This document shows, piece after piece, positions 1 to 64,000 of a DNA stretch of 64,000 nt. The translations under genes were made by a program, and so were the position numbers. Under the pieces are notes generated by a model. It was not told the DNA's origin and ran no database searches. It was given only the letters and a program-made list of their open reading frames with translations. Location: the NCBI GenBank assembly GCA_003135135.1, contig PLDK01000024.1, forward strand, positions 54,536 to 118,535. The letters are read 5' to 3'. Every line of letters begins with the position of its first letter. Position 1 is the first letter of the stretch. Source of the DNA: Deltaproteobacteria bacterium (GTDB taxonomy: Bacteria > Desulfobacterota > Binatia > Binatales > Binataceae).

Positions 1-22
1 TGCAGGGGTCACCCCTGCCGCA
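1..22. repeat. Dispersed hairpin element, copy 1
   Basis: This is a short palindrome with arms GCAGGGGT and ACCCCTGC. A near-identical copy lies at 36188-36208. In both places a GCAGGTGA word follows within a few bases, so the two look like copies of one intergenic repeat family and not a chance hairpin. It lies upstream of the SDR gene and could end transcription from a gene to the left of the window. Confidence 0.5.
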
Positions 23-117
23 GGTGATTCTTTCCTCATCCTTCCATCCCGGTTGCATCCTCGCGCATCCGGTCGTAACGTCTTCGCGTTTGCATCATCT
101 ATATACGCGAGGTTGGT

Positions 118-885
118 ATGGATCTTAAAAATGTGGTCGCGCTTGTGACCGGTGGCGGCTCCGGACTTGGCGAAGCAACCGTCGGCGAATTCGCGTCGGC
201 TGGCGCAAAGGTGGCGATTCTCGATTTAGCGTCGTCGCCCGGCGCCAAAGTTGCCGAGTCGCTCGGCGCCAACGCGATCTTCGTCACGGCCGATGTAGGC
301 AGCGCCGACCAGGTGACCGACGCGATTGCGAAAACGGTGGCCAAGTTCGGTCTGATTAATGTCGCGATAAACTGCGCCGGTATCGGCCGCGCGATGCGCA
401 CGGTCACCAAGGAAGGCCCGCACTCGCTGGACCTGTTCAGCAAGGTGATCGCGGTCAATCTCATCGGCACCTTCAACGTGACGCGGCTGGCGGCGGCGCA
501 GATGGCAAAAAATCAGCCCGGCGCCGACGGTGAGCGCGGCGTGATCATCAACACCGCGTCGGTCGCCGCGTATGACGGACAGATCGGGCAGGTTGCTTAT
601 TCGGCGTCGAAGGGCGGCGTGGTCGCGATGACGTTGCCGATAGCGCGCGACCTGGCGTCGCTCGGCATCCGCGTCTGCACGATCGCGCCGGGAACGTTCG
701 AGACTCCGATGCTGGCGGGTTTGCCCGAGGCGAACCGCAAAGCGCTGGCCGCGCAGATTCCGTTTCCGCAGCGCCTCGGCAAGCCGGCTGAATACGCGGC
801 GCTCGCGCGGCACATCGTCGAGAACGGGATGCTCAACGGCGAGACGATCCGGCTTGACGGCGCACTGCGGATGCCCCCGCGGTAG
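118..885 (+). CDS. Short-chain dehydrogenase/reductase, 3-hydroxyacyl-CoA dehydrogenase type 2-like
   Basis: The 255-residue protein is a classical NAD(P)-dependent short-chain dehydrogenase. The cofactor-binding TGGGSGLG lies at residues 11-18, followed by Asp36, which usually favours NAD over NADP. The NCAG motif is at 85-88 and the catalytic YSASK has Tyr161 and Lys165, with a serine in NTASVAA before it. The overall pattern, including the VTADV stretch, resembles the HSD10/type 2 hydroxyacyl-CoA dehydrogenases, which oxidise 3-hydroxyacyl-CoA or hydroxysteroids. The substrate cannot be fixed from sequence. A GAGG ribosome site sits just before the ATG. It ends 9 bases from the convergent exporter permease gene. 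Confidence 0.85.
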
Positions 886-893
886 CTCGCCGC

Positions 894-1679
894 TTAAATC
901 GTTGAGGCGGTGCGCGCGGCGCGCGTCGCCAGGATAAAGGCGAACGCGGCAAACGCGATCGCAATCGCAACCGACGATCCCATCGGCATCGTCGCGCCGC
1001 TTAAGGCCGGCTCGGCGAGATACAGTCCCCGCCGAAGCGCATCCACCGCGTAGGTCAGGGGATTCAAGCGCGTCGTCCACTGGAACCATGCCGGCGCGCC
1101 CGCCACCGGAAAGACCGCGCCCGACAGCATCCAGATCGGAAGCAGGAGCATGTTCATGAACGCGTGGAAGCCCTGCGTCGATTCGGTTCGCCACGCCATC
1201 GCCAGCCCGATGCTGGTCATCGCGAACGCGATCAGCGCCATAATCGCGGCCGACACCGCGATCGCTTCGAGGCTGAGGTGGATTCCCGCCAGCGGCGCCA
1301 TCGCGAGGAAGATCGCTCCCTGCATCAGGGACAGCGTCGTGCAGCCAAGCGCCTGGCCGAGCACGATCGTCGCGCGTGAGATCGGCGCGACCAGCACGCC
1401 CTGCAGAAAGCCCTGGCGGCGATCGTCCACGGTCGAGGCGGTCGCGAAGATCGCCGTGAACAGCAGCATCAGCACGATCACGCCGGGATAAAAGTATTGC
1501 GCGTAGTCGATGCCGGCCGGCATCCCGCTGGGCTTGAATGACGCTTGCAGGCCGGCGCCGAGCAGCAGCCAGAAAACCAGCGGCGTCGCAATCGCGCTCA
1601 TCACGCGGATCGGTTGGCGGATGAAGCGCACGATCTCGCGCTGCCAGAGGGTTGCGGCCTGGAGAAAAATTTCGCGCAT
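894..1679 (-). CDS. ABC-2 type exporter permease (DrrB-like)
   Basis: This 261-residue membrane protein has the ABC-2 permease layout: a cytoplasmic N-terminus that begins MREIFLQAATLWQREIVRFIRQP, about six hydrophobic segments, and the conserved region around LNPLTYAVDALRRGLY near residue 215. Such permeases pair with a DrrA-type ATPase to export drugs, lipids or polysaccharides. The likely partner ATPase is on the same strand at 4002-4991, but 2.3 kb of unrelated genes lies between them. Directly upstream (1686-1745) is a short reading frame resembling an ATPase C-terminus, which suggests that the two genes were once adjacent. Confidence 0.85.
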   Translation of the reverse strand: MREIFLQAATLWQREIVRFIRQPIRVMSAIATPLVFWLLLGAGLQASFKPSGMPAGIDYAQYFYPGVIVLMLLFTAIFATASTVDDRRQGFLQGVLVAPISRATIVLGQALGCTTLSLMQGAIFLAMAPLAGIHLSLEAIAVSAAIMALIAFAMTSIGLAMAWRTESTQGFHAFMNMLLLPIWMLSGAVFPVAGAPAWFQWTTRLNPLTYAVDALRRGLYLAEPALSGATMPMGSSVAIAIAFAAFAFILATRAARTASTI

Positions 1680-1685
1680 CTTCGT

Positions 1686-1745
1686 CTATTCCGTCTGCGC
1701 CGTATCCGCGAAGAACTGGTGTCCGGTGAGACTTAGCTGGATCAT
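1686..1745 (-). pseudogene. Remnant of ABC ATPase C-terminus upstream of the permease
   Basis: Read leftwards, these bases encode LSLTGHQFFADTAQTE followed by a stop 6 bases before the permease ATG. The intact exporter ATPase at 4002-4991 ends VHLTGHQWHSDIEP. The shared LTGHQ lies at the same distance from the stop (about 10 residues), and DrrA-type ATPases commonly end in such an LTG tail. I read this as the displaced 3' end of the ATPase gene that originally preceded the permease. Codons differ (GGA CAC against GGG CAT), so the separation is old or the tail came from a paralogue. Confidence 0.5.
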
Positions 1746-1834
1746 GATCGATCACAACGTATCAGAAACTCAATGAAAATGGGGAGTCTGTTTGAAAGCG
1801 GAATCGATCTAGTGGGCCGAGTTCCGTGGAGTTC

Positions 1835-1852
1835 GGCAGACGATTGGCAGAC
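1835..1852. repeat. 18-bp direct repeat, left copy
   Basis: The word GGCAGACGATTGGCAGAC occurs here and identically at 3940-3957. It contains an internal repeat, GGCAGAC-GATT-GGCAGAC. The two copies bracket the block of small genes between the exporter permease and ATPase and may be its insertion ends. Confidence 0.65.
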
Positions 1853-1868
1853 GTTTGTTCCCCGCCAA

Positions 1869-1894
1869 AGAGCGGCTCGGCAACGGGCCGCTTT
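1869..1894. terminator. Stem-loop in the exporter insertion, possible terminator
   Basis: Arms AGAGCGGC and GCCGCTTT can pair (with one G-T pair) around a 10-base loop. The run of T after it is short, so termination would be weak. It lies just inside the left 18-bp repeat. Confidence 0.35.
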
Positions 1895-1943
1895 GTCGTG
1901 GGGTGAAGTTGTCGAGCCTGCGGGAGTCTGCTAACTGACGGGC

Positions 1944-2648
1944 ATGAACCCCCGACACGCCGCCGCGCTCGCGCTTATGGGCTGGTATCTGATGGTGCCG
2001 TTGTTGATTCCCTGCTGGACCATAACCGTTCTCTCCGGTTGCTCAACGGCTTATACCGCTGCGCCAGCACCGGAAGTTCAGCCCCCTAATCTTCCCCCGG
2101 CATGCATCTTATTTCTTTCCCAGCCCGCGCCTGAACGAGTATACGAGGCAAAGCAAAACATGTTATCTACCGCGTCATCCGATTACAGGATGAGCCAGAC
2201 GAATCAAATTCAGGAGCTTGAGGAGCAGCGTGATTTTGCTGAGGGCGTTGCCGACTCGCTCAGACAGGACCAGTCGGCAGCGCACGAAGTGGGTCAACAC
2301 GGAATCGAGGTGGCAGCTTCTCGCGCCGAAGAGCTGGAAGAGGCAAAGATTGGCCAGCTCAATAAGAGGATGACTGTCATCCAGAATGCCCAGCACTTAG
2401 CAGCACTTAAAAACTATGACGCCGCAATGGCGGAGGAGGCTCTCGGCGGAGTTTTGGTGATAAGCCCAGTCACCCGGGAAAGTCTTACTCGCGACCTGCG
2501 CGCCTTTTCCCCCTTTGCTTTCCAAAAACGCGATCTGTTCTGCTCGTATCTCATGGGGCAGATGTCGGATAGTGAGTACGCGCGGCGCTCCAACTCCGTT
2601 GCGCCATGGCAGCATGAAACTTTACTGTTCACGAACCCGAACCCGTGA
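1944..2648 (+). CDS. Hypothetical lipoprotein with coiled coil and N-terminal GWYLM motif
   Basis: I do not recognise this 234-residue protein. It opens with an alanine-rich stretch and the words ALALMGWYLM (residues 9-18), then a hydrophobic segment that ends in LSGC near residue 33, a plausible lipobox. The middle (about 90-160) is rich in Glu, Gln and Leu heptads and probably forms a coiled coil. A helical, basic C-terminus follows. The DNA encoding the GWYLM motif is repeated almost exactly 694 bases downstream. Base and codon use look less GC-biased than in the flanking exporter genes, which fits an acquired segment. Confidence 0.6.
   Translation: MNPRHAAALALMGWYLMVPLLIPCWTITVLSGCSTAYTAAPAPEVQPPNLPPACILFLSQPAPERVYEAKQNMLSTASSDYRMSQTNQIQELEEQRDFAEGVADSLRQDQSAAHEVGQHGIEVAASRAEELEEAKIGQLNKRMTVIQNAQHLAALKNYDAAMAEEALGGVLVISPVTRESLTRDLRAFSPFAFQKRDLFCSYLMGQMSDSEYARRSNSVAPWQHETLLFTNPNP
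1958..1994 (+). repeat. 37-bp direct repeat encoding the ALAL-GWYLM peptide, copy 1
   Basis: This stretch matches 2652-2688 at 36 of 37 positions (A against G at one base). Both copies encode AAALAL-M/V-GWYLM in frame. Here it forms the N-terminus of the predicted lipoprotein. Confidence 0.75.
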
Positions 2649-2651
2649 CCG

Positions 2652-2688
2652 CGCCGCCGCGCTCGCGCTTGTGGGCTGGTATCTGATG
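2652..2688 (+). repeat. 37-bp direct repeat encoding the ALAL-GWYLM peptide, copy 2
   Basis: This second copy encodes AAALALVGWYLM followed by NEKGR and a stop at 2704-2706, which overlaps the ATG of the next gene at 2703. The reading frame lacks a good start of its own, so this may be a leader-peptide relic or a translated leader coupled to the gene at 2703. Confidence 0.7.
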
Positions 2689-2702
2689 AATGAAAAAGGT
2701 CG

Positions 2703-3026
2703 ATGACTCTCAGAACCACAACCATCGTCTTCGTGATGCTCGCGTTCAGCCTCGGACCCGCGTGGCCGACGCGCGCGCAAGAATCGCAGATCGTCGCGGA
2801 GTGCACCAAGAAATCCCAAGTCGTGCGCGCAATCGCCCGCGACAGGGATTTGGGCGTCCCTTCGGAGAAGGTGATCACAACAGTAAACGAGCAAGGCGAC
2901 ATGACTGCGGACGACAAGGCGCGCATGATTGGCCTCGTGACAATGATCTATGGGGATCGCGGTCTGACGCCTGATCAGTGGGCGAACGAAGCACTGCTGA
3001 CCTGCATGAAGAAGCGAGCACAATGA
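2703..3026 (+). CDS. Small secreted protein of unknown function
   Basis: The 107-residue product begins with a clear signal peptide (hydrophobic TTTIVFVMLAFSLGP, cleavage probably after ARAQ near residue 26). The mature part has two cysteines (in AECTKK and LLTCMKK) that could form a disulfide. No known family is recognised. The ATG overlaps the stop of the short GWYLM frame (ATGA), so the two may be translationally coupled. It is the second of three small rightward genes in the putative insertion. Confidence 0.6.
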   Translation: MTLRTTTIVFVMLAFSLGPAWPTRAQESQIVAECTKKSQVVRAIARDRDLGVPSEKVITTVNEQGDMTADDKARMIGLVTMIYGDRGLTPDQWANEALLTCMKKRAQ

Positions 3027-3089
3027 ACAACGCCACCTTCATCGGCGGTCACTACTACGCTCCTGTTACCCCAACTTTTTGGCGCTGAA

Positions 3090-3545
3090 ATGTGGAGACG
3101 TAACAACAGAAACATTGCGATGATTATTGTGGTTGCAGGGCTGATTGCACTTGCATTCGCAGCCCCGGCACCTGCAGAGGAAAAAGCGTACGAGAAACTT
3201 GCTCGTTTGATTCAAGTTACCTCGGAAGACGACTTTGAACCTACGGTGGCGACCTTGGTGGCAGGCGAACTTTCATGCCCGTCTAGCCGTGCCTTGGTCA
3301 TGGTAATTAGCTGCGCGTCCGAACTGTTGAGCGCGCCCGACGTGACCGCCGCCGTAATGGCCGAATGCAAGCGTGAGTCGGCCGAACTTGGTTGCGCCAA
3401 AACCAAAGCAAGCCAACGGGTAAATGTATTAAAAGTTTACGATTTGACCGTCCCGGGCAAGCCACCGGACAAGCGCATTCTAGCGAAGGTAAGGCTCAAA
3501 AGCGGGGATGACTCGTACGTGGGAGTGGCTTCACTGGACTTTTAG
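3090..3545 (+). CDS. Small secreted protein of unknown function
   Basis: The 151-residue product carries an N-terminal hydrophobic segment (IIVVAGLIALAFAAP) ending in PAPAEE, typical of a Sec signal peptide cleaved near residue 30. The mature region has four cysteines (SCPSS, SCASE, ECKRE, GCAKT) and is otherwise undistinguished. The ATG at 3120 would also give a complete signal peptide. Codon use is less GC-biased than in the neighbouring exporter genes. The function is unknown. Confidence 0.55.
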   Translation: MWRRNNRNIAMIIVVAGLIALAFAAPAPAEEKAYEKLARLIQVTSEDDFEPTVATLVAGELSCPSSRALVMVISCASELLSAPDVTAAVMAECKRESAELGCAKTKASQRVNVLKVYDLTVPGKPPDKRILAKVRLKSGDDSYVGVASLDF

Positions 3546-3578
3546 CAGTCGAGTCAGTTAGGTGCTGCGTCTTATCAC

Positions 3579-3788
3579 CTACGCCCGGCTAGGGCATCCC
3601 GCCGGGCAAGCATCTCGTCTGCCAATTGGGCCGCCGCCCGGGCGCGGTGGTTCGAAGTGCCAGTACACAGTGCCGCACTTCGGGCATTCCCCCGTGTAAT
3701 GAAGAAAACTGGAGCCGGGTAAGTCGGTCCCGTCCGTGTACACCATTTTTGTGCTTCCGCAGGTTGGGGTTGGACACGCCTGTTTCAT
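3579..3788 (-). CDS. Small zinc-ribbon-like protein
   Basis: The frame is open from 3884, but the start at 3788 has a GAGG ribosome site nine bases upstream and gives a 69-residue protein. It begins MKQACPTPTCGS and later has CPKCGTVYW, so the CxxxxC and CxxC pairs could hold one zinc ion in a rubredoxin or zinc-ribbon fold. The tail is Pro/Gly-rich. It is the only leftward gene in the block between the exporter genes. No specific role can be assigned. Confidence 0.5.
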   Translation of the reverse strand: MKQACPTPTCGSTKMVYTDGTDLPGSSFLHYTGECPKCGTVYWHFEPPRPGGGPIGRRDACPAGCPSRA

Positions 3789-3939
3789 TATTCTCATCCT
3801 CGCCAGCAATAATGGCGCCTGAATGATTTGAGAGTCCAGCGCGCCCAGCGCGGACCGCGCGAAATAGCGCGACGCTGCGCACACGACGGCCCGTGTCGGG
3901 TTTTCGGTCGCGATGTCGGGTTGTGCCGGTTGCTCGAAC

Positions 3940-3957
3940 GGCAGACGATTGGCAGAC
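3940..3957. repeat. 18-bp direct repeat, right copy
   Basis: Identical to 1835-1852. It lies 45 bases beyond the stop of the exporter ATPase gene, so the two copies enclose about 2.1 kb. Confidence 0.65.
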
Positions 3958-4001
3958 CGTCGCGCGAGAAATCGCTAAGTAGCCGAAGTGTTAAGGTGTT
4001 C

Positions 4002-4991
4002 TTAGGGCTCGATGTCCGAGTGCCACTGATGCCCGGTGAGGTGCACGAATACGTCCTCGAGAGTCGGCTTGCCGAATGAGACCGATTCGATCTCCTCGCC
4101 GAATGCGTCGATCAGGTCGCGAACCAATTCATGCCCGCGGGTTCGTTCGATACGGATCGCGCCGTCCACGAGCTGGCTCTTGAGCTTGAAGCGCTGGAGG
4201 ATTTTTCCTTGCAGGAGTTCAGGCGCTTGCGCCCGAATCACGATTACGTCACCGCCGACCTCGGACTTGAGTTCGCGCGGCGGCGCGATTGCGACCAGCT
4301 TGCCTTGGTGCAGCATCCCGATCCGATCGCATCGCTCCGCCTCTTCCATGTAATGCGTCGTCAGCACGACGGTCACGCCCTCGCGCTCGCGCAGATGCTC
4401 GAGGTAATTCGCAAACTCGCGGCGCGCCGCCGGATCCAGCCCCGTGCTGGGCTCGTCGAGCAGCAGCAGCTCCGGCTCGTGGAGCAGCGCCTTGGCGAGC
4501 TCGACCCGGCGCTGCAGTCCGCCCGACAACGTCTCGACCCGGTCGCGCTCGCGCGCCGACAGTCTGAGCCGCTCGAGCATCGCCGCAATCCGCTCGCGCA
4601 GCCGCGGGCCGGTGATTCCATACAGATGACCGTGATAGGCGAGATTCTCGCCGACCGTCAGCTTGCCGTCGAGACTCGGATGCTGAAACACGACGCCGAG
4701 CCGCCGCCGCACTGCGCCGGTTTCTCCCGCCAGGTCGTGACCGAACATTCGCGCGCTTCCCGATTGAATCGGCGCCAGCGTCGAGAGCAGCTTGAACAAA
4801 GTGGTCTTGCCGCCGCCGTTGGGTCCCAGGAAGCCAAAGAACTCGCCGCGGGCGATCGAGAAAGTCACGTTGCTGAGCGCCTCGCGATCGCCGTAGCGAA
4901 AGCCCAGCGCGCGCGCGTCGAGCGCGGCGGATTCACCGCGAATCGCGTCGTCCGCGGTCTGCGATCGATTCGAGATCGTCGAGGCGCTCAC
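4002..4991 (-). CDS. ABC exporter ATP-binding protein (DrrA-like)
   Basis: The 329-residue product is a single ABC ATPase domain. Walker A GPNGGGKTT is at residues 56-64, the signature LSGGLQRR follows near 155, and Walker B LLLLDEPSTGLD near 178. The H-loop is in TTHYMEEAERCDR. A C-terminal DrrA-type extension ends in LEDVFVHLTGHQ. The GTG start at 4991 overlaps the stop of the upstream peptidase gene (GTGA), so the pair is translationally coupled. The longer open frame upstream is not used. It should power the permease at 894-1679, now 2.3 kb away, to export an unknown substrate. Confidence 0.85.
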   Translation of the reverse strand: MSASTISNRSQTADDAIRGESAALDARALGFRYGDREALSNVTFSIARGEFFGFLGPNGGGKTTLFKLLSTLAPIQSGSARMFGHDLAGETGAVRRRLGVVFQHPSLDGKLTVGENLAYHGHLYGITGPRLRERIAAMLERLRLSARERDRVETLSGGLQRRVELAKALLHEPELLLLDEPSTGLDPAARREFANYLEHLREREGVTVVLTTHYMEEAERCDRIGMLHQGKLVAIAPPRELKSEVGGDVIVIRAQAPELLQGKILQRFKLKSQLVDGAIRIERTRGHELVRDLIDAFGEEIESVSFGKPTLEDVFVHLTGHQWHSDIEP

Positions 4992-5725
4992 GGTTGGCCC
5001 AGTCCGCCCGCGGGCCGCGTGCCTTGCTCCGTCAGTCCGAGTTCTGCGCGATGCCATCCGTCCTGAAACGCCGACGTGCGCTCGCCGCCGTTGCCGTGCC
5101 CCGACGCGGCGCCGACAAAGTCGTCGCCCGTGAGCTGGTAGTAGCGCGTCACTTCGACGGGATCGAGCCGCCGAATCCCCATCCGCTCGAGCGAGTAGCC
5201 GGCGAAATGATCCGCGGCGAGTTCCTTGTTTTTCACCGGAACGCCGGCATTGCCGGGATCGAAGTCAGCGTGCGCGAGATGGCCGAGCTCGTGCGCGAAG
5301 ATCGCGTAGAGCATCGGGCGAACGGTGTCCGGGTCATCGATTCCCATCCACCGTTGAAACAGGCTGTCGAGGAACTGCTGGTTGTAGAAGATGCATCCGC
5401 CGCTGCTTGCGTGAGGCGAGCCGGCTCCGAGCGATTCGTAAACCGGAAAGTTGGTTCCCCACATATCGTTGAGCTGTTCGACGATCGTCTTGTACGGCTC
5501 GCCCGCCGGCCGCGCCGCTTCGCCGCACGCCACCAGCGCGCCGCCCGCGGCTTTGGCGGCGGGCGCGGCGCCCGCGCTGGTGTCCGCCGGCGCGTTGGTC
5601 GTATGCCGCTCGATCACCTGCCAGTCGTCGTCGGCGTGGATCGAATTCGCGCCGATCACGACGCCGCCCGCGAGCATCGCAAATGCCGCCAGCGCCATCG
5701 CTGTCGTTTCGATTGGCTTCCTCAA
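4988..5725 (-). CDS. Putative secreted or membrane-anchored zinc metallopeptidase
   Basis: The 245-residue protein has an N-terminal hydrophobic segment (MALAAFAMLAGGVVIGA) that should act as a signal peptide or anchor. The zinc site HELGH is at residues 145-149, with ELAAD at 168-172 as a likely third ligand, as in the neutral zinc metallopeptidase and M48-like groups. A cysteine pair (around 67 and 111) may form a disulfide outside the cytoplasm. The gene is directly upstream of the exporter ATPase with a 4-base overlap, so it may process the exported product or the envelope. The substrate is unknown. Confidence 0.7.
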   Translation of the reverse strand: MRKPIETTAMALAAFAMLAGGVVIGANSIHADDDWQVIERHTTNAPADTSAGAAPAAKAAGGALVACGEAARPAGEPYKTIVEQLNDMWGTNFPVYESLGAGSPHASSGGCIFYNQQFLDSLFQRWMGIDDPDTVRPMLYAIFAHELGHLAHADFDPGNAGVPVKNKELAADHFAGYSLERMGIRRLDPVEVTRYYQLTGDDFVGAASGHGNGGERTSAFQDGWHRAELGLTEQGTRPAGGLGQP

Positions 5726-6043
5726 TTGGTTACGGTGCCGCGCGACGGTCCATCGACGAAAACGCTGCTCTTGGATCGCAGAGAATTTTTGTCATCTGCC
5801 ATGTCGTGTTACATCCCGCGATCGGATCCCGCGGCCGATGGCGATTAATGATTTGTATAACAGCGCGCGCCCCCGCGAAATCCCAGGTCAGGGTGGCGCG
5901 GCCCGCGCGTGCGTGCAGCATGGCGGGCGAGGCATTCGACGCGGCAGCGCAGCAGGAGTACTAGGCGGCCGGCTGCCGTCAAAGCTGCGTATTTGACTTT
6001 GGACTCCGCCTTATACGATGAACACTGTGAGGGCACTATTTTC
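5726..6043. other. Divergent intergenic region
   Basis: This 318-base gap separates the leftward peptidase-ATPase pair from the rightward Ldi-like pair and should hold promoters for both. I see no clear operator or RNA structure. The reading frames that cross it have unconvincing composition. Confidence 0.4.
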
Positions 6044-6370
6044 ATGCCGTGTTGCGCATTCGCAGCGTTCATCGTCAGCCAGGTCGTGCTGGGCTTCGGC
6101 GTCATCAGGCGATTCGTGCTGAGATCGGGCGATACGCTCGACGACGCGCCGGGTAATCTCGCGACCGAGTGGCGATTGATCGGCGCCCCGCCCGCGACCG
6201 CGGCGCCGCAGTCGAGTCGCGGCCTGGGGCTGCGCACACTGGCGATTGCCGCATCGATAGAGATTCTGCTGGCGAGCGGCGCCGCATACGGCTACCACCT
6301 GCACACGCATCATAATCACCACGACCTCGCCCGCGTCGCGAGCGTGCCGGTTCCCGTTTGCATGAGATAA
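6044..6370 (+). CDS. Small membrane protein with histidine-rich tail
   Basis: The start chosen is the ATG at 6044, preceded by GAGGG about 11 bases upstream. The 108-residue product has an N-terminal hydrophobic stretch (CAFAAFIVSQVVLGFGVI), a Pro/Ala-rich linker, a second hydrophobic segment (LAIAASIEILLASGAAY) and then YHLHTHHNHHD, a cluster of histidines that could bind metal. It lies 19 bases before the Ldi-like gene and is probably co-transcribed with it. No family is recognised. Confidence 0.55.
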   Translation: MPCCAFAAFIVSQVVLGFGVIRRFVLRSGDTLDDAPGNLATEWRLIGAPPATAAPQSSRGLGLRTLAIAASIEILLASGAAYGYHLHTHHNHHDLARVASVPVPVCMR

Positions 6371-6389
6371 GGAATCGAGGAGAACAGCC

Positions 6390-8309
6390 GTGGCCGTTAT
6401 ACCAGGCGATATCGCTCAGGCATTCATTCGAAGAGAAACGGCCGTCGGGCCGGTGACCTCCGCGCGTCATCGCCGGATTGCGATGATCTACGGCGCGATG
6501 TGCATCTTCGGCATGCTGCCGACGATTCTCAGCATGTCGCCGTCGCTGCAGGCTGCGGGGCTGGGCCTGTGGATTCCCGGCGGCGGATTCCTCGCGGTTG
6601 GCGGATGGGCGATCCTGTTGTTTATGCTGACGCTGGCGCTGTTCGCGCTTGCCGTGTTCGCATGGTTCGGCGCCGGGATGGTGGTTGCGCCCATCATCGT
6701 ATGGCTCGGCTCGGCGCTGCTGGCCGGTAAGATGGTGGGCGAGCAGAGCTGGTTTCTCGCGCCATATTTCGTCGCCGCGATAGTCGCGGGAATCGGCATC
6801 TATGCATATCAGCGGCAGCAGGCGCGCAAGACTGCCGAGCTTGCGAAGCTCGAGGCGCGCAAGCGCAGCATCGGGACGGCGATCGCCGAAGCAATCGCCG
6901 TTGCGGCGCCAGTGCCGTCGATGGCCGAGCGCGAACTCACGCCCGACGAGCTCGCAGCGTCGCGCTATGCGCTCGATCGCGCGCTCCAGCCGATCGGTCA
7001 GATGAATGGCTACGACAAGGTCGATCAGTTCCAGACTTCGGCGCTGCGCTATCAGATCAATCACCTGGGTTACGGCTTGGGCATGCTGCAGTGCATGTAC
7101 ACGCCGAGCTTTCATGGATATCTCTCGCAGGCGCAGCGCAACCTGATCGAGCTGTATCTCGATCGCCGAATCTGGGGCTACTGGCTATGGGAGTCGGCGT
7201 GGGGACATTTGAATCTGACCGATCCGGATCCCGCGGCCAAGGACAACATCATGCTCACCGGATGGTTCGGCATCCAGCTCTGCATGTACATGTCAACCAC
7301 CGGAGACCGCCGCTACGCCGCGCCCGGAAGCCTGCCGTTTCGGCGCAACATGCATCGCGTGTTCCATCACGACGCGCACAGCATCGCGCAATCGGTGGCC
7401 AAGAATTTCCTCGATTCGGAATTCTGCCTCTATCCGTGCGAGCCGAACTGGATCTATCCGATTTGCAATCACTACGGGATGACGTCGCTCAAGATTTACG
7501 ATCGCGTGTTCGGCACAAAATACGTTCCGAGCGTGCTCGATCGATGGCTCAAGAATCTCGATACCGAATTCACCGACTACAGCGGCAGCATCATCGGACT
7601 GCGCTCCTCGCTGACGGGAATCAGTTTTCCATTTCCGGCGGCAGATGCGCTCTTCGCGGGATTCGAGAATTGCTTCGCGCCCGATCGCGCGCAGCGGATG
7701 TGGGCCACGGCGCGACAGGATTTGAAATACATCATCAAGTCCGATGAGACTGGCGCGAAGCGGCTTTCGATGCCGGGAAAGGGATTCGACTTTGGCAATT
7801 ACAAATCGGGCTATACCGGCGTGTATGCGATGCTGATGGATACCGCGCGCGAGTTCGGTGATTACGAAATTGCCGACGCAGCCCTGCGCGCGCTCGATGA
7901 GGATTGTGGCCGCGCCGATGACGGCGGCGTACTGCGATATTCGAAGGGCTCGAATCTTTCGAACGCGATGGCGATGCGTGCGCGCATCCATCGCCGCGAT
8001 GACTTTCGCAGGACTATCGCGGAGGGCCCGCCGGAGGCGTCATTGCGCGGACCGATTCTCACCGATGCGAAGTATCCCGAGGTACTGGTGGCGCGCGCAT
8101 TCAGCAACAGCGACGACCTCGAGCTTGTGCTCTATCCGGGCGCGAAGCCTGGTCCGCATGAGATTCGTATCGAGCGGCTGCGGCCGGGCGCCAAATACGC
8201 GATGCGCAACGGCTCGGAGCACGCTTTTACGGCTGACAACAACGGCACGGCATCGCTATCCGTCGAGCTTCACGGCCGCACGCCGATCCATATCGTTCCG
8301 GCCGGCTGA
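6390..8309 (+). CDS. Linalool dehydratase/isomerase-like protein with N-terminal membrane domain
   Basis: Of 639 residues, about the first 150 hold four hydrophobic segments, and the rest is a soluble alpha-barrel-type domain. The core contains LRYQINHLGYGLG, HDAHS, and C(350)EPNWIYPIC(359). Two cysteines nine residues apart after a YPCEP word recall the catalytic cysteine pair of Castellaniella linalool dehydratase/isomerase, which interconverts myrcene, linalool and geraniol. The known enzyme is a soluble periplasmic protein with a cleaved signal, so a multi-span membrane anchor is unusual. This suggests a hydrophobic alkenol or other lipid substrate. It is preceded by a small membrane protein gene and a GAGGAG ribosome site. 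Family assignment is from memory of motifs. Confidence 0.7.
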   Translation: MAVIPGDIAQAFIRRETAVGPVTSARHRRIAMIYGAMCIFGMLPTILSMSPSLQAAGLGLWIPGGGFLAVGGWAILLFMLTLALFALAVFAWFGAGMVVAPIIVWLGSALLAGKMVGEQSWFLAPYFVAAIVAGIGIYAYQRQQARKTAELAKLEARKRSIGTAIAEAIAVAAPVPSMAERELTPDELAASRYALDRALQPIGQMNGYDKVDQFQTSALRYQINHLGYGLGMLQCMYTPSFHGYLSQAQRNLIELYLDRRIWGYWLWESAWGHLNLTDPDPAAKDNIMLTGWFGIQLCMYMSTTGDRRYAAPGSLPFRRNMHRVFHHDAHSIAQSVAKNFLDSEFCLYPCEPNWIYPICNHYGMTSLKIYDRVFGTKYVPSVLDRWLKNLDTEFTDYSGSIIGLRSSLTGISFPFPAADALFAGFENCFAPDRAQRMWATARQDLKYIIKSDETGAKRLSMPGKGFDFGNYKSGYTGVYAMLMDTAREFGDYEIADAALRALDEDCGRADDGGVLRYSKGSNLSNAMAMRARIHRRDDFRRTIAEGPPEASLRGPILTDAKYPEVLVARAFSNSDDLELVLYPGAKPGPHEIRIERLRPGAKYAMRNGSEHAFTADNNGTASLSVELHGRTPIHIVPAG

Positions 8310-8494
8310 TTGGAGGAACGAAGCGCGACGCGCCAGCGGCGGTGCGGTCAGCGATGACGAGGCGCGCCGCCTTCACCTCGGCGGGAAGCGCTTCGACGCT
8401 TTCGACGCTATTGTGCGCGGCGACGCTTGCGGGGTTCGCGGGCGGCGCGTTTCCATCGGCACGTCAAACCGGACTTTTTGATTTGGAGTCCGCG

Positions 8495-9586
8495 TCATTT
8501 GGCTTTTCGAGGCGTGTAAGCCGAGACGTGCAGACCCGGACCGTCCGGAAGAAGCTGCGCGGCCGAGGGGAACTCAACTCCGCAAAACGATCCAGCCGGG
8601 AAAAATCGCGCGCCGCCCGCACCGACCGCGGTTCCACGACGCGAGAGCGCCGATGCGAGATGCACCGCGGTGCTCATGCCAACCGCACTCTCGATAGAAT
8701 CGGTGACCACGACTTTGATTCCGGCGGTCCCCGCCAGTCGCGCAATTTCGACGCATCGAGTCGGGCCTCCGAGCCGCGCTGCTTTCAAGACGAGGTAGTG
8801 GGCGGCATCATGCTCGATAAACGCGCTGAGCGCCGCGGCGCCGCTGAGTGATTCATCGAGGGCGAGCGCAACCCCGGTGGCATCGCTGAGCCGGCGCATG
8901 TCGCCCGGTTGCGGCGAGCGCAAAGGCTCTTCGAGGAACTCTATGCCGTATGGATGGAACGCATGCAGCGCAGCCTCAGCCTGCTTCAGCGTCCATGCGC
9001 GGTTCGCATCGAGACGGATTGAAAGATCGTTTCCGATCGCCATTCTTAACGATGCAACTTTCATGGCGTCCGCCGCGATCGCGCGCGCACCAACCTTGAG
9101 CTTGAAGGACGTGTGCCCATTGCCGACAGCAATGCGTGCTTCCTGGGTCAACTCCCTGGGCGTCCGGCCTGCCAGTAGCGCGCAAACCGGCACAGGTCCG
9201 ATCGATTCGCCGCCCAGCACGGATGCCATCGGAACTCCGCGGATACGCGCGCTGAGATCGATCAGCGCGGTGTCGAGCGCGCATGTTGCGGCGGGCGTAA
9301 ACGGAGAGCCGCCGGAACTATTCTCATCGATCAGGCTGCGCAGTTCGCCGGGATCGCGATGGCGATCGACACTTTGAACGATCGATTCGAGCGCGCGGCG
9401 CGTTTGCGCTATTCGCTCACCGCCGAGCCAATACGCGGGGCTGGCCTCACCCATTCCCCGTTCTCCCGAGTCGGATTCTACCGTCAACACGAATCCTTCG
9501 CGCGATCCGATTCGTCCCCGCGCAGTCGAGAGCGGCCGCACGAAGGGCGCGCAAAATGGAGTGATCGATGCGGCCGTGATCTTCAA
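8495..9586 (-). CDS. menC: o-Succinylbenzoate synthase
   Basis: This is an enolase-superfamily enzyme that dehydrates SHCHC to o-succinylbenzoate in menaquinone synthesis. The barrel shows the KLKVG lysine motif, metal ligands in IRLDANRAW, EFLEEPL and LALDESL, and the second lysine in VLKAARLGG. An N-terminal capping domain begins ITAASITPFCAPF. The start is taken as TTG at 9586, whose TTGA overlaps the menA stop, giving 363 residues. The frame remains open further upstream, but that part overlaps menA and does not look coding. It is the last gene of the operon. Confidence 0.88.
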   Translation of the reverse strand: MKITAASITPFCAPFVRPLSTARGRIGSREGFVLTVESDSGERGMGEASPAYWLGGERIAQTRRALESIVQSVDRHRDPGELRSLIDENSSGGSPFTPAATCALDTALIDLSARIRGVPMASVLGGESIGPVPVCALLAGRTPRELTQEARIAVGNGHTSFKLKVGARAIAADAMKVASLRMAIGNDLSIRLDANRAWTLKQAEAALHAFHPYGIEFLEEPLRSPQPGDMRRLSDATGVALALDESLSGAAALSAFIEHDAAHYLVLKAARLGGPTRCVEIARLAGTAGIKVVVTDSIESAVGMSTAVHLASALSRRGTAVGAGGARFFPAGSFCGVEFPSAAQLLPDGPGLHVSAYTPRKAK

Positions 9587-10482
9587 AGGATGAGCGCCAG
9601 GGTCAGAAGCAGACCGTAGGTGAGATGAAGCGCGGCGGTTCGCGCGAGGCTCTGATTCAAGTCCGCTCCGGTACGCCGGCAAATCGCGCGTATTTCCTCA
9701 AACGCGAGCGGCGTGGCTGCGATCGGCAACAACAACATCGCGCCCCCGAGCCAGGCGAGCACCGGCGTCATCAGGAACGCGATCGCAACCAGGGCGCCGT
9801 ACTCGGCGCGCGCGAAGCCTGGTCCGAACTGCACCGCAAGCGTGCGCTTCCCGGCGCGGCCGTCGGTATCGACGTCGCGCAAATTGTTCACGACCAGAAT
9901 TGCGGTGACAAGGCACGCAATCGGAATCGAGGCTGCGATGGAAAGCGAGGTCGCAGTGCCGGTCTGAAGAAACACCGTCCCGTTCACCGCCACGAGGCCA
10001 AAAAATACAAACACGAACGCGTCGCCCAATCCATTGTACGCGAGCGGCCAGGGTCCGGCGGTGTATGCGATTGCCGCCACCAACGACACGATCCCGATGC
10101 TCAGAATCGGCCATCCACCGACCGAGACGAGGTAGCATCCGATCAGCGCCGCGAGACCGAGCACGCCAAGCGCCGCGTTCCTGACCGTCGACGGCTCGAC
10201 CAGGCCTGCCTGTGTGACGCGAAGCGGTCCGAGCCGCGCCGCTGTGTCGGCACCCGCGACGAAATCGAAATAATCATTGGCGAGGTTGGTGCCGATCTGA
10301 ATCAGCAATGCCGCGAGCAGGGTCATTAACCCGAGCATCACTCTCACGTGGCCGCTGCGATGCGCCAAAGCCAAACCCACAATCACGGGCGCCGCGGCAG
10401 CGGTCAAGGTCCGCGGTCGAACAGCGGCAAGCCAAACCGAAAAGCCCGGCGGATCCAAATTTTCGATCGCTTGAGCGCTCAC
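9583..10482 (-). CDS. menA: 1,4-Dihydroxy-2-naphthoate polyprenyltransferase
   Basis: The 299-residue integral membrane protein belongs to the UbiA superfamily and joins DHNA to a polyprenyl diphosphate. The first Asp-rich motif is [14 protein letters not shown] and the second is [18 protein letters not shown], a MenA-type sequence. About eight hydrophobic helices are visible. The GTG start at 10482 overlaps the menB stop (GTGA), so the upstream extension of the frame is rejected. Its 3' end overlaps menC. A second, divergent UbiA-family gene lies at 41393-42415. Confidence 0.9.
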
Positions 10483-11297
10483 GGCACGCGCTTGAATCTC
10501 GAGAAGTCGGGCTTGCGCTTCTGGTTGTAGGCGTTGCGGCCTTCCTGCGCCTCTTCCGTCATGTAGTAGAGCAAGGTGGTATTTCCAGCCAGTTCCTGGA
10601 TTCCCGCCATCCCGTCCATCTCGGCATTGAATGCCGACTTGAGGCATCGCAGCGCCATCGGGCTTTGAGCGAGAATCTCGCGGCACCACTGGACGGTCGT
10701 CTCTTCTAATTGCGCCAGTGGCACAACCACGTTGACCAATCCCATATCGAGCGCTTCGGCCGCACTATAGCGCCGGCACAGGTACCAAATCTCGCGCGCC
10801 TTTTTCTGACCGACGAGCCGCGCGAGTTGCGATGCGCCGAGACCGCCGTCGAAACTTCCGACCCTGGGCCCGGTCTGGCCGAAGACCGCGTTGTCGGCGG
10901 CAATAGTCAGATCGCATACTACGTGCAGCACATGGCCGCCGCCGATCGCGAAACCGGCCACCATCGCGATAACCGGTTTCGGGATGCTGCGAATCAGCTT
11001 TTGCAGGTCGAGCACGTTGAGGCGCGGAACGCCGTCGGCGCCGACGTAACCCTGCTCGCCGCGGATGCGTTGATCGCCGCCGCTGCAAAAGGCCTCAGTG
11101 CCCTCACCGGTCAGGATGATCACGCCAATCTCGCCGTCTTCCCGCGCGCGCGCGAAGGCGTCGAGCAACTCCGTCACCGTGAGTGGACGAAATGCGTTGC
11201 GGACCTCGGGGCGGTTGATCGAAATCCGCGCGATTCCTTCGGCCTTCTGAAATCTGATGTCCTTATATTCGTGCGCGTCATGCCATTCGATTTGCAC
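10479..11297 (-). CDS. menB: 1,4-Dihydroxy-2-naphthoyl-CoA synthase
   Basis: This crotonase-family enzyme closes the naphthoquinone ring from o-succinylbenzoyl-CoA. Its 272 residues match the usual MenB length. Diagnostic segments are [20 protein letters not shown], the oxyanion stretch [34 protein letters not shown], and the C-terminal [18 protein letters not shown], which reaches into the neighbouring subunit. It starts at GTG with AAGGAG eight bases upstream. No menE ligase, which should supply its substrate, is in this operon. Confidence 0.93.
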
Positions 11298-11336
11298 TGC
11301 GGTTCTCCTTAAAGTGTTGGATTAAGTTTTTACTTT

Positions 11337-12185
11337 TTACGGTTCGCGGTTAAGAAAATCGGCGACGAGGCGGTTGAACTCGCGGGGACGTTCGAGATGC
11401 GGTGCGTGACCCGCGCCGCCGATCGCTTCAAAGCGCGCATCACCGGCCAGAGCAGCCATTTGCTCGCCGATGGCGGTGAACTTCAAGTCCAGCGCGCCGG
11501 CGATCGCGAGGGTCGGCATGCGCAGCGCCGGTAGTTCGTCGCCGAGCCATGGCTGCACGCCGGTTCCCACCCCGCGGAGACTTCGCGCAAGTTCTTCGAC
11601 GCAGCAGCCGAACCGCTCGCGCCGCAAACGATCGATCTTTTCGGCCGGCATCCGCGCCATCGACTCAAACAGCGGGATCGACTCCCATCGTTTGACGAAT
11701 GCTTCGATTCCCGCGCTCTCGGCGAACGCCGCCAGCTCAGCGTCGGCTTGTATCCGAGCTGCCCGATTGGCGGAATCCGCGATACCCGGGGAAGCGCTCT
11801 CCAGCACCAGCCGGTTGATATGAGCGCCGTAATTGAGCGCGATAAACAGCGCGAGCCTGCCGCCCATCGAGTAACCGAGGAGCGAGAAGCGCGGGACTGC
11901 GAGAACCTCCGTGAGCAAGCGAATCACCATCGCCGCCGCGCGCTCGATCGAATAATTTTCAACGTCGATTCCGACTCGGGTGCCTCCGTGTCCCGGCAAA
12001 TCGATGCTGACGACGCGCCGATCCGTCCGGAGTTGCTCGCGCAGATCGCGCCAACTGTCCTTGCTGCCGGTGAAACCGTGCAGCAGGACGACAGGATCGC
12101 GCGCCGGGGTCTGCGGCGAAAGCGCGGATGGACCTTCGTCGCTGAATTCGACGGTCGCAGTGCCGATCTCAACTCGACGATTCAT
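11337..12185 (-). CDS. menH: Alpha/beta hydrolase, SHCHC synthase
   Basis: The 282-residue hydrolase has the nucleophile elbow GYSMGGR (Ser106), an Asp in GALDLKF and a His in GGAGHAPHLERP, the expected Ser-Asp-His order. HGFTGSKDSW supplies the oxyanion hole. Position between menD and menB supports MenH, which eliminates pyruvate from SEPHCHC, over a generic hydrolase. The gene starts 12 bases after menD, in an A-rich gap that contains GTGAAAAGTGAAAA. Confidence 0.85.
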   Translation of the reverse strand: MNRRVEIGTATVEFSDEGPSALSPQTPARDPVVLLHGFTGSKDSWRDLREQLRTDRRVVSIDLPGHGGTRVGIDVENYSIERAAAMVIRLLTEVLAVPRFSLLGYSMGGRLALFIALNYGAHINRLVLESASPGIADSANRAARIQADAELAAFAESAGIEAFVKRWESIPLFESMARMPAEKIDRLRRERFGCCVEELARSLRGVGTGVQPWLGDELPALRMPTLAIAGALDLKFTAIGEQMAALAGDARFEAIGGAGHAPHLERPREFNRLVADFLNREP

Positions 12186-12197
12186 CGGATAATTTTT

Positions 12198-14000
12198 TCA
12201 CTTTTCACGGGCTGCGGCGTGGAGCCGGGTAAGCGTCGTCTCGATCAGCCGGCGATGCATCGCGAGGTTGCGGGCTCGATCGCCTCGAATCTCGAGCAAG
12301 TGCAAGCCGGGATGATCGAGAGCGTATCCGACTGCGGCGTTAAATTCGCTCCACGAGCCAGCGCGCGCGTATCGTGCCCGGCCCAGTGCGGAAGCCCGCT
12401 CGAAATCGAGTCCGTGCGGCGTCGCGAAGAAGGTTTCGAAGCTGTCGCCGAGCGCGGCCTGGGGCAGAAATGAGAAAATTCCGCCGCCGTCATTGTTAAT
12501 CACGGTCACGAGCAGATGGACGGGGTAACGCGCCGCGATTTGCAGGGCGCCGATATCGTGGAGAAGGCTCAAGTCGCCGAGGACGAGAATGGTCGGCGCT
12601 TTTCGCGCGGCGGCCGCACCCAGGGCAGTTGCGAGCACTCCGTCGATGCCATTGGCGCCGCGATTGCAAAATAGCGCAGTGTCGCGGTCCGACTGTCCGA
12701 CGAAAGTATCGAAGTCGCGCACCGGCATGCTGTTGCCGGTATGCACGGCGCAACCGCCCGGCGCCAGCCGCATCAGCTCGGCAACGACCTTGCCCTCGAA
12801 CATCGTAGTTTCATCGGCGAGCATCGCATCGAGCGCCGCGCGCGATCGCGCCGATGCCGCAAGCCACGAATCGAGCCACGGCGACATCTTCGGCGAGTCA
12901 TCAAGCGACTCGAACAGCGCGTCGCACAATTCAACTGTCCCGACCTGCGCTACGTCGGAGGCGATTTGAAGCGGATCGGGCCAGGTTCCCGGCTCCGCGA
13001 CCATCAGGTGGGATCGGCGCGGTCGCGAGGCGAGAAATTGCCCGAGGCTCTTCGAGACGGGAGGATCGCCAAACTGGATCACGGCGTCGGGCTGATTAGC
13101 CTCGCAAAACGCCGGGTCGCGAAGCAGGACGTCGTAGGCATCGACGATCCTCGAGCGGTCGTGATGGCCGGCACGAAGACCCGACAATGGATCGGCGAGG
13201 ACCGGCCAGTTGAGCCGCCCGGCGAGCCGCGCAATCGAGCGGGCCGCATCCGGCGACGGCGCGGCGGGACCGGATACTATCAGGCCTCGATCGCAGCCGC
13301 GCAGCTTGTGGGCGAGCGCGCCAATCGAATCGGGCGGTAGGGCGGGGCGCGCGGGATAAACCCGCGTGTACGGTGCGCGCGATTCATCCGCCGCGAATTC
13401 GCTTTCACCGATGCGTGCAAGCGCCTCGCGTTCCTCGCTCACGTCGATAAGCGGTTCGCGCATCGGCAGGTTCAGATGCACCGGTCCGGCCGGCATTTGC
13501 GCCGCGGTGGCGAACGCGCGGCAAGCGATCGTGCGGTAATAGCTGTCGAGGTCGAGGCCCGCGACGGGAGTGGCGAGATCGACGCTCCATCGCGCGTGAC
13601 TCCCGAACATCCTGACCTGGTCGATGGTCTGCGGGGAGCGGCAATCGCGCGCCTCGGGCGGACGGTCGGTGGTGATGACGATCAGCGGAATCCTGGACAG
13701 GGAAGCCTCGACGACGGCGGGCATGTAGTTGGCCGCGGCGGTGCCCGAAGTGCATACGAGGATGACGGGGCAGCGGGTCTCACGCGCCATCCCGAGCGCA
13801 AAGAATCCGGCGCTGCGTTCGTCGAGGATCACCCATGGCCGCACTGCGGGCGCCCGCAGCAGGCCGGTGACGATCGCGGTGGAGCGGGAGCCGGGCGAGA
13901 TGCAGGCGTTGGCGACGCCGCAACGCGCGAACTCATCCATCATGACGGCGGCCGCGCGGCTATTGGGATTACGCGATGGTTCCAAGGGGGGTGCTCCCAA
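12198..14000 (-). CDS. menD: SEPHCHC synthase
   Basis: This thiamine-diphosphate enzyme couples 2-oxoglutarate to isochorismate. The N-terminal domain has [12 protein letters not shown] and the catalytic-type glutamate in [15 protein letters not shown]. The C-terminal TPP-binding domain has [13 protein letters not shown] and [13 protein letters not shown]. At about 600 residues it is slightly longer than many MenD proteins. The start is uncertain: the TTG at 14000 lies inside menF and has no good ribosome site, and downstream alternatives exist, but conserved homology begins by about [13 protein letters not shown]. Confidence 0.9.
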
Positions 14001-15306
14001 TCAGGGCGGTCAGCTTATTTTCAGTCTCGGCAAATTCCGCTTCGGAGTCGGAACCCGCGACGATCCCGGCGCCCCCGAAGAGGTACATCCTGCTGCCGTC
14101 GATAACGCCTGCGCGCAGCGCGACCGCGAACTCGCCCTGGCCCTTGGCGTCAATCCAACCGACGGCGCCGGTGTACCAGCCGCGCTCCGGTTCTTCGCGC
14201 TCGATGATTGCGCGGGCCGCTTCGCGCGGCACACCGCATACGGCGGGCGTAGGGTGAAGAAGTCCGGCGAGTTCGATGACGCTGCGAGGTTCACGCAAGC
14301 GGCCCTCGATCCGGGTGAACAGATGCTGCGCCTCGGGCAACAGCATCAGGCGCGGCTGCGCGGCAACGTTCAACGGTGAAGCCACGGGCTCGAGCGCCGA
14401 GGCGAGCGCATTGACGACATATTGGTGCTCTTCGAGGTTTTTCGCCGAACTGAGCAGCGAATCGCCCAGCGCGCGATCTTCTTCAGGGTTGTCGCCGCGC
14501 GGCACGGAACCGGCCAGCGCACTTGACGTGACAGTTTCTCCGTCGAGCTCGACCAGACGTTCAGGCGTGGAACCGACGAACGAGGTAATCCGGGGGCTGA
14601 CGAAGAAGTTGACGCATGAGGGGCGCGCGGCGCGCGCTGAATCGATGAAACGCGCAGGATCGATCGGCGAATCGGTTTCGATCGTCAGGCTCCGGGACAG
14701 CACTACCTTTTTGAGCGCGCCGCCAAGGATTTGTGAGCGGACGCGTTCGACGCGCTCGCGCCAATCAATCCGCTCCAGCGATGTCGTTGCCGATGGCCGG
14801 AGTTCCAAAAGTGGCGATGGATCTGCAGACCGATGGCAAGAGCGTGGGGGCTGGAGCGCTCGCGCGAGGAGACGATCGACTGAGTCCCGGTCGTCCTTTG
14901 CCCAGGTCATAGTCAGGGTGCATCGCGCGCCACGGCGAACCCACAAAAGCCTGGGCAGGAAGATCCACGCGGGTGGAAACTCGCGCCATTCGCGCGCCTG
15001 GCACGCGCGATCGGAAAAGCCAAAGCCTCCGACCATCAACGGACCGCCGCCCGGATTACCGCTACGACCTGGATTTAACGAGCGGAGAAGCTCGCGGGAG
15101 CGCTCCGAGACATCCCGGAATCGGCCGGCACCCGATGCTCGAAACTCCGCAACCGCGCCGGCCGCGGCGATAGTCAGTCCGTGGTCGGGCCGTTCCCAAT
15201 AGAAGAGCGGGGTCGCGCCGCAGCCGCGGATCGCGCGGAGCAAATCGACAGGTTCATCGACTGGAACTGTCTCGGAAAAAATCGAGTCCGGATAATTCAT
15301 CGCCAC
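13969..15306 (-). CDS. menF: Menaquinone-specific isochorismate synthase
   Basis: The 445-residue protein is a chorismate-utilising enzyme that converts chorismate to isochorismate, the entry step of the pathway. The C-terminal catalytic domain shows [50 protein letters not shown] and [11 protein letters not shown], with Mg-binding glutamates. It starts 16 bases after ubiE and its 3' end overlaps the likely menD start. Isochorismate could also feed siderophore synthesis, but the operon context points to menaquinone. Confidence 0.9.
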
Positions 15307-15321
15307 ACAATTCCCTAACGG

Positions 15322-16011
15322 CTATCGGTGTCCGGTGATGAGCTGCACGGCGCCACCGAGAAAGCGGCGCTTGTTGAGATCGCGAAAGCCCGCATCGGTG
15401 AGCATCGCCATCATGCGCGCCTCGTCGGGAAGGTAAGTCACGGAGGACGGCAGCCATGCGTATGCGTCGCGATCGACGAGCCGGCCCACGAGCGGCACGA
15501 GCTTGTGAAAGTAGATGCGATGCCCGGCGCGGAGCAGGGGCGAGGCGGGAGTATCCACTTCGAGCAGCGCGATTTTTCCGCCGGTCTTCAGGACGCGGAA
15601 ACATTCGCGAAACGGGTCTTCCAAATTCGCGAAGTTACGGAGCGAAAAGCCCGACACGACCGCGTCGAAGGAGCCAGCGCGCAGGGGCAAGCGGAGTGCG
15701 TCGGCGCGGATCAAGCTGGAACACGCGGAGCGGCGTTTCACTTGCGCCATGCGCAGCATCTCGTGCGAGAAATCCAGCCCCACGACGCGGACGCCAATCC
15801 TTGCGAGGTCGGCACAGAAGTCACCGCTGCCACAGGCCAAATCGAGCGCGCGAGAATCCCGCGGCAGCGCCAGCGCCTCGACCGCGTCCCTTCGCCAGCG
15901 CCGGTCCATGCCGAACGTCATGAGGCGATTCATCAGGTCGTAGCGCGGGGCGATCCGATCGAACATCGCCTTGACCACAGCCGCCTTGGCGTTCGCTTCG
16001 GGCATATTCAT
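15322..16011 (-). CDS. ubiE: Demethylmenaquinone methyltransferase
   Basis: The 229-residue SAM-dependent methyltransferase performs the last step of menaquinone synthesis. Visible motifs are FDRIAPRYDLMNRLMTFGMD near the N-terminus, SAM motif I LDLACGSGDF, the post-I aspartate in VGLDFSHEML, and FSLRNF, all typical of UbiE/MenG. The ATG overlaps the stop of the preceding MerR-type regulator gene (ATGA), which makes its translation depend on the regulator's translation. Confidence 0.9.
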   Translation of the reverse strand: MNMPEANAKAAVVKAMFDRIAPRYDLMNRLMTFGMDRRWRRDAVEALALPRDSRALDLACGSGDFCADLARIGVRVVGLDFSHEMLRMAQVKRRSACSSLIRADALRLPLRAGSFDAVVSGFSLRNFANLEDPFRECFRVLKTGGKIALLEVDTPASPLLRAGHRIYFHKLVPLVGRLVDRDAYAWLPSSVTYLPDEARMMAMLTDAGFRDLNKRRFLGGAVQLITGHR

Positions 16012-16763
16012 CGCTGCGCGAGCCGAAGCCTGACTTCTCCAGCCGTGCGCTGCGCGACGCGGAAGGCCTTCTTGTCGCCGCTATCCTTGATCCGCGCCAG
16101 CGCGCGTCCGACCAGCAAGCGATGAAAGTGTTGCGCGACGAGAGTGACTACGATCGGCAACATCTCGCGAAATGCGTCGGCGACCGCCTCGACGTCGTCA
16201 CCGTCCCTGCGGCGGCCGCGGACATACGCGTTGAAAAGATCGATTGCCTCGTCCACCGTCTGGCCGGTCGCACGATGGTGCTTAATGGCGACCTCGAGCA
16301 GGCGGGTGATGGGCAAGCCGTGTTCGAGCAAACGCATGACACCGCGCGCGGCCTCGAGATCGACGTCGGAATAAAGGTTGTTGCCGGTTTCGCCGGCGAC
16401 TGCCTCGCGCAGTTCGGAGCTGTCCACCAGATCGAGCAGTCCCTTTGGAATCCCGAGCCGATCCGCGAATTGGGTACTGGTGTAACGCGCCTCACCGGCC
16501 TTTTCCTTGACGGCGGCGACCAGCGCTCGATCGACGACATCCTTTTTCGGGCTGCTGATGAGAGTCTTGACCACCTTGAGCGGAAGTCCGCGTGCGGACA
16601 TCGAGCGGATCAGGCGCAGGCGCTTGAGGTGTGAATCGTTATAGACGGCAGCGCGGCCGCGACGGCGGGGACCGTCGAGCAGGCCGAGGCTCTGATAATA
16701 GCGGATGGTATCCACAGGCAAGGCGGAAGCCCTTACCAGTTCCGGCAAGCTGTACGACTTCAT
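16008..16763 (-). CDS. MerR-family transcriptional regulator heading the menaquinone operon
   Basis: The first 70 residues form a MerR winged helix-turn-helix: YSLPELVRASALPVDTIRYYQ and GLLDGPRRRGRAAVYND. The remaining 180 residues are helical and unassigned. They contain a histidine pair in AIKHHRATG and another in AQHFHRLL, which could sense a metal or other ligand. The ATG at 16763 has AAGAG about nine bases upstream. The next genes are ubiE and the men genes with an ATGA overlap, so the regulator probably controls its own operon. A palindrome lies just upstream of it. Confidence 0.8.
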   Translation of the reverse strand: MKSYSLPELVRASALPVDTIRYYQSLGLLDGPRRRGRAAVYNDSHLKRLRLIRSMSARGLPLKVVKTLISSPKKDVVDRALVAAVKEKAGEARYTSTQFADRLGIPKGLLDLVDSSELREAVAGETGNNLYSDVDLEAARGVMRLLEHGLPITRLLEVAIKHHRATGQTVDEAIDLFNAYVRGRRRDGDDVEAVADAFREMLPIVVTLVAQHFHRLLVGRALARIKDSGDKKAFRVAQRTAGEVRLRLAQR

Positions 16764-16771
16764 GAGCATCA

Positions 16772-16783
16772 ACTCTTAGAGTA
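16772..16783. promoter_or_regulatory. Candidate operator for the MerR regulator
   Basis: The perfect palindrome ACTCTTAGAGT lies 10-20 bases before the regulator start, and TTGACT with following AT-rich bases upstream could be a -35/-10 pair on the minus strand. Palindromes at promoters are how MerR proteins usually autoregulate. The position may be off by one base. Confidence 0.4.
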
Positions 16784-16813
16784 ATTGCTCACGGAGTCAA
16801 GAGAAAGATTTGG

Positions 16814-17950
16814 TCAGGCGTCAGCGGCGAAACGCGCGGGCGTCAGCACGGACGCGTCGAATCTGCCGGTGGCGCCGCGGACGATCAGATCGGCGGCAAT
16901 TTGGCCGATGGCGGGACTGCTCTCGATTCCGAAGCCAGCCTGACCCGCAAGCCAGAAAAATCCCGAGACGCGAGGATCGGCGCCAACTACGGGGACCGAG
17001 TCGGGTGAGAATGTGCGAAGCCCGGCCCATTTGCGCTTCAAAGTGCGCGGCACGATCGCGGGCGCGAGCGCACGCAGACGCTCGAGCGCGGCGGCAATAA
17101 CCTCGTCGTCAGGCTGAGCGTCGCAGGGGAGGATAGGTTCCTGATCCATCGGGCTCAGCAGCAAGCCGCCCGACTCGGGCGCGAAGTAGAGATGATCGCT
17201 TTCGCTGATGACGAACGGCCATCCGCTCACGTCGAGGCCAGGCGCGGCAGCAAAGGTGACGATAGTGCGGCGACGGGGTTCCAGCCGTATCGGCATCGCA
17301 CCGGCGAGGCTCGCGACCGGGCCGGCCCACGCGCCGGTGGCATTGACAACGCATCGCGCGCGAAGGGTGCCCGCGTCGGTCACGACCGCGCGGCAACGGC
17401 CGTTCTCAACCACTATCGCGCGCGCTTCGCTCCCGGTGCGAACGACCGCGCCGCGGCGGCGGGCGTGACGGAGATAGCTGGTGAGCAGTTCGTGTACGTC
17501 GATGCGGCCGCCGGCGGTAAGCATCAGCGCGCACTCCGGTTCCTCGAGGAGGAGGGCGGGCACACGAGCCTTCGCGGCGGCGCAACTTAGCGACTCGAAC
17601 GCCACGCGGTCGCGCCGCAGTCCGTCAGCCGCGAGCTCGAACACGCTCAAGATGGGCCGGCGAAACAGAATCATCACCGGGGTCGGAATCAGGATGGTAT
17701 TGTCGGCGAAGCCGGCCGGAGGATTTCGTAAAAATTTCCCGCCCATCGCTTTGAGGCTCTGCACGGCGGGGATCGGATCGAACTCGACGAGACTTGCGGC
17801 GCTGCGGCCGGTGGAGTGATAGCCGTGCTGGCTCTCCCGCTCCAGGAGCGCAACGTTGGTCACTCCGCGTTCGGTCAGAAAGTACGCGAGCGAGGCGCCG
17901 GCGATGCCGCCTCCAATGATGACCACGTCAAATTCGGTTGTGTTTGGCAT
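16814..17950 (-). CDS. FAD-dependent oxidoreductase, DAO (D-amino acid oxidase) family
   Basis: The 378-residue protein starts with the FAD-binding VVIIGGGIAGASLAYFL, followed by a glutamate in LLERES and the STGRSAA word common in DAO-type enzymes such as D-arginine dehydrogenase. A second FAD contact, VNATGAWAG, and a C-terminal GFFWLAGQAGFGIESSPA complete the fold. Substrate is likely an amine or D-amino acid. An alternative GTG start lies at 17959. The gene faces the same way as the menaquinone operon but ends 51 bases before the regulator gene, so it may have its own control. Confidence 0.8.
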   Translation of the reverse strand: MPNTTEFDVVIIGGGIAGASLAYFLTERGVTNVALLERESQHGYHSTGRSAASLVEFDPIPAVQSLKAMGGKFLRNPPAGFADNTILIPTPVMILFRRPILSVFELAADGLRRDRVAFESLSCAAAKARVPALLLEEPECALMLTAGGRIDVHELLTSYLRHARRRGAVVRTGSEARAIVVENGRCRAVVTDAGTLRARCVVNATGAWAGPVASLAGAMPIRLEPRRRTIVTFAAAPGLDVSGWPFVISESDHLYFAPESGGLLLSPMDQEPILPCDAQPDDEVIAAALERLRALAPAIVPRTLKRKWAGLRTFSPDSVPVVGADPRVSGFFWLAGQAGFGIESSPAIGQIAADLIVRGATGRFDASVLTPARFAADA

Positions 17951-17977
17951 TGATACCACCCGGGCCGCCGAATCGGT

Positions 17978-19342
17978 CTATCCGGCCTGCGTTAGATCGA
18001 TCAACTTTGAAGCGGTAGCGAGCTGATCCGCATGGAGAGCAGCACTTGCCAACGCTTCAGCATCGCGGCGGCCGAGAATCGGAGCGGTAAGTGTCATAAA
18101 TTTCCGGGTCAGATTCTCCCGCTGCGCAACCAGGTCGGATGCCGGCTGGCCCGAGTCCGATTCGATCTCAAAAATCCGTCCGTTGCTTTTGACGACGACC
18201 GTCGCGCACGTGGACGGAATCTTTTCGGCGCGCACGACACGGATCCGATCGCGCAAGGACACCACGTGCGCGTCGGTCACCTTGGCATCGGTGAAGGTCT
18301 CGAGATTGCCGGTATCTTCCCCGAGCAGCGCCATCGCGGTCGTCGTGCGCAAGCTGAATTTTCCCTCGAGGCCGGTCTTCGGCTCCTGGATATTGCACAC
18401 GCCGAAAAGCGCGGGATGAACGCGCACCTCCACTTCATCGATGGAATCCGGATCGACGCGATGCTCGGCGCGAATCTGTTGCGCCGCATTAATCGGCGCG
18501 TGAGTGAGATAGCAGGAGGCGTGGTACTTGAAGAGCGTCTCGCGAATCAGGAAGCGTCCGGCAAATCGATCGAGCACTTCGCGCGATGGTTTTGCGCCGG
18601 CGTGCGTAGCGAAGAATCCCTGCGCGGTCTCGATGATCTCGGGATTGGAAGTATAGCCGCCGCGGGCGGCGAGTGCGCTGAACAATCCATTGGATGCGGC
18701 GCGCCCCGCATGCAGCGGCTTCGCCATCGTTCCGAAACCCGACTTGAGGCCGGCAGCTTGCGTACCCGCCAGCCCCAGTGCGCGCAGCCAGCCATCCTCG
18801 TCGAGCCGCAACAGATGCGCGCATGCGGCCGCGGCGCCGAAAGTTCCAACGGTGCCGGTGGAGTGAAATCCGATCGCGTAATGCTGCGGCCCGATCATTG
18901 CGCCCAGACGGCACTCCAGTTCGATGCCGATGAGCAGCGCTTCGAGCACCTCGCGCCCGCTCAATCCGGAGCTGTCGGCCAGCGCGAGCACCGCCGGAAT
19001 CACCGGCGCCGACGGATGACCGCTCATCGTCGTGTGAGTGTCGTCGAAATCGAGCGCATGAGCCGCGGCTCCATTTACCAGCGCTGCCGACAGCCGCGAC
19101 GCGCGCCGCTTGCTGCCGATGAGTCCGGCCTCGGACGATCCTTCGGGCTTGACGATCTCGTTGACGAGGATCTCCGTCAGCGGTTCACGCGATCCGGCAA
19201 CTGCGACGCCGAGGAAATCGAGGATACAGTGGCGTGCGACCTCGCGCGCATCTTCCGGCGCCTGTTCCCATCGCATGGCGCGAACCGCACGGACCAAACC
19301 GAGTGTGGCAGCGAAATTTTCCGGCGTTGCTGAAGTACTCAT
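17978..19342 (-). CDS. MmgE/PrpD family protein
   Basis: This 454-residue protein belongs to the MmgE/PrpD family, which includes 2-methylcitrate dehydratase and cis-aconitate decarboxylase. Family landmarks are HCILDFLGVAVAGS, ALDFDDTHTTMSGHPSAPVIPA and KPLHAGRAASNGL, plus FHSTGTVGTFGAA. The ATG at 19342 has GGAG nine bases upstream. The open frame continues 49 codons further but without family similarity. The other methylcitrate-cycle genes are absent, so a role in propionate use is not supported by context. The substrate remains open. Confidence 0.8.
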   Translation of the reverse strand: MSTSATPENFAATLGLVRAVRAMRWEQAPEDAREVARHCILDFLGVAVAGSREPLTEILVNEIVKPEGSSEAGLIGSKRRASRLSAALVNGAAAHALDFDDTHTTMSGHPSAPVIPAVLALADSSGLSGREVLEALLIGIELECRLGAMIGPQHYAIGFHSTGTVGTFGAAAACAHLLRLDEDGWLRALGLAGTQAAGLKSGFGTMAKPLHAGRAASNGLFSALAARGGYTSNPEIIETAQGFFATHAGAKPSREVLDRFAGRFLIRETLFKYHASCYLTHAPINAAQQIRAEHRVDPDSIDEVEVRVHPALFGVCNIQEPKTGLEGKFSLRTTTAMALLGEDTGNLETFTDAKVTDAHVVSLRDRIRVVRAEKIPSTCATVVVKSNGRIFEIESDSGQPASDLVAQRENLTRKFMTLTAPILGRRDAEALASAALHADQLATASKLIDLTQAG

Positions 19343-19388
19343 GCGGTCAAGCTCCGTCGAAGCGCCCAGGCGTTGGACCGTTTCATAC

Positions 19389-19415
19389 CTGCAAAATCTA
19401 CCACACATTTTGCAG
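19389..19415. promoter_or_regulatory. Inverted repeat in the divergent PrpD/thiolase promoter region
   Basis: CTGCAAAAT and ATTTTGCAG form a perfect 9-bp inverted repeat with a 9-base spacer. It sits in the 151-base gap between two divergent genes, where a dimeric regulator (TetR or GntR type) could control both. Confidence 0.5.
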
Positions 19416-19493
19416 CTTGCCCGTTGCCGGATGGGTGGGTTATCGTCCACGCCAAGCGGGCACAGCCCGCCCTTCAACAAGGAGATCACTCAC

Positions 19494-20744
19494 ATGCGTG
19501 AAGTTTCGATAGTCGGCGCCGGCATGATCAAGTTCGGAAAGTACCTCGACACCAGTATGAAGGTTCTCGCGCGCGATGCGGTAAACGGCGCGCTTTCGAG
19601 CGCCGGGATCGAGCAAAAACAGATCGAGGCGGCGGTAGTCGGAAACGCAGCGGCGGGCCTCATCACCGGCCAGGAATGCATCCGCGGACAAGTCGTGCTG
19701 CGCGAGATGGGCATCGGCGGCATCCCGATCGTCAACTGCGAGAATGCCTGCGCCAGCTCCTCGACCGCGTTTCATCTGGCGCACCTATATGTCGCCTCGG
19801 GCATGTACGACGTGGTGCTCGCGCTGGGCATGGAGAAGCTTTACCACGCGGACAAGAAACGTACGTTCGCGGGATTCAGCGGGGCCGTCGATGTGGAATT
19901 GGTGCAGCAGTTGCTCGCCGACATGAACGCGCAACAGGCCCGGCTCCAGGCCGAGCGCGAAGCTCGTGGCGAGGCACCCAAAAAGGCGGGGGGCGCGGGA
20001 GAATCGCGCTCGATGTTCATGGACTTTTACGCGGCGGGCGCCCGCGCACACATGATGCGCTACGGCACCACCCGCGAGCAGTTCGGACGCATCGCGGTGA
20101 AGAACCATCGCAACGGCAGCCTGAATCCGCACGCGCAATATCAAGAGGTTTACAGCCTCGAGGACATTTTGAGCTCTCCGATGGTGGCCGACCCGCTCAC
20201 GCGGCTGATGTGTTCGCCCATAGGCGACGGTGCCGCAGCGGCTATTCTGTGCGCATCATCGATCGCCAATCGTTACACGAGCAAGCCGGTCAAGGTTCTC
20301 GCGTCGCTGTTGTCGTCGGGAAGCGATCATGGCGCCGACCAGCCGGGCGTGGTGCCGCGAGTCGCGAAGCAGGCCTACGAGAAGGCGGGGGTAGGACCGG
20401 AGGATCTCGGCGTGATCGAACTGCATGATGCGTCGGCGCCGGCCGAGTTGATCACCTACGAGGAGCTAGGGCTGTGCAAGCCGGGCGAGGGCGGGAAGAT
20501 GATCGACGAGGGCGTCACTGAAATTTCCGGCCGCATCCCGGTGAATACGTCGGGTGGGCTGCTCGCCAAAGGTCATCCGGTGGGCGCGACGGGAGTGGCG
20601 CAAATCTGCGAAATCTTCTGGCAGTTGCGCGGCGAAGCCGGGAAGCGCCAGGTCTCGAATCCGAAGGTGGGGCTTACCGAGAATGGAGGCGGCATGGTTC
20701 GCGCCGAAGCGGCGGCGGTCTCGATTCACGTCCTCGGGATCTGA
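19494..20744 (+). CDS. Thiolase-family protein (SCP-x/lipid-transfer type)
   Basis: The 416-residue protein has the thiolase nucleophile in NCENACASSSTA, a histidine motif ELHDASAPAE in place of the usual HDAF word, and GGLLAKGHPVGATG near the C-terminus. The arrangement fits the SCP2-type thiolases that cleave branched, sterol side-chain or aromatic acyl-CoA substrates. A lysine/alanine-rich insert (AQQARLQAEREARGEAPKK) near residue 150 is unusual. The ATG at 19494 is preceded by AAGGAG. The frame is open to 19110, but that part overlaps the divergent PrpD gene. Confidence 0.82.
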   Translation: MREVSIVGAGMIKFGKYLDTSMKVLARDAVNGALSSAGIEQKQIEAAVVGNAAAGLITGQECIRGQVVLREMGIGGIPIVNCENACASSSTAFHLAHLYVASGMYDVVLALGMEKLYHADKKRTFAGFSGAVDVELVQQLLADMNAQQARLQAEREARGEAPKKAGGAGESRSMFMDFYAAGARAHMMRYGTTREQFGRIAVKNHRNGSLNPHAQYQEVYSLEDILSSPMVADPLTRLMCSPIGDGAAAAILCASSIANRYTSKPVKVLASLLSSGSDHGADQPGVVPRVAKQAYEKAGVGPEDLGVIELHDASAPAELITYEELGLCKPGEGGKMIDEGVTEISGRIPVNTSGGLLAKGHPVGATGVAQICEIFWQLRGEAGKRQVSNPKVGLTENGGGMVRAEAAAVSIHVLGI

Positions 20745-20779
20745 GCCGGGCAAAACACGCGCTGTCCGCATGATCGACC

Positions 20780-20794
20780 CGGCCCTGCGGGCCG
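20780..20794. terminator. Short hairpin between convergent genes
   Basis: CGGCCC-TGC-GGGCCG forms a GC-rich hairpin in the 90-base gap between the thiolase and CoA-transferase genes. No T-run follows, so termination is only suggested by location. Confidence 0.3.
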
Positions 20795-20834
20795 ATCTGC
20801 GTTGTGAAGATTCAGCGGCCGCGGCCGACATGAA

Positions 20835-21674
20835 CTAGGGCGCGGCGAAGCTGTACTTGCCGTCCTTGAACTCGATCCATCGCCCGCGGTCCGTGACCTG
20901 GCCTGCCACGTCGATTTGCGTGCGCAAAATCATGAGTTCCTCTTCGGTCGGCACTTCGAGAATCTCGAGCTTGGGCGCGATCGCCGGCTTGAAACTCATT
21001 TCCTCGAGCACCTGTTCCAGCGTGACGAAGGGCGCGATTGCCTGGATCATGAGCTGGCAATCGGCGCCGTACCCGAACATCGCCCACGGGGTGTAAACCC
21101 GCCATGGGCCGGTCCCGGGCGGAAGGCCGTGGCGCTCGCGGGCGCCCGGACCGTCGAGAAAACCCGGCGACGAAATGAAATCGACGCGATCGACGAACTT
21201 GCGCTTTTGCTGATCGGTGACCAGGATTGTGCGCCATGCGAGCGCTGCGATGCTGTCGGCGCCGCCGGGGCCCCCGAAGCGCCGTCCCTCGCCACCTTCA
21301 TATTTGCCGACCACGGTGGAATTGACGTTTCCGTAGCGATCGACCTGAAGCGTCGCGAGGATGCCGTAATCGACGTAGCCGAGTTGCGCGAGGTCGGCGG
21401 CGTAATTCATCGTGCCCCATTGAAGTGCGCGATAATTAGCGGGCGAGCTGATCATCGTCATCAGCGGATCGAACGGCACCCGAGCCTCGGGCCCGACGCA
21501 CCCATCCTCAGTCAGGTATTGGAGGTTGGGCGCGCTCATGCGCTTGGCGAGCAGGACAGAGTTCATCGGCTCGCCGCCGCCGCCAACCCAGTAGATGTAC
21601 TTGTCGTCGACCAGGCGCGAGATCTGACAGATGACAAATTCGCGCTCATTGAAGTCGGTAGCTGGAGTGCTCAC
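20835..21674 (-). CDS. CoA-transferase, beta subunit (family I, glutaconate CoA-transferase B-like)
   Basis: The 279-residue protein resembles the B subunit of glutaconate and IpdAB-type CoA-transferases or hydrolases: WVGGGGEPMNSVLLAKR at the start, TEDGCVGPEARVPFD, and GGPGGADSIAALAWRTILVT. The glutamate in TEDG is at the place of the family's active-site acid, but I cannot confirm it. The ATG overlaps the alpha-subunit stop (ATGA), showing coupled synthesis of the heteromer. Related pairs act in ring-opening steps of steroid and aromatic degradation. Confidence 0.82.
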   Translation of the reverse strand: MSTPATDFNEREFVICQISRLVDDKYIYWVGGGGEPMNSVLLAKRMSAPNLQYLTEDGCVGPEARVPFDPLMTMISSPANYRALQWGTMNYAADLAQLGYVDYGILATLQVDRYGNVNSTVVGKYEGGEGRRFGGPGGADSIAALAWRTILVTDQQKRKFVDRVDFISSPGFLDGPGARERHGLPPGTGPWRVYTPWAMFGYGADCQLMIQAIAPFVTLEQVLEEMSFKPAIAPKLEILEVPTEEELMILRTQIDVAGQVTDRGRWIEFKDGKYSFAAP

Positions 21675-22642
21675 GAGGCATAGCCCTCCCGGATAGTTTC
21701 GCGCCGGCGGATCTCGGCGAGTTTTTCGGTTCCCACCACTTTCTGCAGATACTCATCGTGCGATTGCACCGAGTACACGTGTTTCTTGAGGTACTCGGTG
21801 AAATCGCCGCGGAACATCGCGCCCATTGCTTCGATGACTCCCATTGGATCCGACGCGTAGTATCCCTGCACCGTTCCCGGGTAGGCGCCGAACGGGGCGT
21901 GCACGACCGCGTCCACGGTGAAGTGCGCGATCGAGGTGCGCGCCGGATCGCGCCGGAATTCATCGGTCGAGACGATCTCCTCGGCGGACACGATCACTCG
22001 CTTCGACGCGAGCGCGCATTCCGCGTGCGCGATGCCGGTGCCGAAGACGCGTGCGTTACCGAACTCGTCGGCCTGATGAACGTGGATGATTGAGACATCG
22101 GGATTGAGCGCCGGGACCAGCAGAACTGGTTTTCCGGTGAAGGGGTCTTCGACGATTTTGCAGCCCGAATGCTGAAATCCGTCGGTCCCGCCGAAGCTGC
22201 GCGCCGGCATGAAAGGTATCCCCATCGCACCAGCCTTGAGGCGCAGCGTTATCACCGCATTGGAGTACTCGTAGATGGTGCACTTCTTTTCGCGCACCGC
22301 GCGCGAGATCCACGGGCCGAAGCCGATGAATCCGATGTCGATCCGATCGGCGCATCCTGCTTCAACCAGGATCGCGCATGCGACATAGGTGAACTTGCCG
22401 CACAGCCATAGATTTTTTTTGCGCTGGCGGACGATCTCGCGAATCAGCGACGACGGTCCTCGCTGAAAGTAGTTGCAGTCGTATGCGAGGTAGTCGCCGT
22501 CGCGTACGAAGCGCTCGACCGCCTCTTTGTGAGTCATCAACTTCGAGACCATCTGATGCGGTTTATTGTCCCGCACGCTCGCCCGATAACCGTCGGGATC
22601 GACTTTCAGATAGTCGGCTTTGCCTTCTTCCAGAATTCGCAT
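21671..22642 (-). CDS. CoA-transferase, alpha subunit (family I, glutaconate CoA-transferase A-like)
   Basis: This 323-residue subunit contains GFIGFGPWISRAV, ARSFGGTDGF, and VSIIHVHQADEFGNARVFG, which match the alpha chain of glutaconate-type CoA-transferases. It pairs with the beta gene, with which it overlaps by 4 bases. Upstream on the same strand are a small recombinase-like protein gene (46 bases away) and a nitroreductase gene, forming a likely four-gene catabolic operon. The acyl-CoA substrate is unknown. Confidence 0.82.
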   Translation of the reverse strand: MRILEEGKADYLKVDPDGYRASVRDNKPHQMVSKLMTHKEAVERFVRDGDYLAYDCNYFQRGPSSLIREIVRQRKKNLWLCGKFTYVACAILVEAGCADRIDIGFIGFGPWISRAVREKKCTIYEYSNAVITLRLKAGAMGIPFMPARSFGGTDGFQHSGCKIVEDPFTGKPVLLVPALNPDVSIIHVHQADEFGNARVFGTGIAHAECALASKRVIVSAEEIVSTDEFRRDPARTSIAHFTVDAVVHAPFGAYPGTVQGYYASDPMGVIEAMGAMFRGDFTEYLKKHVYSVQSHDEYLQKVVGTEKLAEIRRRETIREGYAS

Positions 22643-22688
22643 TTGCTGAATTCTCCCGAACCTCTCGAGTTGCCGGCATCGCTGCGGT

Positions 22689-23045
22689 TCAGATTTGGAT
22701 CCCGGACTGCAGCTGGATGCCGTTGTGAATCAGGAAACTTCGGACGGCGTTCCCACGCTTGGCCCGCTCACGACCTTCGGCGCCGCCCTTCGCCTGAAAA
22801 TCGGTTATACGTTCCGCCATCGAGCGTCTGCCCTTGATGCTGATCTTGGTTTCCTTGCCTTCTTTGCGCAAAAGGCAGGCGGCGACGATCTCGTCGGGGT
22901 CGAGTTCGAGCGTGGCGCAAAACTCCGCAAGCAGTTCGAGCCTCGATTTATCCTCGTTGGGCTCGACGCCCGATTGCTCGCGCAGTCCCTGGTACCAGGT
23001 CTTGACTGAGGCGTACTCTTCGAGCGGTTTATTTATTGACGCCAT
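22689..23045 (-). CDS. Small protein resembling the core-binding (SAM-like) domain of tyrosine recombinases
   Basis: The 118-residue protein reads like the N-terminal arm of a phage integrase: LLAEFCATLELDPDEIVAAC, then a basic middle, MAERITDFQAKGG, and NAVRSFLIHNGIQL. In integrases this pattern clamps the att DNA. The catalytic domain with Arg, His and Tyr is absent here and nothing downstream supplies it. It stands inside a catabolic operon between the nitroreductase and CoA-transferase genes. It may be a DNA-binding regulator derived from an integrase, or an unrelated protein that resembles one. Confidence 0.5.
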   Translation of the reverse strand: MASINKPLEEYASVKTWYQGLREQSGVEPNEDKSRLELLAEFCATLELDPDEIVAACLLRKEGKETKISIKGRRSMAERITDFQAKGGAEGRERAKRGNAVRSFLIHNGIQLQSGIQI

Positions 23046-23100
23046 CGTTATTTTCGAGCGGTGCGTAGTTCTATCGGTCGATTGCGCGGTTCGATGCAGC

Positions 23101-23889
23101 TTACTCGGGAAGACCGAACATCCTCGCGAGCGCTTTGATTTCCTCTTTTCGCCACGGCAGCGGCGCCTGCGCCTGGATCATCTTCGCCGCCTTCATCTGC
23201 TCGGTCACCTTGGGATCGCCCTTGAATGGCTTTCCGTATTCGCCCTCGAAGAAGATCTCCTCCAGCGGCGGACGCGGACGCTGTCCACCTGCTTCCCACG
23301 ACTCGGCCGGATAGCCCACCAGCAGCACCCATAGCGGAATCCAATCCTTGGGGGCCTTGACCAGCTTGTTGATCGCGTCGTGCTGAAAGGCGGTCAGGCA
23401 GACGCCAAGTCCCTCGTCAACCCCAGCGAGCATCGCCTGGCAAATCGCGATGCCCGCGTCCGACGCGGCCGATGCAGCCACCGATGCCAGGTTCGGGTTT
23501 TCAGCCAGCGGTTTCAGAATGTTCGGCCAAACGAATTCATCGACGAACTTATGGCTCCATCCGTGGCTGATGTTCAACGCGCCGACATCGACCAGCTTCT
23601 TCAGCCGCGCCTGAGCGCCCTTGTACGCGCCCATATCGACGTAAGTGTAGATGTGCACCGGGGCGAGCTCGATGGTGAGTCCGGAGACCGGAGTCTTGAG
23701 CGCGTCGAGTGTTTCACGCGGGATATTGTCCCGGATCATGACGATCGCTTTGAGAAAGGTCGCGTTGACCGCGCATGACGCGAGCCGCGCCGCCTCCAAC
23801 ATGATCTGGATCTTCTCGCGTTCGACGCTGCGCCACGATTGGAAGTAACGGATCGATCGGCGCCGTCCTACTACTTCTTTGAATTCCAT
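23101..23889 (-). CDS. Nitroreductase-family flavoprotein
   Basis: The 262-residue product has the FMN-binding RRRSIRYFQ near the N-terminus, SDAGIAICQAMLAGVDEGLGVC in the middle and a GYPAESWEAGGQRPR loop near residue 200. A C-terminal extension ending QAPLPWRKEEIKALARMFGLP is shared with the second nitroreductase at 33629-34471, so the two belong to one subfamily. Members reduce nitro groups, quinones or enones, or act as dehalogenases. It is the first gene of the likely operon with the CoA-transferase. Confidence 0.8.
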   Translation of the reverse strand: MEFKEVVGRRRSIRYFQSWRSVEREKIQIMLEAARLASCAVNATFLKAIVMIRDNIPRETLDALKTPVSGLTIELAPVHIYTYVDMGAYKGAQARLKKLVDVGALNISHGWSHKFVDEFVWPNILKPLAENPNLASVAASAASDAGIAICQAMLAGVDEGLGVCLTAFQHDAINKLVKAPKDWIPLWVLLVGYPAESWEAGGQRPRPPLEEIFFEGEYGKPFKGDPKVTEQMKAAKMIQAQAPLPWRKEEIKALARMFGLPE

Positions 23890-24171
23890 CGACTATTCCT
23901 CCAGCTAAAAAACGCCGCTCCGGGATGGGAGACCCACCGCATCAGATTCGGTTTGCCGCAATTTCACTAACCCGGCGGCTCTGCCCGGCGGAAGCTTACG
24001 CCGACCGCAGTCGCGCCGACAAGCGCTACGATCTCGATCAGGCGTCGAATGCGGAGGCGGCCGGCATAATGGCTGTCCGGCCGCTGCGTCCATTTGCAAA
24101 GCTCCGCGGATAGATGAGACAAAACGGTTCAACCCGGGAAAGCCTGAATCGAAAAGTGGAGCCGGCGCGAA

Positions 24172-24963
24172 ATGAAACAACTGATCGATCTGCATGGAAG
24201 GCGTGCACTGGTAACGGGCGGCGGCCGCGGGATCGGCCGCTCGATGGCGCTTGCGCTGGCCGACGCGGGCGCCGACGTCGCGGTCGCCTCTCGCTCGCAG
24301 GGCGAACTGGACGCGGTCGCAAGCGAGATACAGGAGCGCGGGCAGCGCGGCTTCGCGGTCATCATCGACGTGATGAGCCGCGAGCAGATTGTCGCCGGCG
24401 TCGATGAGGCTGCGCGCAAACTCGGTGGTCTCGACATTCTGATCAACAACGCGGGCGGCGTGATCGCGGAGAACCCGCTGCACCTCGATCCGCTCAATCA
24501 TGACCCGCGCGCGTTCGAGGACAACCTGTTCATGAACCTGACCCAGGCATTCTATGCGACTCACGCCGCGCTCCCCTACATGATCAAACAGAAGTGGGGG
24601 CGCATCATCAGCATCGGTTCCGGCTATGCGAAAAACGGCGGCGGCCCGCTGGCCTACTCGGCAGCAAAGCACGGCCTCATCGGTTTCACGCGCTCGCTTG
24701 CTTATGCCGCCGCCCCGCACGGCATCAATGTGAACGTGCTATGTCCCGGATGGACCAACACCAGGATGGTGGACTGGAACATCCTGGGCGCGATGATGGG
24801 GGTGAGTGCGGCCGACGCCAAACGATTCGCCGAGAGCCAGAACATCCAGAAGCGAATCGTCGAGCCCGATGAATTGGGCGCGATGGCGGCGCTGCTCGCA
24901 TCCGACGCCGCCAGCGCGGTGACCGGACAGGTCATCAGCGTTGATGGCGGCTTCATGATTTAG
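24172..24963 (+). CDS. Short-chain dehydrogenase/reductase (FabG-like)
   Basis: The 263-residue protein has TGGGRGIG at residues 16-23, NNAGG, the catalytic serine in IISIGSGYAKNG, and YSAAKHG with Tyr and Lys four apart. CPGWTNTRM and the C-terminal GQVISVDGGFMI are typical of the FabG-like classical family. An arginine in ASRSQ after the second strand suggests preference for NADPH. It is divergent from the nitroreductase operon across a 282-base gap in which no clear operator is visible. Confidence 0.85.
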   Translation: MKQLIDLHGRRALVTGGGRGIGRSMALALADAGADVAVASRSQGELDAVASEIQERGQRGFAVIIDVMSREQIVAGVDEAARKLGGLDILINNAGGVIAENPLHLDPLNHDPRAFEDNLFMNLTQAFYATHAALPYMIKQKWGRIISIGSGYAKNGGGPLAYSAAKHGLIGFTRSLAYAAAPHGINVNVLCPGWTNTRMVDWNILGAMMGVSAADAKRFAESQNIQKRIVEPDELGAMAALLASDAASAVTGQVISVDGGFMI

Positions 24964-25002
24964 CGGGGTTGGATAGCCCGCCGCGGCGCGCACCGCCTCG
25001 CT

Positions 25003-25743
25003 TTATTCCAGGTGATCGATCACCTTTCCGAAGCCGAGCGTCATGTCGCTGAGCATGTAGCTCGCTGCAATCACCCGCTTGACCGGCAGCCGGTTCCACG
25101 GGTCGAGCCGCGAGCTTTCCGCGAAAGCGATCGAGCCGACGCCGGTCCATGCCTCGATTACTCTGGTCTCGATGTGCGTCTCGATGAGCTCGGCGCATAA
25201 CGGACGCCCGTTTTCTTCGGGGGAAGGAATCAGGCGCATGCTGACCGGCGGCGGCGCGGCGGAATGCCCATTGCCGGCCGGCCGCTCCGGACGAACGATC
25301 GTGCTGGCGAGGCGGATGCCTGCCGGACGCTCGAGCGTTCCATAGACCATGTCGCGATCGTTTTTGAATTCAATTTGCGCGAGCTTCTTCGGAAAACCGT
25401 AGATTTCGCGCCCGGCCAGCATCGGCGGCTCGGTCGTCACCGCGATATGCATGACGTAGTTCATCGGGCGGCCCTTGTGCTCGACCAGGATCGAAAGAAT
25501 CGCTTCGTTGTAAGGGCCAAAAGTGGTCCACCGATATTCATAGAACGAAAGTATCGCGGTGGCCGGCTCGCTCAGCGCCAGCGGCGCCGGCAATGCCTCC
25601 AACGCGGCTTCGAGGTCAGTTTCGAATGCGACCACGATCGAGCGAGTGTTGCGGTAGTAGAACGGCGGGCGCTGATACGCGGCGGCGTCCGCCGGCATCG
25701 AGTATTCCGCATTGCCAAGATTGAGGCGTCCGTGTTTGGCCAT
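25003..25743 (-). CDS. Acetoacetate decarboxylase family protein
   Basis: The 246-residue product carries the family signature GREIYGFPKKLAQIEF, where the lysine pair includes the Schiff-base lysine of acetoacetate decarboxylase. The upstream YEYRWTTFGPYNEA also fits. Many family members are not decarboxylases, so the exact reaction is open. The ATG at 25743 has GGAGG eight bases upstream. Longer starts at 25773 and 25803 lack such a site. It converges on the SDR gene with a 39-base gap. Confidence 0.8.
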   Translation of the reverse strand: MAKHGRLNLGNAEYSMPADAAAYQRPPFYYRNTRSIVVAFETDLEAALEALPAPLALSEPATAILSFYEYRWTTFGPYNEAILSILVEHKGRPMNYVMHIAVTTEPPMLAGREIYGFPKKLAQIEFKNDRDMVYGTLERPAGIRLASTIVRPERPAGNGHSAAPPPVSMRLIPSPEENGRPLCAELIETHIETRVIEAWTGVGSIAFAESSRLDPWNRLPVKRVIAASYMLSDMTLGFGKVIDHLE

Positions 25744-25812
25744 ACTGCGATCCTCCGGGAGCGGGATTTCCATACTTGTGGCACTCGTTCGAATATCGAA
25801 CAAGCGCGCGAA

Positions 25813-28332
25813 CTAGTGGCGCCACAGGATGTGAGCATCCTCGAGCGGAATCCTCGCTCCGGAATGCGATGGAACGATGCGAGGTGTGTAGTCCGATGCC
25901 GGACGCGAAGCGGGAACATCGCCGGCATAGATGCGCCACACTTTAGCAGGCTCGGGGCTGTCGCTGTGCGTCATTTCCGATAGAAACGGGGGCTCAGAGT
26001 CGAGCGGATCTGCATAAAGCTGTACGCGCACGCAGTCGGCACGCAGCTCTCCGAGATGCACCTCAACCCGTAGTGAGTGCTTTTGCGGAGAGCTCTCGAC
26101 ACGAAGCTCACCGAACCTCAGCGACGCCCAGTGCTCGGCCAACTCTTGTTTCCATTGGAGCAGGGATCTGCCGTAGGCGCCTTCGTCGCTTGCCCGCTCA
26201 TGATATGCCGCAGCAGCAGGGAGATAATATTTCTCCGTGTACTCGCGCACCGCCCGATTGGCCGAAAAGAGCGGGGTCAGGCGGGACATACTTTCACGCA
26301 TTCGCGTGACCCACTCGGTGGCGATGCCATTGTTGTCGCGGTTGTAGAACGCCGGAATGACCTTCTTCTCCAGAGTATCGTACAGTTCTTCCGCTTCGGC
26401 CGCGTCCCAGCCCGGGTCATCGCCATGCTCCTGGCCATTGCCCAATGCCCAGCCGACTTCGGGCGAGTATGCTTCGGCCCACCAACCATCCAGTTCCGAC
26501 AGATTGAGGCCACCATTGACGAGTACTTTCATTCCGCTTGTGCCGCATGCCTCCCAAGGCCGGCGAGGAGTGTTGATCCATAGATCAGCGCCCCGTACCA
26601 GCCGCTCGGCCATTCCCAGGTCGTAGTCGCTGAGAAAGACAGCATGGCGCCGCACGTCCGTCCGCTGGACGAAATCAACCCAGGCCTTGACCAGCGCCTG
26701 GCCGGCGATATCTTGCGGATGGGCCTTGCCGGCCATCACCAGCTGAACCGGCCGTTGTGGATTCGTCAGAATGGAAACGAGGCGTTGGGGGTCATGCAGG
26801 AGCAGATTGGGGCGCTTGTATGTTGCAAAGCGGCGGGCAAAGCCCAGCGTCAGGGTGTCCGGATCGAAAATACTCTCCGCGGCTTTAGGATCTTTGCCAC
26901 GAGAGGCAAGCTCGCTGGCGAGCCGTTCTCGCACGAAGCGAACCAATTCGACCCGGTGCTTTGCGCGAAGTTCCCACAGCGCGCTGTCCGAGGCGCGGCG
27001 TATATCATTTCCGACCGTCTCCATGGTCCCGCGCCAACGCTCGCGGCCACAGGTTTCCGTCCATAGCGCATCGGCAGCCGCGGAATCCCAAGTCGGCGTG
27101 TGGACTCCGTTGGTGACATGTCCGACCGGCACCTCGGCCTGGGGCCAGCTGGGAAAGAGCGGCTGGAAAATTCGCCGGCTCACGACGCCATGCAGGCGGC
27201 TGACGGCGTTGATTGCCCCGCTTCCACGAATGGCTAGATAGGCCATGTTGAAGGGCTCATCCTGTTGGTCCGGATGCAGGCGGCCCAGCGCCAGGAGACG
27301 CGAAAGATCTATGTGAAGCTGCTCTTGGGCGTAGCGCCCGAGGAAACGTTTTATCAAAGCGGGAGCGAAGCGATCGAAGCCGGCCTCAACGGGCGTGTGG
27401 GTTGTAAAAAGATTGCCAGCGCGCGATATGGCCAGCGCATTTTCGAAGGGTTGACCGGTGTCTTCCATAAGGCATCGTGCGCGCTCCAGCACCGCGAATG
27501 CCGCGTGTCCTTCGTTCAGATGGCAAACTTCCGGTTTGATCCCGAGGGCGCGTAAAAGCCGCCAGCCGCTGATCCCGAGCACCAGTTCCTGCGTCAACCG
27601 GAGTTCAGGTCCGCCACCGTAGAGTTCGCTGGTGATGCCGCGATAGGCCGGCGCGTTCGCCGGGTCGTTGCTATCGAGCAGATAAAGTTTCAGTCGGCCG
27701 ACCTGTGCCTGCCAGGCACGCAGCCGCAGTTTCTGGCCAGGCAACTTGACGCTCAGCCTGAGCCACTCGCCATCCTTATTGCGCACGGGGGTTACAGGTA
27801 TCTGGCCAGGGTCGTTGTAAGGGTATGAAGCGCGTTGGCTTCCGTCGGCGTCGATGATCTGGCGAAAATAGCCTTGCTGATAGAGAAGCCCGACAGCGAT
27901 GAGCGGAACGCCGAGGTCACTGGCGGCCTTTAACTGATCGCCGGCGACATTGCCTAGGCCGCCCGAGTAAATGGGGAGTGCTTCGCTGAGCCCGAACTCC
28001 ATACTGAAGTAGGCGACGCAATTTAATGGCGGGTTACTATGAGCGTGCTGAAACCATGCAGGGCTTTTGAGAGCGCGGCGCTGTTTTTCCAGTCGCTCTT
28101 TAACCTGATCCCAGAATTCCGGATTGCCGCGGAGCGACTCAAGCCGGGTCCGAGAGCAAGTTTGCAGAACGACCCACGGATTATGCGTGAGTGCCCAGAG
28201 TTCCGGCTCGATCTTGCTCCACAGCGGATCGGTCGAGTGGTTCCAGCAATTTCGCAGGTCCAAAGCCAACTCGACCAACGCGCCGAGATCTTCGGATTCT
28301 GACTCCTGCAGAGTCTGATGCAGGTCCGGCAT
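25813..28332 (-). CDS. glgP: Alpha-glucan (glycogen/maltodextrin) phosphorylase
   Basis: The 839-residue enzyme of family GT35 cleaves alpha-1,4-glucans with phosphate to give glucose 1-phosphate. It is the shorter bacterial/archaeal type with a long N-terminal region (WNHSTDPLW) before VAYFSMEFGLSEALPIYSGGLG. HLNEGHAAF, THTPVEAGFDRF and GFARRFATYKR lead to the pyridoxal-phosphate site TSGMKVLVNGGLNLSELDGWW. A C-terminal extra domain of about 130 residues follows. A CBS protein gene lies 15 bases upstream on the same strand. Confidence 0.92.
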   Translation of the reverse strand: MPDLHQTLQESESEDLGALVELALDLRNCWNHSTDPLWSKIEPELWALTHNPWVVLQTCSRTRLESLRGNPEFWDQVKERLEKQRRALKSPAWFQHAHSNPPLNCVAYFSMEFGLSEALPIYSGGLGNVAGDQLKAASDLGVPLIAVGLLYQQGYFRQIIDADGSQRASYPYNDPGQIPVTPVRNKDGEWLRLSVKLPGQKLRLRAWQAQVGRLKLYLLDSNDPANAPAYRGITSELYGGGPELRLTQELVLGISGWRLLRALGIKPEVCHLNEGHAAFAVLERARCLMEDTGQPFENALAISRAGNLFTTHTPVEAGFDRFAPALIKRFLGRYAQEQLHIDLSRLLALGRLHPDQQDEPFNMAYLAIRGSGAINAVSRLHGVVSRRIFQPLFPSWPQAEVPVGHVTNGVHTPTWDSAAADALWTETCGRERWRGTMETVGNDIRRASDSALWELRAKHRVELVRFVRERLASELASRGKDPKAAESIFDPDTLTLGFARRFATYKRPNLLLHDPQRLVSILTNPQRPVQLVMAGKAHPQDIAGQALVKAWVDFVQRTDVRRHAVFLSDYDLGMAERLVRGADLWINTPRRPWEACGTSGMKVLVNGGLNLSELDGWWAEAYSPEVGWALGNGQEHGDDPGWDAAEAEELYDTLEKKVIPAFYNRDNNGIATEWVTRMRESMSRLTPLFSANRAVREYTEKYYLPAAAAYHERASDEGAYGRSLLQWKQELAEHWASLRFGELRVESSPQKHSLRVEVHLGELRADCVRVQLYADPLDSEPPFLSEMTHSDSPEPAKVWRIYAGDVPASRPASDYTPRIVPSHSGARIPLEDAHILWRH

Positions 28333-28347
28333 TCGTGCCCCTTCACT

Positions 28348-28821
28348 CTAAACAGGCGGGTATAGGCGCACGCGCCCGCGGTTAATCGACAGGTGCACTT
28401 CCAGCACCAGGCTTCTCAGTTCGTCATTTACCCCGCCGCGCAGCGATCTGGCAGCTTCGCAGGCGAGATCGTCCAGCGATAGCAACCCGACCAATGCTCC
28501 GTCCCGATTGACGACCGGAAGCCGGCGCGTACGGTTCTGCCGCATCAGCTGCGCTGCGCAGCCCAGCTCGTCCTCAGTTGTGCAGGATACGACCTTGTGG
28601 GACATGGCTTTCTCAACCCGTATCTCCTTCAGTGGCCTGCCTTGGGTATAGGCGGCCATGCAGACGTCCCGGTCGGTCAAAAAGCCGATCGGTCTGCGTT
28701 GGTCATCGACCACCGGAACAGCCCCGCAAGGCTCTTCCCACATTATTTGCGCGGCCTTGTTCAGCGAATCTTGCGGACGGCAGGTTTTGACGGCACGATT
28801 CATGATCTGCTCAACTTTCAT
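28348..28821 (-). CDS. Two-CBS-domain protein
   Basis: The product (157 residues from the ATG at 28821, which has GGAGAG six bases upstream) consists of a CBS pair: VEQIMNRAVKTCRPQDSL...GFLTDRDVCMAA and VEKAMSHKVVSCTTEDEL...GLLSLDDL. CBS pairs bind adenine nucleotides and sense energy state. The gene lies directly upstream of the glucan phosphorylase and probably shares its message, so a link to carbohydrate reserve use is plausible. A related CBS-ACT protein is at 30410-31012. Confidence 0.82.
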   Translation of the reverse strand: MKVEQIMNRAVKTCRPQDSLNKAAQIMWEEPCGAVPVVDDQRRPIGFLTDRDVCMAAYTQGRPLKEIRVEKAMSHKVVSCTTEDELGCAAQLMRQNRTRRLPVVNRDGALVGLLSLDDLACEAARSLRGGVNDELRSLVLEVHLSINRGRVRLYPPV

Positions 28822-29016
28822 CGGCATCTCTCCAGCGCTTAGTCTCCGAAGAATTCTCATCGGAAAACCAGATGAAACAATTGTCGTCCAATTCCTTGTC
28901 CTTCCGCTGCGGCAGCCTCGGACCGCGAATACGGATCAGGCGGGGATGCTCATCGGTACAAACTCTACTTTGCCTTTCGTTCAGTTAAAACTGTTTCCGA
29001 AGGACACAGCGGTGAT

Positions 29017-30003
29017 TCAGTGGCGGGGCCGCAGATTTCTCAGCGGTCGGGTGTTGAGAACGTCTTCTTTTTCGATCCAGCCGCGCCGCGCCTGATTGAT
29101 GCCGTAATCGAGCAACGCTAAATCGCGAGTCGAATGCGCGTCGCTTGATATGACGAGCTTGACGCCGGCCTGTTTGGCCGCCATGCAGGCGGTGTCGGTC
29201 AGGTCCAGGCGCTCAGGCTGGGAGTTGATTTCCAGCGCACAACCCTCCTCGCGGGCGACCCGGAGGATTTCACTGAAATCGAACTTGCTGGGCTCGCGAT
29301 GATCGAGCAAGCGGCCACTTGGATGGCCAATTACATCGACGTTGGGATTGCGAATCGCCTTGATCAGTCTGCGCGTCATCTCGGCGGGATTTTGTTCGAG
29401 CTTGTAATGGACTGAAGCGACTACCCAGTCGAGCTCGCTCAGTGCATCGGCGGGCAAATCCAATCTGCCATCGTCCAGGATGTCGACCTCGATGCCCTGA
29501 AGCAGCGAGATGCCGGGGAGTTTTTTCCTGATTCGTTCGATCTCCCGCCTTTGCTCGCGCAAGCGCTTGGGATCCAGGCCATGGGCCATCGCCAGGCGGC
29601 GAGAGTGATCGGTAATTGCAACATATTCGAGACCGTTCTGACGAGCTTGACGCGCCATTTCCTCGATCGATGCGCGTCCGTCGGTGTACAGAGAGTGGGT
29701 GTGAAGGTCGCCGCGAAGGTTTTTGCGCTCAATCAATTTGGGCAGCTTGCCGGACGCGGCTGCTTCTATTTCGCCGCGGTCCTCGCGCAGCTCCGGTGGC
29801 ACCCATGCAAGCCCCAGGGCGCGGTAAATCTCTTCTTCCGTCCTGCTCGCGATGACCACATCGTTGCGAAAGAGTCCGTACTCGTTGAGCAAGAGTCCGC
29901 GCGCCTGGGCGATGCGCCGCAGATGCACGTTGTGGGACTTGGATCCGGTGAAATAGGTGAGCGCCGCGCCGAAACTCTTTGCAGGCACTACGCGCAAGTC
30001 CAC
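29017..30003 (-). CDS. polX: Family X DNA polymerase, C-terminal part with PHP domain (gene broken)
   Basis: This frame encodes the end of the polymerase region (VDLRVVPAKSFGAALTYFTGSKSHN) and the complete PHP domain: GDLHTHSLYTDG, ITDHS, IEVDILDDG, VASVHY, HPSGR and SSDAHS, the metal ligands of the nuclease. Normal bacterial PolX has about 570 residues. The palm with its catalytic aspartates is missing, and the N-terminal domain continues in another frame (30004-30313). The PHP part may still be translated from GTG at 30003 as a stand-alone nuclease, but I consider the gene disrupted. Confidence 0.75.
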   Translation of the reverse strand: MDLRVVPAKSFGAALTYFTGSKSHNVHLRRIAQARGLLLNEYGLFRNDVVIASRTEEEIYRALGLAWVPPELREDRGEIEAAASGKLPKLIERKNLRGDLHTHSLYTDGRASIEEMARQARQNGLEYVAITDHSRRLAMAHGLDPKRLREQRREIERIRKKLPGISLLQGIEVDILDDGRLDLPADALSELDWVVASVHYKLEQNPAEMTRRLIKAIRNPNVDVIGHPSGRLLDHREPSKFDFSEILRVAREEGCALEINSQPERLDLTDTACMAAKQAGVKLVISSDAHSTRDLALLDYGINQARRGWIEKEDVLNTRPLRNLRPRH

Positions 30004-30313
30004 CTGAGCGCTTGGGACCCAAGCCTGGAATATCTCTCAGTTCGAGGAGCTGGGGCGGGAACTTTGAGGCCAACTCGTGATGCAGCGGCAGGTCGCCGGT
30101 CTGAACGATCGTCGTTATTTTTCCCGCCAGATCGGCCCCGATACCGGGAATTTCGTCGATCTGTTCTTTGCTTAGACTGGCGACTTGCGCCGTTTGATCG
30201 CGAATCGCCCGAGCGGCGTTGCGGTAGGCCCGTACGCGAAAGAAATTCTCGCCCGCCAGCTCGAGCATATCGGCGGTCTCGTCGAGGACGTTGGCGACTT
30301 CGTCGTTTTCCAT
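30004..30313 (-). pseudogene. polX: polX N-terminal fragment, out of frame with the rest
   Basis: The frame from ATG 30313 gives the PolX 8-kDa/HhH start: ANVLDETADMLELAGEN, FFRVRAYRNAARAI and EIPGIGADLAGKI, ending at LRDIPGLGPK. In intact PolX the fingers and palm follow. Here the sequence passes straight to the VDLRVV segment in a different frame. The junction lies at about 30003-30015. About 130 residues are missing plus a frame change, so an out-of-frame deletion fits better than a single sequencing error. Confidence 0.75.
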
Positions 30314-30409
30314 CGTCACTGTATCCCGTTGCGATGGTGGAGCTCTTGCACAGTCAATATCCGGACTACCTACAAAGCCGATCGCTTCTTGTCCAAGGTT
30401 ATCGCTATC

Positions 30410-31012
30410 TCAGTTATGGACGGCAAGGACCTTGAAGCCGTACTCCTTCAACGCGTGTGCCGCGCTTTGCGCGCTGGTCGAAGGAACCAGCACGAATAGA
30501 ACCTCATGTCCCGGGTGATTTCGCTTTCGCTGGTACGTCCCGACACCGAGGAGAGGACAAATCGCCCGAACGAGGCTGGTTGCGGCCTCTATCTCTCCGG
30601 AGCCCTCCAGATCGAGATCGATTCTGGAACTGCCCTCGGAAGTATCTCCGAGTATGGCCTCGAGCGCCCGCAGCATATCGGTGGCGGTTATGATGCCGAC
30701 CAGCTTGCCATCCTCGACCACCGGGAGACTGCCGATCTTGTTGGTTATAATCAGGTGAGCGGCTTTCTCGACCGGCGTGGAAGGATGAACCGAAAATGGA
30801 TGGGCGCTCATGACCGCATCGACCCGCGTGTAAGCCAACTGCCCGAGATACTGGCGTGTGTCACGGTCGGTCAGAATACCGACTAGTTTTTCCTTATCCA
30901 CCACCGGAACCTGTCGGAACCTGCCCGCTTCCATTCTCTCATGTGCTGCTTCCAGCGTGTCACTCGGCGCGACAGTCACAGGCTTTGGGGTCATCAGCTC
31001 GGCAACAATCAT
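30410..31012 (-). CDS. CBS-CBS-ACT protein (AcuB-like)
   Basis: The 200-residue protein has two CBS motifs (MIVAELMTPKPVTV...GILTDRDTRQYL and VDAVMSAHPFSVHP...GIITATDML) followed by a C-terminal beta-alpha-beta unit (LVRAICPLLGVGTYQRKRNHPGHEVLFVLV) that resembles an ACT-like domain, as in AcuB. Such proteins bind AMP/ATP and sometimes amino acids and tune partner enzymes. It lies 97 bases upstream of the broken polX in the same direction. The partner is unknown. Confidence 0.78.
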   Translation of the reverse strand: MIVAELMTPKPVTVAPSDTLEAAHERMEAGRFRQVPVVDKEKLVGILTDRDTRQYLGQLAYTRVDAVMSAHPFSVHPSTPVEKAAHLIITNKIGSLPVVEDGKLVGIITATDMLRALEAILGDTSEGSSRIDLDLEGSGEIEAATSLVRAICPLLGVGTYQRKRNHPGHEVLFVLVPSTSAQSAAHALKEYGFKVLAVHN

Positions 31013-31285
31013 TGGCGCTCCTTGAGCGAGTCGCTCTTACAAACAACGGAGCTGTGAAGTTAGATCTCGAAGCTAGAGGCCTAGCACTTTTGCAGCAAAA
31101 GATCGAAGCGGCGGGCCCATCTTCACGAGACCGTCACAATGATCAGCGACCCAGGCGCGCGCGCGTTCAATCAGGGCCGCGGGCCATAACCTATGACGCC
31201 CTATCCATAGGCCGGATATATGACTGAAACCGGCTTTACCGTCCGCCCGGCAATCGCCGTTCGCTCGGGGCTGAGTCCTATAAGA

Positions 31286-31322
31286 GAAAGCTTAATCCGC
31301 CGGAAGAAAGTTTAATCCGCGG
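31286..31322. repeat. Imperfect tandem duplication at the FTR1 gene end
   Basis: GAAAGCTTAATCCGCCG and GAAAGTTTAATCCGCGG lie 20 bases apart, duplicating the stop-codon region of the permease gene. The rest of the 299-base gap 31013-31311 shows no gene or clear signal to me. Confidence 0.5.
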
Positions 31323-32136
31323 CGATTGCGGCGCGCTCGGCGGCGCGGGCGGCCGCGTAGCGCGGAGCGAGCAGCGCGGTGGCGGCAAGCAGCAGGATTG
31401 CCTGCGCGCCAAGCGTTTGCACGGTCGGGAAAATTCCGATCGCCGGGAGCGCCGGGACGTAATCGACGAAAGTTGCCGCAACCCAATCGGCCTCTTGCAG
31501 GCTCGCGACGCCCTGACCGATGAAGATCACTGCCATCGCGTAGAGCATCACCGACGTTGTCTTGAAGACAATCGCCGACGCAATCTTGCGTGCGCTCCAT
31601 TGGATTATGACGAAAAGGGCGGCCAGCGCGAGCGCTGCGGCGGCGATCCCGGCGGCGATCGCATAGCGCTCGGCGCCCGCGGCCGCGCCTGCCGAAAGCG
31701 CCTGCAGGAAAACTATCGTGTCTGCCCCCCTGCGCACCACGGCCAGAAAGGCGGTCAGCCCCAATGCCAGGGCCGGCAGGCCGATCCGTTCGGCGCTGGG
31801 TAACTTGCCGAGGATGAACCTGCGCGAGCGCTCGGATCGACTGTTCGCGGTCAGCCGCGAGATGACATAGAAGAGCGTCGCGGCGGCAAGCAGTTGAAAG
31901 ACGCCCTCGAGCGTGTCGCTGGCATCGTCGCTGATCAGATAGTTGGCCGCGATGGCGAGTAGGATGCTGGCGACGATCGCCGCGGCCGCGCCGGCGTAAA
32001 TGTCACGCGGGCGGCCGTGGCGGCCCGCCTCGCGGGTGACGGCTGTCAGGGCAACGATCACGAGCATCGCCTCCGTCCCTTCGCGAAACAGGATGCCCAG
32101 GGAATAAAGGAGGTAGGGAATGGCGGTTTGGGACAT
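31312..32136 (-). CDS. FTR1-family iron permease-like membrane protein
   Basis: The 274-residue protein has seven hydrophobic segments and the FTR1 motif near the N-terminus, LFREGTEAMLVIVAL (normally REGxE). The second motif position, in VVRRGADTIVFLQAL, has lost the glutamates that bind iron in classical FTR1 (RRGAD in place of REGxE). It may therefore transport iron poorly or carry another cation. No partner genes for ferrous oxidation (EfeO/B or a cupredoxin) are adjacent, so function is inferred from the fold only. Confidence 0.72.
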   Translation of the reverse strand: MSQTAIPYLLYSLGILFREGTEAMLVIVALTAVTREAGRHGRPRDIYAGAAAAIVASILLAIAANYLISDDASDTLEGVFQLLAAATLFYVISRLTANSRSERSRRFILGKLPSAERIGLPALALGLTAFLAVVRRGADTIVFLQALSAGAAAGAERYAIAAGIAAAALALAALFVIIQWSARKIASAIVFKTTSVMLYAMAVIFIGQGVASLQEADWVAATFVDYVPALPAIGIFPTVQTLGAQAILLLAATALLAPRYAAARAAERAAIAAD

Positions 32137-32350
32137 GGCGTTTGCTGATGCCTCTTCAAAACCTTGAAAGCGTTGAAAACACCGGAGTTTTGGCGCCCGG
32201 CCGCAATGCGCTGCGAAGCTAACAAGGTAAAATGACGGCGTGATGAAGGAAATTTATCGAAGCAATCAATTCTGCGTTGCCGGTGGCTCCGCAAAACTTG
32301 AACCGCGCGTTACGCTGCGTGGCCAGGATGCACGCGGGCCGGCGGCCCGA

Positions 32351-33601
32351 TCAGATAGGCATTTGGTTGAGATCCAGGATCCGGAGTGCGCCGGTCAAGC
32401 TCAGGACATCGTTGGTGCCGTCCTCGATCAGAGACGCGCGTGCGTCGCGGAAGATCTTCTCGATCGGGTACTCGCGGCTGAGCCCGTTGCCGCCGAAGAT
32501 CTGCAGCGCGTCGGAAGCGATCTCGAATGAGGCCTGGGTGCAGAAGGTCTTGGCCGCAATCGCATACTCGAGGTCGATCGCCGGCGGAGGATCGTTGTGT
32601 ACCATCACGGCCCGCGACAGCGCGCGGCATGCCTCGACCCGGGTGAACATGTCGAACAGGCGCTTCTGGACGAGCTGATGCTCGCAGATCGGCTTGCCGC
32701 CCTGGATGCGCTGCTTTGAGTAGTCCATCGCGGCTTCGAAGGCGGCGCGCGCAACGCCGGTGAACACCGCGGCCATTGTGCTGTTCGCGTTGGTCAGCGT
32801 AATCGCCGCCACCATCGGGAAGGCCTCGGGCGTGGCGAGTACGTAGCGGTCCGGGATGCGCACGTTGTCGAAAAAGATCTCGCCCTGGTTGAGCGCCCGC
32901 TGGCCAATCTTGTTGAGCGGTTTTCCCTTGGAGACGCCCGGCAGATCGAATGGGATGAACGCGACCACGCCCCCGGCCGGCTGGCCGCCTACCGCCGGCG
33001 CCATCAGGTACACGATTCCGTGTGTCGAAATCGTGCCGTTGGAAACCCACGCTGCCTTCTGCCCGTTGACCACGTAGGAGTCGCCCTCGCGCCGGATGGT
33101 GGCGCGGCCGGCGCGGTTCGCTTCACCTTCGCTCGCAAGAAACATCGCCCAATCCGAGCCGTGGTTCGGCTCGGTCACCGGCCATGATCCGATAAAGCGG
33201 GCGTCGCGGTCGGCGACGAAGGGCTTGACGAAAGTGTCGATAAGTTCGGGATTTCCGGCGATCGCCAGCGCACCAAACGGAGCGCCCGCGACGCCGAGGC
33301 TGATCGCGAGGTCGGCACTGCCCCATCCGAGCTCCTCCAGGAAGATCTGCATCCCAAGCCCATGAAGGCCGAGCCCGCCGATCGCTTCGGGGAAAGAGGC
33401 GGTGTGATAGCCAAGCGCATACGCCTGGCGCATGAAGGTCCAAAGCGCAGAGCCGGGCGCGATGACATCTTGCGGGTCGGGCAGGCGGTCGAGTTCCGTT
33501 GCGGCCGGCCGCAGCACCTCTTTGGCAAAGCGGTGGACGTTTTCCCTGAGCGCGCGAAGGTCCGCGGGCAGGTTACGGTCGATCTCCATGTAAGCGTCCA
33601 T
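32351..33601 (-). CDS. Acyl-CoA dehydrogenase family protein
   Basis: The 416-residue flavoprotein has the acyl-CoA dehydrogenase layout: an N-terminal helical domain, the central beta-domain with WPVTEPNHGSDWAMF and GQKAAWVSNG, and a C-terminal helical domain with SRLHG-like QIFGGNGLSREYPIEKIFRDAR. At the place of the usual catalytic YEGT glutamate the sequence is EDGTND, so the base would be Asp or lie elsewhere. The ATG at 33601 has GGGAGG six bases upstream. A close paralogue is at 43021-44271. It neighbours a nitroreductase gene and an acyl-CoA ligase stub on the same strand. Confidence 0.83.
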   Translation of the reverse strand: MDAYMEIDRNLPADLRALRENVHRFAKEVLRPAATELDRLPDPQDVIAPGSALWTFMRQAYALGYHTASFPEAIGGLGLHGLGMQIFLEELGWGSADLAISLGVAGAPFGALAIAGNPELIDTFVKPFVADRDARFIGSWPVTEPNHGSDWAMFLASEGEANRAGRATIRREGDSYVVNGQKAAWVSNGTISTHGIVYLMAPAVGGQPAGGVVAFIPFDLPGVSKGKPLNKIGQRALNQGEIFFDNVRIPDRYVLATPEAFPMVAAITLTNANSTMAAVFTGVARAAFEAAMDYSKQRIQGGKPICEHQLVQKRLFDMFTRVEACRALSRAVMVHNDPPPAIDLEYAIAAKTFCTQASFEIASDALQIFGGNGLSREYPIEKIFRDARASLIEDGTNDVLSLTGALRILDLNQMPI

Positions 33602-33628
33602 TGCCAACCTCCCGCAGCCTGCTAGCGG

Positions 33629-34471
33629 CTACGAACTGCTACCGGCAGGGATGAAACTCGTCGGGATGTCCAGCGCCTTGTGGACGAATTCGAGTTCCTG
33701 CTGGCGCCATGGCAGCGGAGCGGGCGCCTGGATCATCTTGTCGCGCTTGAGTTCCTCGACCACCTTGGGATCGCGCTCGAACGGCTTGCCGTGCTCGTTG
33801 ACGAAGAACAGTTGTTCGAAGGGCAGCTTGGGCCGTTGGCCGCCCGCTTCGCGGCTCTCGAGCGGATAGCCGACGCTCATCACGACCAGCAGATGGGCGG
33901 TATCGGGAAGATTGAACGCCTTGCGCATTTTGCGCTCGCGTACGCCGCCAAGCTCTCCGGTGCCGATGCAGCAGGTGCCGAGGCCCTCCTCGTAGGCGAC
34001 TAGGGTGGCCAAGGCAATCGCCTGTCCGCAATCCATCTCGGTAAGTCCGGATTTGAGCATTTCCTCGGCATTCATGCGGAAATAGGGAATCAACAACTGA
34101 TCGAGCGCCTTGTGCTCCGCAGCCTCGTCCACGCCCATCACGCGCGCCGCGACCAGTTCATGGAGCCGCTCGCCTTGAGTCAGATAGCCAGCCTTGCGGT
34201 CGAAGATCGCCTCTTCCACCCAGTACCAAAGGATCATGGCCGGACAGTGTTTTAACTGGCTGGTTCCGAGTGGGGCGATGACCGCCGCCCAATTTTCCGG
34301 GGGCGATGAATCGCGGAACATCACGATCGCGCGCAGCGCCTGCACGTTGCCCCAAAACGAGGTGAGCCGCGCGGCCTCGAGCATCTTCTGAATCTTCTCG
34401 CGCTCGACCGGCCGATAGGGATTGTAGAAACGGATGGTGCGTCTGATGCCGATTGCTTCCTTGAGTTCCAT
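33629..34471 (-). CDS. Nitroreductase-family flavoprotein, second paralogue
   Basis: This 280-residue protein is a paralogue of the one at 23101-23889. It has GIRRTIRFYNPYRPVEREKIQ, DCGQAIALATLVAYEEGLGTCCIG, and the same loop GYPLESREAGGQRPK with C-terminal APLPWRQQELEFVHKALDIP. It is larger because of an insertion around residues 95-140. The gene precedes the acyl-CoA dehydrogenase gene by 27 bases, a likely operon. Reduction of an enoyl, quinone or nitro substrate is possible. The true substrate is not evident. Confidence 0.8.
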   Translation of the reverse strand: MELKEAIGIRRTIRFYNPYRPVEREKIQKMLEAARLTSFWGNVQALRAIVMFRDSSPPENWAAVIAPLGTSQLKHCPAMILWYWVEEAIFDRKAGYLTQGERLHELVAARVMGVDEAAEHKALDQLLIPYFRMNAEEMLKSGLTEMDCGQAIALATLVAYEEGLGTCCIGTGELGGVRERKMRKAFNLPDTAHLLVVMSVGYPLESREAGGQRPKLPFEQLFFVNEHGKPFERDPKVVEELKRDKMIQAPAPLPWRQQELEFVHKALDIPTSFIPAGSSS

Positions 34472-34490
34472 GCGTGTTTTACTCAGCTCC

Positions 34491-34745
34491 TCAATGGGTT
34501 GCGTCCACCAGGGCGTTCTTGTCCCGATCCCAGGTGGTCGGGGTGATACCCCATTGCTTTAGTTGTGCCTTCTGAATCCTGTGGGTTTCGGTCTTTGGCA
34601 GGCTTTCGCAGTAGTCGATATAGCGCGGCACCATGAAACTTGCCATCCGCTGCTCGAAAAGGATGCAAACCTTGTTGCCTTGCTCCTTTGCGCGCTCGGA
34701 CAACACCGAAGCTGGAGAATTAAATTTGGGCCGGGCCGTTTCCAT
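34491..34745 (-). pseudogene. C-terminal fragment of an AMP-forming acyl-CoA ligase
   Basis: Only the end of an AMP-forming acyl-CoA synthetase remains: CILFEQRMASFMVPRYIDYCESLPKTETHRIQKAQLKQW, where PKT-x-x-x-R-QK is the C-terminal lysine motif of the family, followed by the CaiC-like TTWDRDK tail. The other 430 or so residues, with the AMP-binding motifs, are missing. Homology stops at about 34690-34700, where unrelated sequence leads to the SEFIR gene. The stub is in line with the nitroreductase and acyl-CoA dehydrogenase genes, so it was probably the first gene of that operon before truncation. Confidence 0.7.
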
Positions 34746-35029
34746 CTGAGCGAGACCTCGCCTGCTGCCGATCGCCTCTTCGCCGCGCCGCGCTCAGGCC
34801 GCTTGGGTCCCGCGTCCGCTGTGCTCAGCCATCGTGCGTCCCTCCAGCGCCTTGCCGTGCGCATTCAGCATAAAGACCTGACCATAGATTTGAAAACATT
34901 CGCAAGAGTATGCGCTCGTTCAGCGGTGGTTCAGTTTGGGCCTTCGCGCCAACGGCGCGAAGCACCCTTTGAAAGCACGGCAACTACATCAATACCCGCC
35001 CGATCTCGGCATCCGACCGGCAAGGGGGT
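34746..35029. other. Junction region between ligase stub and SEFIR gene
   Basis: This stretch holds no convincing intact gene. Read leftwards, 34794-34920 encodes a short frame (CFQIYGQVFMLNAHGKALEG and onward to a stop) with protein-like composition and no start, perhaps another gene relic. The rest shows nothing recognisable and must contain the promoter of the rightward SEFIR gene. Confidence 0.35.
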
Positions 35030-35074
35030 ATGTTGGAAGGAAAGACGGCATCCGAGCAGAGACACCGTGACACG

Positions 35075-36061
35075 ATGGCCTCGACTCCAAAGAATCCGAA
35101 AGCGTTTCTCTCTTATTCCCACGACAGCCCAGCGCACCGCGCTTGGGTCTTGAATTTGGCATCCCGACTGCGCGGGGACGGTGTGGAAACAATCTTAGAC
35201 CAATGGGAATTGAAGCTCGGCGATCAGATCCCCGCGTTCATGGAGAAAGCGGTGCGCGACAGCGATTCCGTCCTTATCGTGTGCACGCCGCGCTACAAAG
35301 AGCGCTCGGACGGTCGAGTGGGGGGAGTTGGCTACGAAGGCGACATTATGACTGCCCAAGTCTTTAATGAGCGCAATAGCAGGAAGTTCAAACCGATCCT
35401 CCGCTTTGGTGAGTGGTCTACTGCGTCACCTTCGTGGTTGGCGGGAGCGCTCCACGTCGATTTACGTGGCGACCCGTACCCCGACAGGCAATACCAATAT
35501 CTCCTTGACACCCTTCTCGACAGACTGCCGACGGCGCCGCCAGTGAAAGCGTCGCGCAAGAATCCCGGCCTCCTAGTGGCATCGGAACCGCAACATCAAG
35601 CGGAACCACAGCCAGCGGATTTGTCCGTCGAGATCTGTTATACGAAGAAACCCGCCAGCACGGGCGAGCGTCACGATTATTGCCTTGAGGTCAAGCTCAT
35701 AAACCGTGGCACCGAGTCGATTGGCTTCTCCCATGTTGACCTTGAGATGCCGGCTCTCGTCGTGTCGAGTCCAGAGGCACATCCGTTGTACGTCCGAGAG
35801 CGCAGCACTCCAGATGTCGCGTTCTTCCGCCTTAAATCAAGCAACCACGAACAACATATCTTCTACTCAGGCGACAACAAACCCGTCATGTCTATTCCCT
35901 ATTACGTGGATAATGAAATCTACCAGAGAAACTTTTGGGGCTTGTCGACCCGTCGTAGTGCTAGAGATCTCTTTAAAGAGCCCGTGAAGGCTACGCTTTA
36001 TCGTCCTGGCTTCCGGCCGGTCACGGCTGGGGGCTGTTTTGAGGACTTTCAAAACTTCTGA
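35075..36061 (+). CDS. SEFIR/TIR-type domain protein, putative defence effector
   Basis: The first 130 residues form a SEFIR-like TIR-fold domain: PKAFLSYSHDSPAHRAWVLN, LRGDGVETILDQWELKLGDQIPAFMEKAV, and DSVLIVCTPRYKERSD. The rest, about 200 residues, is a beta-rich region without recognised family (LEVKLINRGTESIGFSHVDLEMP resembles an immunoglobulin-like strand pattern). Bacterial SEFIR/TIR proteins act in antiphage immunity, some by NAD cleavage. The ATG at 35075 is chosen. An ATG at 35030 is in frame, but its G-rich site is too close. Codon use is more A/T-rich than the neighbours, which suits transfer. Confidence 0.72.
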   Translation: MASTPKNPKAFLSYSHDSPAHRAWVLNLASRLRGDGVETILDQWELKLGDQIPAFMEKAVRDSDSVLIVCTPRYKERSDGRVGGVGYEGDIMTAQVFNERNSRKFKPILRFGEWSTASPSWLAGALHVDLRGDPYPDRQYQYLLDTLLDRLPTAPPVKASRKNPGLLVASEPQHQAEPQPADLSVEICYTKKPASTGERHDYCLEVKLINRGTESIGFSHVDLEMPALVVSSPEAHPLYVRERSTPDVAFFRLKSSNHEQHIFYSGDNKPVMSIPYYVDNEIYQRNFWGLSTRRSARDLFKEPVKATLYRPGFRPVTAGGCFEDFQNF

Positions 36062-36139
36062 TGACCTCCGCCCGACTCCGTGCTTCGGCGGACGCGCTTC
36101 GCGCGCCGATTTGCGCATCCCAGGCACGGTTTCGGTCGC

Positions 36140-36157
36140 GCGCAGGTGACATCGCGC
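36140..36157. repeat. 18-bp direct repeat, copy 1
   Basis: GCGCAGGTGACATCGCGC occurs here and at 36207-36224 in the gap between the SEFIR and Ppx/GppA genes. The pair brackets the hairpin at 36188. Confidence 0.6.
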
Positions 36158-36187
36158 GCGACAACGGAGCGCGGCCTTAACACTGGG

Positions 36188-36208
36188 TGCAGGGGTCGCC
36201 CCTGCCGC
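36188..36208. repeat. Dispersed hairpin element, copy 2
   Basis: The palindrome GCAGGGGTCGCCCCTGC repeats the element at the left end of the window (positions 1-22) with a single base change in the loop. It lies 60 bases before the Ppx/GppA start. Confidence 0.5.
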
Positions 36209-36224
36209 GCAGGTGACATCGCGC
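36207..36224. repeat. 18-bp direct repeat, copy 2
   Basis: Identical to 36140-36157. It overlaps the end of the hairpin element. Confidence 0.6.
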
Positions 36225-36247
36225 CCGTGAGGGGTTAGCTTCTTATC

Positions 36248-37762
36248 ATGCGGCTTGGCGCGATTGATGTCGGATCCAATTCCGTGCACATGATCGTCGC
36301 CGATGTCGGCCGCGATGGCCACGTCGAGGTGGTCGATCGGGTCAAGGAGACGGTGCGGCTGGGCCGGCGCGCATTCATGACCGGCCGTCTGATGCCTGAG
36401 TCGATGGACCTCGCGGTGCGCGCGCTGGTCAACTTCAATCGCATCCTGCGCCTGCGCAAGGTGGACAAGGTGCGCGCGGTGGCGACCAGCGCAGTGCGCG
36501 AGTCGAAAAACCGCGCCTCGTTCATCCGGCGCATCCGCCGCGAGACCGGTCTCAACGTGCAGATCATTTCCGGCGCCGAGGAGGCGCGGCTCATCTTTCT
36601 TGCCGCGCGCCACGCGCTCGGACTCGAGGGCGGACCGCACCTGTTGATCGACGTCGGCGGCGGCAGCGTCGAGCTGGTGCTGGTTCGCGACGGCCGGCCG
36701 CTGTGGATGAAGAGCGTGAAGCTGGGCGCGGCGCGTCTGGCCGAGCGCTACCTTACCGACGACCCGCCCAGCCGCGCGCAGCTCAAGCGGCTCGAACGCC
36801 ATCTCAACGACGAGATCGGCGCGCTGATGAAGAAGGCGCGCAAGGCGGGCGTGGTGCGCGCAATCGGAACCTCGGGCACTATCAACACCCTGATCGCGAT
36901 GGCGCGCGCCGCGCGCGGCGATGAACTGGAGCGGCTGCACGGTGCCAGTGCGACGGCCGCGGAGATCAGCAAGCTCGCCGGCGACCTGGTCTCGGCAAAC
37001 TCGGCGCTGCGCTCGGAGCTGCCCGGCATCGACGCGAAGCGGATTGATCTGATGCCGGCCGCGGCCGTGCTGGTGGACTTTGTGCTCAAGCGCTCGGCGG
37101 CGCCGGTGCTGGTCGCATGCACGTGGGCGCTGCGCGAGGGCCTGCTGCTGAGCCTCGCGAGCGCGACCATTCACGGCGCGGGCGAGGACGTGCGCCGGCT
37201 CTCGGTAAATGCGCTTGCGACCCGCTTCGCCGGCGTGAACAAGCACGGGCGCCAGGTCGCGAAGCTGGCGCTGAAGCTCTTCGATGCGACCGCTCCGGTG
37301 CTCGCGCTGCCCAAGAGCGCGCGCGAGTTGCTGGAGTACTCGGCGTTGCTCCACGACATCGGGCATGCGATCGATCACGACCGCCACAATCGTCACTCGT
37401 ACTATCTGATCAAGAACGCGGAGCTGTTCGGTTTCGATCCGGGCGAAGTCGAGGTGATCGCGCAGGCGGCGCGTGGCCACCGCAAGCAGGCGCCGAAGCT
37501 GGACTCGCCCGAAATGGACGGCCTGGCGCCCTCGAAACGGCGGGTGGCCCGCGGTCTCGCCGCCATCTTGCGCGTTGCCGACGCGCTGGACCGAAGCCAC
37601 TTCAGCGTCGTCAAGAATATCGAAGTTCGCTACTCTCCCGGCCGACTCATCATCGGAGTCGATTCCAACAACGAGAAGGCCGACCTCGAATTGTGGACAT
37701 GCGAGCGAAGGACGGACCTGCTCTCGAGGTTGCTCGACCGGCAGGTGACCCTGGAGCATTAG
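36248..37762 (+). CDS. Exopolyphosphatase / (p)ppGpp phosphatase (Ppx/GppA family)
   Basis: The 504-residue protein has the actin-like ASKHA fold: phosphate-1 motif GAIDVGSNSVHMIVADV, the VATSAVRESKN region, catalytic-type glutamate in SGAEEARLIF, and the phosphate-2 motif LLIDVGGGSVEL. The C-terminal half is an HD-type helical domain with LLHDIGHAIDHDRHNRHSYYLI. It hydrolyses polyphosphate or guanosine pentaphosphate and so links phosphate reserve to stress signalling. The ATG is at 36248, although no strong ribosome site is seen. Confidence 0.9.
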   Translation: MRLGAIDVGSNSVHMIVADVGRDGHVEVVDRVKETVRLGRRAFMTGRLMPESMDLAVRALVNFNRILRLRKVDKVRAVATSAVRESKNRASFIRRIRRETGLNVQIISGAEEARLIFLAARHALGLEGGPHLLIDVGGGSVELVLVRDGRPLWMKSVKLGAARLAERYLTDDPPSRAQLKRLERHLNDEIGALMKKARKAGVVRAIGTSGTINTLIAMARAARGDELERLHGASATAAEISKLAGDLVSANSALRSELPGIDAKRIDLMPAAAVLVDFVLKRSAAPVLVACTWALREGLLLSLASATIHGAGEDVRRLSVNALATRFAGVNKHGRQVAKLALKLFDATAPVLALPKSARELLEYSALLHDIGHAIDHDRHNRHSYYLIKNAELFGFDPGEVEVIAQAARGHRKQAPKLDSPEMDGLAPSKRRVARGLAAILRVADALDRSHFSVVKNIEVRYSPGRLIIGVDSNNEKADLELWTCERRTDLLSRLLDRQVTLEH

Positions 37763-37816
37763 CCGCGGCTGCGGAGCGTCCCCGTACGGAGCCGTGCGCA
37801 AACGCGAGGGGAATCA

Positions 37817-39136
37817 ATGGGCAAAATGGCTAATCGGCGCGTAGTGGTGGTGGGAGCGGGTATCGCGGGACTCAGCGCCGCGCTGCGCATCCGCCAGGCG
37901 GGCGCCGAGGTCACGGTATTCGAATCGAGCGATCGCGTCGGTGGCCGCACGAGTTCTGAGACCCATGACGGTTACCTGTACGAGCGCGGGACGCAATTCT
38001 TCACTTCCACCTATCGCAACGCATTGGCACTCATCAAGGAGATGGGGCTCCAGGCCGAGCTGAGATCGAGCAGTCCGTGGATATCGGTGTTCAACGATGG
38101 GCGACCGCATCGGATGCCGTCCGGGATGCTGTTTGGCGTGTATGCGTTGACCAGTGGACTGCTCAGCGTGCGGGACCTTGTCCGATTCACCTGGCATACC
38201 ACCAGCTCGCGATGGCCGGCGCTCGATAACTATTCGGCATGGGCGGCGTACGACGACCAGGATGCCGCGAGTTGGAGCGCGCCGCGCCTGGGCCGCGGGG
38301 CGGAGTTCCTCCTCGAGCCGGTGCTGGCGGGCGGTATGATGCAGCGGATCGAGGAAACCTCGCGCGCGTGCGCGCTGGCAGTGCTGGCGGTGACCGCCAA
38401 CGGCCGGAGCAAGGACCTGACGCTGGCGCGCGGCAACGACTCGCTGCCGCGCGCGATGGCGGCGCGGGTTGACGTTAAACTCGAGGCGCCCGTCCAGGCG
38501 GTCGAAGCAACGCCCGACGGCGTGACGGTGCGACTGTCAGGAGAGACGGTTCACGCCGACGCGGTGGTGCTGGCAACTACGGCTTCGGTCGCGGCCGGAA
38601 TTTATCGCGCGGGAGACAAGATCGAACGCGAGCTCATGGCGACGCCCTATGGGTCGGTGATCAAGGTCGGTCTGGCGACCAAGCGCGACTGGTCGCACGA
38701 TCCGGGGCTCAGCAATGTGTGGGCGATGATGATACCGCGCGGCGCACGCCGACAAATCGTTTCCGTCACCATGGAATCAGCCAAGGACCCTGAGCGGGTG
38801 ATTAAGGGCGGCGAAATGCTCAACTTGTTCGTCACGGCGGATAACGCGGAGCGAATGATGGATTGGCCCGATGAACAGGTGGTGAGCGCGATTGCGGCGG
38901 ACGTCGAGCGGCTGTTCCCCGGAGCGTTTGCCGCCAAGCAGTTCACGCGAGTAGTTCGTTGGCGCGAGGGGATGCCGAAGTCGCCGGTCGGGCGCGCACG
39001 TGCGCTTGCCGAGTACCGCCGCACCCGGCCGCGGGACGGCAGAGTGTGGTTGGCGGGCGATTACATGGGGATGCCGTTGCTCGAATCGGCGATCGAAACC
39101 GGCACCTGGGCGGCGGCCCGCATCGTGGAAGGCTGA
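37817..39136 (+). CDS. FAD-dependent protoporphyrinogen-oxidase-like protein
   Basis: The 439-residue flavoprotein has the N-terminal dinucleotide motif VVVVGAGIAGLSAALRI, the GG-doublet ESSDRVGGRTSSE typical of the amine oxidase/PPOX group, and a C-terminal FAD contact DGRVWLAGDYMGMPLLESAIETG. This matches HemY-like and carotenoid desaturase-like flavoenzymes. No haem or carotenoid genes are nearby, so the substrate is open. GAGGGG lies six bases before the ATG. It follows the Ppx/GppA gene by 54 bases. Confidence 0.78.
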   Translation: MGKMANRRVVVVGAGIAGLSAALRIRQAGAEVTVFESSDRVGGRTSSETHDGYLYERGTQFFTSTYRNALALIKEMGLQAELRSSSPWISVFNDGRPHRMPSGMLFGVYALTSGLLSVRDLVRFTWHTTSSRWPALDNYSAWAAYDDQDAASWSAPRLGRGAEFLLEPVLAGGMMQRIEETSRACALAVLAVTANGRSKDLTLARGNDSLPRAMAARVDVKLEAPVQAVEATPDGVTVRLSGETVHADAVVLATTASVAAGIYRAGDKIERELMATPYGSVIKVGLATKRDWSHDPGLSNVWAMMIPRGARRQIVSVTMESAKDPERVIKGGEMLNLFVTADNAERMMDWPDEQVVSAIAADVERLFPGAFAAKQFTRVVRWREGMPKSPVGRARALAEYRRTRPRDGRVWLAGDYMGMPLLESAIETGTWAAARIVEG

Positions 39137-39178
39137 GCGCAAGACCGACGATCCTCGCCTCAAACCAAATTAGGCAAT

Positions 39179-39234
39179 CAAAAAAAAAGGCACGCGGAGG
39201 CTTCACCATGAGGGCATGTGGCCAAGCGTGCCTT
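39179..39234 (-). terminator. Intrinsic terminator on the minus strand, long-looped hairpin
   Basis: Arms AAGGCACGC (39187-39195) and GCGTGCCTT (39226-39234) pair perfectly over 9 bases around a 30-base loop. Read leftwards the hairpin is followed by a run of at least eight T. A second hairpin (CGGCTCC/GGAGCCG, 39235-39259) lies immediately before it in the same direction. It should end transcription from the esterase gene. The two stems and long loop could also be a small RNA. The remaining part of the gap 39137-39436 shows nothing else. Confidence 0.65.
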
Positions 39235-39436
39235 CGGCTCCTTGGGGGAGGTGGAGCCGACCATTAGGATCTTAATAACGATGCGCGGTTAATGCCACCG
39301 GCGGTGCGTCACGAACGGAACCATTTTGAATGTTTGCACCGCTCACCGCATGTTGAGCCAGCATCCATCGTCCGGCACTTTCCGGAGAATCCCGCAAAAT
39401 TCGCGTTCTGGTCACGAACAGTGATCGGTTGCGGCA

Positions 39437-41305
39437 TCATCCGCCCCACGGATACTTATCGAACGGGTACGCCGCGCACCCGCTCTTCCCGGCCGTCGGA
39501 TAGTCCTGCTTGGTAAACGTGCGCGATCGGTTCACCAGATCGTGGAAGATCATGCATTTGTCGCGCTGCGTTGGCAGACGCGGATCAGTGTCGACCGCGG
39601 CGAGCACGCCCGCTGTCGTTTGAGTGCCCGACGACGTCATCCGTACTCCCCCGTCGGCCGGGGTGTCCAAGATGACGAACTTCGGATTGGTGGGCGCGCT
39701 GTTGTCCCACGCCAGCCAATCCGGCTGCTGACCGTCGCGGCCGCGGCCGGGTGCGCCGCTGTAGGCGAACTCGGCCCAGTACGACATCATCTGTTTGCTG
39801 AGCGCCAGGCGGCCTGGTTCATTGTCCTGGGAGAAGATGACGTTGGCCTGGCGTCCGAGATCGAAGTGACCGAAGACGAACGGGATCTCAAAACCATGCG
39901 CCGCCCCGAGCATCATGGATAGATCCGCGCCCATCACGCGCGGTTCCTCGTGCCAATCGAAGCGGTAAACGAACACGTTGTCCTGAGTCGTCCGCATCGC
40001 TGCCGCCGGCTCGTCGGCGCCGGCCGCCTTCCAGAACCTGGACATGTACTCGGCGCTGAGGTTGTAACCCGCCTGGTCACGCAGGTGCGGCACGAGCCAA
40101 AACAGGCGCTGCACCCGCCTTGGGTCGCCGAACAGGAACAGTTTGTTCTCCTCCCGATTGGTTCCGACGATCACGGGAACCCGGTTGTACCCATCGGCGC
40201 GCGTGAAGTGTTGCATTGGATCGTCTTGTGGCAGCACCACGCCGTCGCTAAAGACTTTCGGCATGTCGATCATGGCGGTTGCGGGCGTCGGCATGTAGGC
40301 CAGCAGAATCTCGAAATTCGTCTTCCCGCGCAGATAACGCTCGACATCTGTGGCGCTCATCGCGGCCAGTAGTTCCTTGGCTCCGGCGCGGTCGGCCGCG
40401 CGCTGGTCCTTGATCAGCAGCCGCACCAGCACTTCATTCGAGCTGTTGGTGTGACCGGGTTCGCCGTCGTCGGTGAAGTGCTCGGCCTCGGCGATGGTAT
40501 TCATATTCAGGCTGCCGCTTTCCGAGATCGCGCGGTGAAACAAGCCATGCGCTTGCGGCGCCAACAACAGCATGTACACGTTGTTGGCGCCTGCCGACTC
40601 GCCGAAGATGGTGACGTTGCCGGGATCGCCGCCGAAAGCCCCCACGTTTTCGCGTACCCATTGGAGCGAACGGATGATATCGAGGATGGCGAAGTTGCCC
40701 GATCGGTCGAGTTCATTCGTGCCCTCGCCTCGCAGTGAAGCATGGCGGAACCAGCCGAAGGGGCCGACCCGATAGTTGATCGTCACCACCACGACCTTGT
40801 GCGTCGCCGCCAGGTTACCGCCGTTGTACAACGCCCCGGTACCAACCGAGTTTCCGCCGCCGTGTATCCACACCATCACCGGCCACCGCGCGCTGCCCGT
40901 GGGCACCTCGGACTCGGCAACCCGTGGCGCATACACGTTCAGATAGAGACAATCCTCGCTGCCGACAGGCTGCCCCGGGCCAGCCGTATCGAGGCCGCCG
41001 ATCGGGCTCGGGAACTGCGTGCACGCCGAGCCAAAATTGAGTGCCTCGCGCGTACCGGTCCATGCTTGGGCCGGCTGCGGCGCTCGCCATCGCAGCGCCC
41101 CGACCGGCGGCTTGGCGAACGGGATGCCGAGCCATGCGTGACTGCCGTATGCGCCGACGAAGCCGGCGACTGTGCCCGATGCTGTGACTCGGCGCGATGC
41201 GGGATCGAGCACGCGTTGCTCGCGCACCGCGTGGCGGCATCCGCTGGTGACGACCAGCGCCGCAAGGATCAACAACGCGGACAATAGCCGCGCGATGTGC
41301 GACAT
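39437..41305 (-). CDS. Type-B carboxylesterase lipoprotein
   Basis: The 622-residue product starts with a lipoprotein signal (LLSALLILAALVVTSGC) and should be anchored in the envelope. It is a type-B carboxylesterase: GIPFAKPPVGALRW, EDCLYLNVYAP, the oxyanion IHGGGNSVG and the nucleophile elbow FGESAGANNV. The histidine of the triad is probably in the AAHGFEIPFVFG segment. Such enzymes hydrolyse esters of hydrophobic substrates. The chosen start is the Met directly before the signal; a frame extension to 41356 lacks support. A UbiA-family gene lies 88 bases upstream. Confidence 0.85.
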   Translation of the reverse strand: MSHIARLLSALLILAALVVTSGCRHAVREQRVLDPASRRVTASGTVAGFVGAYGSHAWLGIPFAKPPVGALRWRAPQPAQAWTGTREALNFGSACTQFPSPIGGLDTAGPGQPVGSEDCLYLNVYAPRVAESEVPTGSARWPVMVWIHGGGNSVGTGALYNGGNLAATHKVVVVTINYRVGPFGWFRHASLRGEGTNELDRSGNFAILDIIRSLQWVRENVGAFGGDPGNVTIFGESAGANNVYMLLLAPQAHGLFHRAISESGSLNMNTIAEAEHFTDDGEPGHTNSSNEVLVRLLIKDQRAADRAGAKELLAAMSATDVERYLRGKTNFEILLAYMPTPATAMIDMPKVFSDGVVLPQDDPMQHFTRADGYNRVPVIVGTNREENKLFLFGDPRRVQRLFWLVPHLRDQAGYNLSAEYMSRFWKAAGADEPAAAMRTTQDNVFVYRFDWHEEPRVMGADLSMMLGAAHGFEIPFVFGHFDLGRQANVIFSQDNEPGRLALSKQMMSYWAEFAYSGAPGRGRDGQQPDWLAWDNSAPTNPKFVILDTPADGGVRMTSSGTQTTAGVLAAVDTDPRLPTQRDKCMIFHDLVNRSRTFTKQDYPTAGKSGCAAYPFDKYPWGG

Positions 41306-41392
41306 TGCCTCAACTCTGGTAGTGACGGCCTGCGCAGCATACTTACGTCGAATCATTCGAATAACCCCTACGGCGACCGTGGAGGCGGCGGA

Positions 41393-42415
41393 CTACATTC
41401 CGAAGATCCAGTTCAGGAAGAGACCGAGTACGAACAGCGCGCCGGCGCGCCGCGTATGTACGAAAGCAGCCGACACATACCACAGCGGCCATACCGGATA
41501 TCCTGGCGGCGGCGAAGTCGGCTTGGGTTTCGAATAGACCTTGAGCACCCGCCATAGGATCGGCAGCCCGCCGAGCACGAGCAACGCGCCGAACCCGAGC
41601 GTACCCGTCAGGACCATCGCTACGACCACCAGGTAGAACGAAATCATCAGTGCCTGATTGAGCCGTAGAGCCCGCTGCTCGCCGAGGATCACCGGCAACG
41701 TGTGCACGCCCTTGGTGGAGTCGTAGGGAAGTTTGTCGATGTGCTTGCCTATCAGAACGCTAGTCACGAGGATCGCGTAGGGAAGCGACGCAACCCAGAC
41801 CCAGGCTGGTAATTCACCGGTCGTGATGAAATACGTGCCACCGACCATCAGCGGTCCCCATACGATGAACACGCCGGGCTCGCCCAGTCCGAGATGCTTT
41901 AAACGCACCGGTGGTGCAACGTAAAACACGCTGATGAACAGTCCGGCCAATGCGAATAGGACCACCGCCCATCCGCGCACCACGAAAAGGAAAACCATGA
42001 TCGCCGCGTCGATCAGGTTGAGCACGACGATCGCGCGTAGGAGTTCTGCCCTGGTAACCCAGCCCGCGAGCACGGGATGGGGCGCATACAAGGCACGCGG
42101 CGCTTCCGACGTGTCGATGCCCCCGGTCAGATCGAAGTAGTCGTTGATAAGATTGTTGGATGCGTGCGCGACGCCCAGCCCGATCAGACCTAGCAGGAAA
42201 TATAACCAGTTAGGATTGGTTGCGCGCATTGCAAGCAGCCCGCCGATAAGTCCTGACGTCAGCGTCATCGGAATAACGCCTGCGCGCGTGATGATGAGCC
42301 ATCGCGAGACGCCGTCCATGCGCTCGTCGGGCAGGTTCATCGTGAGTAGCGCCTCGCGCCAGTTCTTCAGCCGCTCAGTCCAGTCGATGGGATGGGGCTT
42401 TACCAACTCTGCCAT
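41393..42415 (-). CDS. UbiA-family prenyltransferase
   Basis: The 340-residue membrane protein has the first Asp-rich motif NNLINDYFDLTGGID and the second KHIDKLPYDSTKGVHTLP, with eight to nine hydrophobic helices. It differs clearly from the MenA of the menaquinone operon (9583-10482), being longer and with an altered second motif (DKxxxD). It may prenylate another aromatic acceptor or transfer a different isoprenoid. It has an esterase gene downstream and a small lipoprotein gene 76 bases upstream on the same strand. Confidence 0.82.
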   Translation of the reverse strand: MAELVKPHPIDWTERLKNWREALLTMNLPDERMDGVSRWLIITRAGVIPMTLTSGLIGGLLAMRATNPNWLYFLLGLIGLGVAHASNNLINDYFDLTGGIDTSEAPRALYAPHPVLAGWVTRAELLRAIVVLNLIDAAIMVFLFVVRGWAVVLFALAGLFISVFYVAPPVRLKHLGLGEPGVFIVWGPLMVGGTYFITTGELPAWVWVASLPYAILVTSVLIGKHIDKLPYDSTKGVHTLPVILGEQRALRLNQALMISFYLVVVAMVLTGTLGFGALLVLGGLPILWRVLKVYSKPKPTSPPPGYPVWPLWYVSAAFVHTRRAGALFVLGLFLNWIFGM

Positions 42416-42490
42416 GACTCAGCTCTTAATTGGGCACATCGGCGTTCGTCGCGACGGCGGGTAATACAGCCTGCCAGGTCGGTTGCGGCG

Positions 42491-42742
42491 TCACTGAACG
42501 TAGTAAGCGCTTGTACCGGACCACCGGTATGGTGTGTTCTTATCCGGAGGCGTATAGGTTCCCTGCACGGCGGCGTTGTTATGCTGGGTAGTCGTGGCCG
42601 GCGCCAACACAGCCGGATTCGTAGTACTGGATTCGCTGGTCGTCGCGGTTTCCGTGCCACGAGTGCTGGACGCACAGCCGGCTAGCCACACCATCGCAAT
42701 ACCAACACAAATAGCTACTGCGGAACTAGTTGTGTGTTTCAT
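42491..42742 (-). CDS. Small Thr/Ser-rich lipoprotein
   Basis: The 83-residue product has a lipoprotein signal peptide (VAICVGIAMVWLAGC, lipidated Cys near residue 23). The mature part is rich in Thr, Ser, Pro and Asn and ends in TPYRWSGTSAYYVQ. No family is recognised. A 278-base gap upstream to the divergent acyl-CoA dehydrogenase gene should hold promoters for both. Confidence 0.6.
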   Translation of the reverse strand: MKHTTSSAVAICVGIAMVWLAGCASSTRGTETATTSESSTTNPAVLAPATTTQHNNAAVQGTYTPPDKNTPYRWSGTSAYYVQ

Positions 42743-43020
42743 TGTTCAGGCTCCTGTTTATTTTGTTCTCGACAAAAAGCGATAGAAAACAAACGTCCCG
42801 TTCAACACTACGCGCTTCCTGCGGCGTCGGCAAAGGCCGTGGAACAAAACCGGCCTGGAACCTTGCACGGGGATGCCGTCGGGTCTATAGCGGACTGGGA
42901 ATCACCGACTCAAAACGCAAATTCCGGTTGACTGCGCGCGCGATAGCGAGTGCCATTCTGGCAAGGGCCGCGATTCGCATCCAACCGCCTGCCAGAGCGC
43001 ACCAACGAGGACATCCATAG

Positions 43021-44271
43021 ATGGAAACCGCCGCGCATGTGTACGAAGCCTTCGAGTACGACCTGAGCCTGACTGCCGAGCAGTTGCAAATCCGCGATAC
43101 CGCTCGCCGTTTCGCCGCCGAGGTCCTGCGTCCCGCCGGCATTGCGATCGACAGGATGACGCCTGAGGCTGCCATCGCGCCCGGCTCGCCGCTTTACAAA
43201 GTTCTGGCCCAGGCGGCTGAGCTGGGCTTTACCAAGCTGAGCGCACCCGCCGCGCTTGGCGGGCTTGAGGCGTCGCCCACCACCGCGCACATCGTGCTCG
43301 AGGAATTGGCGTGGGGAAATGTCGGGCTGGCCGGCGTCATTTTTCTCGCCTCCTATCCTGCCGGGGCCGCGCTGGCGACCGGCAACGCCGAGTTGATCGC
43401 CGAGTTCTCGGCGCCTTACTTCAGCCAGGCGGGCGCCTCGATTATCGGATGCTGGGCGATCACGGAGCCGGATCACGGCTCCGACCATCTGGGCGTGATG
43501 CGCCCCGAGCTCAAAGTAAAAGGCCGCGGCAACCTGATCGCACGGCGCGACGGAGACTCGTGGGTCTTAAGCGGCCAGAAGTCCGCCTGGGTGTCCAACG
43601 CACCCATCGCAACCGTGGCCGTGGTGAACGTGCAGCTCGGCTCGAGCGACGCTCTGGACAACGGTGGCGTATGCTTCGTGCCGCTCAATCTTCCCGGAAT
43701 TTCGCGCGGGCGTCCGCTCGACAAGCATGCATTCCGCGCTTTGCCGCAAGGCGAGATTTTTTTCGACGAGGTCCGCATCCCGCGCCGCTACATGATCGCC
43801 CAGGGCGCAACCTATCCCGCCCACGTCGAGGGCACTCTTACCGCCTTCAACGCGGCGGTCGGCGCGATGGCGACCGGGATCGCGCGCGCCGCCTTCGATT
43901 GCGCGCTTGCCTACACCAGGACGCGCATCCAGGGCGGACGTCCCATCTTCGAGCATCAATCGGTGCGCGCCCGGCTGTTCCGCATGGCGTCGTTGGTTCG
44001 CGCCTCGCACGCGCTCTCGCGCGACGTTTACGTTTACAACCTCACCCGGCTTTCGCGCGGCGAGCCCGCCCGCCTCGATCAGTCGATCACCGCGAAGGTC
44101 TTTTGCTCCGACGCGGCGTTCGAGGTCGCGACCATGGCGGTGCAGCTCCACGGCGGTAACGGGATGACCCGCGAGTACGCGGCCGAGATGCTTCTGCGCG
44201 ACGCCACTGCGTGCACGATCGCCGACGGCGAGAACAACTACCTGGGCCTGATCGCGGCCTCGATGCTGTAG
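43021..44271 (+). CDS. Acyl-CoA dehydrogenase family protein, second paralogue
   Basis: The 416-residue protein shares length and many words with the one at 32351-33601: RRFAAEVLRPAGIAIDRM, CWAITEPDHGSDHLG, GQKSAWVSNAP, ARAAFDCALAYTRTRIQGGRPIFEHQ and LHGGNGMTREYAAEMLLRDA. At the usual catalytic-glutamate site it reads IADGENNY, so the acid is Asp, as in the other paralogue. A SnoaL-like gene follows by 45 bases and is probably co-transcribed. The substrate is unknown. Confidence 0.83.
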   Translation: METAAHVYEAFEYDLSLTAEQLQIRDTARRFAAEVLRPAGIAIDRMTPEAAIAPGSPLYKVLAQAAELGFTKLSAPAALGGLEASPTTAHIVLEELAWGNVGLAGVIFLASYPAGAALATGNAELIAEFSAPYFSQAGASIIGCWAITEPDHGSDHLGVMRPELKVKGRGNLIARRDGDSWVLSGQKSAWVSNAPIATVAVVNVQLGSSDALDNGGVCFVPLNLPGISRGRPLDKHAFRALPQGEIFFDEVRIPRRYMIAQGATYPAHVEGTLTAFNAAVGAMATGIARAAFDCALAYTRTRIQGGRPIFEHQSVRARLFRMASLVRASHALSRDVYVYNLTRLSRGEPARLDQSITAKVFCSDAAFEVATMAVQLHGGNGMTREYAAEMLLRDATACTIADGENNYLGLIAASML

Positions 44272-44316
44272 CGAAGCACGCCCGCCGCCATCCGTACCAA
44301 ACGGGAGGGAATAACC

Positions 44317-44832
44317 TTGGACACCACCGGCTCGAGCATCGAACAACGACTGCGGATTCTTGAGGATCGCGAGGATATTCGCGAGCTCGCGGCCACTTAC
44401 TGCTTTCTCGTCGACGACGGGCGTTTCGACGAACTCGTTGAACGCTGCTTCACCGAGGACGCGTCCTGCGACTTTCACGGCGCGGGCGGCGGGATGGCGC
44501 CGATGGTCTCGCGCGGGCGCGCCGAGCTCCGCAATTTCTTCAGCGTGATGGTGCCGGCAGCGCTGCGCGACATGGCGCACACGGTCCACAATCATCGCGT
44601 CTCCATCGACGGCGACCACGCGTCAGGCGACTGCTATTTCGAGCTTACCGCCGTCGATCGGACCTCTGGCGAAGCGGTAGTCGGCGCGGGCCGCTACCTC
44701 GATCGCTATCGGCGCGACGCAGGCGCGTGGCGCTTCGAGATGCGCAACGCCGCGATTTTCTTCATCGCACCGCTTCGCGAAGGATGGGCACAGCAACGAT
44801 TCCTGAACGCACTCGCCCAATCATCGCGCTGA
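44317..44832 (+). CDS. SnoaL/NTF2-like protein
   Basis: The 171-residue protein has the cone-shaped NTF2-like pattern of bile-acid dehydratase and SnoaL relatives: IRELAATYCFLVDDGRFDELVERCFTEDASCDF at the start, HTVHNHRVSIDGDHASGDCYF and YLDRYRRDAGAWRFEMRNA. Such folds serve as dehydratases, isomerases or hydrolases on ring substrates. It starts at TTG with GGGAGGG about eight bases upstream and follows an acyl-CoA dehydrogenase gene. This pairing recalls steroid-like or aromatic side-chain degradation, which is inference only. Confidence 0.75.
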   Translation: MDTTGSSIEQRLRILEDREDIRELAATYCFLVDDGRFDELVERCFTEDASCDFHGAGGGMAPMVSRGRAELRNFFSVMVPAALRDMAHTVHNHRVSIDGDHASGDCYFELTAVDRTSGEAVVGAGRYLDRYRRDAGAWRFEMRNAAIFFIAPLREGWAQQRFLNALAQSSR

Positions 44833-44846
44833 GCGCTGCCCTGCGG

Positions 44847-44890
44847 CGCAGTCCCCTTGGTCCGCGACGCGCATCGGCGTAACTTTCTCT
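44847..44890. repeat. 44-bp direct repeat flanking tRNA-Arg, copy 1
   Basis: This stretch, starting CGCAGTCCCCTTGGTCCGCG, recurs at 45151-45194 with about four or five differences near its end. It ends 12 bases before the tRNA gene. Confidence 0.7.
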
Positions 44891-44901
44891 GTTGTCCGGG
44901 C

Positions 44902-44978
44902 GCCCCCTTAGCTCAGATGGATAGAGCACAGGATTCCTAATCCTGGGGTCGGCAGTTCGAATCTGCCAGGGGGCACCA
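44902..44978 (+). tRNA. tRNA-Arg (anticodon CCU)
   Basis: The cloverleaf is complete: acceptor arms GCCCCCT and AGGGGGC, D-arm GCTC/GAGC, anticodon stem CAGGA/TCCTG around the loop TTCCTAA with anticodon CCT, and T-arm GGCAG/CTGCC around TTCGAAT. The CCA end is encoded at 44976-44978. It reads AGG codons. A HEPN-type gene follows about 235 bases downstream, and a 44-bp repeat brackets the tRNA. Confidence 0.95.
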
Positions 44979-45080
44979 AACCCCGCCTCTCTGATACCTC
45001 GCCCGTTATTTCACGGGAGAGGCGGCCTCGCGCAGCGAGGTAGGTGAGGGTGCCGCCCCCGCATGCTCACATCGCATTCC

Positions 45081-45107
45081 CTCATCCCGAGCAAAGCGAA
45101 GGATCTC
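45081..45107. repeat. Likely dispersed intergenic repeat
   Basis: The word TCATCCCGAGCAAAGCGAAG followed by GATCTC closely resembles an intergenic repeat that I remember from several soil-bacterial genomes. Only one copy is in this window, so the identification is by memory. Confidence 0.3.
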
Positions 45108-45150
45108 GCGCGCGCAGGCGCGTGTCCCTCCAACATCGCCCGCCGCGCGA

Positions 45151-45194
45151 CGCAGTCCCCTTGGTCCGCGATACGCATCGGCGTAACCTCTCTC
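45151..45194. repeat. 44-bp direct repeat flanking tRNA-Arg, copy 2
   Basis: Partner of 44847-44890 at a distance of 304 bases. It lies 19 bases before the start of the HEPN-type gene, so it may carry a promoter duplicated from upstream of the tRNA, or an attachment-site repeat. Confidence 0.7.
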
Positions 45195-45213
45195 ACTACT
45201 TTTTGATTCGCAA

Positions 45214-46539
45214 ATGGTTGGGATGCGACTGATGGTAAAAAGAGCAAAGGACGACGAAGCGTTACGAAAACTTGCCGCAGAATTTTTTTCTGCAGCGTGG
45301 GCAGCGCGGTGCAAATCAGCCGAAGAAACCCAAGCCCTTTTTAAGAAGCGACTGGGTTTCCGCATAATGGGTAATACGTTTTTCTCCAATGGCCCGGAAG
45401 TTCAGCGGCCACTTGGGGCGCTGGTCCGCCGCTGTATCAAGGTATTAGGGTCGAAAGCCGGGCATGAGGGAGATATAGAAGAAGCTGCATGGAAGCATGC
45501 GGCTCAAGCCGTTGGAGATGAAGTTAAGCCTGTAGTCAAGGCATTTATGGACGATTTGGACGCGCTGGGCGCGGTCAGATTTACATACATCGCCCCAAAT
45601 TATGCAATCCAATTCGAAGACGGCATCCGCGAGATCGTCATCGGTCCAGTGCGCGCATGCGTCTCAGATGTACTAGCAGCTGAAATCCGCAGCCACGATC
45701 AAAATCCCGCTTTGGAGTTTGCCGTTGGTGTCCATCCCGGGGTTACCTTCGCGAACAAGAAGATGCTGCATACACTAGCTCCGGTATCCTGGGAGGTAAC
45801 CGTCACCGCATCGCGAGGAAATGTTGAGGAGGAAGCATTGTGGCTCGTAAATGTCGCCGTGGGCCTTCTTCGCCTGAGCTATCCAACGGTTCGTACGTTG
45901 CCATTCTTCCCAATGATAGGCGATGCAGAGAATGATCCAACCCTTCCCCCGGATTACGAAAAGAGGAGCATGGTTAGCGCCGGTAAGGGCATTGGTGGCG
46001 GAGGCTGGCACGCACCGCTCTTATACATCGTCAACAAGGCTCTCCTAAACCACCTTCAGTCCACAGGGTTCGCGGATCGCGCGAATAAACTATTCCATTG
46101 TGGCATTAAGACAGTTGGTGAGAGGGTTTTCCAGGGCCTGGGCTGGATGACGCGTGGCCGCCAGGCGCGAGATCGGTCCGAGCGTCTGCTGTTCTTCTTC
46201 ACGGCGATCGAAGCGCTACTCTCTGGCGACGACAAGACTGCGCCTGTGACACAGACTATCGCCCGCCGTGCAGCTACGATTCTTGTCGACGATCCCACCC
46301 ACCGGCTCGACATTTTCAGGAGTATAACACGACAATACGAAACTCGGTCTGCGCTCGTCCACGGCGGTCGTCGCAACGTCTCAAATCTTGAGGCAAAGGA
46401 TGCGCAGAGTCTTGTGGAAACCTTGTATTGGACGGTGTTGGGAAAAATTTCCCTTAGCACCTCCTCTGAGAAGTTTGAAGAAGATCTTGCTCAGGCCGGC
46501 TTCGGCCTTCCTTGGCCGCTTGCTTCGTCGAACGATTGA
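45214..46539 (+). CDS. HEPN-type protein (ApeA-like C-terminus), putative defence nuclease
   Basis: This 441-residue protein has a C-terminal helical domain with SERLLFFFTAIEALLSGDD and then YETRSALVHGG, in which R378 and H383 make the RxxxxH catalytic motif of HEPN ribonucleases. The pattern fits the ApeA-type HEPN family linked to abortive infection. The N-terminal 300 residues are unassigned. The gene is less GC-rich than its surroundings, stands alone beside tRNA-Arg, and is preceded by a copy of the tRNA-flanking repeat, all suggesting acquisition. Several in-frame starts are possible at 45214-45235. Confidence 0.65.
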   Translation: MVGMRLMVKRAKDDEALRKLAAEFFSAAWAARCKSAEETQALFKKRLGFRIMGNTFFSNGPEVQRPLGALVRRCIKVLGSKAGHEGDIEEAAWKHAAQAVGDEVKPVVKAFMDDLDALGAVRFTYIAPNYAIQFEDGIREIVIGPVRACVSDVLAAEIRSHDQNPALEFAVGVHPGVTFANKKMLHTLAPVSWEVTVTASRGNVEEEALWLVNVAVGLLRLSYPTVRTLPFFPMIGDAENDPTLPPDYEKRSMVSAGKGIGGGGWHAPLLYIVNKALLNHLQSTGFADRANKLFHCGIKTVGERVFQGLGWMTRGRQARDRSERLLFFFTAIEALLSGDDKTAPVTQTIARRAATILVDDPTHRLDIFRSITRQYETRSALVHGGRRNVSNLEAKDAQSLVETLYWTVLGKISLSTSSEKFEEDLAQAGFGLPWPLASSND

Positions 46540-46568
46540 CTCGGCTTGAATTCGCATTCACGCGGTAC

Positions 46569-47696
46569 TTACCGCGCTGAAGGCTCCACCAAATTGCATG
46601 AGTAGGTCTTAATCACCAGCCAGACTTCCTTCCCATCTTCAATTCGCAACGCATCGATCGCCCCCGGCGTCAGATGCACCTCGAACGGTGCGCCGCCCGC
46701 ATCGATCATGACTACTACCCTAACGCCTTCGCGGCGCATCGATAGGACTCGTCCCGGAAAAGAGTTGCGCGCACTTAGACCATGCGGCCGCTCGTCCGCA
46801 ACGATGATATCGCCGGCGCGAATCGCGATTCGCACCCGCTTCCCCGTTTCCGCGTGGCCGAGCGGCACTTCCAGTCGAGTCGCGCTCCCGTCCAACTGAC
46901 ACAGCATCGTGCCCTGAGTCTCCGCGATCGATCTCACCGTCGCGTCGAAAACATTTTCGAAGCCGACTACCTGCGCGATCGTTTCATGGCGCGGCGTTGC
47001 GAGTACGTCATGCGGCATCCCCTGGGCGAGGATTCGCCCCGATTCGAGCACTAACACCCGCTCGCCGAGCGCGAATGCCTCTTGGGGCGAATGCGTGACG
47101 TACAGGATTGGAATTCCGTGGGCCGCATTCCAGGCGCGCAGGTCGTCGAGAATCTTCGACCGGGTCGCGTTGTCGAGCGCGACCAGCGGCTCGTCGAGCA
47201 GTATCGCGGCCGGATTCGTCACAATCGATCGCGCGAGCGCCACGCGTTGGCGCTCGCCGCCGGAAATCTCACCGGGCTTGCGCGCGATCAGATGCGCGAT
47301 TCGAAACGACTCGAGCATCGTCATCATTCGCGCGCGCCGCTGGACGGCCGGCATCTTCGCGATCCCGTATTGAACGTTCTGTGCGACCGTCAGATGGGGA
47401 AACAGCGCGAGATTCTGAAACACGTATCCCAATCGACGCTCCGCCACCGGCATATCGATGCGCGCATCCGAATCGAAGAGCACGCGCGCACCGAGCGCTA
47501 TCCGGCCGGTGTCCGGCCGCGTCAACCCCGCAATACAATTCAAGATGGTCGTCTTTCCGCCGCCCGACGGCCCAAGGATCATCGTGAAGCCGGCCGACGC
47601 CTCGAACTCGGCCTCGAGCGCGAAGCTGTTCGAGGTCCGATACTCGATGCGAACCGACAGGCCCCCGTCGCGTATCGCACTGTTGCCGGATGCCAT
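46569..47696 (-). CDS. modC: Molybdate ABC transporter ATP-binding protein
   Basis: The ATPase domain has Walker A GPSGGGKTT, the Q-loop in YVFQNLALFPH, signature ISGGERQRVALARS and Walker B AILLDEPLVALD. The C-terminal third is a Mop/TOBE-type oxyanion-binding domain (RIAIRAGDIIVADE...FPGRVLSMRREG). The start is ATG 47696, with AGGCGG nine bases upstream. An in-frame TTG is at 47705. It is the last gene of modABC, 17 bases after modB. ATP hydrolysis here drives import of molybdate or tungstate. Confidence 0.9.
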   Translation of the reverse strand: MASGNSAIRDGGLSVRIEYRTSNSFALEAEFEASAGFTMILGPSGGGKTTILNCIAGLTRPDTGRIALGARVLFDSDARIDMPVAERRLGYVFQNLALFPHLTVAQNVQYGIAKMPAVQRRARMMTMLESFRIAHLIARKPGEISGGERQRVALARSIVTNPAAILLDEPLVALDNATRSKILDDLRAWNAAHGIPILYVTHSPQEAFALGERVLVLESGRILAQGMPHDVLATPRHETIAQVVGFENVFDATVRSIAETQGTMLCQLDGSATRLEVPLGHAETGKRVRIAIRAGDIIVADERPHGLSARNSFPGRVLSMRREGVRVVVMIDAGGAPFEVHLTPGAIDALRIEDGKEVWLVIKTYSCNLVEPSAR

Positions 47697-47712
47697 CTGT
47701 CGCAACCGCCTG

Positions 47713-48390
47713 CTAACGATGCATCGGCCAGACCGCCCAGATTCGGCGGTTGAGCGAATAGGTGATCGACAGTGTGACGAACGAAAACGCCATCAGCAGC
47801 AGCGCCATGTGATTGGCGCCGGTGTAGTCGAGCGCCTGCACGTGATCGTAAATCGCGATCGAGACCGTGCGCGTCACGCCCGGGATGTTGCCGCCCACCA
47901 TCAGCACCACGCCGAACTCGCCGAGCGTGTGCGCGAAGCTCAACACGAAACCGGTGACCACGCCGCCCACCGAAAGCGGGAGCACGACGCGAAGGAAAGT
48001 GCGAATCCGCGAGGCGCCGAGTATCGACGACGCGTTGATCAGGTTGCGATCCACCTGCGAGAACGCCGCCGCCATCGGCTGGACCGCAAAGGGCAGGCTG
48101 TAGATGACCGACGCGATCGCCAGGCCTTCGAACGTGAACGGCAATCCGTGGCCGGTTAAAGATTGATACCAGCGGCCGATCGGGCTGTTCGAACCCATCG
48201 CGACCAGCACGTAGAAGCCGAGCACGGTTGGCGGGAGCACCAGCGGCAGCGCGACGATAGATTCGACGAAAAATTTCCATCGCCAGCGCGTGAAGCTGAG
48301 CCACAACGCGATCGGCGTCCCGACCACCAGCAAAACTGCGCAAACGACCAGCGCGAGCCGGATCGTCAGGAAAATCGCGCTCCAATCCAT
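47713..48390 (-). CDS. modB: Molybdate ABC transporter permease
   Basis: The 225-residue membrane protein shows five to six hydrophobic segments and the permease signature NLINASSILGASRIRTFLRVVLPLSVGGVV (EAA-like loop), with LPLVLPPTVLGFYVL typical of ModB. It lies between modA (6 bases upstream) and modC (17 bases downstream), an operon of standard order. Confidence 0.92.
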   Translation of the reverse strand: MDWSAIFLTIRLALVVCAVLLVVGTPIALWLSFTRWRWKFFVESIVALPLVLPPTVLGFYVLVAMGSNSPIGRWYQSLTGHGLPFTFEGLAIASVIYSLPFAVQPMAAAFSQVDRNLINASSILGASRIRTFLRVVLPLSVGGVVTGFVLSFAHTLGEFGVVLMVGGNIPGVTRTVSIAIYDHVQALDYTGANHMALLLMAFSFVTLSITYSLNRRIWAVWPMHR

Positions 48391-48396
48391 CAGTGG

Positions 48397-49242
48397 TCAG
48401 CGCGGCGCGGACATTGCGCTTTCGTTGTGCTCCGCAACGGAGTCCTTGGGAATCGAGAAACCATATCGCGCCATCAGCGCTATAGTATCGGGCTGCTTGA
48501 TGAATTTCATAAACTGATTAGCCAGTTGCTGGTTGCGCGACGATTTCAAAATCGCGGCGGCCTGGATGATCGGCGGATAGTCCGTCGCCGGGATTTCGAC
48601 GTATCGTCCCTTATCCTTCATCGCGGGCGCGAGCGCGAGCGAGAGCGCCAGGATGCCGGCGTCGGCGTTGCCGGATTGAACAAACTCGGCGGCCTGCGAG
48701 ATATTTTCGCCGAGCACGAGCTTGCTTTTGATCTTGTCATAGACCGCCGCGTGGCGCATCGCCGCAACCGCCGCGATCCCGTACGGCGCATGTTGCGGGT
48801 TGGCGATCGCGATCTTTCGGATACCCGGATCGAGCAGCGTCGCAAGACCGCGGCTTAAGTCGAGGTTCGACGCGTTGGGAACCCATATCACGAGTTTTCC
48901 GCTCGCATATTCGTAAATAGTGCCGGGTTCAATCAAGCCCGCGGCCTCGAGCTTCTTCGGATAGCCAACGTCGGCCGAAAAGAACAGATCGAATGGCGCG
49001 CCATTTTGAATCTGGGCGAAAAAATTCCCCGATGAGCCATAGGTGAGCTTGATACTGTTGCCGGTTTGCTCCTGAAATCGGGCGGCAACGTCCTGGAACG
49101 CGAACGTCAAATCCGCCGCCGCAGCGACCTTGATTTCCGCGGCGCTGGCCGCGGCCGGGCGCCACATGTAAAGAAGAGTTGCGAGAGCGAACAGCACCCG
49201 CAAAACGACTTTCGCGCGCTTGCGATCAAGGATTAGGTTCAC
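48397..49242 (-). CDS. modA: Molybdate-binding periplasmic protein
   Basis: The 281-residue protein carries a signal peptide (VLRVLFALATLLYMWRPAAASAAE) and the ModA pattern: KVAAAADLTFAFQDVAARF, TYGSSGNFFAQIQNGAPFDLFFSADVGYPKKL and a C-terminal YPPIIQAAAIL. The serine in TYGSSGN and the early one-letter match AAADL are the oxyanion contacts. It starts at GTG with GGAG eight bases upstream. No molybdenum-cofactor riboswitch is evident upstream. msrA is divergent. Confidence 0.92.
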   Translation of the reverse strand: MNLILDRKRAKVVLRVLFALATLLYMWRPAAASAAEIKVAAAADLTFAFQDVAARFQEQTGNSIKLTYGSSGNFFAQIQNGAPFDLFFSADVGYPKKLEAAGLIEPGTIYEYASGKLVIWVPNASNLDLSRGLATLLDPGIRKIAIANPQHAPYGIAAVAAMRHAAVYDKIKSKLVLGENISQAAEFVQSGNADAGILALSLALAPAMKDKGRYVEIPATDYPPIIQAAAILKSSRNQQLANQFMKFIKQPDTIALMARYGFSIPKDSVAEHNESAMSAPR

Positions 49243-49411
49243 GAGTCGTCTCCAGTCTGTCGATTGCCAAAGGATCTCAAGCTCCTGCCATGATACTTGT
49301 CATAGTGCTTGAATAATGGCACAGCTCCGGACGTTCGCACAGTGGCGGCGGCGGTCTCAGCGGGGCCAGGCGAGCATTGATTCGGGCTGGTTCTCATCGT
49401 TAAGTAATCAA

Positions 49412-49912
49412 ATGGCGAGCAAGAACAAAATCGCGACATTTGGCGCCGGATGCTTCTGGGGGGTGGAATCGGCGTTTCGCGCGGTCGAAGGCGTCGTCGA
49501 TGCGGCCGCAGGATACGCGGGCGGCACGGTTCCAAAGCCCAGCTATCGAGCGGTTTGCAGTGGCAAGACGGGACACGCCGAAGTCGTGCAGGTGGAGTAC
49601 GACCCGGCGCGGGTATCGTTCGAGCAACTGCTGGAAGTGTTTTGGCAGATTCATGACCCGACGACGCTCAACCGGCAGGGACCCGACGTCGGCAGTCAAT
49701 ACCGGTCCATAATTTTTTATTCCGATGACCACGAGCGGAAGGCCGCCGAGGAATCGAAACGGCGACTCGATGAATCCGGCAGACTCGCGCGCCCGGTCGT
49801 CACACAGATAGTACCCGCCGCGGAGTTCTACCGCGCCGAGGAGAATCACCAGCGCTATTACGAGCGTATGGGTATCGCGCCGAGTTGCGGAATACGCGGA
49901 CGAATCGACTGA
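49412..49912 (+). CDS. msrA: Peptide methionine sulfoxide reductase A
   Basis: The 166-residue enzyme repairs oxidised methionine. The active-site GAGCFWGVE is at the N-terminus, followed by VVDAAAGYAGG, GHAEVVQVEYD, DPTTLNRQGPDVGSQYRS and a C-terminal NHQRYYER, all MsrA hallmarks. A further cysteine, SCGIRG, near the end may act as the resolving residue. The ATG at 49412 is chosen because homology starts there. The open frame begins about 30 codons earlier. Confidence 0.93.
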   Translation: MASKNKIATFGAGCFWGVESAFRAVEGVVDAAAGYAGGTVPKPSYRAVCSGKTGHAEVVQVEYDPARVSFEQLLEVFWQIHDPTTLNRQGPDVGSQYRSIIFYSDDHERKAAEESKRRLDESGRLARPVVTQIVPAAEFYRAEENHQRYYERMGIAPSCGIRGRID

Positions 49913-49965
49913 GGTTACGGTTCAGAAGGATTAAAGGATTAGAGGAAGTCCCGAATAGGTTGGCG

Positions 49966-51105
49966 ATGGGCAATCGCGCGAAAATCGATATCGCCGGGAA
50001 ATCCGTCACGGTAACGCCGCCCACCCCGGCCCCTGACGGTCGCTTGGGTTTTGCGCATCGGTTCACCAGTCGGCTTCGCGACCCTTCCTGGCTCACTGTC
50101 CAACGCGTCACATTTTATTCGGGCGTCCTGCTGCTTGCATATCTGGCTGCGGCGATAGCTCAACTCTTTCACGCTCATCACCTGATGTTTGCGAGCAGCA
50201 CCTGCGTTGGAGGCGATTTCGTAAACCCCTACGCCGCTTCGATCGCGGCGCTTAAAGGCGATCCCGCCTCTGTTTACGACATTCATCGCCAGCACCTGCA
50301 GGAAGTGGCGGTAATGGGAGGTAAGGATTTCGGTGTCCTGGGCTTCCATTATCCGCCAATGTTCCTTCTGATCGTGCTGCCGCTTTCGATACTGCCATTC
50401 ATCGCGTCATGGATCGTGTTCGAGACCGTAACGCTTGCCGGCTATGTTGCCGTACTCCGGCGCATCGCTCCCGCTCCTCTCGGACTCTGGCTTGCGATCA
50501 CATTTCCGGCGGTCATCATCAACTTCATGTGCGGGCAAAACGGCTTCCTGACCACCGCGCTAATCGGGGGCGGTCTGCTGCTTCTCGACCAATGGCCGCT
50601 GCTTGCCGGATTCCTATTTGGCTTGATGGCTTACAAGCCGCAGTTCGCGGTATTGATTCCGCTCGCATTGATCGTAGCGCGCCGATGGCGCGCACTTATT
50701 GCCACCGCCATCAGCACGATTCTGTTCGCGGCGGCTTCGCTGGCTGTCTTTGGCGCACCAGCATGGCGCGCGTTTGTCGGCAGTATCGCGTTCACACAGA
50801 AAATTGTCCTGGAACGGGGTGGGATCAATTTCCCCACCCTGCAAAGCATCTTTGGCGCAATCAGGATGTGGGGTGGCAGCGTCGAGGTTGCGTACGTGTT
50901 TCAGGCGGTGGTTGCGATATACGCGGCGTCTGCGGTGGTTTGGGTTTGGCAAACCAGGCGCCCGTTCGCGCTCAAAGCCGCCACTCTTGCCGTTGGCTCC
51001 TTGATGGTTTCCCCATACGTCCTGCAATTACGACTTGGTGTTGCTCGCGCTGCCGATAGCGTGGCTGGCGATGGAGGGTTTCGAGAAGGGGTTCTTGCCC
51101 TATGA
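49966..51105 (+). CDS. GT87-type membrane glycosyltransferase (DUF2029), frameshifted near its end
   Basis: The product has about ten hydrophobic segments and resembles the GT87 polyprenyl-phosphomannose-type mannosyltransferases: GGDFVNPYAAS with the DF acid near residue 80, YPPMFLLIVLPLS and LMAYKPQFAVLIPLALI. In the last 30 codons hydrophobic sequence gives way to LRLGVARAADSVAG. The expected continuation NYDLVLLALPIAWLA is found in the next frame starting near 51025, so one extra base near 51023-51026 breaks the gene or is a sequencing error. The ATG at 49966 is preferred to the frame start at 49885. Confidence 0.72.
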   Translation: MGNRAKIDIAGKSVTVTPPTPAPDGRLGFAHRFTSRLRDPSWLTVQRVTFYSGVLLLAYLAAAIAQLFHAHHLMFASSTCVGGDFVNPYAASIAALKGDPASVYDIHRQHLQEVAVMGGKDFGVLGFHYPPMFLLIVLPLSILPFIASWIVFETVTLAGYVAVLRRIAPAPLGLWLAITFPAVIINFMCGQNGFLTTALIGGGLLLLDQWPLLAGFLFGLMAYKPQFAVLIPLALIVARRWRALIATAISTILFAAASLAVFGAPAWRAFVGSIAFTQKIVLERGGINFPTLQSIFGAIRMWGGSVEVAYVFQAVVAIYAASAVVWVWQTRRPFALKAATLAVGSLMVSPYVLQLRLGVARAADSVAGDGGFREGVLAL

Positions 51106-51331
51106 GAAGGCCGTGCTCTCGGTCGCGTGGATTCTGCCCCGCGTATCATTGCCTGTCAGTCAGAGCGCCAAAATCCCAATTGCCCCAATTGTGATTATCG
51201 CACTGTTGACGGCAATCCTCCGGCGCGCCAGCTATCGCGAGCCCAGCGCTCACCAGGAACCAGCACGTCACCGCGCGGATTTCGAGACACCGGCACCATT
51301 GGTCCTGCCCGGACTCGGGCAGTCGTCCTGA
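51023..51331 (+). pseudogene. Out-of-frame continuation of the GT87-type gene
   Basis: This frame reads NYDLVLLALPIAWLAMEGFEKGF and then two more hydrophobic segments, ending LVLPGLGQSS. It completes the transmembrane pattern interrupted at 51023. It has no start of its own. Confidence 0.65.
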
Positions 51332-51993
51332 GAGTATAGCTCGGCACCTGACGCGGGGTACACGCTCAAGATTATCGAGCGGAGAGACGGAGGCCGGGCA
51401 GCTACAGCAAATCTATCGGCTCGCGCTCTTGCAGTTCGCGGTCGATCGACCGGCGCGGCTTCTCGAGAGCGTAGCTTCCGTTCCAGAGTGGTCGAAATTT
51501 AAGGAGGAAGCGGCTCAGTTTTCCAGGGGGCGAGGATCTTGCCTGGCCTCTCTCATGTTCAGAATAGCGGATTCCCTTTGACGTCGTTGGCAGCATCCTC
51601 GCGCCCTCCCCGTGCGTTGATAGCCTTCATCCCGCTCATCCGAACCGCCCCCGCACTGGGGGCAAGCAATCAATGTGCCACGATCCGTTGATCAATAACG
51701 CCCCGAATAGGCGGCGCGCTCCCGCTATCAGTCAACCGACAGCTACACATTGTAGAATCGATGCAACAATTTGTCACCGGCGCTATTTCGTTCCTGAGCT
51801 AACGTAGGCGCGCATCCGCCCAATCAGCCGATTCCAAAGACTCCAGGAATCAACGAGGCCACGCTCGCGGCATCAAGATCGTTTGCATCGATCGGCGCCT
51901 CGGCTCCGAGCGAAGACCGCGGCACGCGAGCGACGGGATTTTGCCGTGATGCCGAAAGCCTGGCAATTATCAGGGGCGGCCCGGACCGTCCGC
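51332..51993. other. Gene-free stretch
   Basis: This 662-base gap shows no reading frame with convincing composition. At 51647-51663 GCCCCC-GCACT-GGGGGC forms a hairpin without a T-run. Around 51720-51790 the sequence is AT-richer than usual. I see no RNA gene. Confidence 0.4.
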
Positions 51994-52869
51994 TCAGATC
52001 AAATCGGTGCTGGCCGGTTCCTCGATCACATGGTTTTCGAGGTGGCCGATCTTCTCGATCTCGATTCGTACCACGTCGCCAGCCTTGAGCCATTTGGGGG
52101 GATTCATCGCGGCAGCCACTCCGCCGGGGGTACCGGTCGAAACGATCGTCCCCGGCAACAAGGTAAAAACCGTCGACAGCGTCTCGATCTGTGCGAAGCA
52201 ATCGAAGATCAGATTCCTGGTATTCGAATGCTGGCGCGGTTCGCCGTTGACGAACGTGCGCAGGTCCAGCTTGTGCGGATCGCCAATCTCGTCGGGCGTT
52301 ACGATCCATGGGCCAACCGGCCCGTGCGTATCGAACGACTTGCCCAGCGTCATCGTCGGCGCGCGGCGCTGCCAATCGCGCACGCTCACGTCGTTTACGA
52401 TCACGTAACCCGCGATTACCTCGTGTGCGCGATCGCGCGGCACGTGACGGCATCGCCGGCCGATGACGAATCCGAGTTCGCCTTCGTAATCCAGCGCCGA
52501 TGACGCGCGCGGCAGATGAATCGGATCGTATGGTCCGGTCACACAGCTCGATTGTTTGTTGAAGAACATCGGAAACTCGGGATGCTTCATCTTCGTTTCT
52601 TCGACGTGGTCCGCGTAGTTGAGCCCGATGGCGAGAAACTCCGGGGGGCGCGCGATCGGCGCCTCGAGCTTGACGCTCTTCAGCGCAATCCGGTGGACAG
52701 AATTCTTCCCCGCGCCCATCGCGCGCTCGGCTGCTCGCGCCCCCGCCACGATGAAGGCGGTCATGTCGCGCGGCAACCCGGGCGCCGCGGCCGCAAGGTC
52801 AACGATCGAGTCATCGACGACGACGCCAATTCGCGTCGCGCCGCCATGGGTGAATGTCGCAAGTTTCAT
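51994..52869 (-). CDS. Fumarylacetoacetate hydrolase family protein
   Basis: The 291-residue enzyme of the FAH family has metal-binding and substrate segments [57 protein letters not shown] and [12 protein letters not shown]. The acidic residues in DYEGE are the usual magnesium ligands. Relatives hydrolyse C-C bonds of acylpyruvates or decarboxylate and hydrate keto-acids in aromatic degradation. It is divergent from nadE across a 240-base gap. Confidence 0.87.
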
Positions 52870-53109
52870 TTGACTACAGCCGTTATTGCAATGATCGACC
52901 CGTCAGACAATGGCAGGCGAGGGCGCATTGGGCGCATGCGACAGGATAACCGTTCAACGATGGGGGCAAAGCCCCGGCGGCGCGTGTTCCCGGCCGGATC
53001 GGGCAATCTTGTACCGGCCGTCCACAATCGGCACAGTCTTCTTAAGAGGCGCGCTGGCATGGGCTGCGGACGGCGGGTCGATTGCCGTGCGGCGCCCAAG
53101 GGAAACGAC

Positions 53110-55176
53110 GTGACCAGGAACGGAAACTTTTTCAATCTCTACAATCACGATTTCGTCAGAATCGCGGTTGGGGTGCCGTCCGTTCGCGTCGCAGATCCCG
53201 CTTACAACGCCGAACATACCGTCGCGCTGATCCGCGACGCCGCCGAGCGCAAGGCGGTGCTCGCGCTGTTTCCCGAATTGGGGCTGACCGCGTATTCGTG
53301 CGACGATCTGTTTCAGCAGCGCGCGCTGCTCGACGCATGCCTTGACGCAATCGCCGTGGTGGTCGAGGCGACCGCGAAGCTTTCGATCGTCAGCGTGGTC
53401 GGAGCGCCGCTCCAGATCGATCATCATTTGTATAACTGCGCGATCGTGATTCATCACGGGCGGATTCTCGGCGTCGTGCCGAAGACGAACCTCCCCAACT
53501 ACCGCGAGTTCTACGAACCGCGGCAATTTTCCTCGGCCGACGCCGCGACGCGCGACGAAATCGAGCTGGCCGGGAATCGCGCGGTTCCGTTCGGCAACAA
53601 CCTCATCTTCCAGCACGAGCAGCAGCCGCTGCTCACGATTCACGCCGAGATTTGCGAGGACTTGTGGGTTCCGATTTCGCCGTCGTCATACGCGGCGCTG
53701 GCGGGAGCGACGGTGCTGCTGAACCTGTCGGCGTCGAACATCACGGTCGGCAAGGCCGACTACCGGCGCTCGCTGGTCATCGGCCAATCCGCGCGATGCA
53801 TTGCGGCGTACGCATATTGCGCGGCCGGAGCGGGTGAATCGACGACCGATCTCGCCTGGGACGGCCACGCATTGATCGCCGAGAACGGCAACCTGGTCGC
53901 CGAGTCCGAGCGCTTCAAGGATCGGCCGCAAGTGGTCTGGGCGGAAATCGATCTCGAACGGCTGTCGCAGGAACGGATGCGTCAAAACACGTTCGGCGAC
54001 ACGGCTCAGCGCGAGCGCGAGCGAGTGCGGCGCTTTCGGCGGATTTCATTTTCGACGGAATTGCCGCGGCGCGCGAAGATGCTGCTGCAGCGGCGCTACG
54101 AGCGGTTCCCCTACGTGCCCTCGGATCCCGCAACCCGCGACGAGCGATGCGCCGAAGTCTTCGACATCCAGGTTCAAGGCCTGGCGACGCGGCTGCGCTC
54201 GACCGGCCTGGAACGCGTCGTGATCGGAATCTCGGGCGGAATCGATTCCACCCACGCGCTGCTGGTATGCGCGCGTGCGATGGACCGGCTCGGCTCACCG
54301 CGCAAAAATATTCTCGCCGTCACGATGCCCGGCTTTGCCACCGGCGCGCGAACTCTCGAGCAGGCGCGCCGCCTGATGAAGTCGCTCGGCTGCTCGACCG
54401 ATGAAATAGACATTCGCCCGAGTTGCATGCAGATGTTCAAGGACATCGGGCATCCCTATGCCAAAGGCAAGAAAGTTTACGATGTCACGTTCGAGAACGT
54501 GCAGGCGGGCGAGCGCACCAGCCACCTTTTCCGATTGGCGAACCTGCGCGGCGGGCTGGTGGTCGGCACCGGCGACTTGAGCGAGCTGGCGCTGGGATGG
54601 TGCACCTACGGCGTCGGCGATCACATGTCTCATTACAGCGTCAATGCGAGCGTGCCGAAGACATTGATCCAGCACGTAATTCGATGGCTCGCGCAAACTG
54701 AAAGCCTGGGCCGCGAAACCAGTACGACGTTGCTCGAGATTCTTGCCACTCCAATCAGCCCCGAGCTGATCCCCGGCACGTCGGCGGACGGACATCCCAG
54801 CCACGACACCGAAGCGACGCTTGGCCCCTACGAGCTGCACGACTTCTTCCTCTACTACACGCTGCGCTTCGGATACCCGCCGCCGAAGGTCGCGTTCCTC
54901 GCTTACAATGCGTGGCGCGACAAGGACGCGGGCGAGTGGCCGGACATTGGGCGCGATCGCCGCAACCAATACGACATCGCGACGATCAAGCGGCATCTGC
55001 ACACGTTTCTGTACCGCTTTTTTCAGTTGAGTCAGTTCAAGCGCAGTTGTATCCCCAACGCGCCCAAGGTCGGTTCGGGCGGATCGCTCTCGCCGCGCGG
55101 CGACTATCGGGCGCCCTCGGACAGCGAAGCGACCGCATGGCTCGAGCAATTGAAGTCGATCCCCGACAAAGATTAA
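53110..55176 (+). CDS. nadE: Glutamine-dependent NAD(+) synthetase
   Basis: The 688-residue enzyme joins a nitrilase-type glutaminase to an NAD synthetase. The glutaminase triad is in [11 protein letters not shown] (Glu), [14 protein letters not shown] (Lys) and [11 protein letters not shown] (Cys). The synthetase P-loop is [15 protein letters not shown], followed by [33 protein letters not shown]. Ammonia released from glutamine is channelled to make NAD from its deamido form. The start is GTG 53110 with AGGGAAACG about seven bases upstream. The frame stays open to 52516, but that part overlaps the divergent FAH gene. Confidence 0.92.
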
Positions 55177-55221
55177 TCTCGCCATCGGTTTCGCGGGCGG
55201 CTTGCAGGCGCTTGGTGATTC

Positions 55222-55252
55222 AGTGAAAAAGTGAAAAGTGAGAAAGTGAAAT
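55222..55252 (+). repeat. Short purine-rich GTGAAA repeats
   Basis: Four adjacent units GTGAAAAA-GTGAAAA-GTGAGAAA-GTGAAA lie after nadE. Similar GTGAAAAGTGAAAA words occur between menD and menH (complement near 12188-12206) and a weaker version downstream of menH near 11326-11338. Confidence 0.5.
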
Positions 55253-55311
55253 TGATCGGCGATTTGAATGTCGAGTGGCACCCCGCGTGCACTCTGCGAT
55301 GAGGGAATGAG

Positions 55312-56097
55312 ATGCTAAAGGCTTCGGGAACAATATTTGCGATGCTGGCGCTGGCGGCAGCCGCCGCGCTTGCCACCCCGGCCACCGCGCAGCAGTCCGC
55401 CGCACCACAGGAATCGCCGTGGGCGATGCGTGCGCCGGCTGCTGCACCGCACGGGGCTCCGACCCGTTCGGCCCAGGACGTGGCGGCTGAGAAGGAGGCT
55501 GAGAAGGGTACGCCGCAGCAGCGGGAATTGGCGCGCAAGATGGTCTACGCCATGTACGCGAAAGATTTCGCCGCGCTCAAGCAGCTGATCGCGCCGTCCA
55601 CGATGAAATGCATCGGCCAGAACCAGAATTTTCTTGACGACCGGATAAGGAAGCAATTCGCCCTTCCAATCAGCAAGAACTATCAGGTGACGGTTACCGA
55701 GAAGCCGGCAAATGTCATGCTGCCGGACAAGTTCGCCACTTACCCAATGCCGGCGACTCATTATTTGGGAATAGCATTTGGCACCGAGGACAGCGGCACC
55801 ATCACGGTGAACGAATGGATCGGCCAGGAAAATGGCCGCTGGTACGAGGCACAGCCATGCCCAACGGAACTTGGGATGCAACGGTTTGCCAAGCTGCAGC
55901 GGATGCGGGCTCAAGGTCGCGAACGGGCCAAGGAGTATGTGGCGCGCGTCCAGGAGCCGCTCAAGTCGCAGCTGCTGGCGCTCATCGCCAAGCGCGATAA
56001 TGCCGATGCGTGGACGCTGTGCGTGAAATCCCTGCACGTTGACTTTCAGACCGCTCACGAAATAGTTGCGATCCTCGCGGGTGACGAAGCAGACTGA
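55312..56097 (+). CDS. Secreted protein of unknown function
   Basis: The 261-residue product has a signal peptide (GTIFAMLALAAAAALATPATA, cleavage probably after TAQ near 27), a Pro/Ala-rich linker, then a globular part with MVYAMYAKDFAALKQLIAPSTMKC and a helical C-terminus. Three cysteines (TMKCIG, QPCPTE, TLCVKS) are all in the exported part. The region resembles NTF2-like or similar small alpha-beta folds only vaguely. No family is assigned. It lies 135 bases after nadE. Confidence 0.6.
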   Translation: MLKASGTIFAMLALAAAAALATPATAQQSAAPQESPWAMRAPAAAPHGAPTRSAQDVAAEKEAEKGTPQQRELARKMVYAMYAKDFAALKQLIAPSTMKCIGQNQNFLDDRIRKQFALPISKNYQVTVTEKPANVMLPDKFATYPMPATHYLGIAFGTEDSGTITVNEWIGQENGRWYEAQPCPTELGMQRFAKLQRMRAQGRERAKEYVARVQEPLKSQLLALIAKRDNADAWTLCVKSLHVDFQTAHEIVAILAGDEAD

Positions 56098-56166
56098 AGC
56101 CGCTCGCGAAGTTTCTCGATCGCTTCGACGCCGAAGTTTGCCCCAGGCTCGCGTCAGCGAAGCAGT

Positions 56167-56182
56167 CGACTTGCCCGCGGCG
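56167..56182. repeat. 16-bp direct repeat, copy 1
   Basis: CGACTTGCCCGCGGCG occurs here and at 56767-56782, exactly 600 bases apart. Each copy follows shortly after a gene end (55312-56097 and 56226-56753). Confidence 0.55.
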
Positions 56183-56225
56183 GGACTCAGGCCGGCTGCC
56201 CGATAATGCGGTAGGGTCAAACAAG

Positions 56226-56753
56226 ATGAACGGTCTGGCGCATCTGCTCGACAAGACGGTTTTCCCGGTTCAGCCGCTGATTGTGCCGGTTGCTTTGATC
56301 GTATGGATCGTCGCTGCAATCCCACGGGTCAGGAGTCGACTGAAGTTCTTCCCACAAAAATACCCCCTCGGACTCGCAGCGGCCGGGATGGTCTTCCTGG
56401 GTATTATCGGAGCTGAGTTCGCGCTGGTTGCTTTCGTAGAGCACGAGGCCTGGCACGAGATGGTGCCGCAACTGTACGGCGAGATTGAGTCCGTGACGGT
56501 CGACGGAATTCAGATTGGCGATAGCGGTCCGCTGGTAGCCGCGCTGCGAAACATGCAGGGGACAATCGGACACCACTCCCATCCAACGAGCAGCCATGTC
56601 GTAGTGCTGACAACTTCACGCGGATCTCTGCCGCTGAATTTGAAGAGAGATTCCGAAGATCCTGATGAATATTGGGTGTTCTATCCTTTTTTTCAAATCA
56701 CGAGATTCAACGCGGTGGGGCACGCCTTCACCGACGCTCTGGAGGGGATGTAA
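56226..56753 (+). CDS. Membrane protein of unknown function
   Basis: The 175-residue protein has two hydrophobic segments near the N-terminus (PLIVPVALIVWIVAAIP and LGLAAAGMVFLGIIGAEFALVAF) and then a soluble part with HEAWHEMVPQLYGEIESVTVDG and GTIGHHSHPTSSHVVVLTT. The histidines might bind metal, but no known site is evident. It lies 131 bases before the PqqD-like gene and might belong to the same transcription unit. No family is recognised. Confidence 0.6.
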   Translation: MNGLAHLLDKTVFPVQPLIVPVALIVWIVAAIPRVRSRLKFFPQKYPLGLAAAGMVFLGIIGAEFALVAFVEHEAWHEMVPQLYGEIESVTVDGIQIGDSGPLVAALRNMQGTIGHHSHPTSSHVVVLTTSRGSLPLNLKRDSEDPDEYWVFYPFFQITRFNAVGHAFTDALEGM

Positions 56754-56766
56754 GCCCGCGTGCCGC

Positions 56767-56782
56767 CGACTTGCCCGCGGCG
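56767..56782. repeat. 16-bp direct repeat, copy 2
   Basis: Identical to 56167-56182. It lies in the 131-base gap before the PqqD-like gene, where no credible precursor peptide gene is seen. Confidence 0.55.
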
Positions 56783-56884
56783 CGAACGCTCTGTAAACTC
56801 GTGTCGCTTTCACTAGCGATGTAAAGGGTTCTCGCGTTTAGAGCAATCCTCGCATCGCTTGTGCCGCTTGGACGGTTGTAATTC

Positions 56885-57214
56885 GTGGGAAAGACCATCT
56901 CGCCAGGATCCATCGTTGTGGCATCCAAGGACCAGATTTCCTGCGATCTCGAGGGTGAGGCCGCCATTCTGAATCTCAGGAGCGGGACCTACTTCGGACT
57001 GGACCCGGTAGGCGCCATGATTTGGAGCCTGATTGTGCAACCGCGCCGAGTGGCCGAGATTCGCAACGCATTGATCGATCAATTCGACGTCGAAGCCGAG
57101 CGATGCAGCCGCGATCTGCTGCAACTGCTTGGCGAACTCCAAGCGCATGGCCTGATTCAGGTCCTGGACGAGCCGGCTCCGGACGGTCGGGGATCGGATG
57201 AAGAAGATAGCTAA
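56885..57214 (+). CDS. PqqD-like RiPP recognition element protein (lasso B1-like)
   Basis: The 109-residue protein has the winged-helix fold pattern of PqqD-like RRE proteins: CDLEGEAAILNLRSGTYFGLDPVGAMIW, then a helical stretch VAEIRNALIDQFDVEAERCSRDLLQLLGELQAHGLI. RRE proteins bind the leader of a RiPP precursor and deliver it to the processing enzyme. It starts at GTG and its end overlaps the next gene (lasso B2-like protease) by 17 bases, the standard B1-B2 order. No lasso cyclase (asparagine-synthetase-like, C protein) is in this window. Confidence 0.78.
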   Translation: MGKTISPGSIVVASKDQISCDLEGEAAILNLRSGTYFGLDPVGAMIWSLIVQPRRVAEIRNALIDQFDVEAERCSRDLLQLLGELQAHGLIQVLDEPAPDGRGSDEEDS

Positions 57215-57641
57215 GTTCTTCGCGTTGCCCGCGTCGGATCGGGTGCTTCTGTTTCAGTCGCTGACGGCGACTTTGGCGATGCGTGCGGGGCTGTGGATGT
57301 TGCCGTTTGCTCGTGCGCGCCGGCTTGCTGACGCGATGAGCCATCCGATGCGCGCAAACTCCAGCTCTGTGCGTCCATCACCTGAAAAGATTGCGTGGGC
57401 AGTCGCCACCGCCAGCCGGGCCGTCCCCAGCGGCGGCAACTGCCTGGTTCGCGCGCTCGCGACCGGCATCGTGCTCAAGCGCTACCGCTATCCCAGCGAA
57501 CTCAAAATCGGGGTCATGAAACCGGTCGACGGGCATTTCGGCGCTCACGCATGGCTCGAGAGCGGCGGCATCGTGGTGATCGGAGATTTCGAACTTGATC
57601 GATACATGCCGCTTGGCGGGCCGGACTCCGTTGGCCGATAG
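57198..57641 (+). CDS. Lasso-B2-like leader peptidase (transglutaminase-like fold)
   Basis: The 147-residue protein matches the transglutaminase-core group used by lasso-peptide B2 proteases. The catalytic cysteine is in SGGNCLVRALA (Cys82), the histidine in GAHAWLE (His117), and an aspartate follows in VIGDFEL (Asp130). B2 enzymes cut the leader that the B1 RRE binds. The start overlaps the B1 gene, and its stop overlaps the TTG of the exporter gene, so all three form one tightly coupled unit. Confidence 0.8.
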   Translation: MKKIAKFFALPASDRVLLFQSLTATLAMRAGLWMLPFARARRLADAMSHPMRANSSSVRPSPEKIAWAVATASRAVPSGGNCLVRALATGIVLKRYRYPSELKIGVMKPVDGHFGAHAWLESGGIVVIGDFELDRYMPLGGPDSVGR

Positions 57642-59448
57642 TCCCGCAAACCCGCCGAAGAAGGGCACGCTTGCGGCGTATCTCACGATGCTGGTGCGGG
57701 TTTCGCGCTGGCATTTGATCAGCGTGCTCGTCGTGATGGTCCTGTTTTCGCTGACCGAGGGGGTAGGCCTCGCTCTGCTGCTTCCCACCCTGCAGGTGGC
57801 GGGCTTCAATCTCGCCGGACAGGGCGAGGCGGGACGCTACGCGGCGATGGTTGCGAAGGCATTCGTTGCGGTGGGGCTGCACCCGTCGCTGATTCTTCTG
57901 CTTGGCGTCTTCGTGCTGCTGGTTGGCGCGCGAACGGTGCTGGGACAGATGCAGGGCGTGTGGACTTATGCGGTTCAGCAGGAAGTCGAGGATCATCTGC
58001 GCCGTCGCCTCTACCATGCGATTGCGGATGCGAACTGGTTGTTCGTATGTCGCAGCAGGACGTCGGATTTCACTCATGCGCTGACCGCTGAAGTCAGCCG
58101 AATCGGCTACGCCACGAATCTCGCACTGGTATTCATCGGCGAAGTTGCGATCGGAATGCTCTACATGGCGATCGCGTTTGCGCTGTCGGCCGGGATGACT
58201 GCATTGGTGCTGATCTCCGGCGCGTTTCTGGCGTTCGCTTTTCGCGGCCGCACGCATGCGATCGAAAGCCAGGGCGAGGAGGTCTCCGCAACCAACAAGT
58301 CGCTCTACGCCGCCACCATCGAGCATTTACAGAGCCTCAAAGCGGCCAAGACTTATGGCGCGGAAGCGCGTAATTTTTCGATTTTCTCCGAGCTGAGCGC
58401 CGATGTTGCCCGGGCCAACGTGGACGGTACGCGTCAGCAGGCGATCGCCGCAACGTGGTTCGAACTTGGCACGGTGGTAATTCTCGCGGTGGTGCTGTTC
58501 GTGTCGATTCAAATCCTGGCGGTGCCGCCGGCGTCAATTCTGATCCTGTTGCTGCTGTTCGCGCGCGTGATGCCGCGAATCATGAGCGGCCAGTACCACT
58601 ACCGCGCCTTCGTCAACGCGCTGCCATCGTTCGCCAACCTGTTGGATATCGAAACCCGATGCGCCGCTGCCGCTGAGCCGGCGGTGCATCTGCACGATCG
58701 GCACTCGCTCACACGCGAACTTGCCGCTGAGGGCGTATCGTTTACTTACAGCGAGGGACGGGCGCCCGCGGTAAGCGATTTGAGCCTGGTGATCCCGGCG
58801 GGGAAAATCGTCGCGCTGGTGGGGCCGTCGGGAGCCGGCAAGAGCACCATCGCCGACATTCTGATGGGCCTCGTCGCGCCCGACTCGGGGACGCTCAGAC
58901 TCGACGGCCGGCCGCTCGGACCCGAAGGCATGCGCGGATGGCGCGATCAAATCGGCTTTGTGGCGCCCGACACGTTTCTCTTTCATGACACGATTCGTGC
59001 AAACCTAAAATGGGCGCGCCCCGACGCCAGCGAGGAGGAAATGCTCGCGGCGCTTCGACAGGCGTCCGCGTTCGATTTCGTCGCGGGACTAAGCGACGGG
59101 CTCGATACTATCGTCGGCGATCGTGGAATGTTGCTGTCGCAGGGAGAGCGCCAACGCCTCGCGCTGGCGCGCGCATTCCTGCGCCGCCCTTCGATGTTGA
59201 TTCTGGACGAGGCGACCAACAGCCTCGATTCCGAAAACGAAGGGCGGGTGCTCGATGCGATCGAAAGCCGCCGCGGCGAACTCACCGTCGTATTGATCGC
59301 GCATCGCCTGTCGACCATCCGATGGGCCGATCTGATTTACGTCGTCGAAGGCGGGAAGGTGGTCGAGTCGGGCAATTGGTCGTCGCTTAGCGCGCTGCGC
59401 GACGGCCGTTTCCGCGCGCTATGGGAAGCGCAGAGTCTGACCATCTGA
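57631..59448 (+). CDS. ABC exporter, fused membrane and ATPase domains, of the RiPP-like cassette
   Basis: The 605-residue protein combines six transmembrane helices (residues 20-300) with an ATPase domain: Walker A LVGPSGAGKSTIADI, signature LSQGERQRLALARAF, Walker B MLILDEATNSLDSE and H-loop IAHRLSTI. This is the standard homodimeric half-exporter type that exports lasso peptides and bacteriocins. There is no N-terminal C39 peptidase domain, which agrees with the separate B2 protease. The start is probably TTG 57631 within the B2 stop. An earlier TTG lies at 57595. Confidence 0.85.
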   Translation: MADSPANPPKKGTLAAYLTMLVRVSRWHLISVLVVMVLFSLTEGVGLALLLPTLQVAGFNLAGQGEAGRYAAMVAKAFVAVGLHPSLILLLGVFVLLVGARTVLGQMQGVWTYAVQQEVEDHLRRRLYHAIADANWLFVCRSRTSDFTHALTAEVSRIGYATNLALVFIGEVAIGMLYMAIAFALSAGMTALVLISGAFLAFAFRGRTHAIESQGEEVSATNKSLYAATIEHLQSLKAAKTYGAEARNFSIFSELSADVARANVDGTRQQAIAATWFELGTVVILAVVLFVSIQILAVPPASILILLLLFARVMPRIMSGQYHYRAFVNALPSFANLLDIETRCAAAAEPAVHLHDRHSLTRELAAEGVSFTYSEGRAPAVSDLSLVIPAGKIVALVGPSGAGKSTIADILMGLVAPDSGTLRLDGRPLGPEGMRGWRDQIGFVAPDTFLFHDTIRANLKWARPDASEEEMLAALRQASAFDFVAGLSDGLDTIVGDRGMLLSQGERQRLALARAFLRRPSMLILDEATNSLDSENEGRVLDAIESRRGELTVVLIAHRLSTIRWADLIYVVEGGKVVESGNWSSLSALRDGRFRALWEAQSLTI

Positions 59449-59602
59449 TCGAGATCCAGCCCGCATTTACGTCACATTCTATTAATCCGCGACTAATTGT
59501 TCCGACATGTCCCTGAACTAGGGTGACGCCGTTCGCGGAGCGTGGGTGTCTGCTCGAGCGGACGGCGCCGAGCGACGGCATAGATCGCCTGTGGGAGGGG
59601 AC

Positions 59603-60298
59603 ATGAACATTCAATCGCGTATATCGTCGTTTCTTTTGCCGGCCGTGGCCGGCATCGCGCTGCTCTTGAGCGGATGCGCGCAGCAACGCGAGCTGGGTTG
59701 GTGCACTGTTTACGGCGCCGGCGCGGGCGCGCTGATTGGCGCGGGCGCTGGCTTCGGTATCGGCGAGGCCGCAGAAGGCAACAGTGGCTTTAATTCGAGA
59801 GTCATCGCGGGTGCGGTTGCCGGTGCGGGAATCGGCGCGGTGATAGGCGGAGTCGCGGGCCATTACTATTGCGATCCGATCGTTCAACCGCCTCAGCCAC
59901 CGCCACCACCTCCGCCCCCGCCGCCTCCTCCACCACCGCCCCCACCTCCGCTGGTGAAGGAGAAGCTGGTACTGCGCGGCGTGCATTTTGATTTCAACAA
60001 ATCGAACATCCGTCCCGGCGATGCCGCCGTGCTGGACGAGGCCGCCTCAACTCTCAAGGCCAATCCCGGCGTTGACATTGACGTGAATGGATATTGCGAC
60101 GCGATCGGAGGCGAGGAGTACAACGTGAGGTTATCCGACCGGCGCGCGAACGCGGTCGTCGATTACCTGACCAAGGATGGAATCGCCGAAAGCCGGCTAC
60201 ATCCACACGGCTACGGCAAGACCAATTTCGTGGCGACCAACGACACTGCCGAAGGGCGCGCGCAAAACCGTCGCGTCGAACTGGTGCCCGAACAGTAA
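59603..60298 (+). CDS. OmpA-family lipoprotein with glycine zipper and polyproline linker
   Basis: From ATG 59603 (GGGAGGGG directly upstream) the 231-residue protein has a lipoprotein signal ending LLLSGC. Two glycine-zipper stretches follow (GAGAGALIGAGAGFGIG and AGAVAGAGIGAVIGGVAG). A run of about 19 prolines at roughly 95-115 then leads to a C-terminal OmpA domain (HFDFNKSNIRPGD, NGYCDAIGGEEYN, LSDRRANAV) that binds peptidoglycan. It probably tethers the outer membrane to the cell wall. Confidence 0.88.
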   Translation: MNIQSRISSFLLPAVAGIALLLSGCAQQRELGWCTVYGAGAGALIGAGAGFGIGEAAEGNSGFNSRVIAGAVAGAGIGAVIGGVAGHYYCDPIVQPPQPPPPPPPPPPPPPPPPPPLVKEKLVLRGVHFDFNKSNIRPGDAAVLDEAASTLKANPGVDIDVNGYCDAIGGEEYNVRLSDRRANAVVDYLTKDGIAESRLHPHGYGKTNFVATNDTAEGRAQNRRVELVPEQ

Positions 60299-60311
60299 CG
60301 ACACATACCAC

Positions 60312-60339
60312 GGGGCGCTCGCAATCTCGCGAGCGCTCC
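60312..60339. terminator. Strong stem-loop after the OmpA gene
   Basis: GCGCTCGC (60315-60322) and GCGAGCGC (60329-60336) pair with a 6-base loop and extend to 11 pairs at the base. There is no T-run, so this may be a rho-independent terminator of poor type or simply a stable RNA end. Confidence 0.4.
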
Positions 60340-60389
60340 GCTATCCAGCTTGGGTTTCGCTCACTCTGGCCGGTCTTGGAAACAGGTAG

Positions 60390-60442
60390 TGCGAGAGGGG
60401 GGACTTGAACCCCCACGCCTTGCGGCACCGGATCCTAAGTCC
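60390..60442 (-). tRNA. 3' fragment of tRNA-Leu (UAG), likely attachment-site scar
   Basis: On the minus strand this 53-base piece holds the 3' half of a tRNA-Leu. The anticodon loop is CTTAGGA (anticodon TAG). The variable arm is TGCCGCAAGGCGT, the T-arm GGGGG-TTCAAGT-CCCCC, and the acceptor half CTCTCGC with discriminator A. Only the 3 bases of the anticodon stem before the loop match, then the sequence diverges (AGGTTTA in place of the rest of the 5' half). Integrases often recombine in tRNA 3' ends. A fragment of this kind is what remains at the distal end of an integrated element. Confidence 0.8.
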
Positions 60443-60661
60443 TAAACCTGATGTTTTCCGAGATCAGCTCATGTCATATAATGCAGGAAACATAAGGGTT
60501 TCTGGCCAACCGACATCATCTGAGATCCTGTGGATAAATCCGGAAGTGGGCACTAAGTGGGCACTGAGCGCACTCATTTTTCGAGCGCCCGTACATCCGG
60601 AGATATTGACGAATGGATGGATAAACGTACATACTAACTGAGCCCAGCGGCTGAGACCTAA

Positions 60662-60970
60662 ATGCGGGTAGTGGGATTCGACTGGGATGAAGGCAACCGG
60701 TCCAAGTGCCAGAAGCACGGCGTTTCGACGGCCGCGATCGAATCCCTATTTCACAGGCCGATCGCCGTTCTACGGGATCCCCTGCACTCGAAACCTGAGG
60801 AACGCTTCGAGGCAATTGGCAAGACCGATAAAGGTCGCGGGATTTTCGTCGTGTTCACCCTGCGGACGCAGCGCGGCAAAACACTCATTCGGCCGATCAG
60901 CGCACGGTACATGCACAGGAAGGAAATGGACCACTATGAAAAAGAAACTGCCACGCTTCCGAAGCGATAA
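60662..60970 (+). CDS. brnT: BrnT-family toxin
   Basis: The 102-residue protein fits BrnT, a RelE-fold ribonuclease toxin: FDWDEGNRSKCQKHGVS near the start, EERFEAIGKTDKGRGIFVVFTLR, and the C-terminal IRPISARYMHRKEMDHYE. It inhibits growth by cutting RNA when freed from its antitoxin. It overlaps the BrnA gene by 35 bases, in the normal toxin-first order for this family. A 219-base gap to the tRNA fragment should hold the promoter. Confidence 0.85.
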   Translation: MRVVGFDWDEGNRSKCQKHGVSTAAIESLFHRPIAVLRDPLHSKPEERFEAIGKTDKGRGIFVVFTLRTQRGKTLIRPISARYMHRKEMDHYEKETATLPKR

Positions 60971-61193
60971 AGAAGCCGAGGACTTTGTCGAAAAGGCCGA
61001 TCTGACCGAGTACGACTTGTCCGCGATGCGACCGATCCGCTTCGAGTTTCAGCCCAAGAGCGAGCGAGTCAACATGCGCGTGCCCCGGCAACTGCTCGAT
61101 GCGGTGCGGGCCTCCGCGGCCAAGGCGGGAGTTCCCTACCAGCGCTTCATCCGCCAGGCGCTGGAGGACGCGGTACAGCGGAAACGTGCGTGA
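60936..61193 (+). CDS. brnA: BrnA-family antitoxin
   Basis: The 85-residue protein has the BrnA/CopG-like antitoxin pattern: an N-terminal basic segment PRFRSDKEAEDFVEKADLTEYDLSAMRPIRFEF, then the ribbon-helix-helix NMRVPRQLLDAVRASAAKAGVPYQRFIRQALEDAV. It neutralises BrnT and probably represses the operon promoter. It begins inside the toxin gene and its stop overlaps the next frame by GTGA. Confidence 0.85.
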   Translation: MKKKLPRFRSDKEAEDFVEKADLTEYDLSAMRPIRFEFQPKSERVNMRVPRQLLDAVRASAAKAGVPYQRFIRQALEDAVQRKRA

Positions 61194-61381
61194 CATCGGA
61201 AATTGGAGCGAGACGTCTGAACTATAGAATTCTTTACTTCTTTCACGGGAGAGTCGCAGCAATCCTCGCGCACGGTCTGACAAAAGAGGATCGAGTTCCC
61301 GGCGCCGCCATCGACGCGGCATTTATGCGGAAGCAAAGATACGAGCAGGATCCCAAGCTCCACACGTTTGAGAAGTCGTGA
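61190..61381 (+). pseudogene. N-terminally truncated HigB/RelE-type toxin
   Basis: The 63-residue frame matches only the C-terminal half of a Gp49/HigB-like RelE toxin: NYRILYFFHGRVAAILAHGLTKEDRVPGAAIDAAFMRKQRYEQ. The N-terminal strands and helix (about 45 residues) are missing, and the region upstream is the BrnA gene. The start GTG overlaps the BrnA stop. The toxin is probably inactive, while its antitoxin gene remains intact. Confidence 0.65.
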
Positions 61382-61720
61382 ATGGTGAAAATGGCAGGAA
61401 AGCGGAAGCCGACCCCGGACGCGATCGAGATCATTCATCGGCGGTACTATGAAGGGCATCCCGAGCGGATTGCCGAACTGGCGGAGGCCGAGGCAAACGA
61501 TACGGTTGCCCGCAAGATTTCTGCGCTCCGCAAGCGCGCGGGCCTCACTCAGCAACAACTCGCCAAAATTGTCGGCACCACCACTTCGGTCATTTGCAGA
61601 CTCGAAGACGCGGATTACCGAGGTCACTCACTGGCGATGCTCCGACGCGTCGCGAGCGCGCTGAACAAGCGCGTGGAACTGCGCTTCGTCAGCGCAAGCC
61701 GACCTGCCAAGGTCGCATAG
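61382..61720 (+). CDS. XRE-family helix-turn-helix antitoxin (HigA-like)
   Basis: The 112-residue protein has an N-terminal basic arm and a C-terminal XRE helix-turn-helix: VARKISALRKRAGLTQQQLAKIVGTTTSVICRLEDADYRGHSLAMLRRVASALNKRVEL. This is the usual antitoxin of Gp49/HigB-type toxins. It follows the truncated toxin without a gap. It may now act as a repressor only, or buffer toxins elsewhere. Confidence 0.8.
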   Translation: MVKMAGKRKPTPDAIEIIHRRYYEGHPERIAELAEAEANDTVARKISALRKRAGLTQQQLAKIVGTTTSVICRLEDADYRGHSLAMLRRVASALNKRVELRFVSASRPAKVA

Positions 61721-61727
61721 TGGAGCA

Positions 61728-63263
61728 ATGTCGAGTCCATCGGAGCAAACTCTTCCCAATATGGCTGAAGAGAAAATCCTAATCACGCTTGCGAAGCTCG
61801 CGGCGAAACACCGATTAGTACCCTTCCTTGGATCCGGCTGTTCGGTAGGCCACACCGGCTTGGACTGGGAAGGACTGTCCCGAGTCATGGCAGAAGAAAT
61901 CAAGCTTCCTGCTGAGCCGCTCGACTGCCTCGCGGTAGCGCAGAGGTATGAAGACGCCAAAGGCCAAGACGGGCTTTGCGATTTACTCAAAGCACGACTT
62001 TTCGTCGATCGCTTTAATGACGAGAAAGGCGTGGCGGATCTTGCGATCCTTGGCCTCGGAATTGGTCTTGTTTATACAACCAATCAAGATAACGTATTCG
62101 AGCACTGTGCAGGAAAATACGGGCGTCAGTTTACCAGTATCGTGGAGCTTGAGAATTTAGCGGAAGCGAGTCCCGGTGACTGCCTCCTCATCAAATACCA
62201 CGGCAGCCCCGATGCCCCCGAATCCGTGGTTATCACCAGCCGGGACTACGAAAAGCGAGTCCACAATCCGGAGCATTTTTTGAACATCAGGCTCCGGTCG
62301 GACCTTTTGGCGAAGCGCTTCCTGTTCATCGGATACAGTCTGAGCGATTCCGACGTAGACATCGTCAAAATTCTCGAGGAACTCAACGCTGCTTTTTCAG
62401 GGCACTTACCGCCGTCTTGGCTGCTCGCGTATCGGTTTAGCCCCGAGCTTCAAGAGCGAGTCTCGCGATATGGAGTGACGGTCATAGACCCGCAGCACGA
62501 GATTCCCGAGGCTGTCACCGCTGAGGAGGCCTTCACCACGTTTCTGTGCCGCCTCGGTAGCGAGACGCTGAAGTTCAAGGTCGAGCAGGAGGTCGATAAC
62601 ATTTTCCGACCACGAGTCCCGACCGCCGCCAGGGTCGTTAGCCCATTCGAACTGGAAGCAATGAACGAGCAGATCCTCACTTTGGACCTGCCAAAAGCGT
62701 TCAATCTCTTTCGCGGCCTCATGGATCGTTCAGTGATTCCGGAACACCTGCAGAATCAAGCGATAAAGATTTTCGAAAGCCTCGCCGCCCGGTGCCAGAC
62801 CACCCAGGACTTGGTTTCGCTCGACGCGGCTGCAGCGAATCTCCGCTTCAGATCCGTTGCAAATACCGTGGAGATGCTCGCGATTCTATTCGCTGCAACA
62901 ATCCACGACACCCGCGGCCACATGGAGAGCTTTTTGTTCGCCGCCTCAAAACACTCGGGCAAGCCATACCTGCAGCTCTCCATCGCGCGCGCAATCGATC
63001 GCCTCCAGAGTGCAAACCTCAACGTGACGGACGGATTCAGGTACCACGCGAGCGCTTGGTTGCGCGATGTCGAGAAGCTGCCAGATGATGTTCAGTCGTA
63101 CGTCAAAGGCCGAGTTGATCAGGCTTGGCGAGGCTCGCACATGTCAAACCCGTTAAGCACGCCCAAGCTTCCCTTGGGATTTCATGCGCGAACCTACGAC
63201 GAGATCCTCAGCCAGATGCTTTCGCAGATTCCCAAGCAGTTTTCCAAGCCCTATGAGGACTGA
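61728..63263 (+). CDS. SIR2-domain protein, putative antiphage NADase
   Basis: The 511-residue protein has a SIR2-like N-terminal domain: VPFLGSGCSVG near 32-42, VYTTNQDNVFE, and KYHGSPDAPESVVITSRDYE with the catalytic-type histidine, then FLFIGYSLSDSDVDIVKIL. The C-terminal 230 residues are helical without assigned family. In known defence proteins such SIR2 domains cleave NAD upon phage sensing. It lies 8 bases after the XRE gene, within what looks like mobile-element cargo. An alternative start is ATG 61761. Confidence 0.78.
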   Translation: MSSPSEQTLPNMAEEKILITLAKLAAKHRLVPFLGSGCSVGHTGLDWEGLSRVMAEEIKLPAEPLDCLAVAQRYEDAKGQDGLCDLLKARLFVDRFNDEKGVADLAILGLGIGLVYTTNQDNVFEHCAGKYGRQFTSIVELENLAEASPGDCLLIKYHGSPDAPESVVITSRDYEKRVHNPEHFLNIRLRSDLLAKRFLFIGYSLSDSDVDIVKILEELNAAFSGHLPPSWLLAYRFSPELQERVSRYGVTVIDPQHEIPEAVTAEEAFTTFLCRLGSETLKFKVEQEVDNIFRPRVPTAARVVSPFELEAMNEQILTLDLPKAFNLFRGLMDRSVIPEHLQNQAIKIFESLAARCQTTQDLVSLDAAAANLRFRSVANTVEMLAILFAATIHDTRGHMESFLFAASKHSGKPYLQLSIARAIDRLQSANLNVTDGFRYHASAWLRDVEKLPDDVQSYVKGRVDQAWRGSHMSNPLSTPKLPLGFHARTYDEILSQMLSQIPKQFSKPYED

Positions 63264-63746
63264 AGGTTCCTGAAACTGGCGCACGGGAAGATTAGCAACC
63301 TGTCACCGCTTGCCCTCATGTCCATGAAAACTGGTCGGGCGCGTCGGCTCGAAGCGTGCGGGCTGCCACTCGGCTTGCGGCAGCGCTAGCAGCGACAGTG
63401 CACAAAGCTCAGAAATGGTTCCGACACCCGGTACGTGGGCGCTCCGCACAAACAGCTTCCGCGTAAGACTGATTCCATCCACAGAGCTTAGCGACCGGCG
63501 CCACGAATGACCAATGTCATTCTAGCCGACCTGAGACTTTAGAAGATCGCGAGCGATGTACCGAAACGATTGATCGTCGTCATCTGAGATCACGTCAGGT
63601 CCGATAGCGCTGGACGCCACTGAATCCCAGGGCGTTCGTCCGCACTATCACTCGCCGCCGCTCTGGCGCGGAAATTGCTGACACTCAGAACTCAGCGGGC
63701 ACGAATTTCACAGGATGTGCTCGATCGCTAGCAGCGAGGCGTCGGT
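63264..63746. other. Intergenic region between SIR2 gene and conjugation gene
   Basis: This 483-base stretch has no reading frame that I can support. The final bases before 63747 should hold the ribosome site of the conjugation gene, but no clear one is seen. An intact trb operon would have trbL or trbJ directly upstream, which is not present. Confidence 0.4.
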
Positions 63747-64000
63747 ATGGAAGGCAGCGTCTATCTCAAAGCGCGGCAGGAATGGGACGAGCGTTACGCT
63801 GATCTGGTTCTCGGCAAACGCAACTGGCAGATCACCGCCGCCGGCATGATGGTCATCACGCTTGTGCTGGCCTTCGGGATGGTCTGGCTCAGCGCGAGGA
63901 GCCGCTTCGTTCCTTACGTCGTCGAAGTTGACAAGCTGGGCTATGCGCTGGCCGCACCCAGCGCCCTCACTGAAAACCCGACTCGGATCAGCACAGACCG
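63747..64000 (+). CDS. trbF: TrbF/VirB8-family conjugation protein, cut off by the window end
   Basis: The first 84 residues are visible: a cytoplasmic start YLKARQEWDERYADLVLGKRNW, one transmembrane helix (ITAAGMMVITLVLAFGMVWLSA) and then RFVPYVVEVDKLGYAL. The word PYVVEVDKLG is highly typical of TrbF, the VirB8-like inner-membrane component of the mating-pair apparatus. The gene runs off the right end of the window. It shows that the region beyond the tRNA-Leu fragment belongs to a conjugative element. Confidence 0.8.
   Translation, partial: MEGSVYLKARQEWDERYADLVLGKRNWQITAAGMMVITLVLAFGMVWLSARSRFVPYVVEVDKLGYALAAPSALTENPTRISTD

Follow-up and report, generated by a model that had tools for sequence, protein, structure and literature searches.

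We identified a membrane-anchored protein of the linalool dehydratase/isomerase (Ldi) family, of the linalool isomerase (Lis) type, in a Deltaproteobacteria bacterium of the family Binataceae, together with a neighbouring gene for a short membrane protein that begins with a Cys-Cys pair. This microprotein is conserved together with the membrane-anchored branch of the family, and its genomic link to the enzyme was found in several phyla. On the strength of the sequence comparisons, we consider that the Lis-type enzyme and its dedicated microprotein partner probably form a two-part allylic terpenol isomerase, a reading to which we give a probability of about 0.62. The features concerned are given below by their positions in the window, which is the whole stretch of 64,000 nucleotides that was analysed (contig PLDK01000024.1).

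6044 to 6370, plus strand: gene of the Cys-Cys microprotein, 108 aa (M-P-C-C-A-F...), recognised by its conservation beside Lis
6377 to 6382, plus strand: GAGGAG, likely ribosome-binding site of the Lis gene, from reading of the sequence
6390 to 8309, plus strand: membrane-anchored Ldi-family protein of the Lis type, 639 aa (open reading frame, Pfam, identity to Lis, tree, model and structure match)
6450 to 6902, plus strand: predicted N-terminal membrane anchor, residues 21-171 (AlphaFold2 model and hydropathy)
7047 to 7955, plus strand: Ldi domain, Pfam PF18566, residues 220-522 (profile match, and structure match over residues 175-553)
7263 to 7265, plus strand: Trp292, at the position of Ldi His128 (residue alignment)
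7437 to 7439, plus strand: Cys350, counterpart of Ldi Cys170 in the numbering of 5hlr (PDB sequence match and alignments)
7464 to 7466, plus strand: Cys359, counterpart of Ldi Cys179 (PDB sequence match and alignments)
8055 to 8300, plus strand: predicted C-terminal beta domain, residues 556-637 (secondary structure of the model; past the part alignable with Ldi, which ends at about residue 553)

Genomic association of the microprotein with Lis

The conserved start of the microprotein is the ATG at 6044, which gives 108 aa, and not the GTG at 5909 that opens a 153-aa reading frame. Its gene is separated from that of the enzyme by 19 nt. Helices are predicted at residues 2-29 and 59-95, and the predicted fold is weak (AlphaFold2 pTM 0.33). 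The trait kept in all the microproteins is Met-x-Cys-Cys, with the Cys-Cys at residues 3-4, running into a membrane helix; beyond this first helix they are poorly conserved (29% mean column identity). The original prediction had placed a small His-rich membrane partner upstream of the enzyme. The membrane ORF is real, but the His-rich tail is confined to the nearest relatives. No Pfam or NCBIfam family scored over its cut-off for the window microprotein or for the family members tested, and we found no published account of the microprotein in the open PMC literature. It is apparently an undescribed and widely conserved family.

Public genomes were scanned with a query alignment made from the window protein plus five relatives, which yielded 143 confirmed relatives, 80 of them kept as loci. 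Microproteins were called by a rule that asked for Cys-Cys within six codons of the start, then a hydrophobic stretch, and 30-140 codons to the stop; adjacency meant the same strand and a distance of at most 400 nt from Lis. By this final rule a microprotein ORF lies near Lis in 60 of the 80 loci, spread over several phyla, preceding Lis at 42 loci and following it at 18. Successive versions of the rule had given 40/80, 52/80 and then 60/80 loci. The same rules, applied to both strands of the 1,168,340 locus bases, produced 8, 8 and 20 matches elsewhere, respectively; three of the last 20 are true members (L075, L104 and L108) and one place in L062 was counted three times. By our own arithmetic, about 0.5 adjacent matches would be expected by chance against the 60 observed. 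Cys-Cys begins at residue 3 in 56 of these 60 microproteins, the rule permitting positions 2 to 7, and a Trp follows the first helix in 55. The 60 adjacent microproteins range from 39 to 140 aa, and gaps to Lis of 25 nt or less occur at 46 loci. The microprotein was conserved beside Lis in all seven related genomes that were read (L020-L026), and at two further loci (L037 and L105) it is cut by a contig end.

The two genes are not always close neighbours. The microprotein stands farther from Lis at L075, L104, L108 and the Thauera-type loci; distances of 7.7-9.3 kb are found in the Thauera group, and in Thauera linaloolentis it precedes the atu genes at a distance of 7.7 kb from lis, on the upstream side and on the same strand and contig. 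For loci that lack an adjacent copy, genome-wide searching located the microprotein elsewhere in Thauera, Steroidobacter, Nevskia and several proteobacterial genomes. No microprotein was found in the flanks of eight of the 80 loci (L058, L060, L068, L087, L088, L095, L098 and L106), two of which have almost no upstream flank. A profile search found none genome-wide for L068, L087, L088, L095 and L098 either; since the profile misses short forms, such absences weigh little.

The co-occurrence extends to presence and absence among genomes. The microprotein profile matches exactly 8 of 58 related genomes, and these are identical to the 8 with full-length Lis. Genome G222 holds a broken Lis relic (L027, G222:C45:58000-70500, at about 5983-6528), and the microprotein is absent from it. 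Three of the 150 Thauera-family genomes searched have Lis, and all three have the microprotein, that of G276 being a short form missed by the profile and recovered by a pattern scan. Each of three full-length Lis genes on plasmids has a microprotein near it, the Rhodococcus opacus copy lying about 1 kb downstream. In a reverse search of 397 sphingomonad genomes, 13 of 15 microprotein matches directly adjoin Lis; the other two are a Cys-Cys ORF with no Lis within 1.5 kb and a poor match that lacks the Cys-Cys. The former of these (L176, G850:C55:7457-7690) is a lone copy or the partner of something other than Lis. Flanks of Ldi-domain genes that lack the four-helix anchor, the Ldi of Castellaniella defragrans included, contained a Cys-Cys ORF in 0 of 10 cases (architecture was read for all but L008). 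Because the genomes have common ancestry and some of them serve in more than one test (G252 and G254, for example, are in both the sphingomonad and the 80-locus sets), these counts are not independent events.

Enzyme architecture and kinship with Thauera Lis

The enzyme gene begins with GTG and encodes 639 aa. An AlphaFold2 model built from 56 aligned sequences is confident nearly everywhere (mean pLDDT 91.7, pTM 0.91) and places a membrane-helix bundle (residues 21-171) before an alpha barrel and a beta domain (556-637). Model helices span residues 21-46, 51-59, 65-70, 72-95, 100-115 and 124-171. The anchor is thus predicted to comprise four membrane helices, with a re-entrant-like pair at 51-70 and a long helix at 124-171 that leads into the barrel. 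Hydropathy agrees, with a GRAVY of 1.1 for the N-terminal 145 or so residues versus -0.36 for the remainder. The Ldi profile PF18566 is covered from position 1 to 317 of 318 with an E-value of 4.8e-85 and 286 bits, against a cut-off of 26.1, and the only significant PDB sequence matches are chains of C. defragrans Ldi. In structure comparison the barrel (residues 175-553) aligns with Ldi at Z 34-35 (best 35.2), with an rmsd of about 2.5 over about 334 residues. Because the next fold, that of GH76/GH105 barrels, reaches a Z of only about 20, the match to Ldi is far above chance. GH76, GH105 and GH88 proteins and cellobiose 2-epimerase share the general (alpha/alpha)6 barrel with the window protein (Z about 18-20), but their identity to it is about 6-14%, their chemistry is that of sugars, and they fall far below the Ldi match. 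Profile, model helices and hydropathy therefore uphold the original prediction of an Ldi-like core fused to a four-helix membrane anchor, and the two cysteines are exactly where it had put them.

The membrane-bound layout, which had been taken for a different architecture, is already known. The Lis of T. linaloolentis, described by Marmulla and others in 2016 (PMC4791888), has exactly that layout, with 644 aa, four predicted helices within the first 139 residues and a cytosolic Ldi-like domain, so that a membrane-anchored form of the Ldi family has been known since then. Its activity was located in the inner membrane, and reductants activate it or are needed (PMC4791888). Lis isomerises geraniol and linalool, geraniol yielding both linalool enantiomers (PMC4791888), and in PMC6013536 it is said not to catalyse hydration or dehydration. 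It is the closest characterised relative of the window protein, with 50% identity over residues 20-637, anchor included (L044). We equate the L044 reading frame with the published lis because it measures 644 aa when counted from its second Met, lies within the atu cluster after the geranyl-CoA carboxylase and hydratase genes, and has a start that agrees with the published lis primer (PMC4791888); the gene order also agrees with the accessions in PMC4847356.

Side by side, Lis (ENO87364, EC 5.4.4.4, T. linaloolentis 47Lol) and the window protein are of similar length (644 versus 639 aa, about 640 aa being expected of the Lis type) and have in common the four N-terminal helices, the Ldi-like C-terminal domain, the Cys pair, a Trp at the position of Ldi His128 and a Cys-Cys microprotein somewhere in the genome. 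They differ in setting. Lis sits in a geranyl-CoA (atu) cluster at a distance from its microprotein, whereas the window gene adjoins its microprotein and has no terpene cluster around it. In a tree of 84 rows, restricted to loci whose proteins exceed 500 aa, the window protein clusters with the uncultured relatives L031 and L032 and then with L034 and L033. Alphaproteobacterial and Thauera-type branches adjoin this group, and L095 and L003 are on very long branches whose placement is unsure. Lis has been called the sole relative of Ldi in PMC6013536 and PMC6600392; this understates a family from which one scan recovered 143 relatives.

Gene surroundings, active site and alternative readings

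The window Lis gene has opposite-strand menaquinone-type genes to one side of it, and its neighbours in the other direction are an ABC transporter and an unassigned ORF; terpene pathway genes were not found in its own neighbourhood. We take the genes at 8495-16011 (minus strand) to be a compact menaquinone-type cluster, with an enolase-family protein, a UbiA prenyltransferase, a MenB-like member of the enoyl-CoA hydratase family, an alpha/beta hydrolase, a MenD-like TPP enzyme, a chorismate-binding enzyme and a methyltransferase-like ORF. This cluster was rejected as functional context, since it stands beside Lis in the window and L020 but not in L022-L026 and looks incidental. The best carboxylase of the window genome matches two Thauera carboxylases, one of the geranyl type and another, about equally (498 and 501 bits), and an Atu pathway is therefore not claimed for this genome. 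Elsewhere in the window, at 20835-23889 (minus strand), a nitroreductase-family gene accompanies a pair of neighbouring CoA-transferase-family genes, and acyl-CoA dehydrogenase-like ORFs lie beyond them; the set presumably resembles those of steroid-ring degradation.

In four of four members of a separate Lis-like clade (L030:8240-11389, L091:1664-4044, L104:7965-10832 and L108:7941-10959), Lis and the microprotein are closely followed downstream by a DgkA-family kinase. These come from a plasmid of Aureimonas sp. AU20, a Rhodospirillales MAG and two alphaproteobacterial MAGs. The family assignment is by PF01219 in the two kinases tested. In the Aureimonas locus (L030), uppS lies upstream and overlaps the start of the Lis gene. 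The arrangement suggests, at the level of gene order, prenol or polyprenol substrates in this kinase-linked branch. The original prediction had raised longer or non-terpene alkenols as candidate substrates of the window protein, an idea with which this kinase link in another branch is compatible.

Could the window enzyme likewise act on a longer isoprenoid alcohol, such as farnesol/nerolidol or polyprenols, with a role in quinone or cell-envelope metabolism and not in the breakdown of monoterpenes? A membrane anchor would suit such a role, as would the absence of terpene breakdown genes beside the enzyme, the men-type cluster next to it, the kinase and uppS genes of the separate clade, and the tolerance of Ldi for substrates up to C13 (PMC12455561). 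However, the men-type cluster is missing beside Lis in the more distant relatives, and the kinase-linked clade is distant from the window clade in the tree. We therefore regard this reading as rather unlikely.

The active site bears on what kind of Ldi-family enzyme this is. Residues named as key to Ldi in PMC12455561 are H128, Y44, D38, C179 and C170. We compared Ldi with 74 Lis-type rows (the window and 73 of the 80 loci, the others being dropped for length or as L091, L095 and L106), in which the counterparts of C170, E171, C179, Y65 and M124 (C350, E351, C359, Y221 and M288) are invariant. The position of Ldi His128 is held by Trp in 47 rows, Phe in 15, Tyr in 12 and His in none, and the Asp38/Tyr44 stretch has no clear counterpart in the sequence alignment. 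A 56-row alignment (the window and 55 of the 80 loci) shows no variation at the Cys-Glu-Pro...Cys site, Tyr221, Tyr264 or Trp265. At the counterparts of Y65, M124, H128 (Trp), C170, E171 and C179 the window protein equals Thauera Lis. A mapping of the Ldi active site thus holds for the Cys pair, Glu171, Tyr65 and Met124 and breaks down at His128, while Asp38/Tyr44 have no clear sequence counterpart; active-site residues are missing when the yardstick is Ldi, and not when it is Lis.

Ldi itself (LinD of C. defragrans 65Phen; PDB 5hlr, 5g1u and 5i3t; EC 4.2.1.127 / 5.4.4.4) is like the window protein in its fold (Z 35) and in Cys170/Cys179, Glu171, Tyr65 and Met124. Unlike it, Ldi is an exported periplasmic protein of 397 aa that lacks the anchor and the C-terminal beta domain, and it has His128 as well as the Asp38...Tyr44 motif, the latter without a clear sequence counterpart in the window protein. 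Its gene (L160), which in genome G757 matches 5i3t across all 397 residues, has no Cys-Cys microprotein nearby, in contrast to the window gene. If the window protein were a Castellaniella-type linalool dehydratase/isomerase bound to the membrane, hydrating myrcene and isomerising linalool, that would explain the common Pfam family, fold, catalytic cysteines and CEP motif. This reading is nevertheless improbable, because His128, a key residue in PMC12455561, is Trp292 here, Asp38/Tyr44 lack a clear counterpart, a multi-helix anchor replaces the cleavable export signal, and Lis, the closest characterised relative, is described as lacking dehydratase activity. To judge from sequence and model, the window protein counts as a Lis and not as a Castellaniella-type Ldi on the features compared (His128 and export). 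Thauera Lis has the same replacements as the window protein, and its published isomerisation without hydration fits. Both kinds of enzyme occur together in a Sterolibacteriaceae genome, G267 (L155 and L157; contig as in L039), which carries an anchored Lis, 70% identical to that of Thauera, along with a microprotein; a separate gene there encodes an Ldi of the Castellaniella type, in which both His128 and the Asp38/Tyr44 motif are present.

The microprotein, for its part, might be a leader peptide or a chance ORF with no role in the work of the enzyme, as its shortness and its poor conservation past the first helix would allow. Its position downstream of Lis in 18 of 60 loci rules out a leader there, the Cys-Cys at position 3 is kept, and genome-wide matches lie almost only beside Lis, which makes this reading very improbable. 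A core that has lost catalysis, or a membrane binding or sensory protein, would account for the replacement of His128 and the apparent lack of an Asp38/Tyr44 motif in comparison with Ldi but is scarcely credible, given that the published active Lis carries identical replacements, that the site residues are invariant in 56/56 rows, and that codon changes in the enzyme gene are concentrated at third positions.

Proposed function of the pair

In the two-part allylic terpenol isomerase that we favour, the Ldi barrel would be held on the inner membrane by the four N-terminal helices, probably with a cytosolic orientation. On an allylic terpenoid alcohol it would shift the hydroxyl group from C3 to C1 or back, a reaction of the linalool to geraniol type. 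This would take place at the membrane surface, where terpene alcohols gather, with the enzyme opening to the membrane via its anchor. The Cys350/Glu351/Cys359 site may aid the allylic hydroxyl in leaving as water, and water would re-enter at the other end of the allyl cation. As a subunit, the microprotein would complete the membrane part by supplying the anchor with one or two further helices, and its Cys-Cys end might hold the enzyme in the thiol state on which the published activity depends.

The microprotein may be the missing half of the enzyme. When lis was expressed alone in E. coli, full-length or truncated, protein was made and was inactive, and the primers described spanned lis only (PMC4791888). 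A missing subunit may be a simple explanation for this inactive recombinant Lis, and if the microprotein is indeed required, the inactivity of Lis expressed alone would be accounted for. More broadly, and with rather less than even confidence, we suggest that the anchored Lis proteins are two-component enzymes, in which the microprotein would be an indispensable membrane subunit, forming or protecting a redox-sensitive active site, and that the family would span several lengths of allylic isoprenoid alcohol, including polyprenols in the kinase-linked branch.

In conclusion, what our analyses add is a companion microprotein of 39-140 aa that accompanies Lis in Pseudomonadota, Actinomycetota and Bacillota. 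Both Lis and Ldi attract interest as means to produce or convert terpenes and dienes, and a missing subunit, if this reading is true, would open up a family of which a single member has so far been partly purified.
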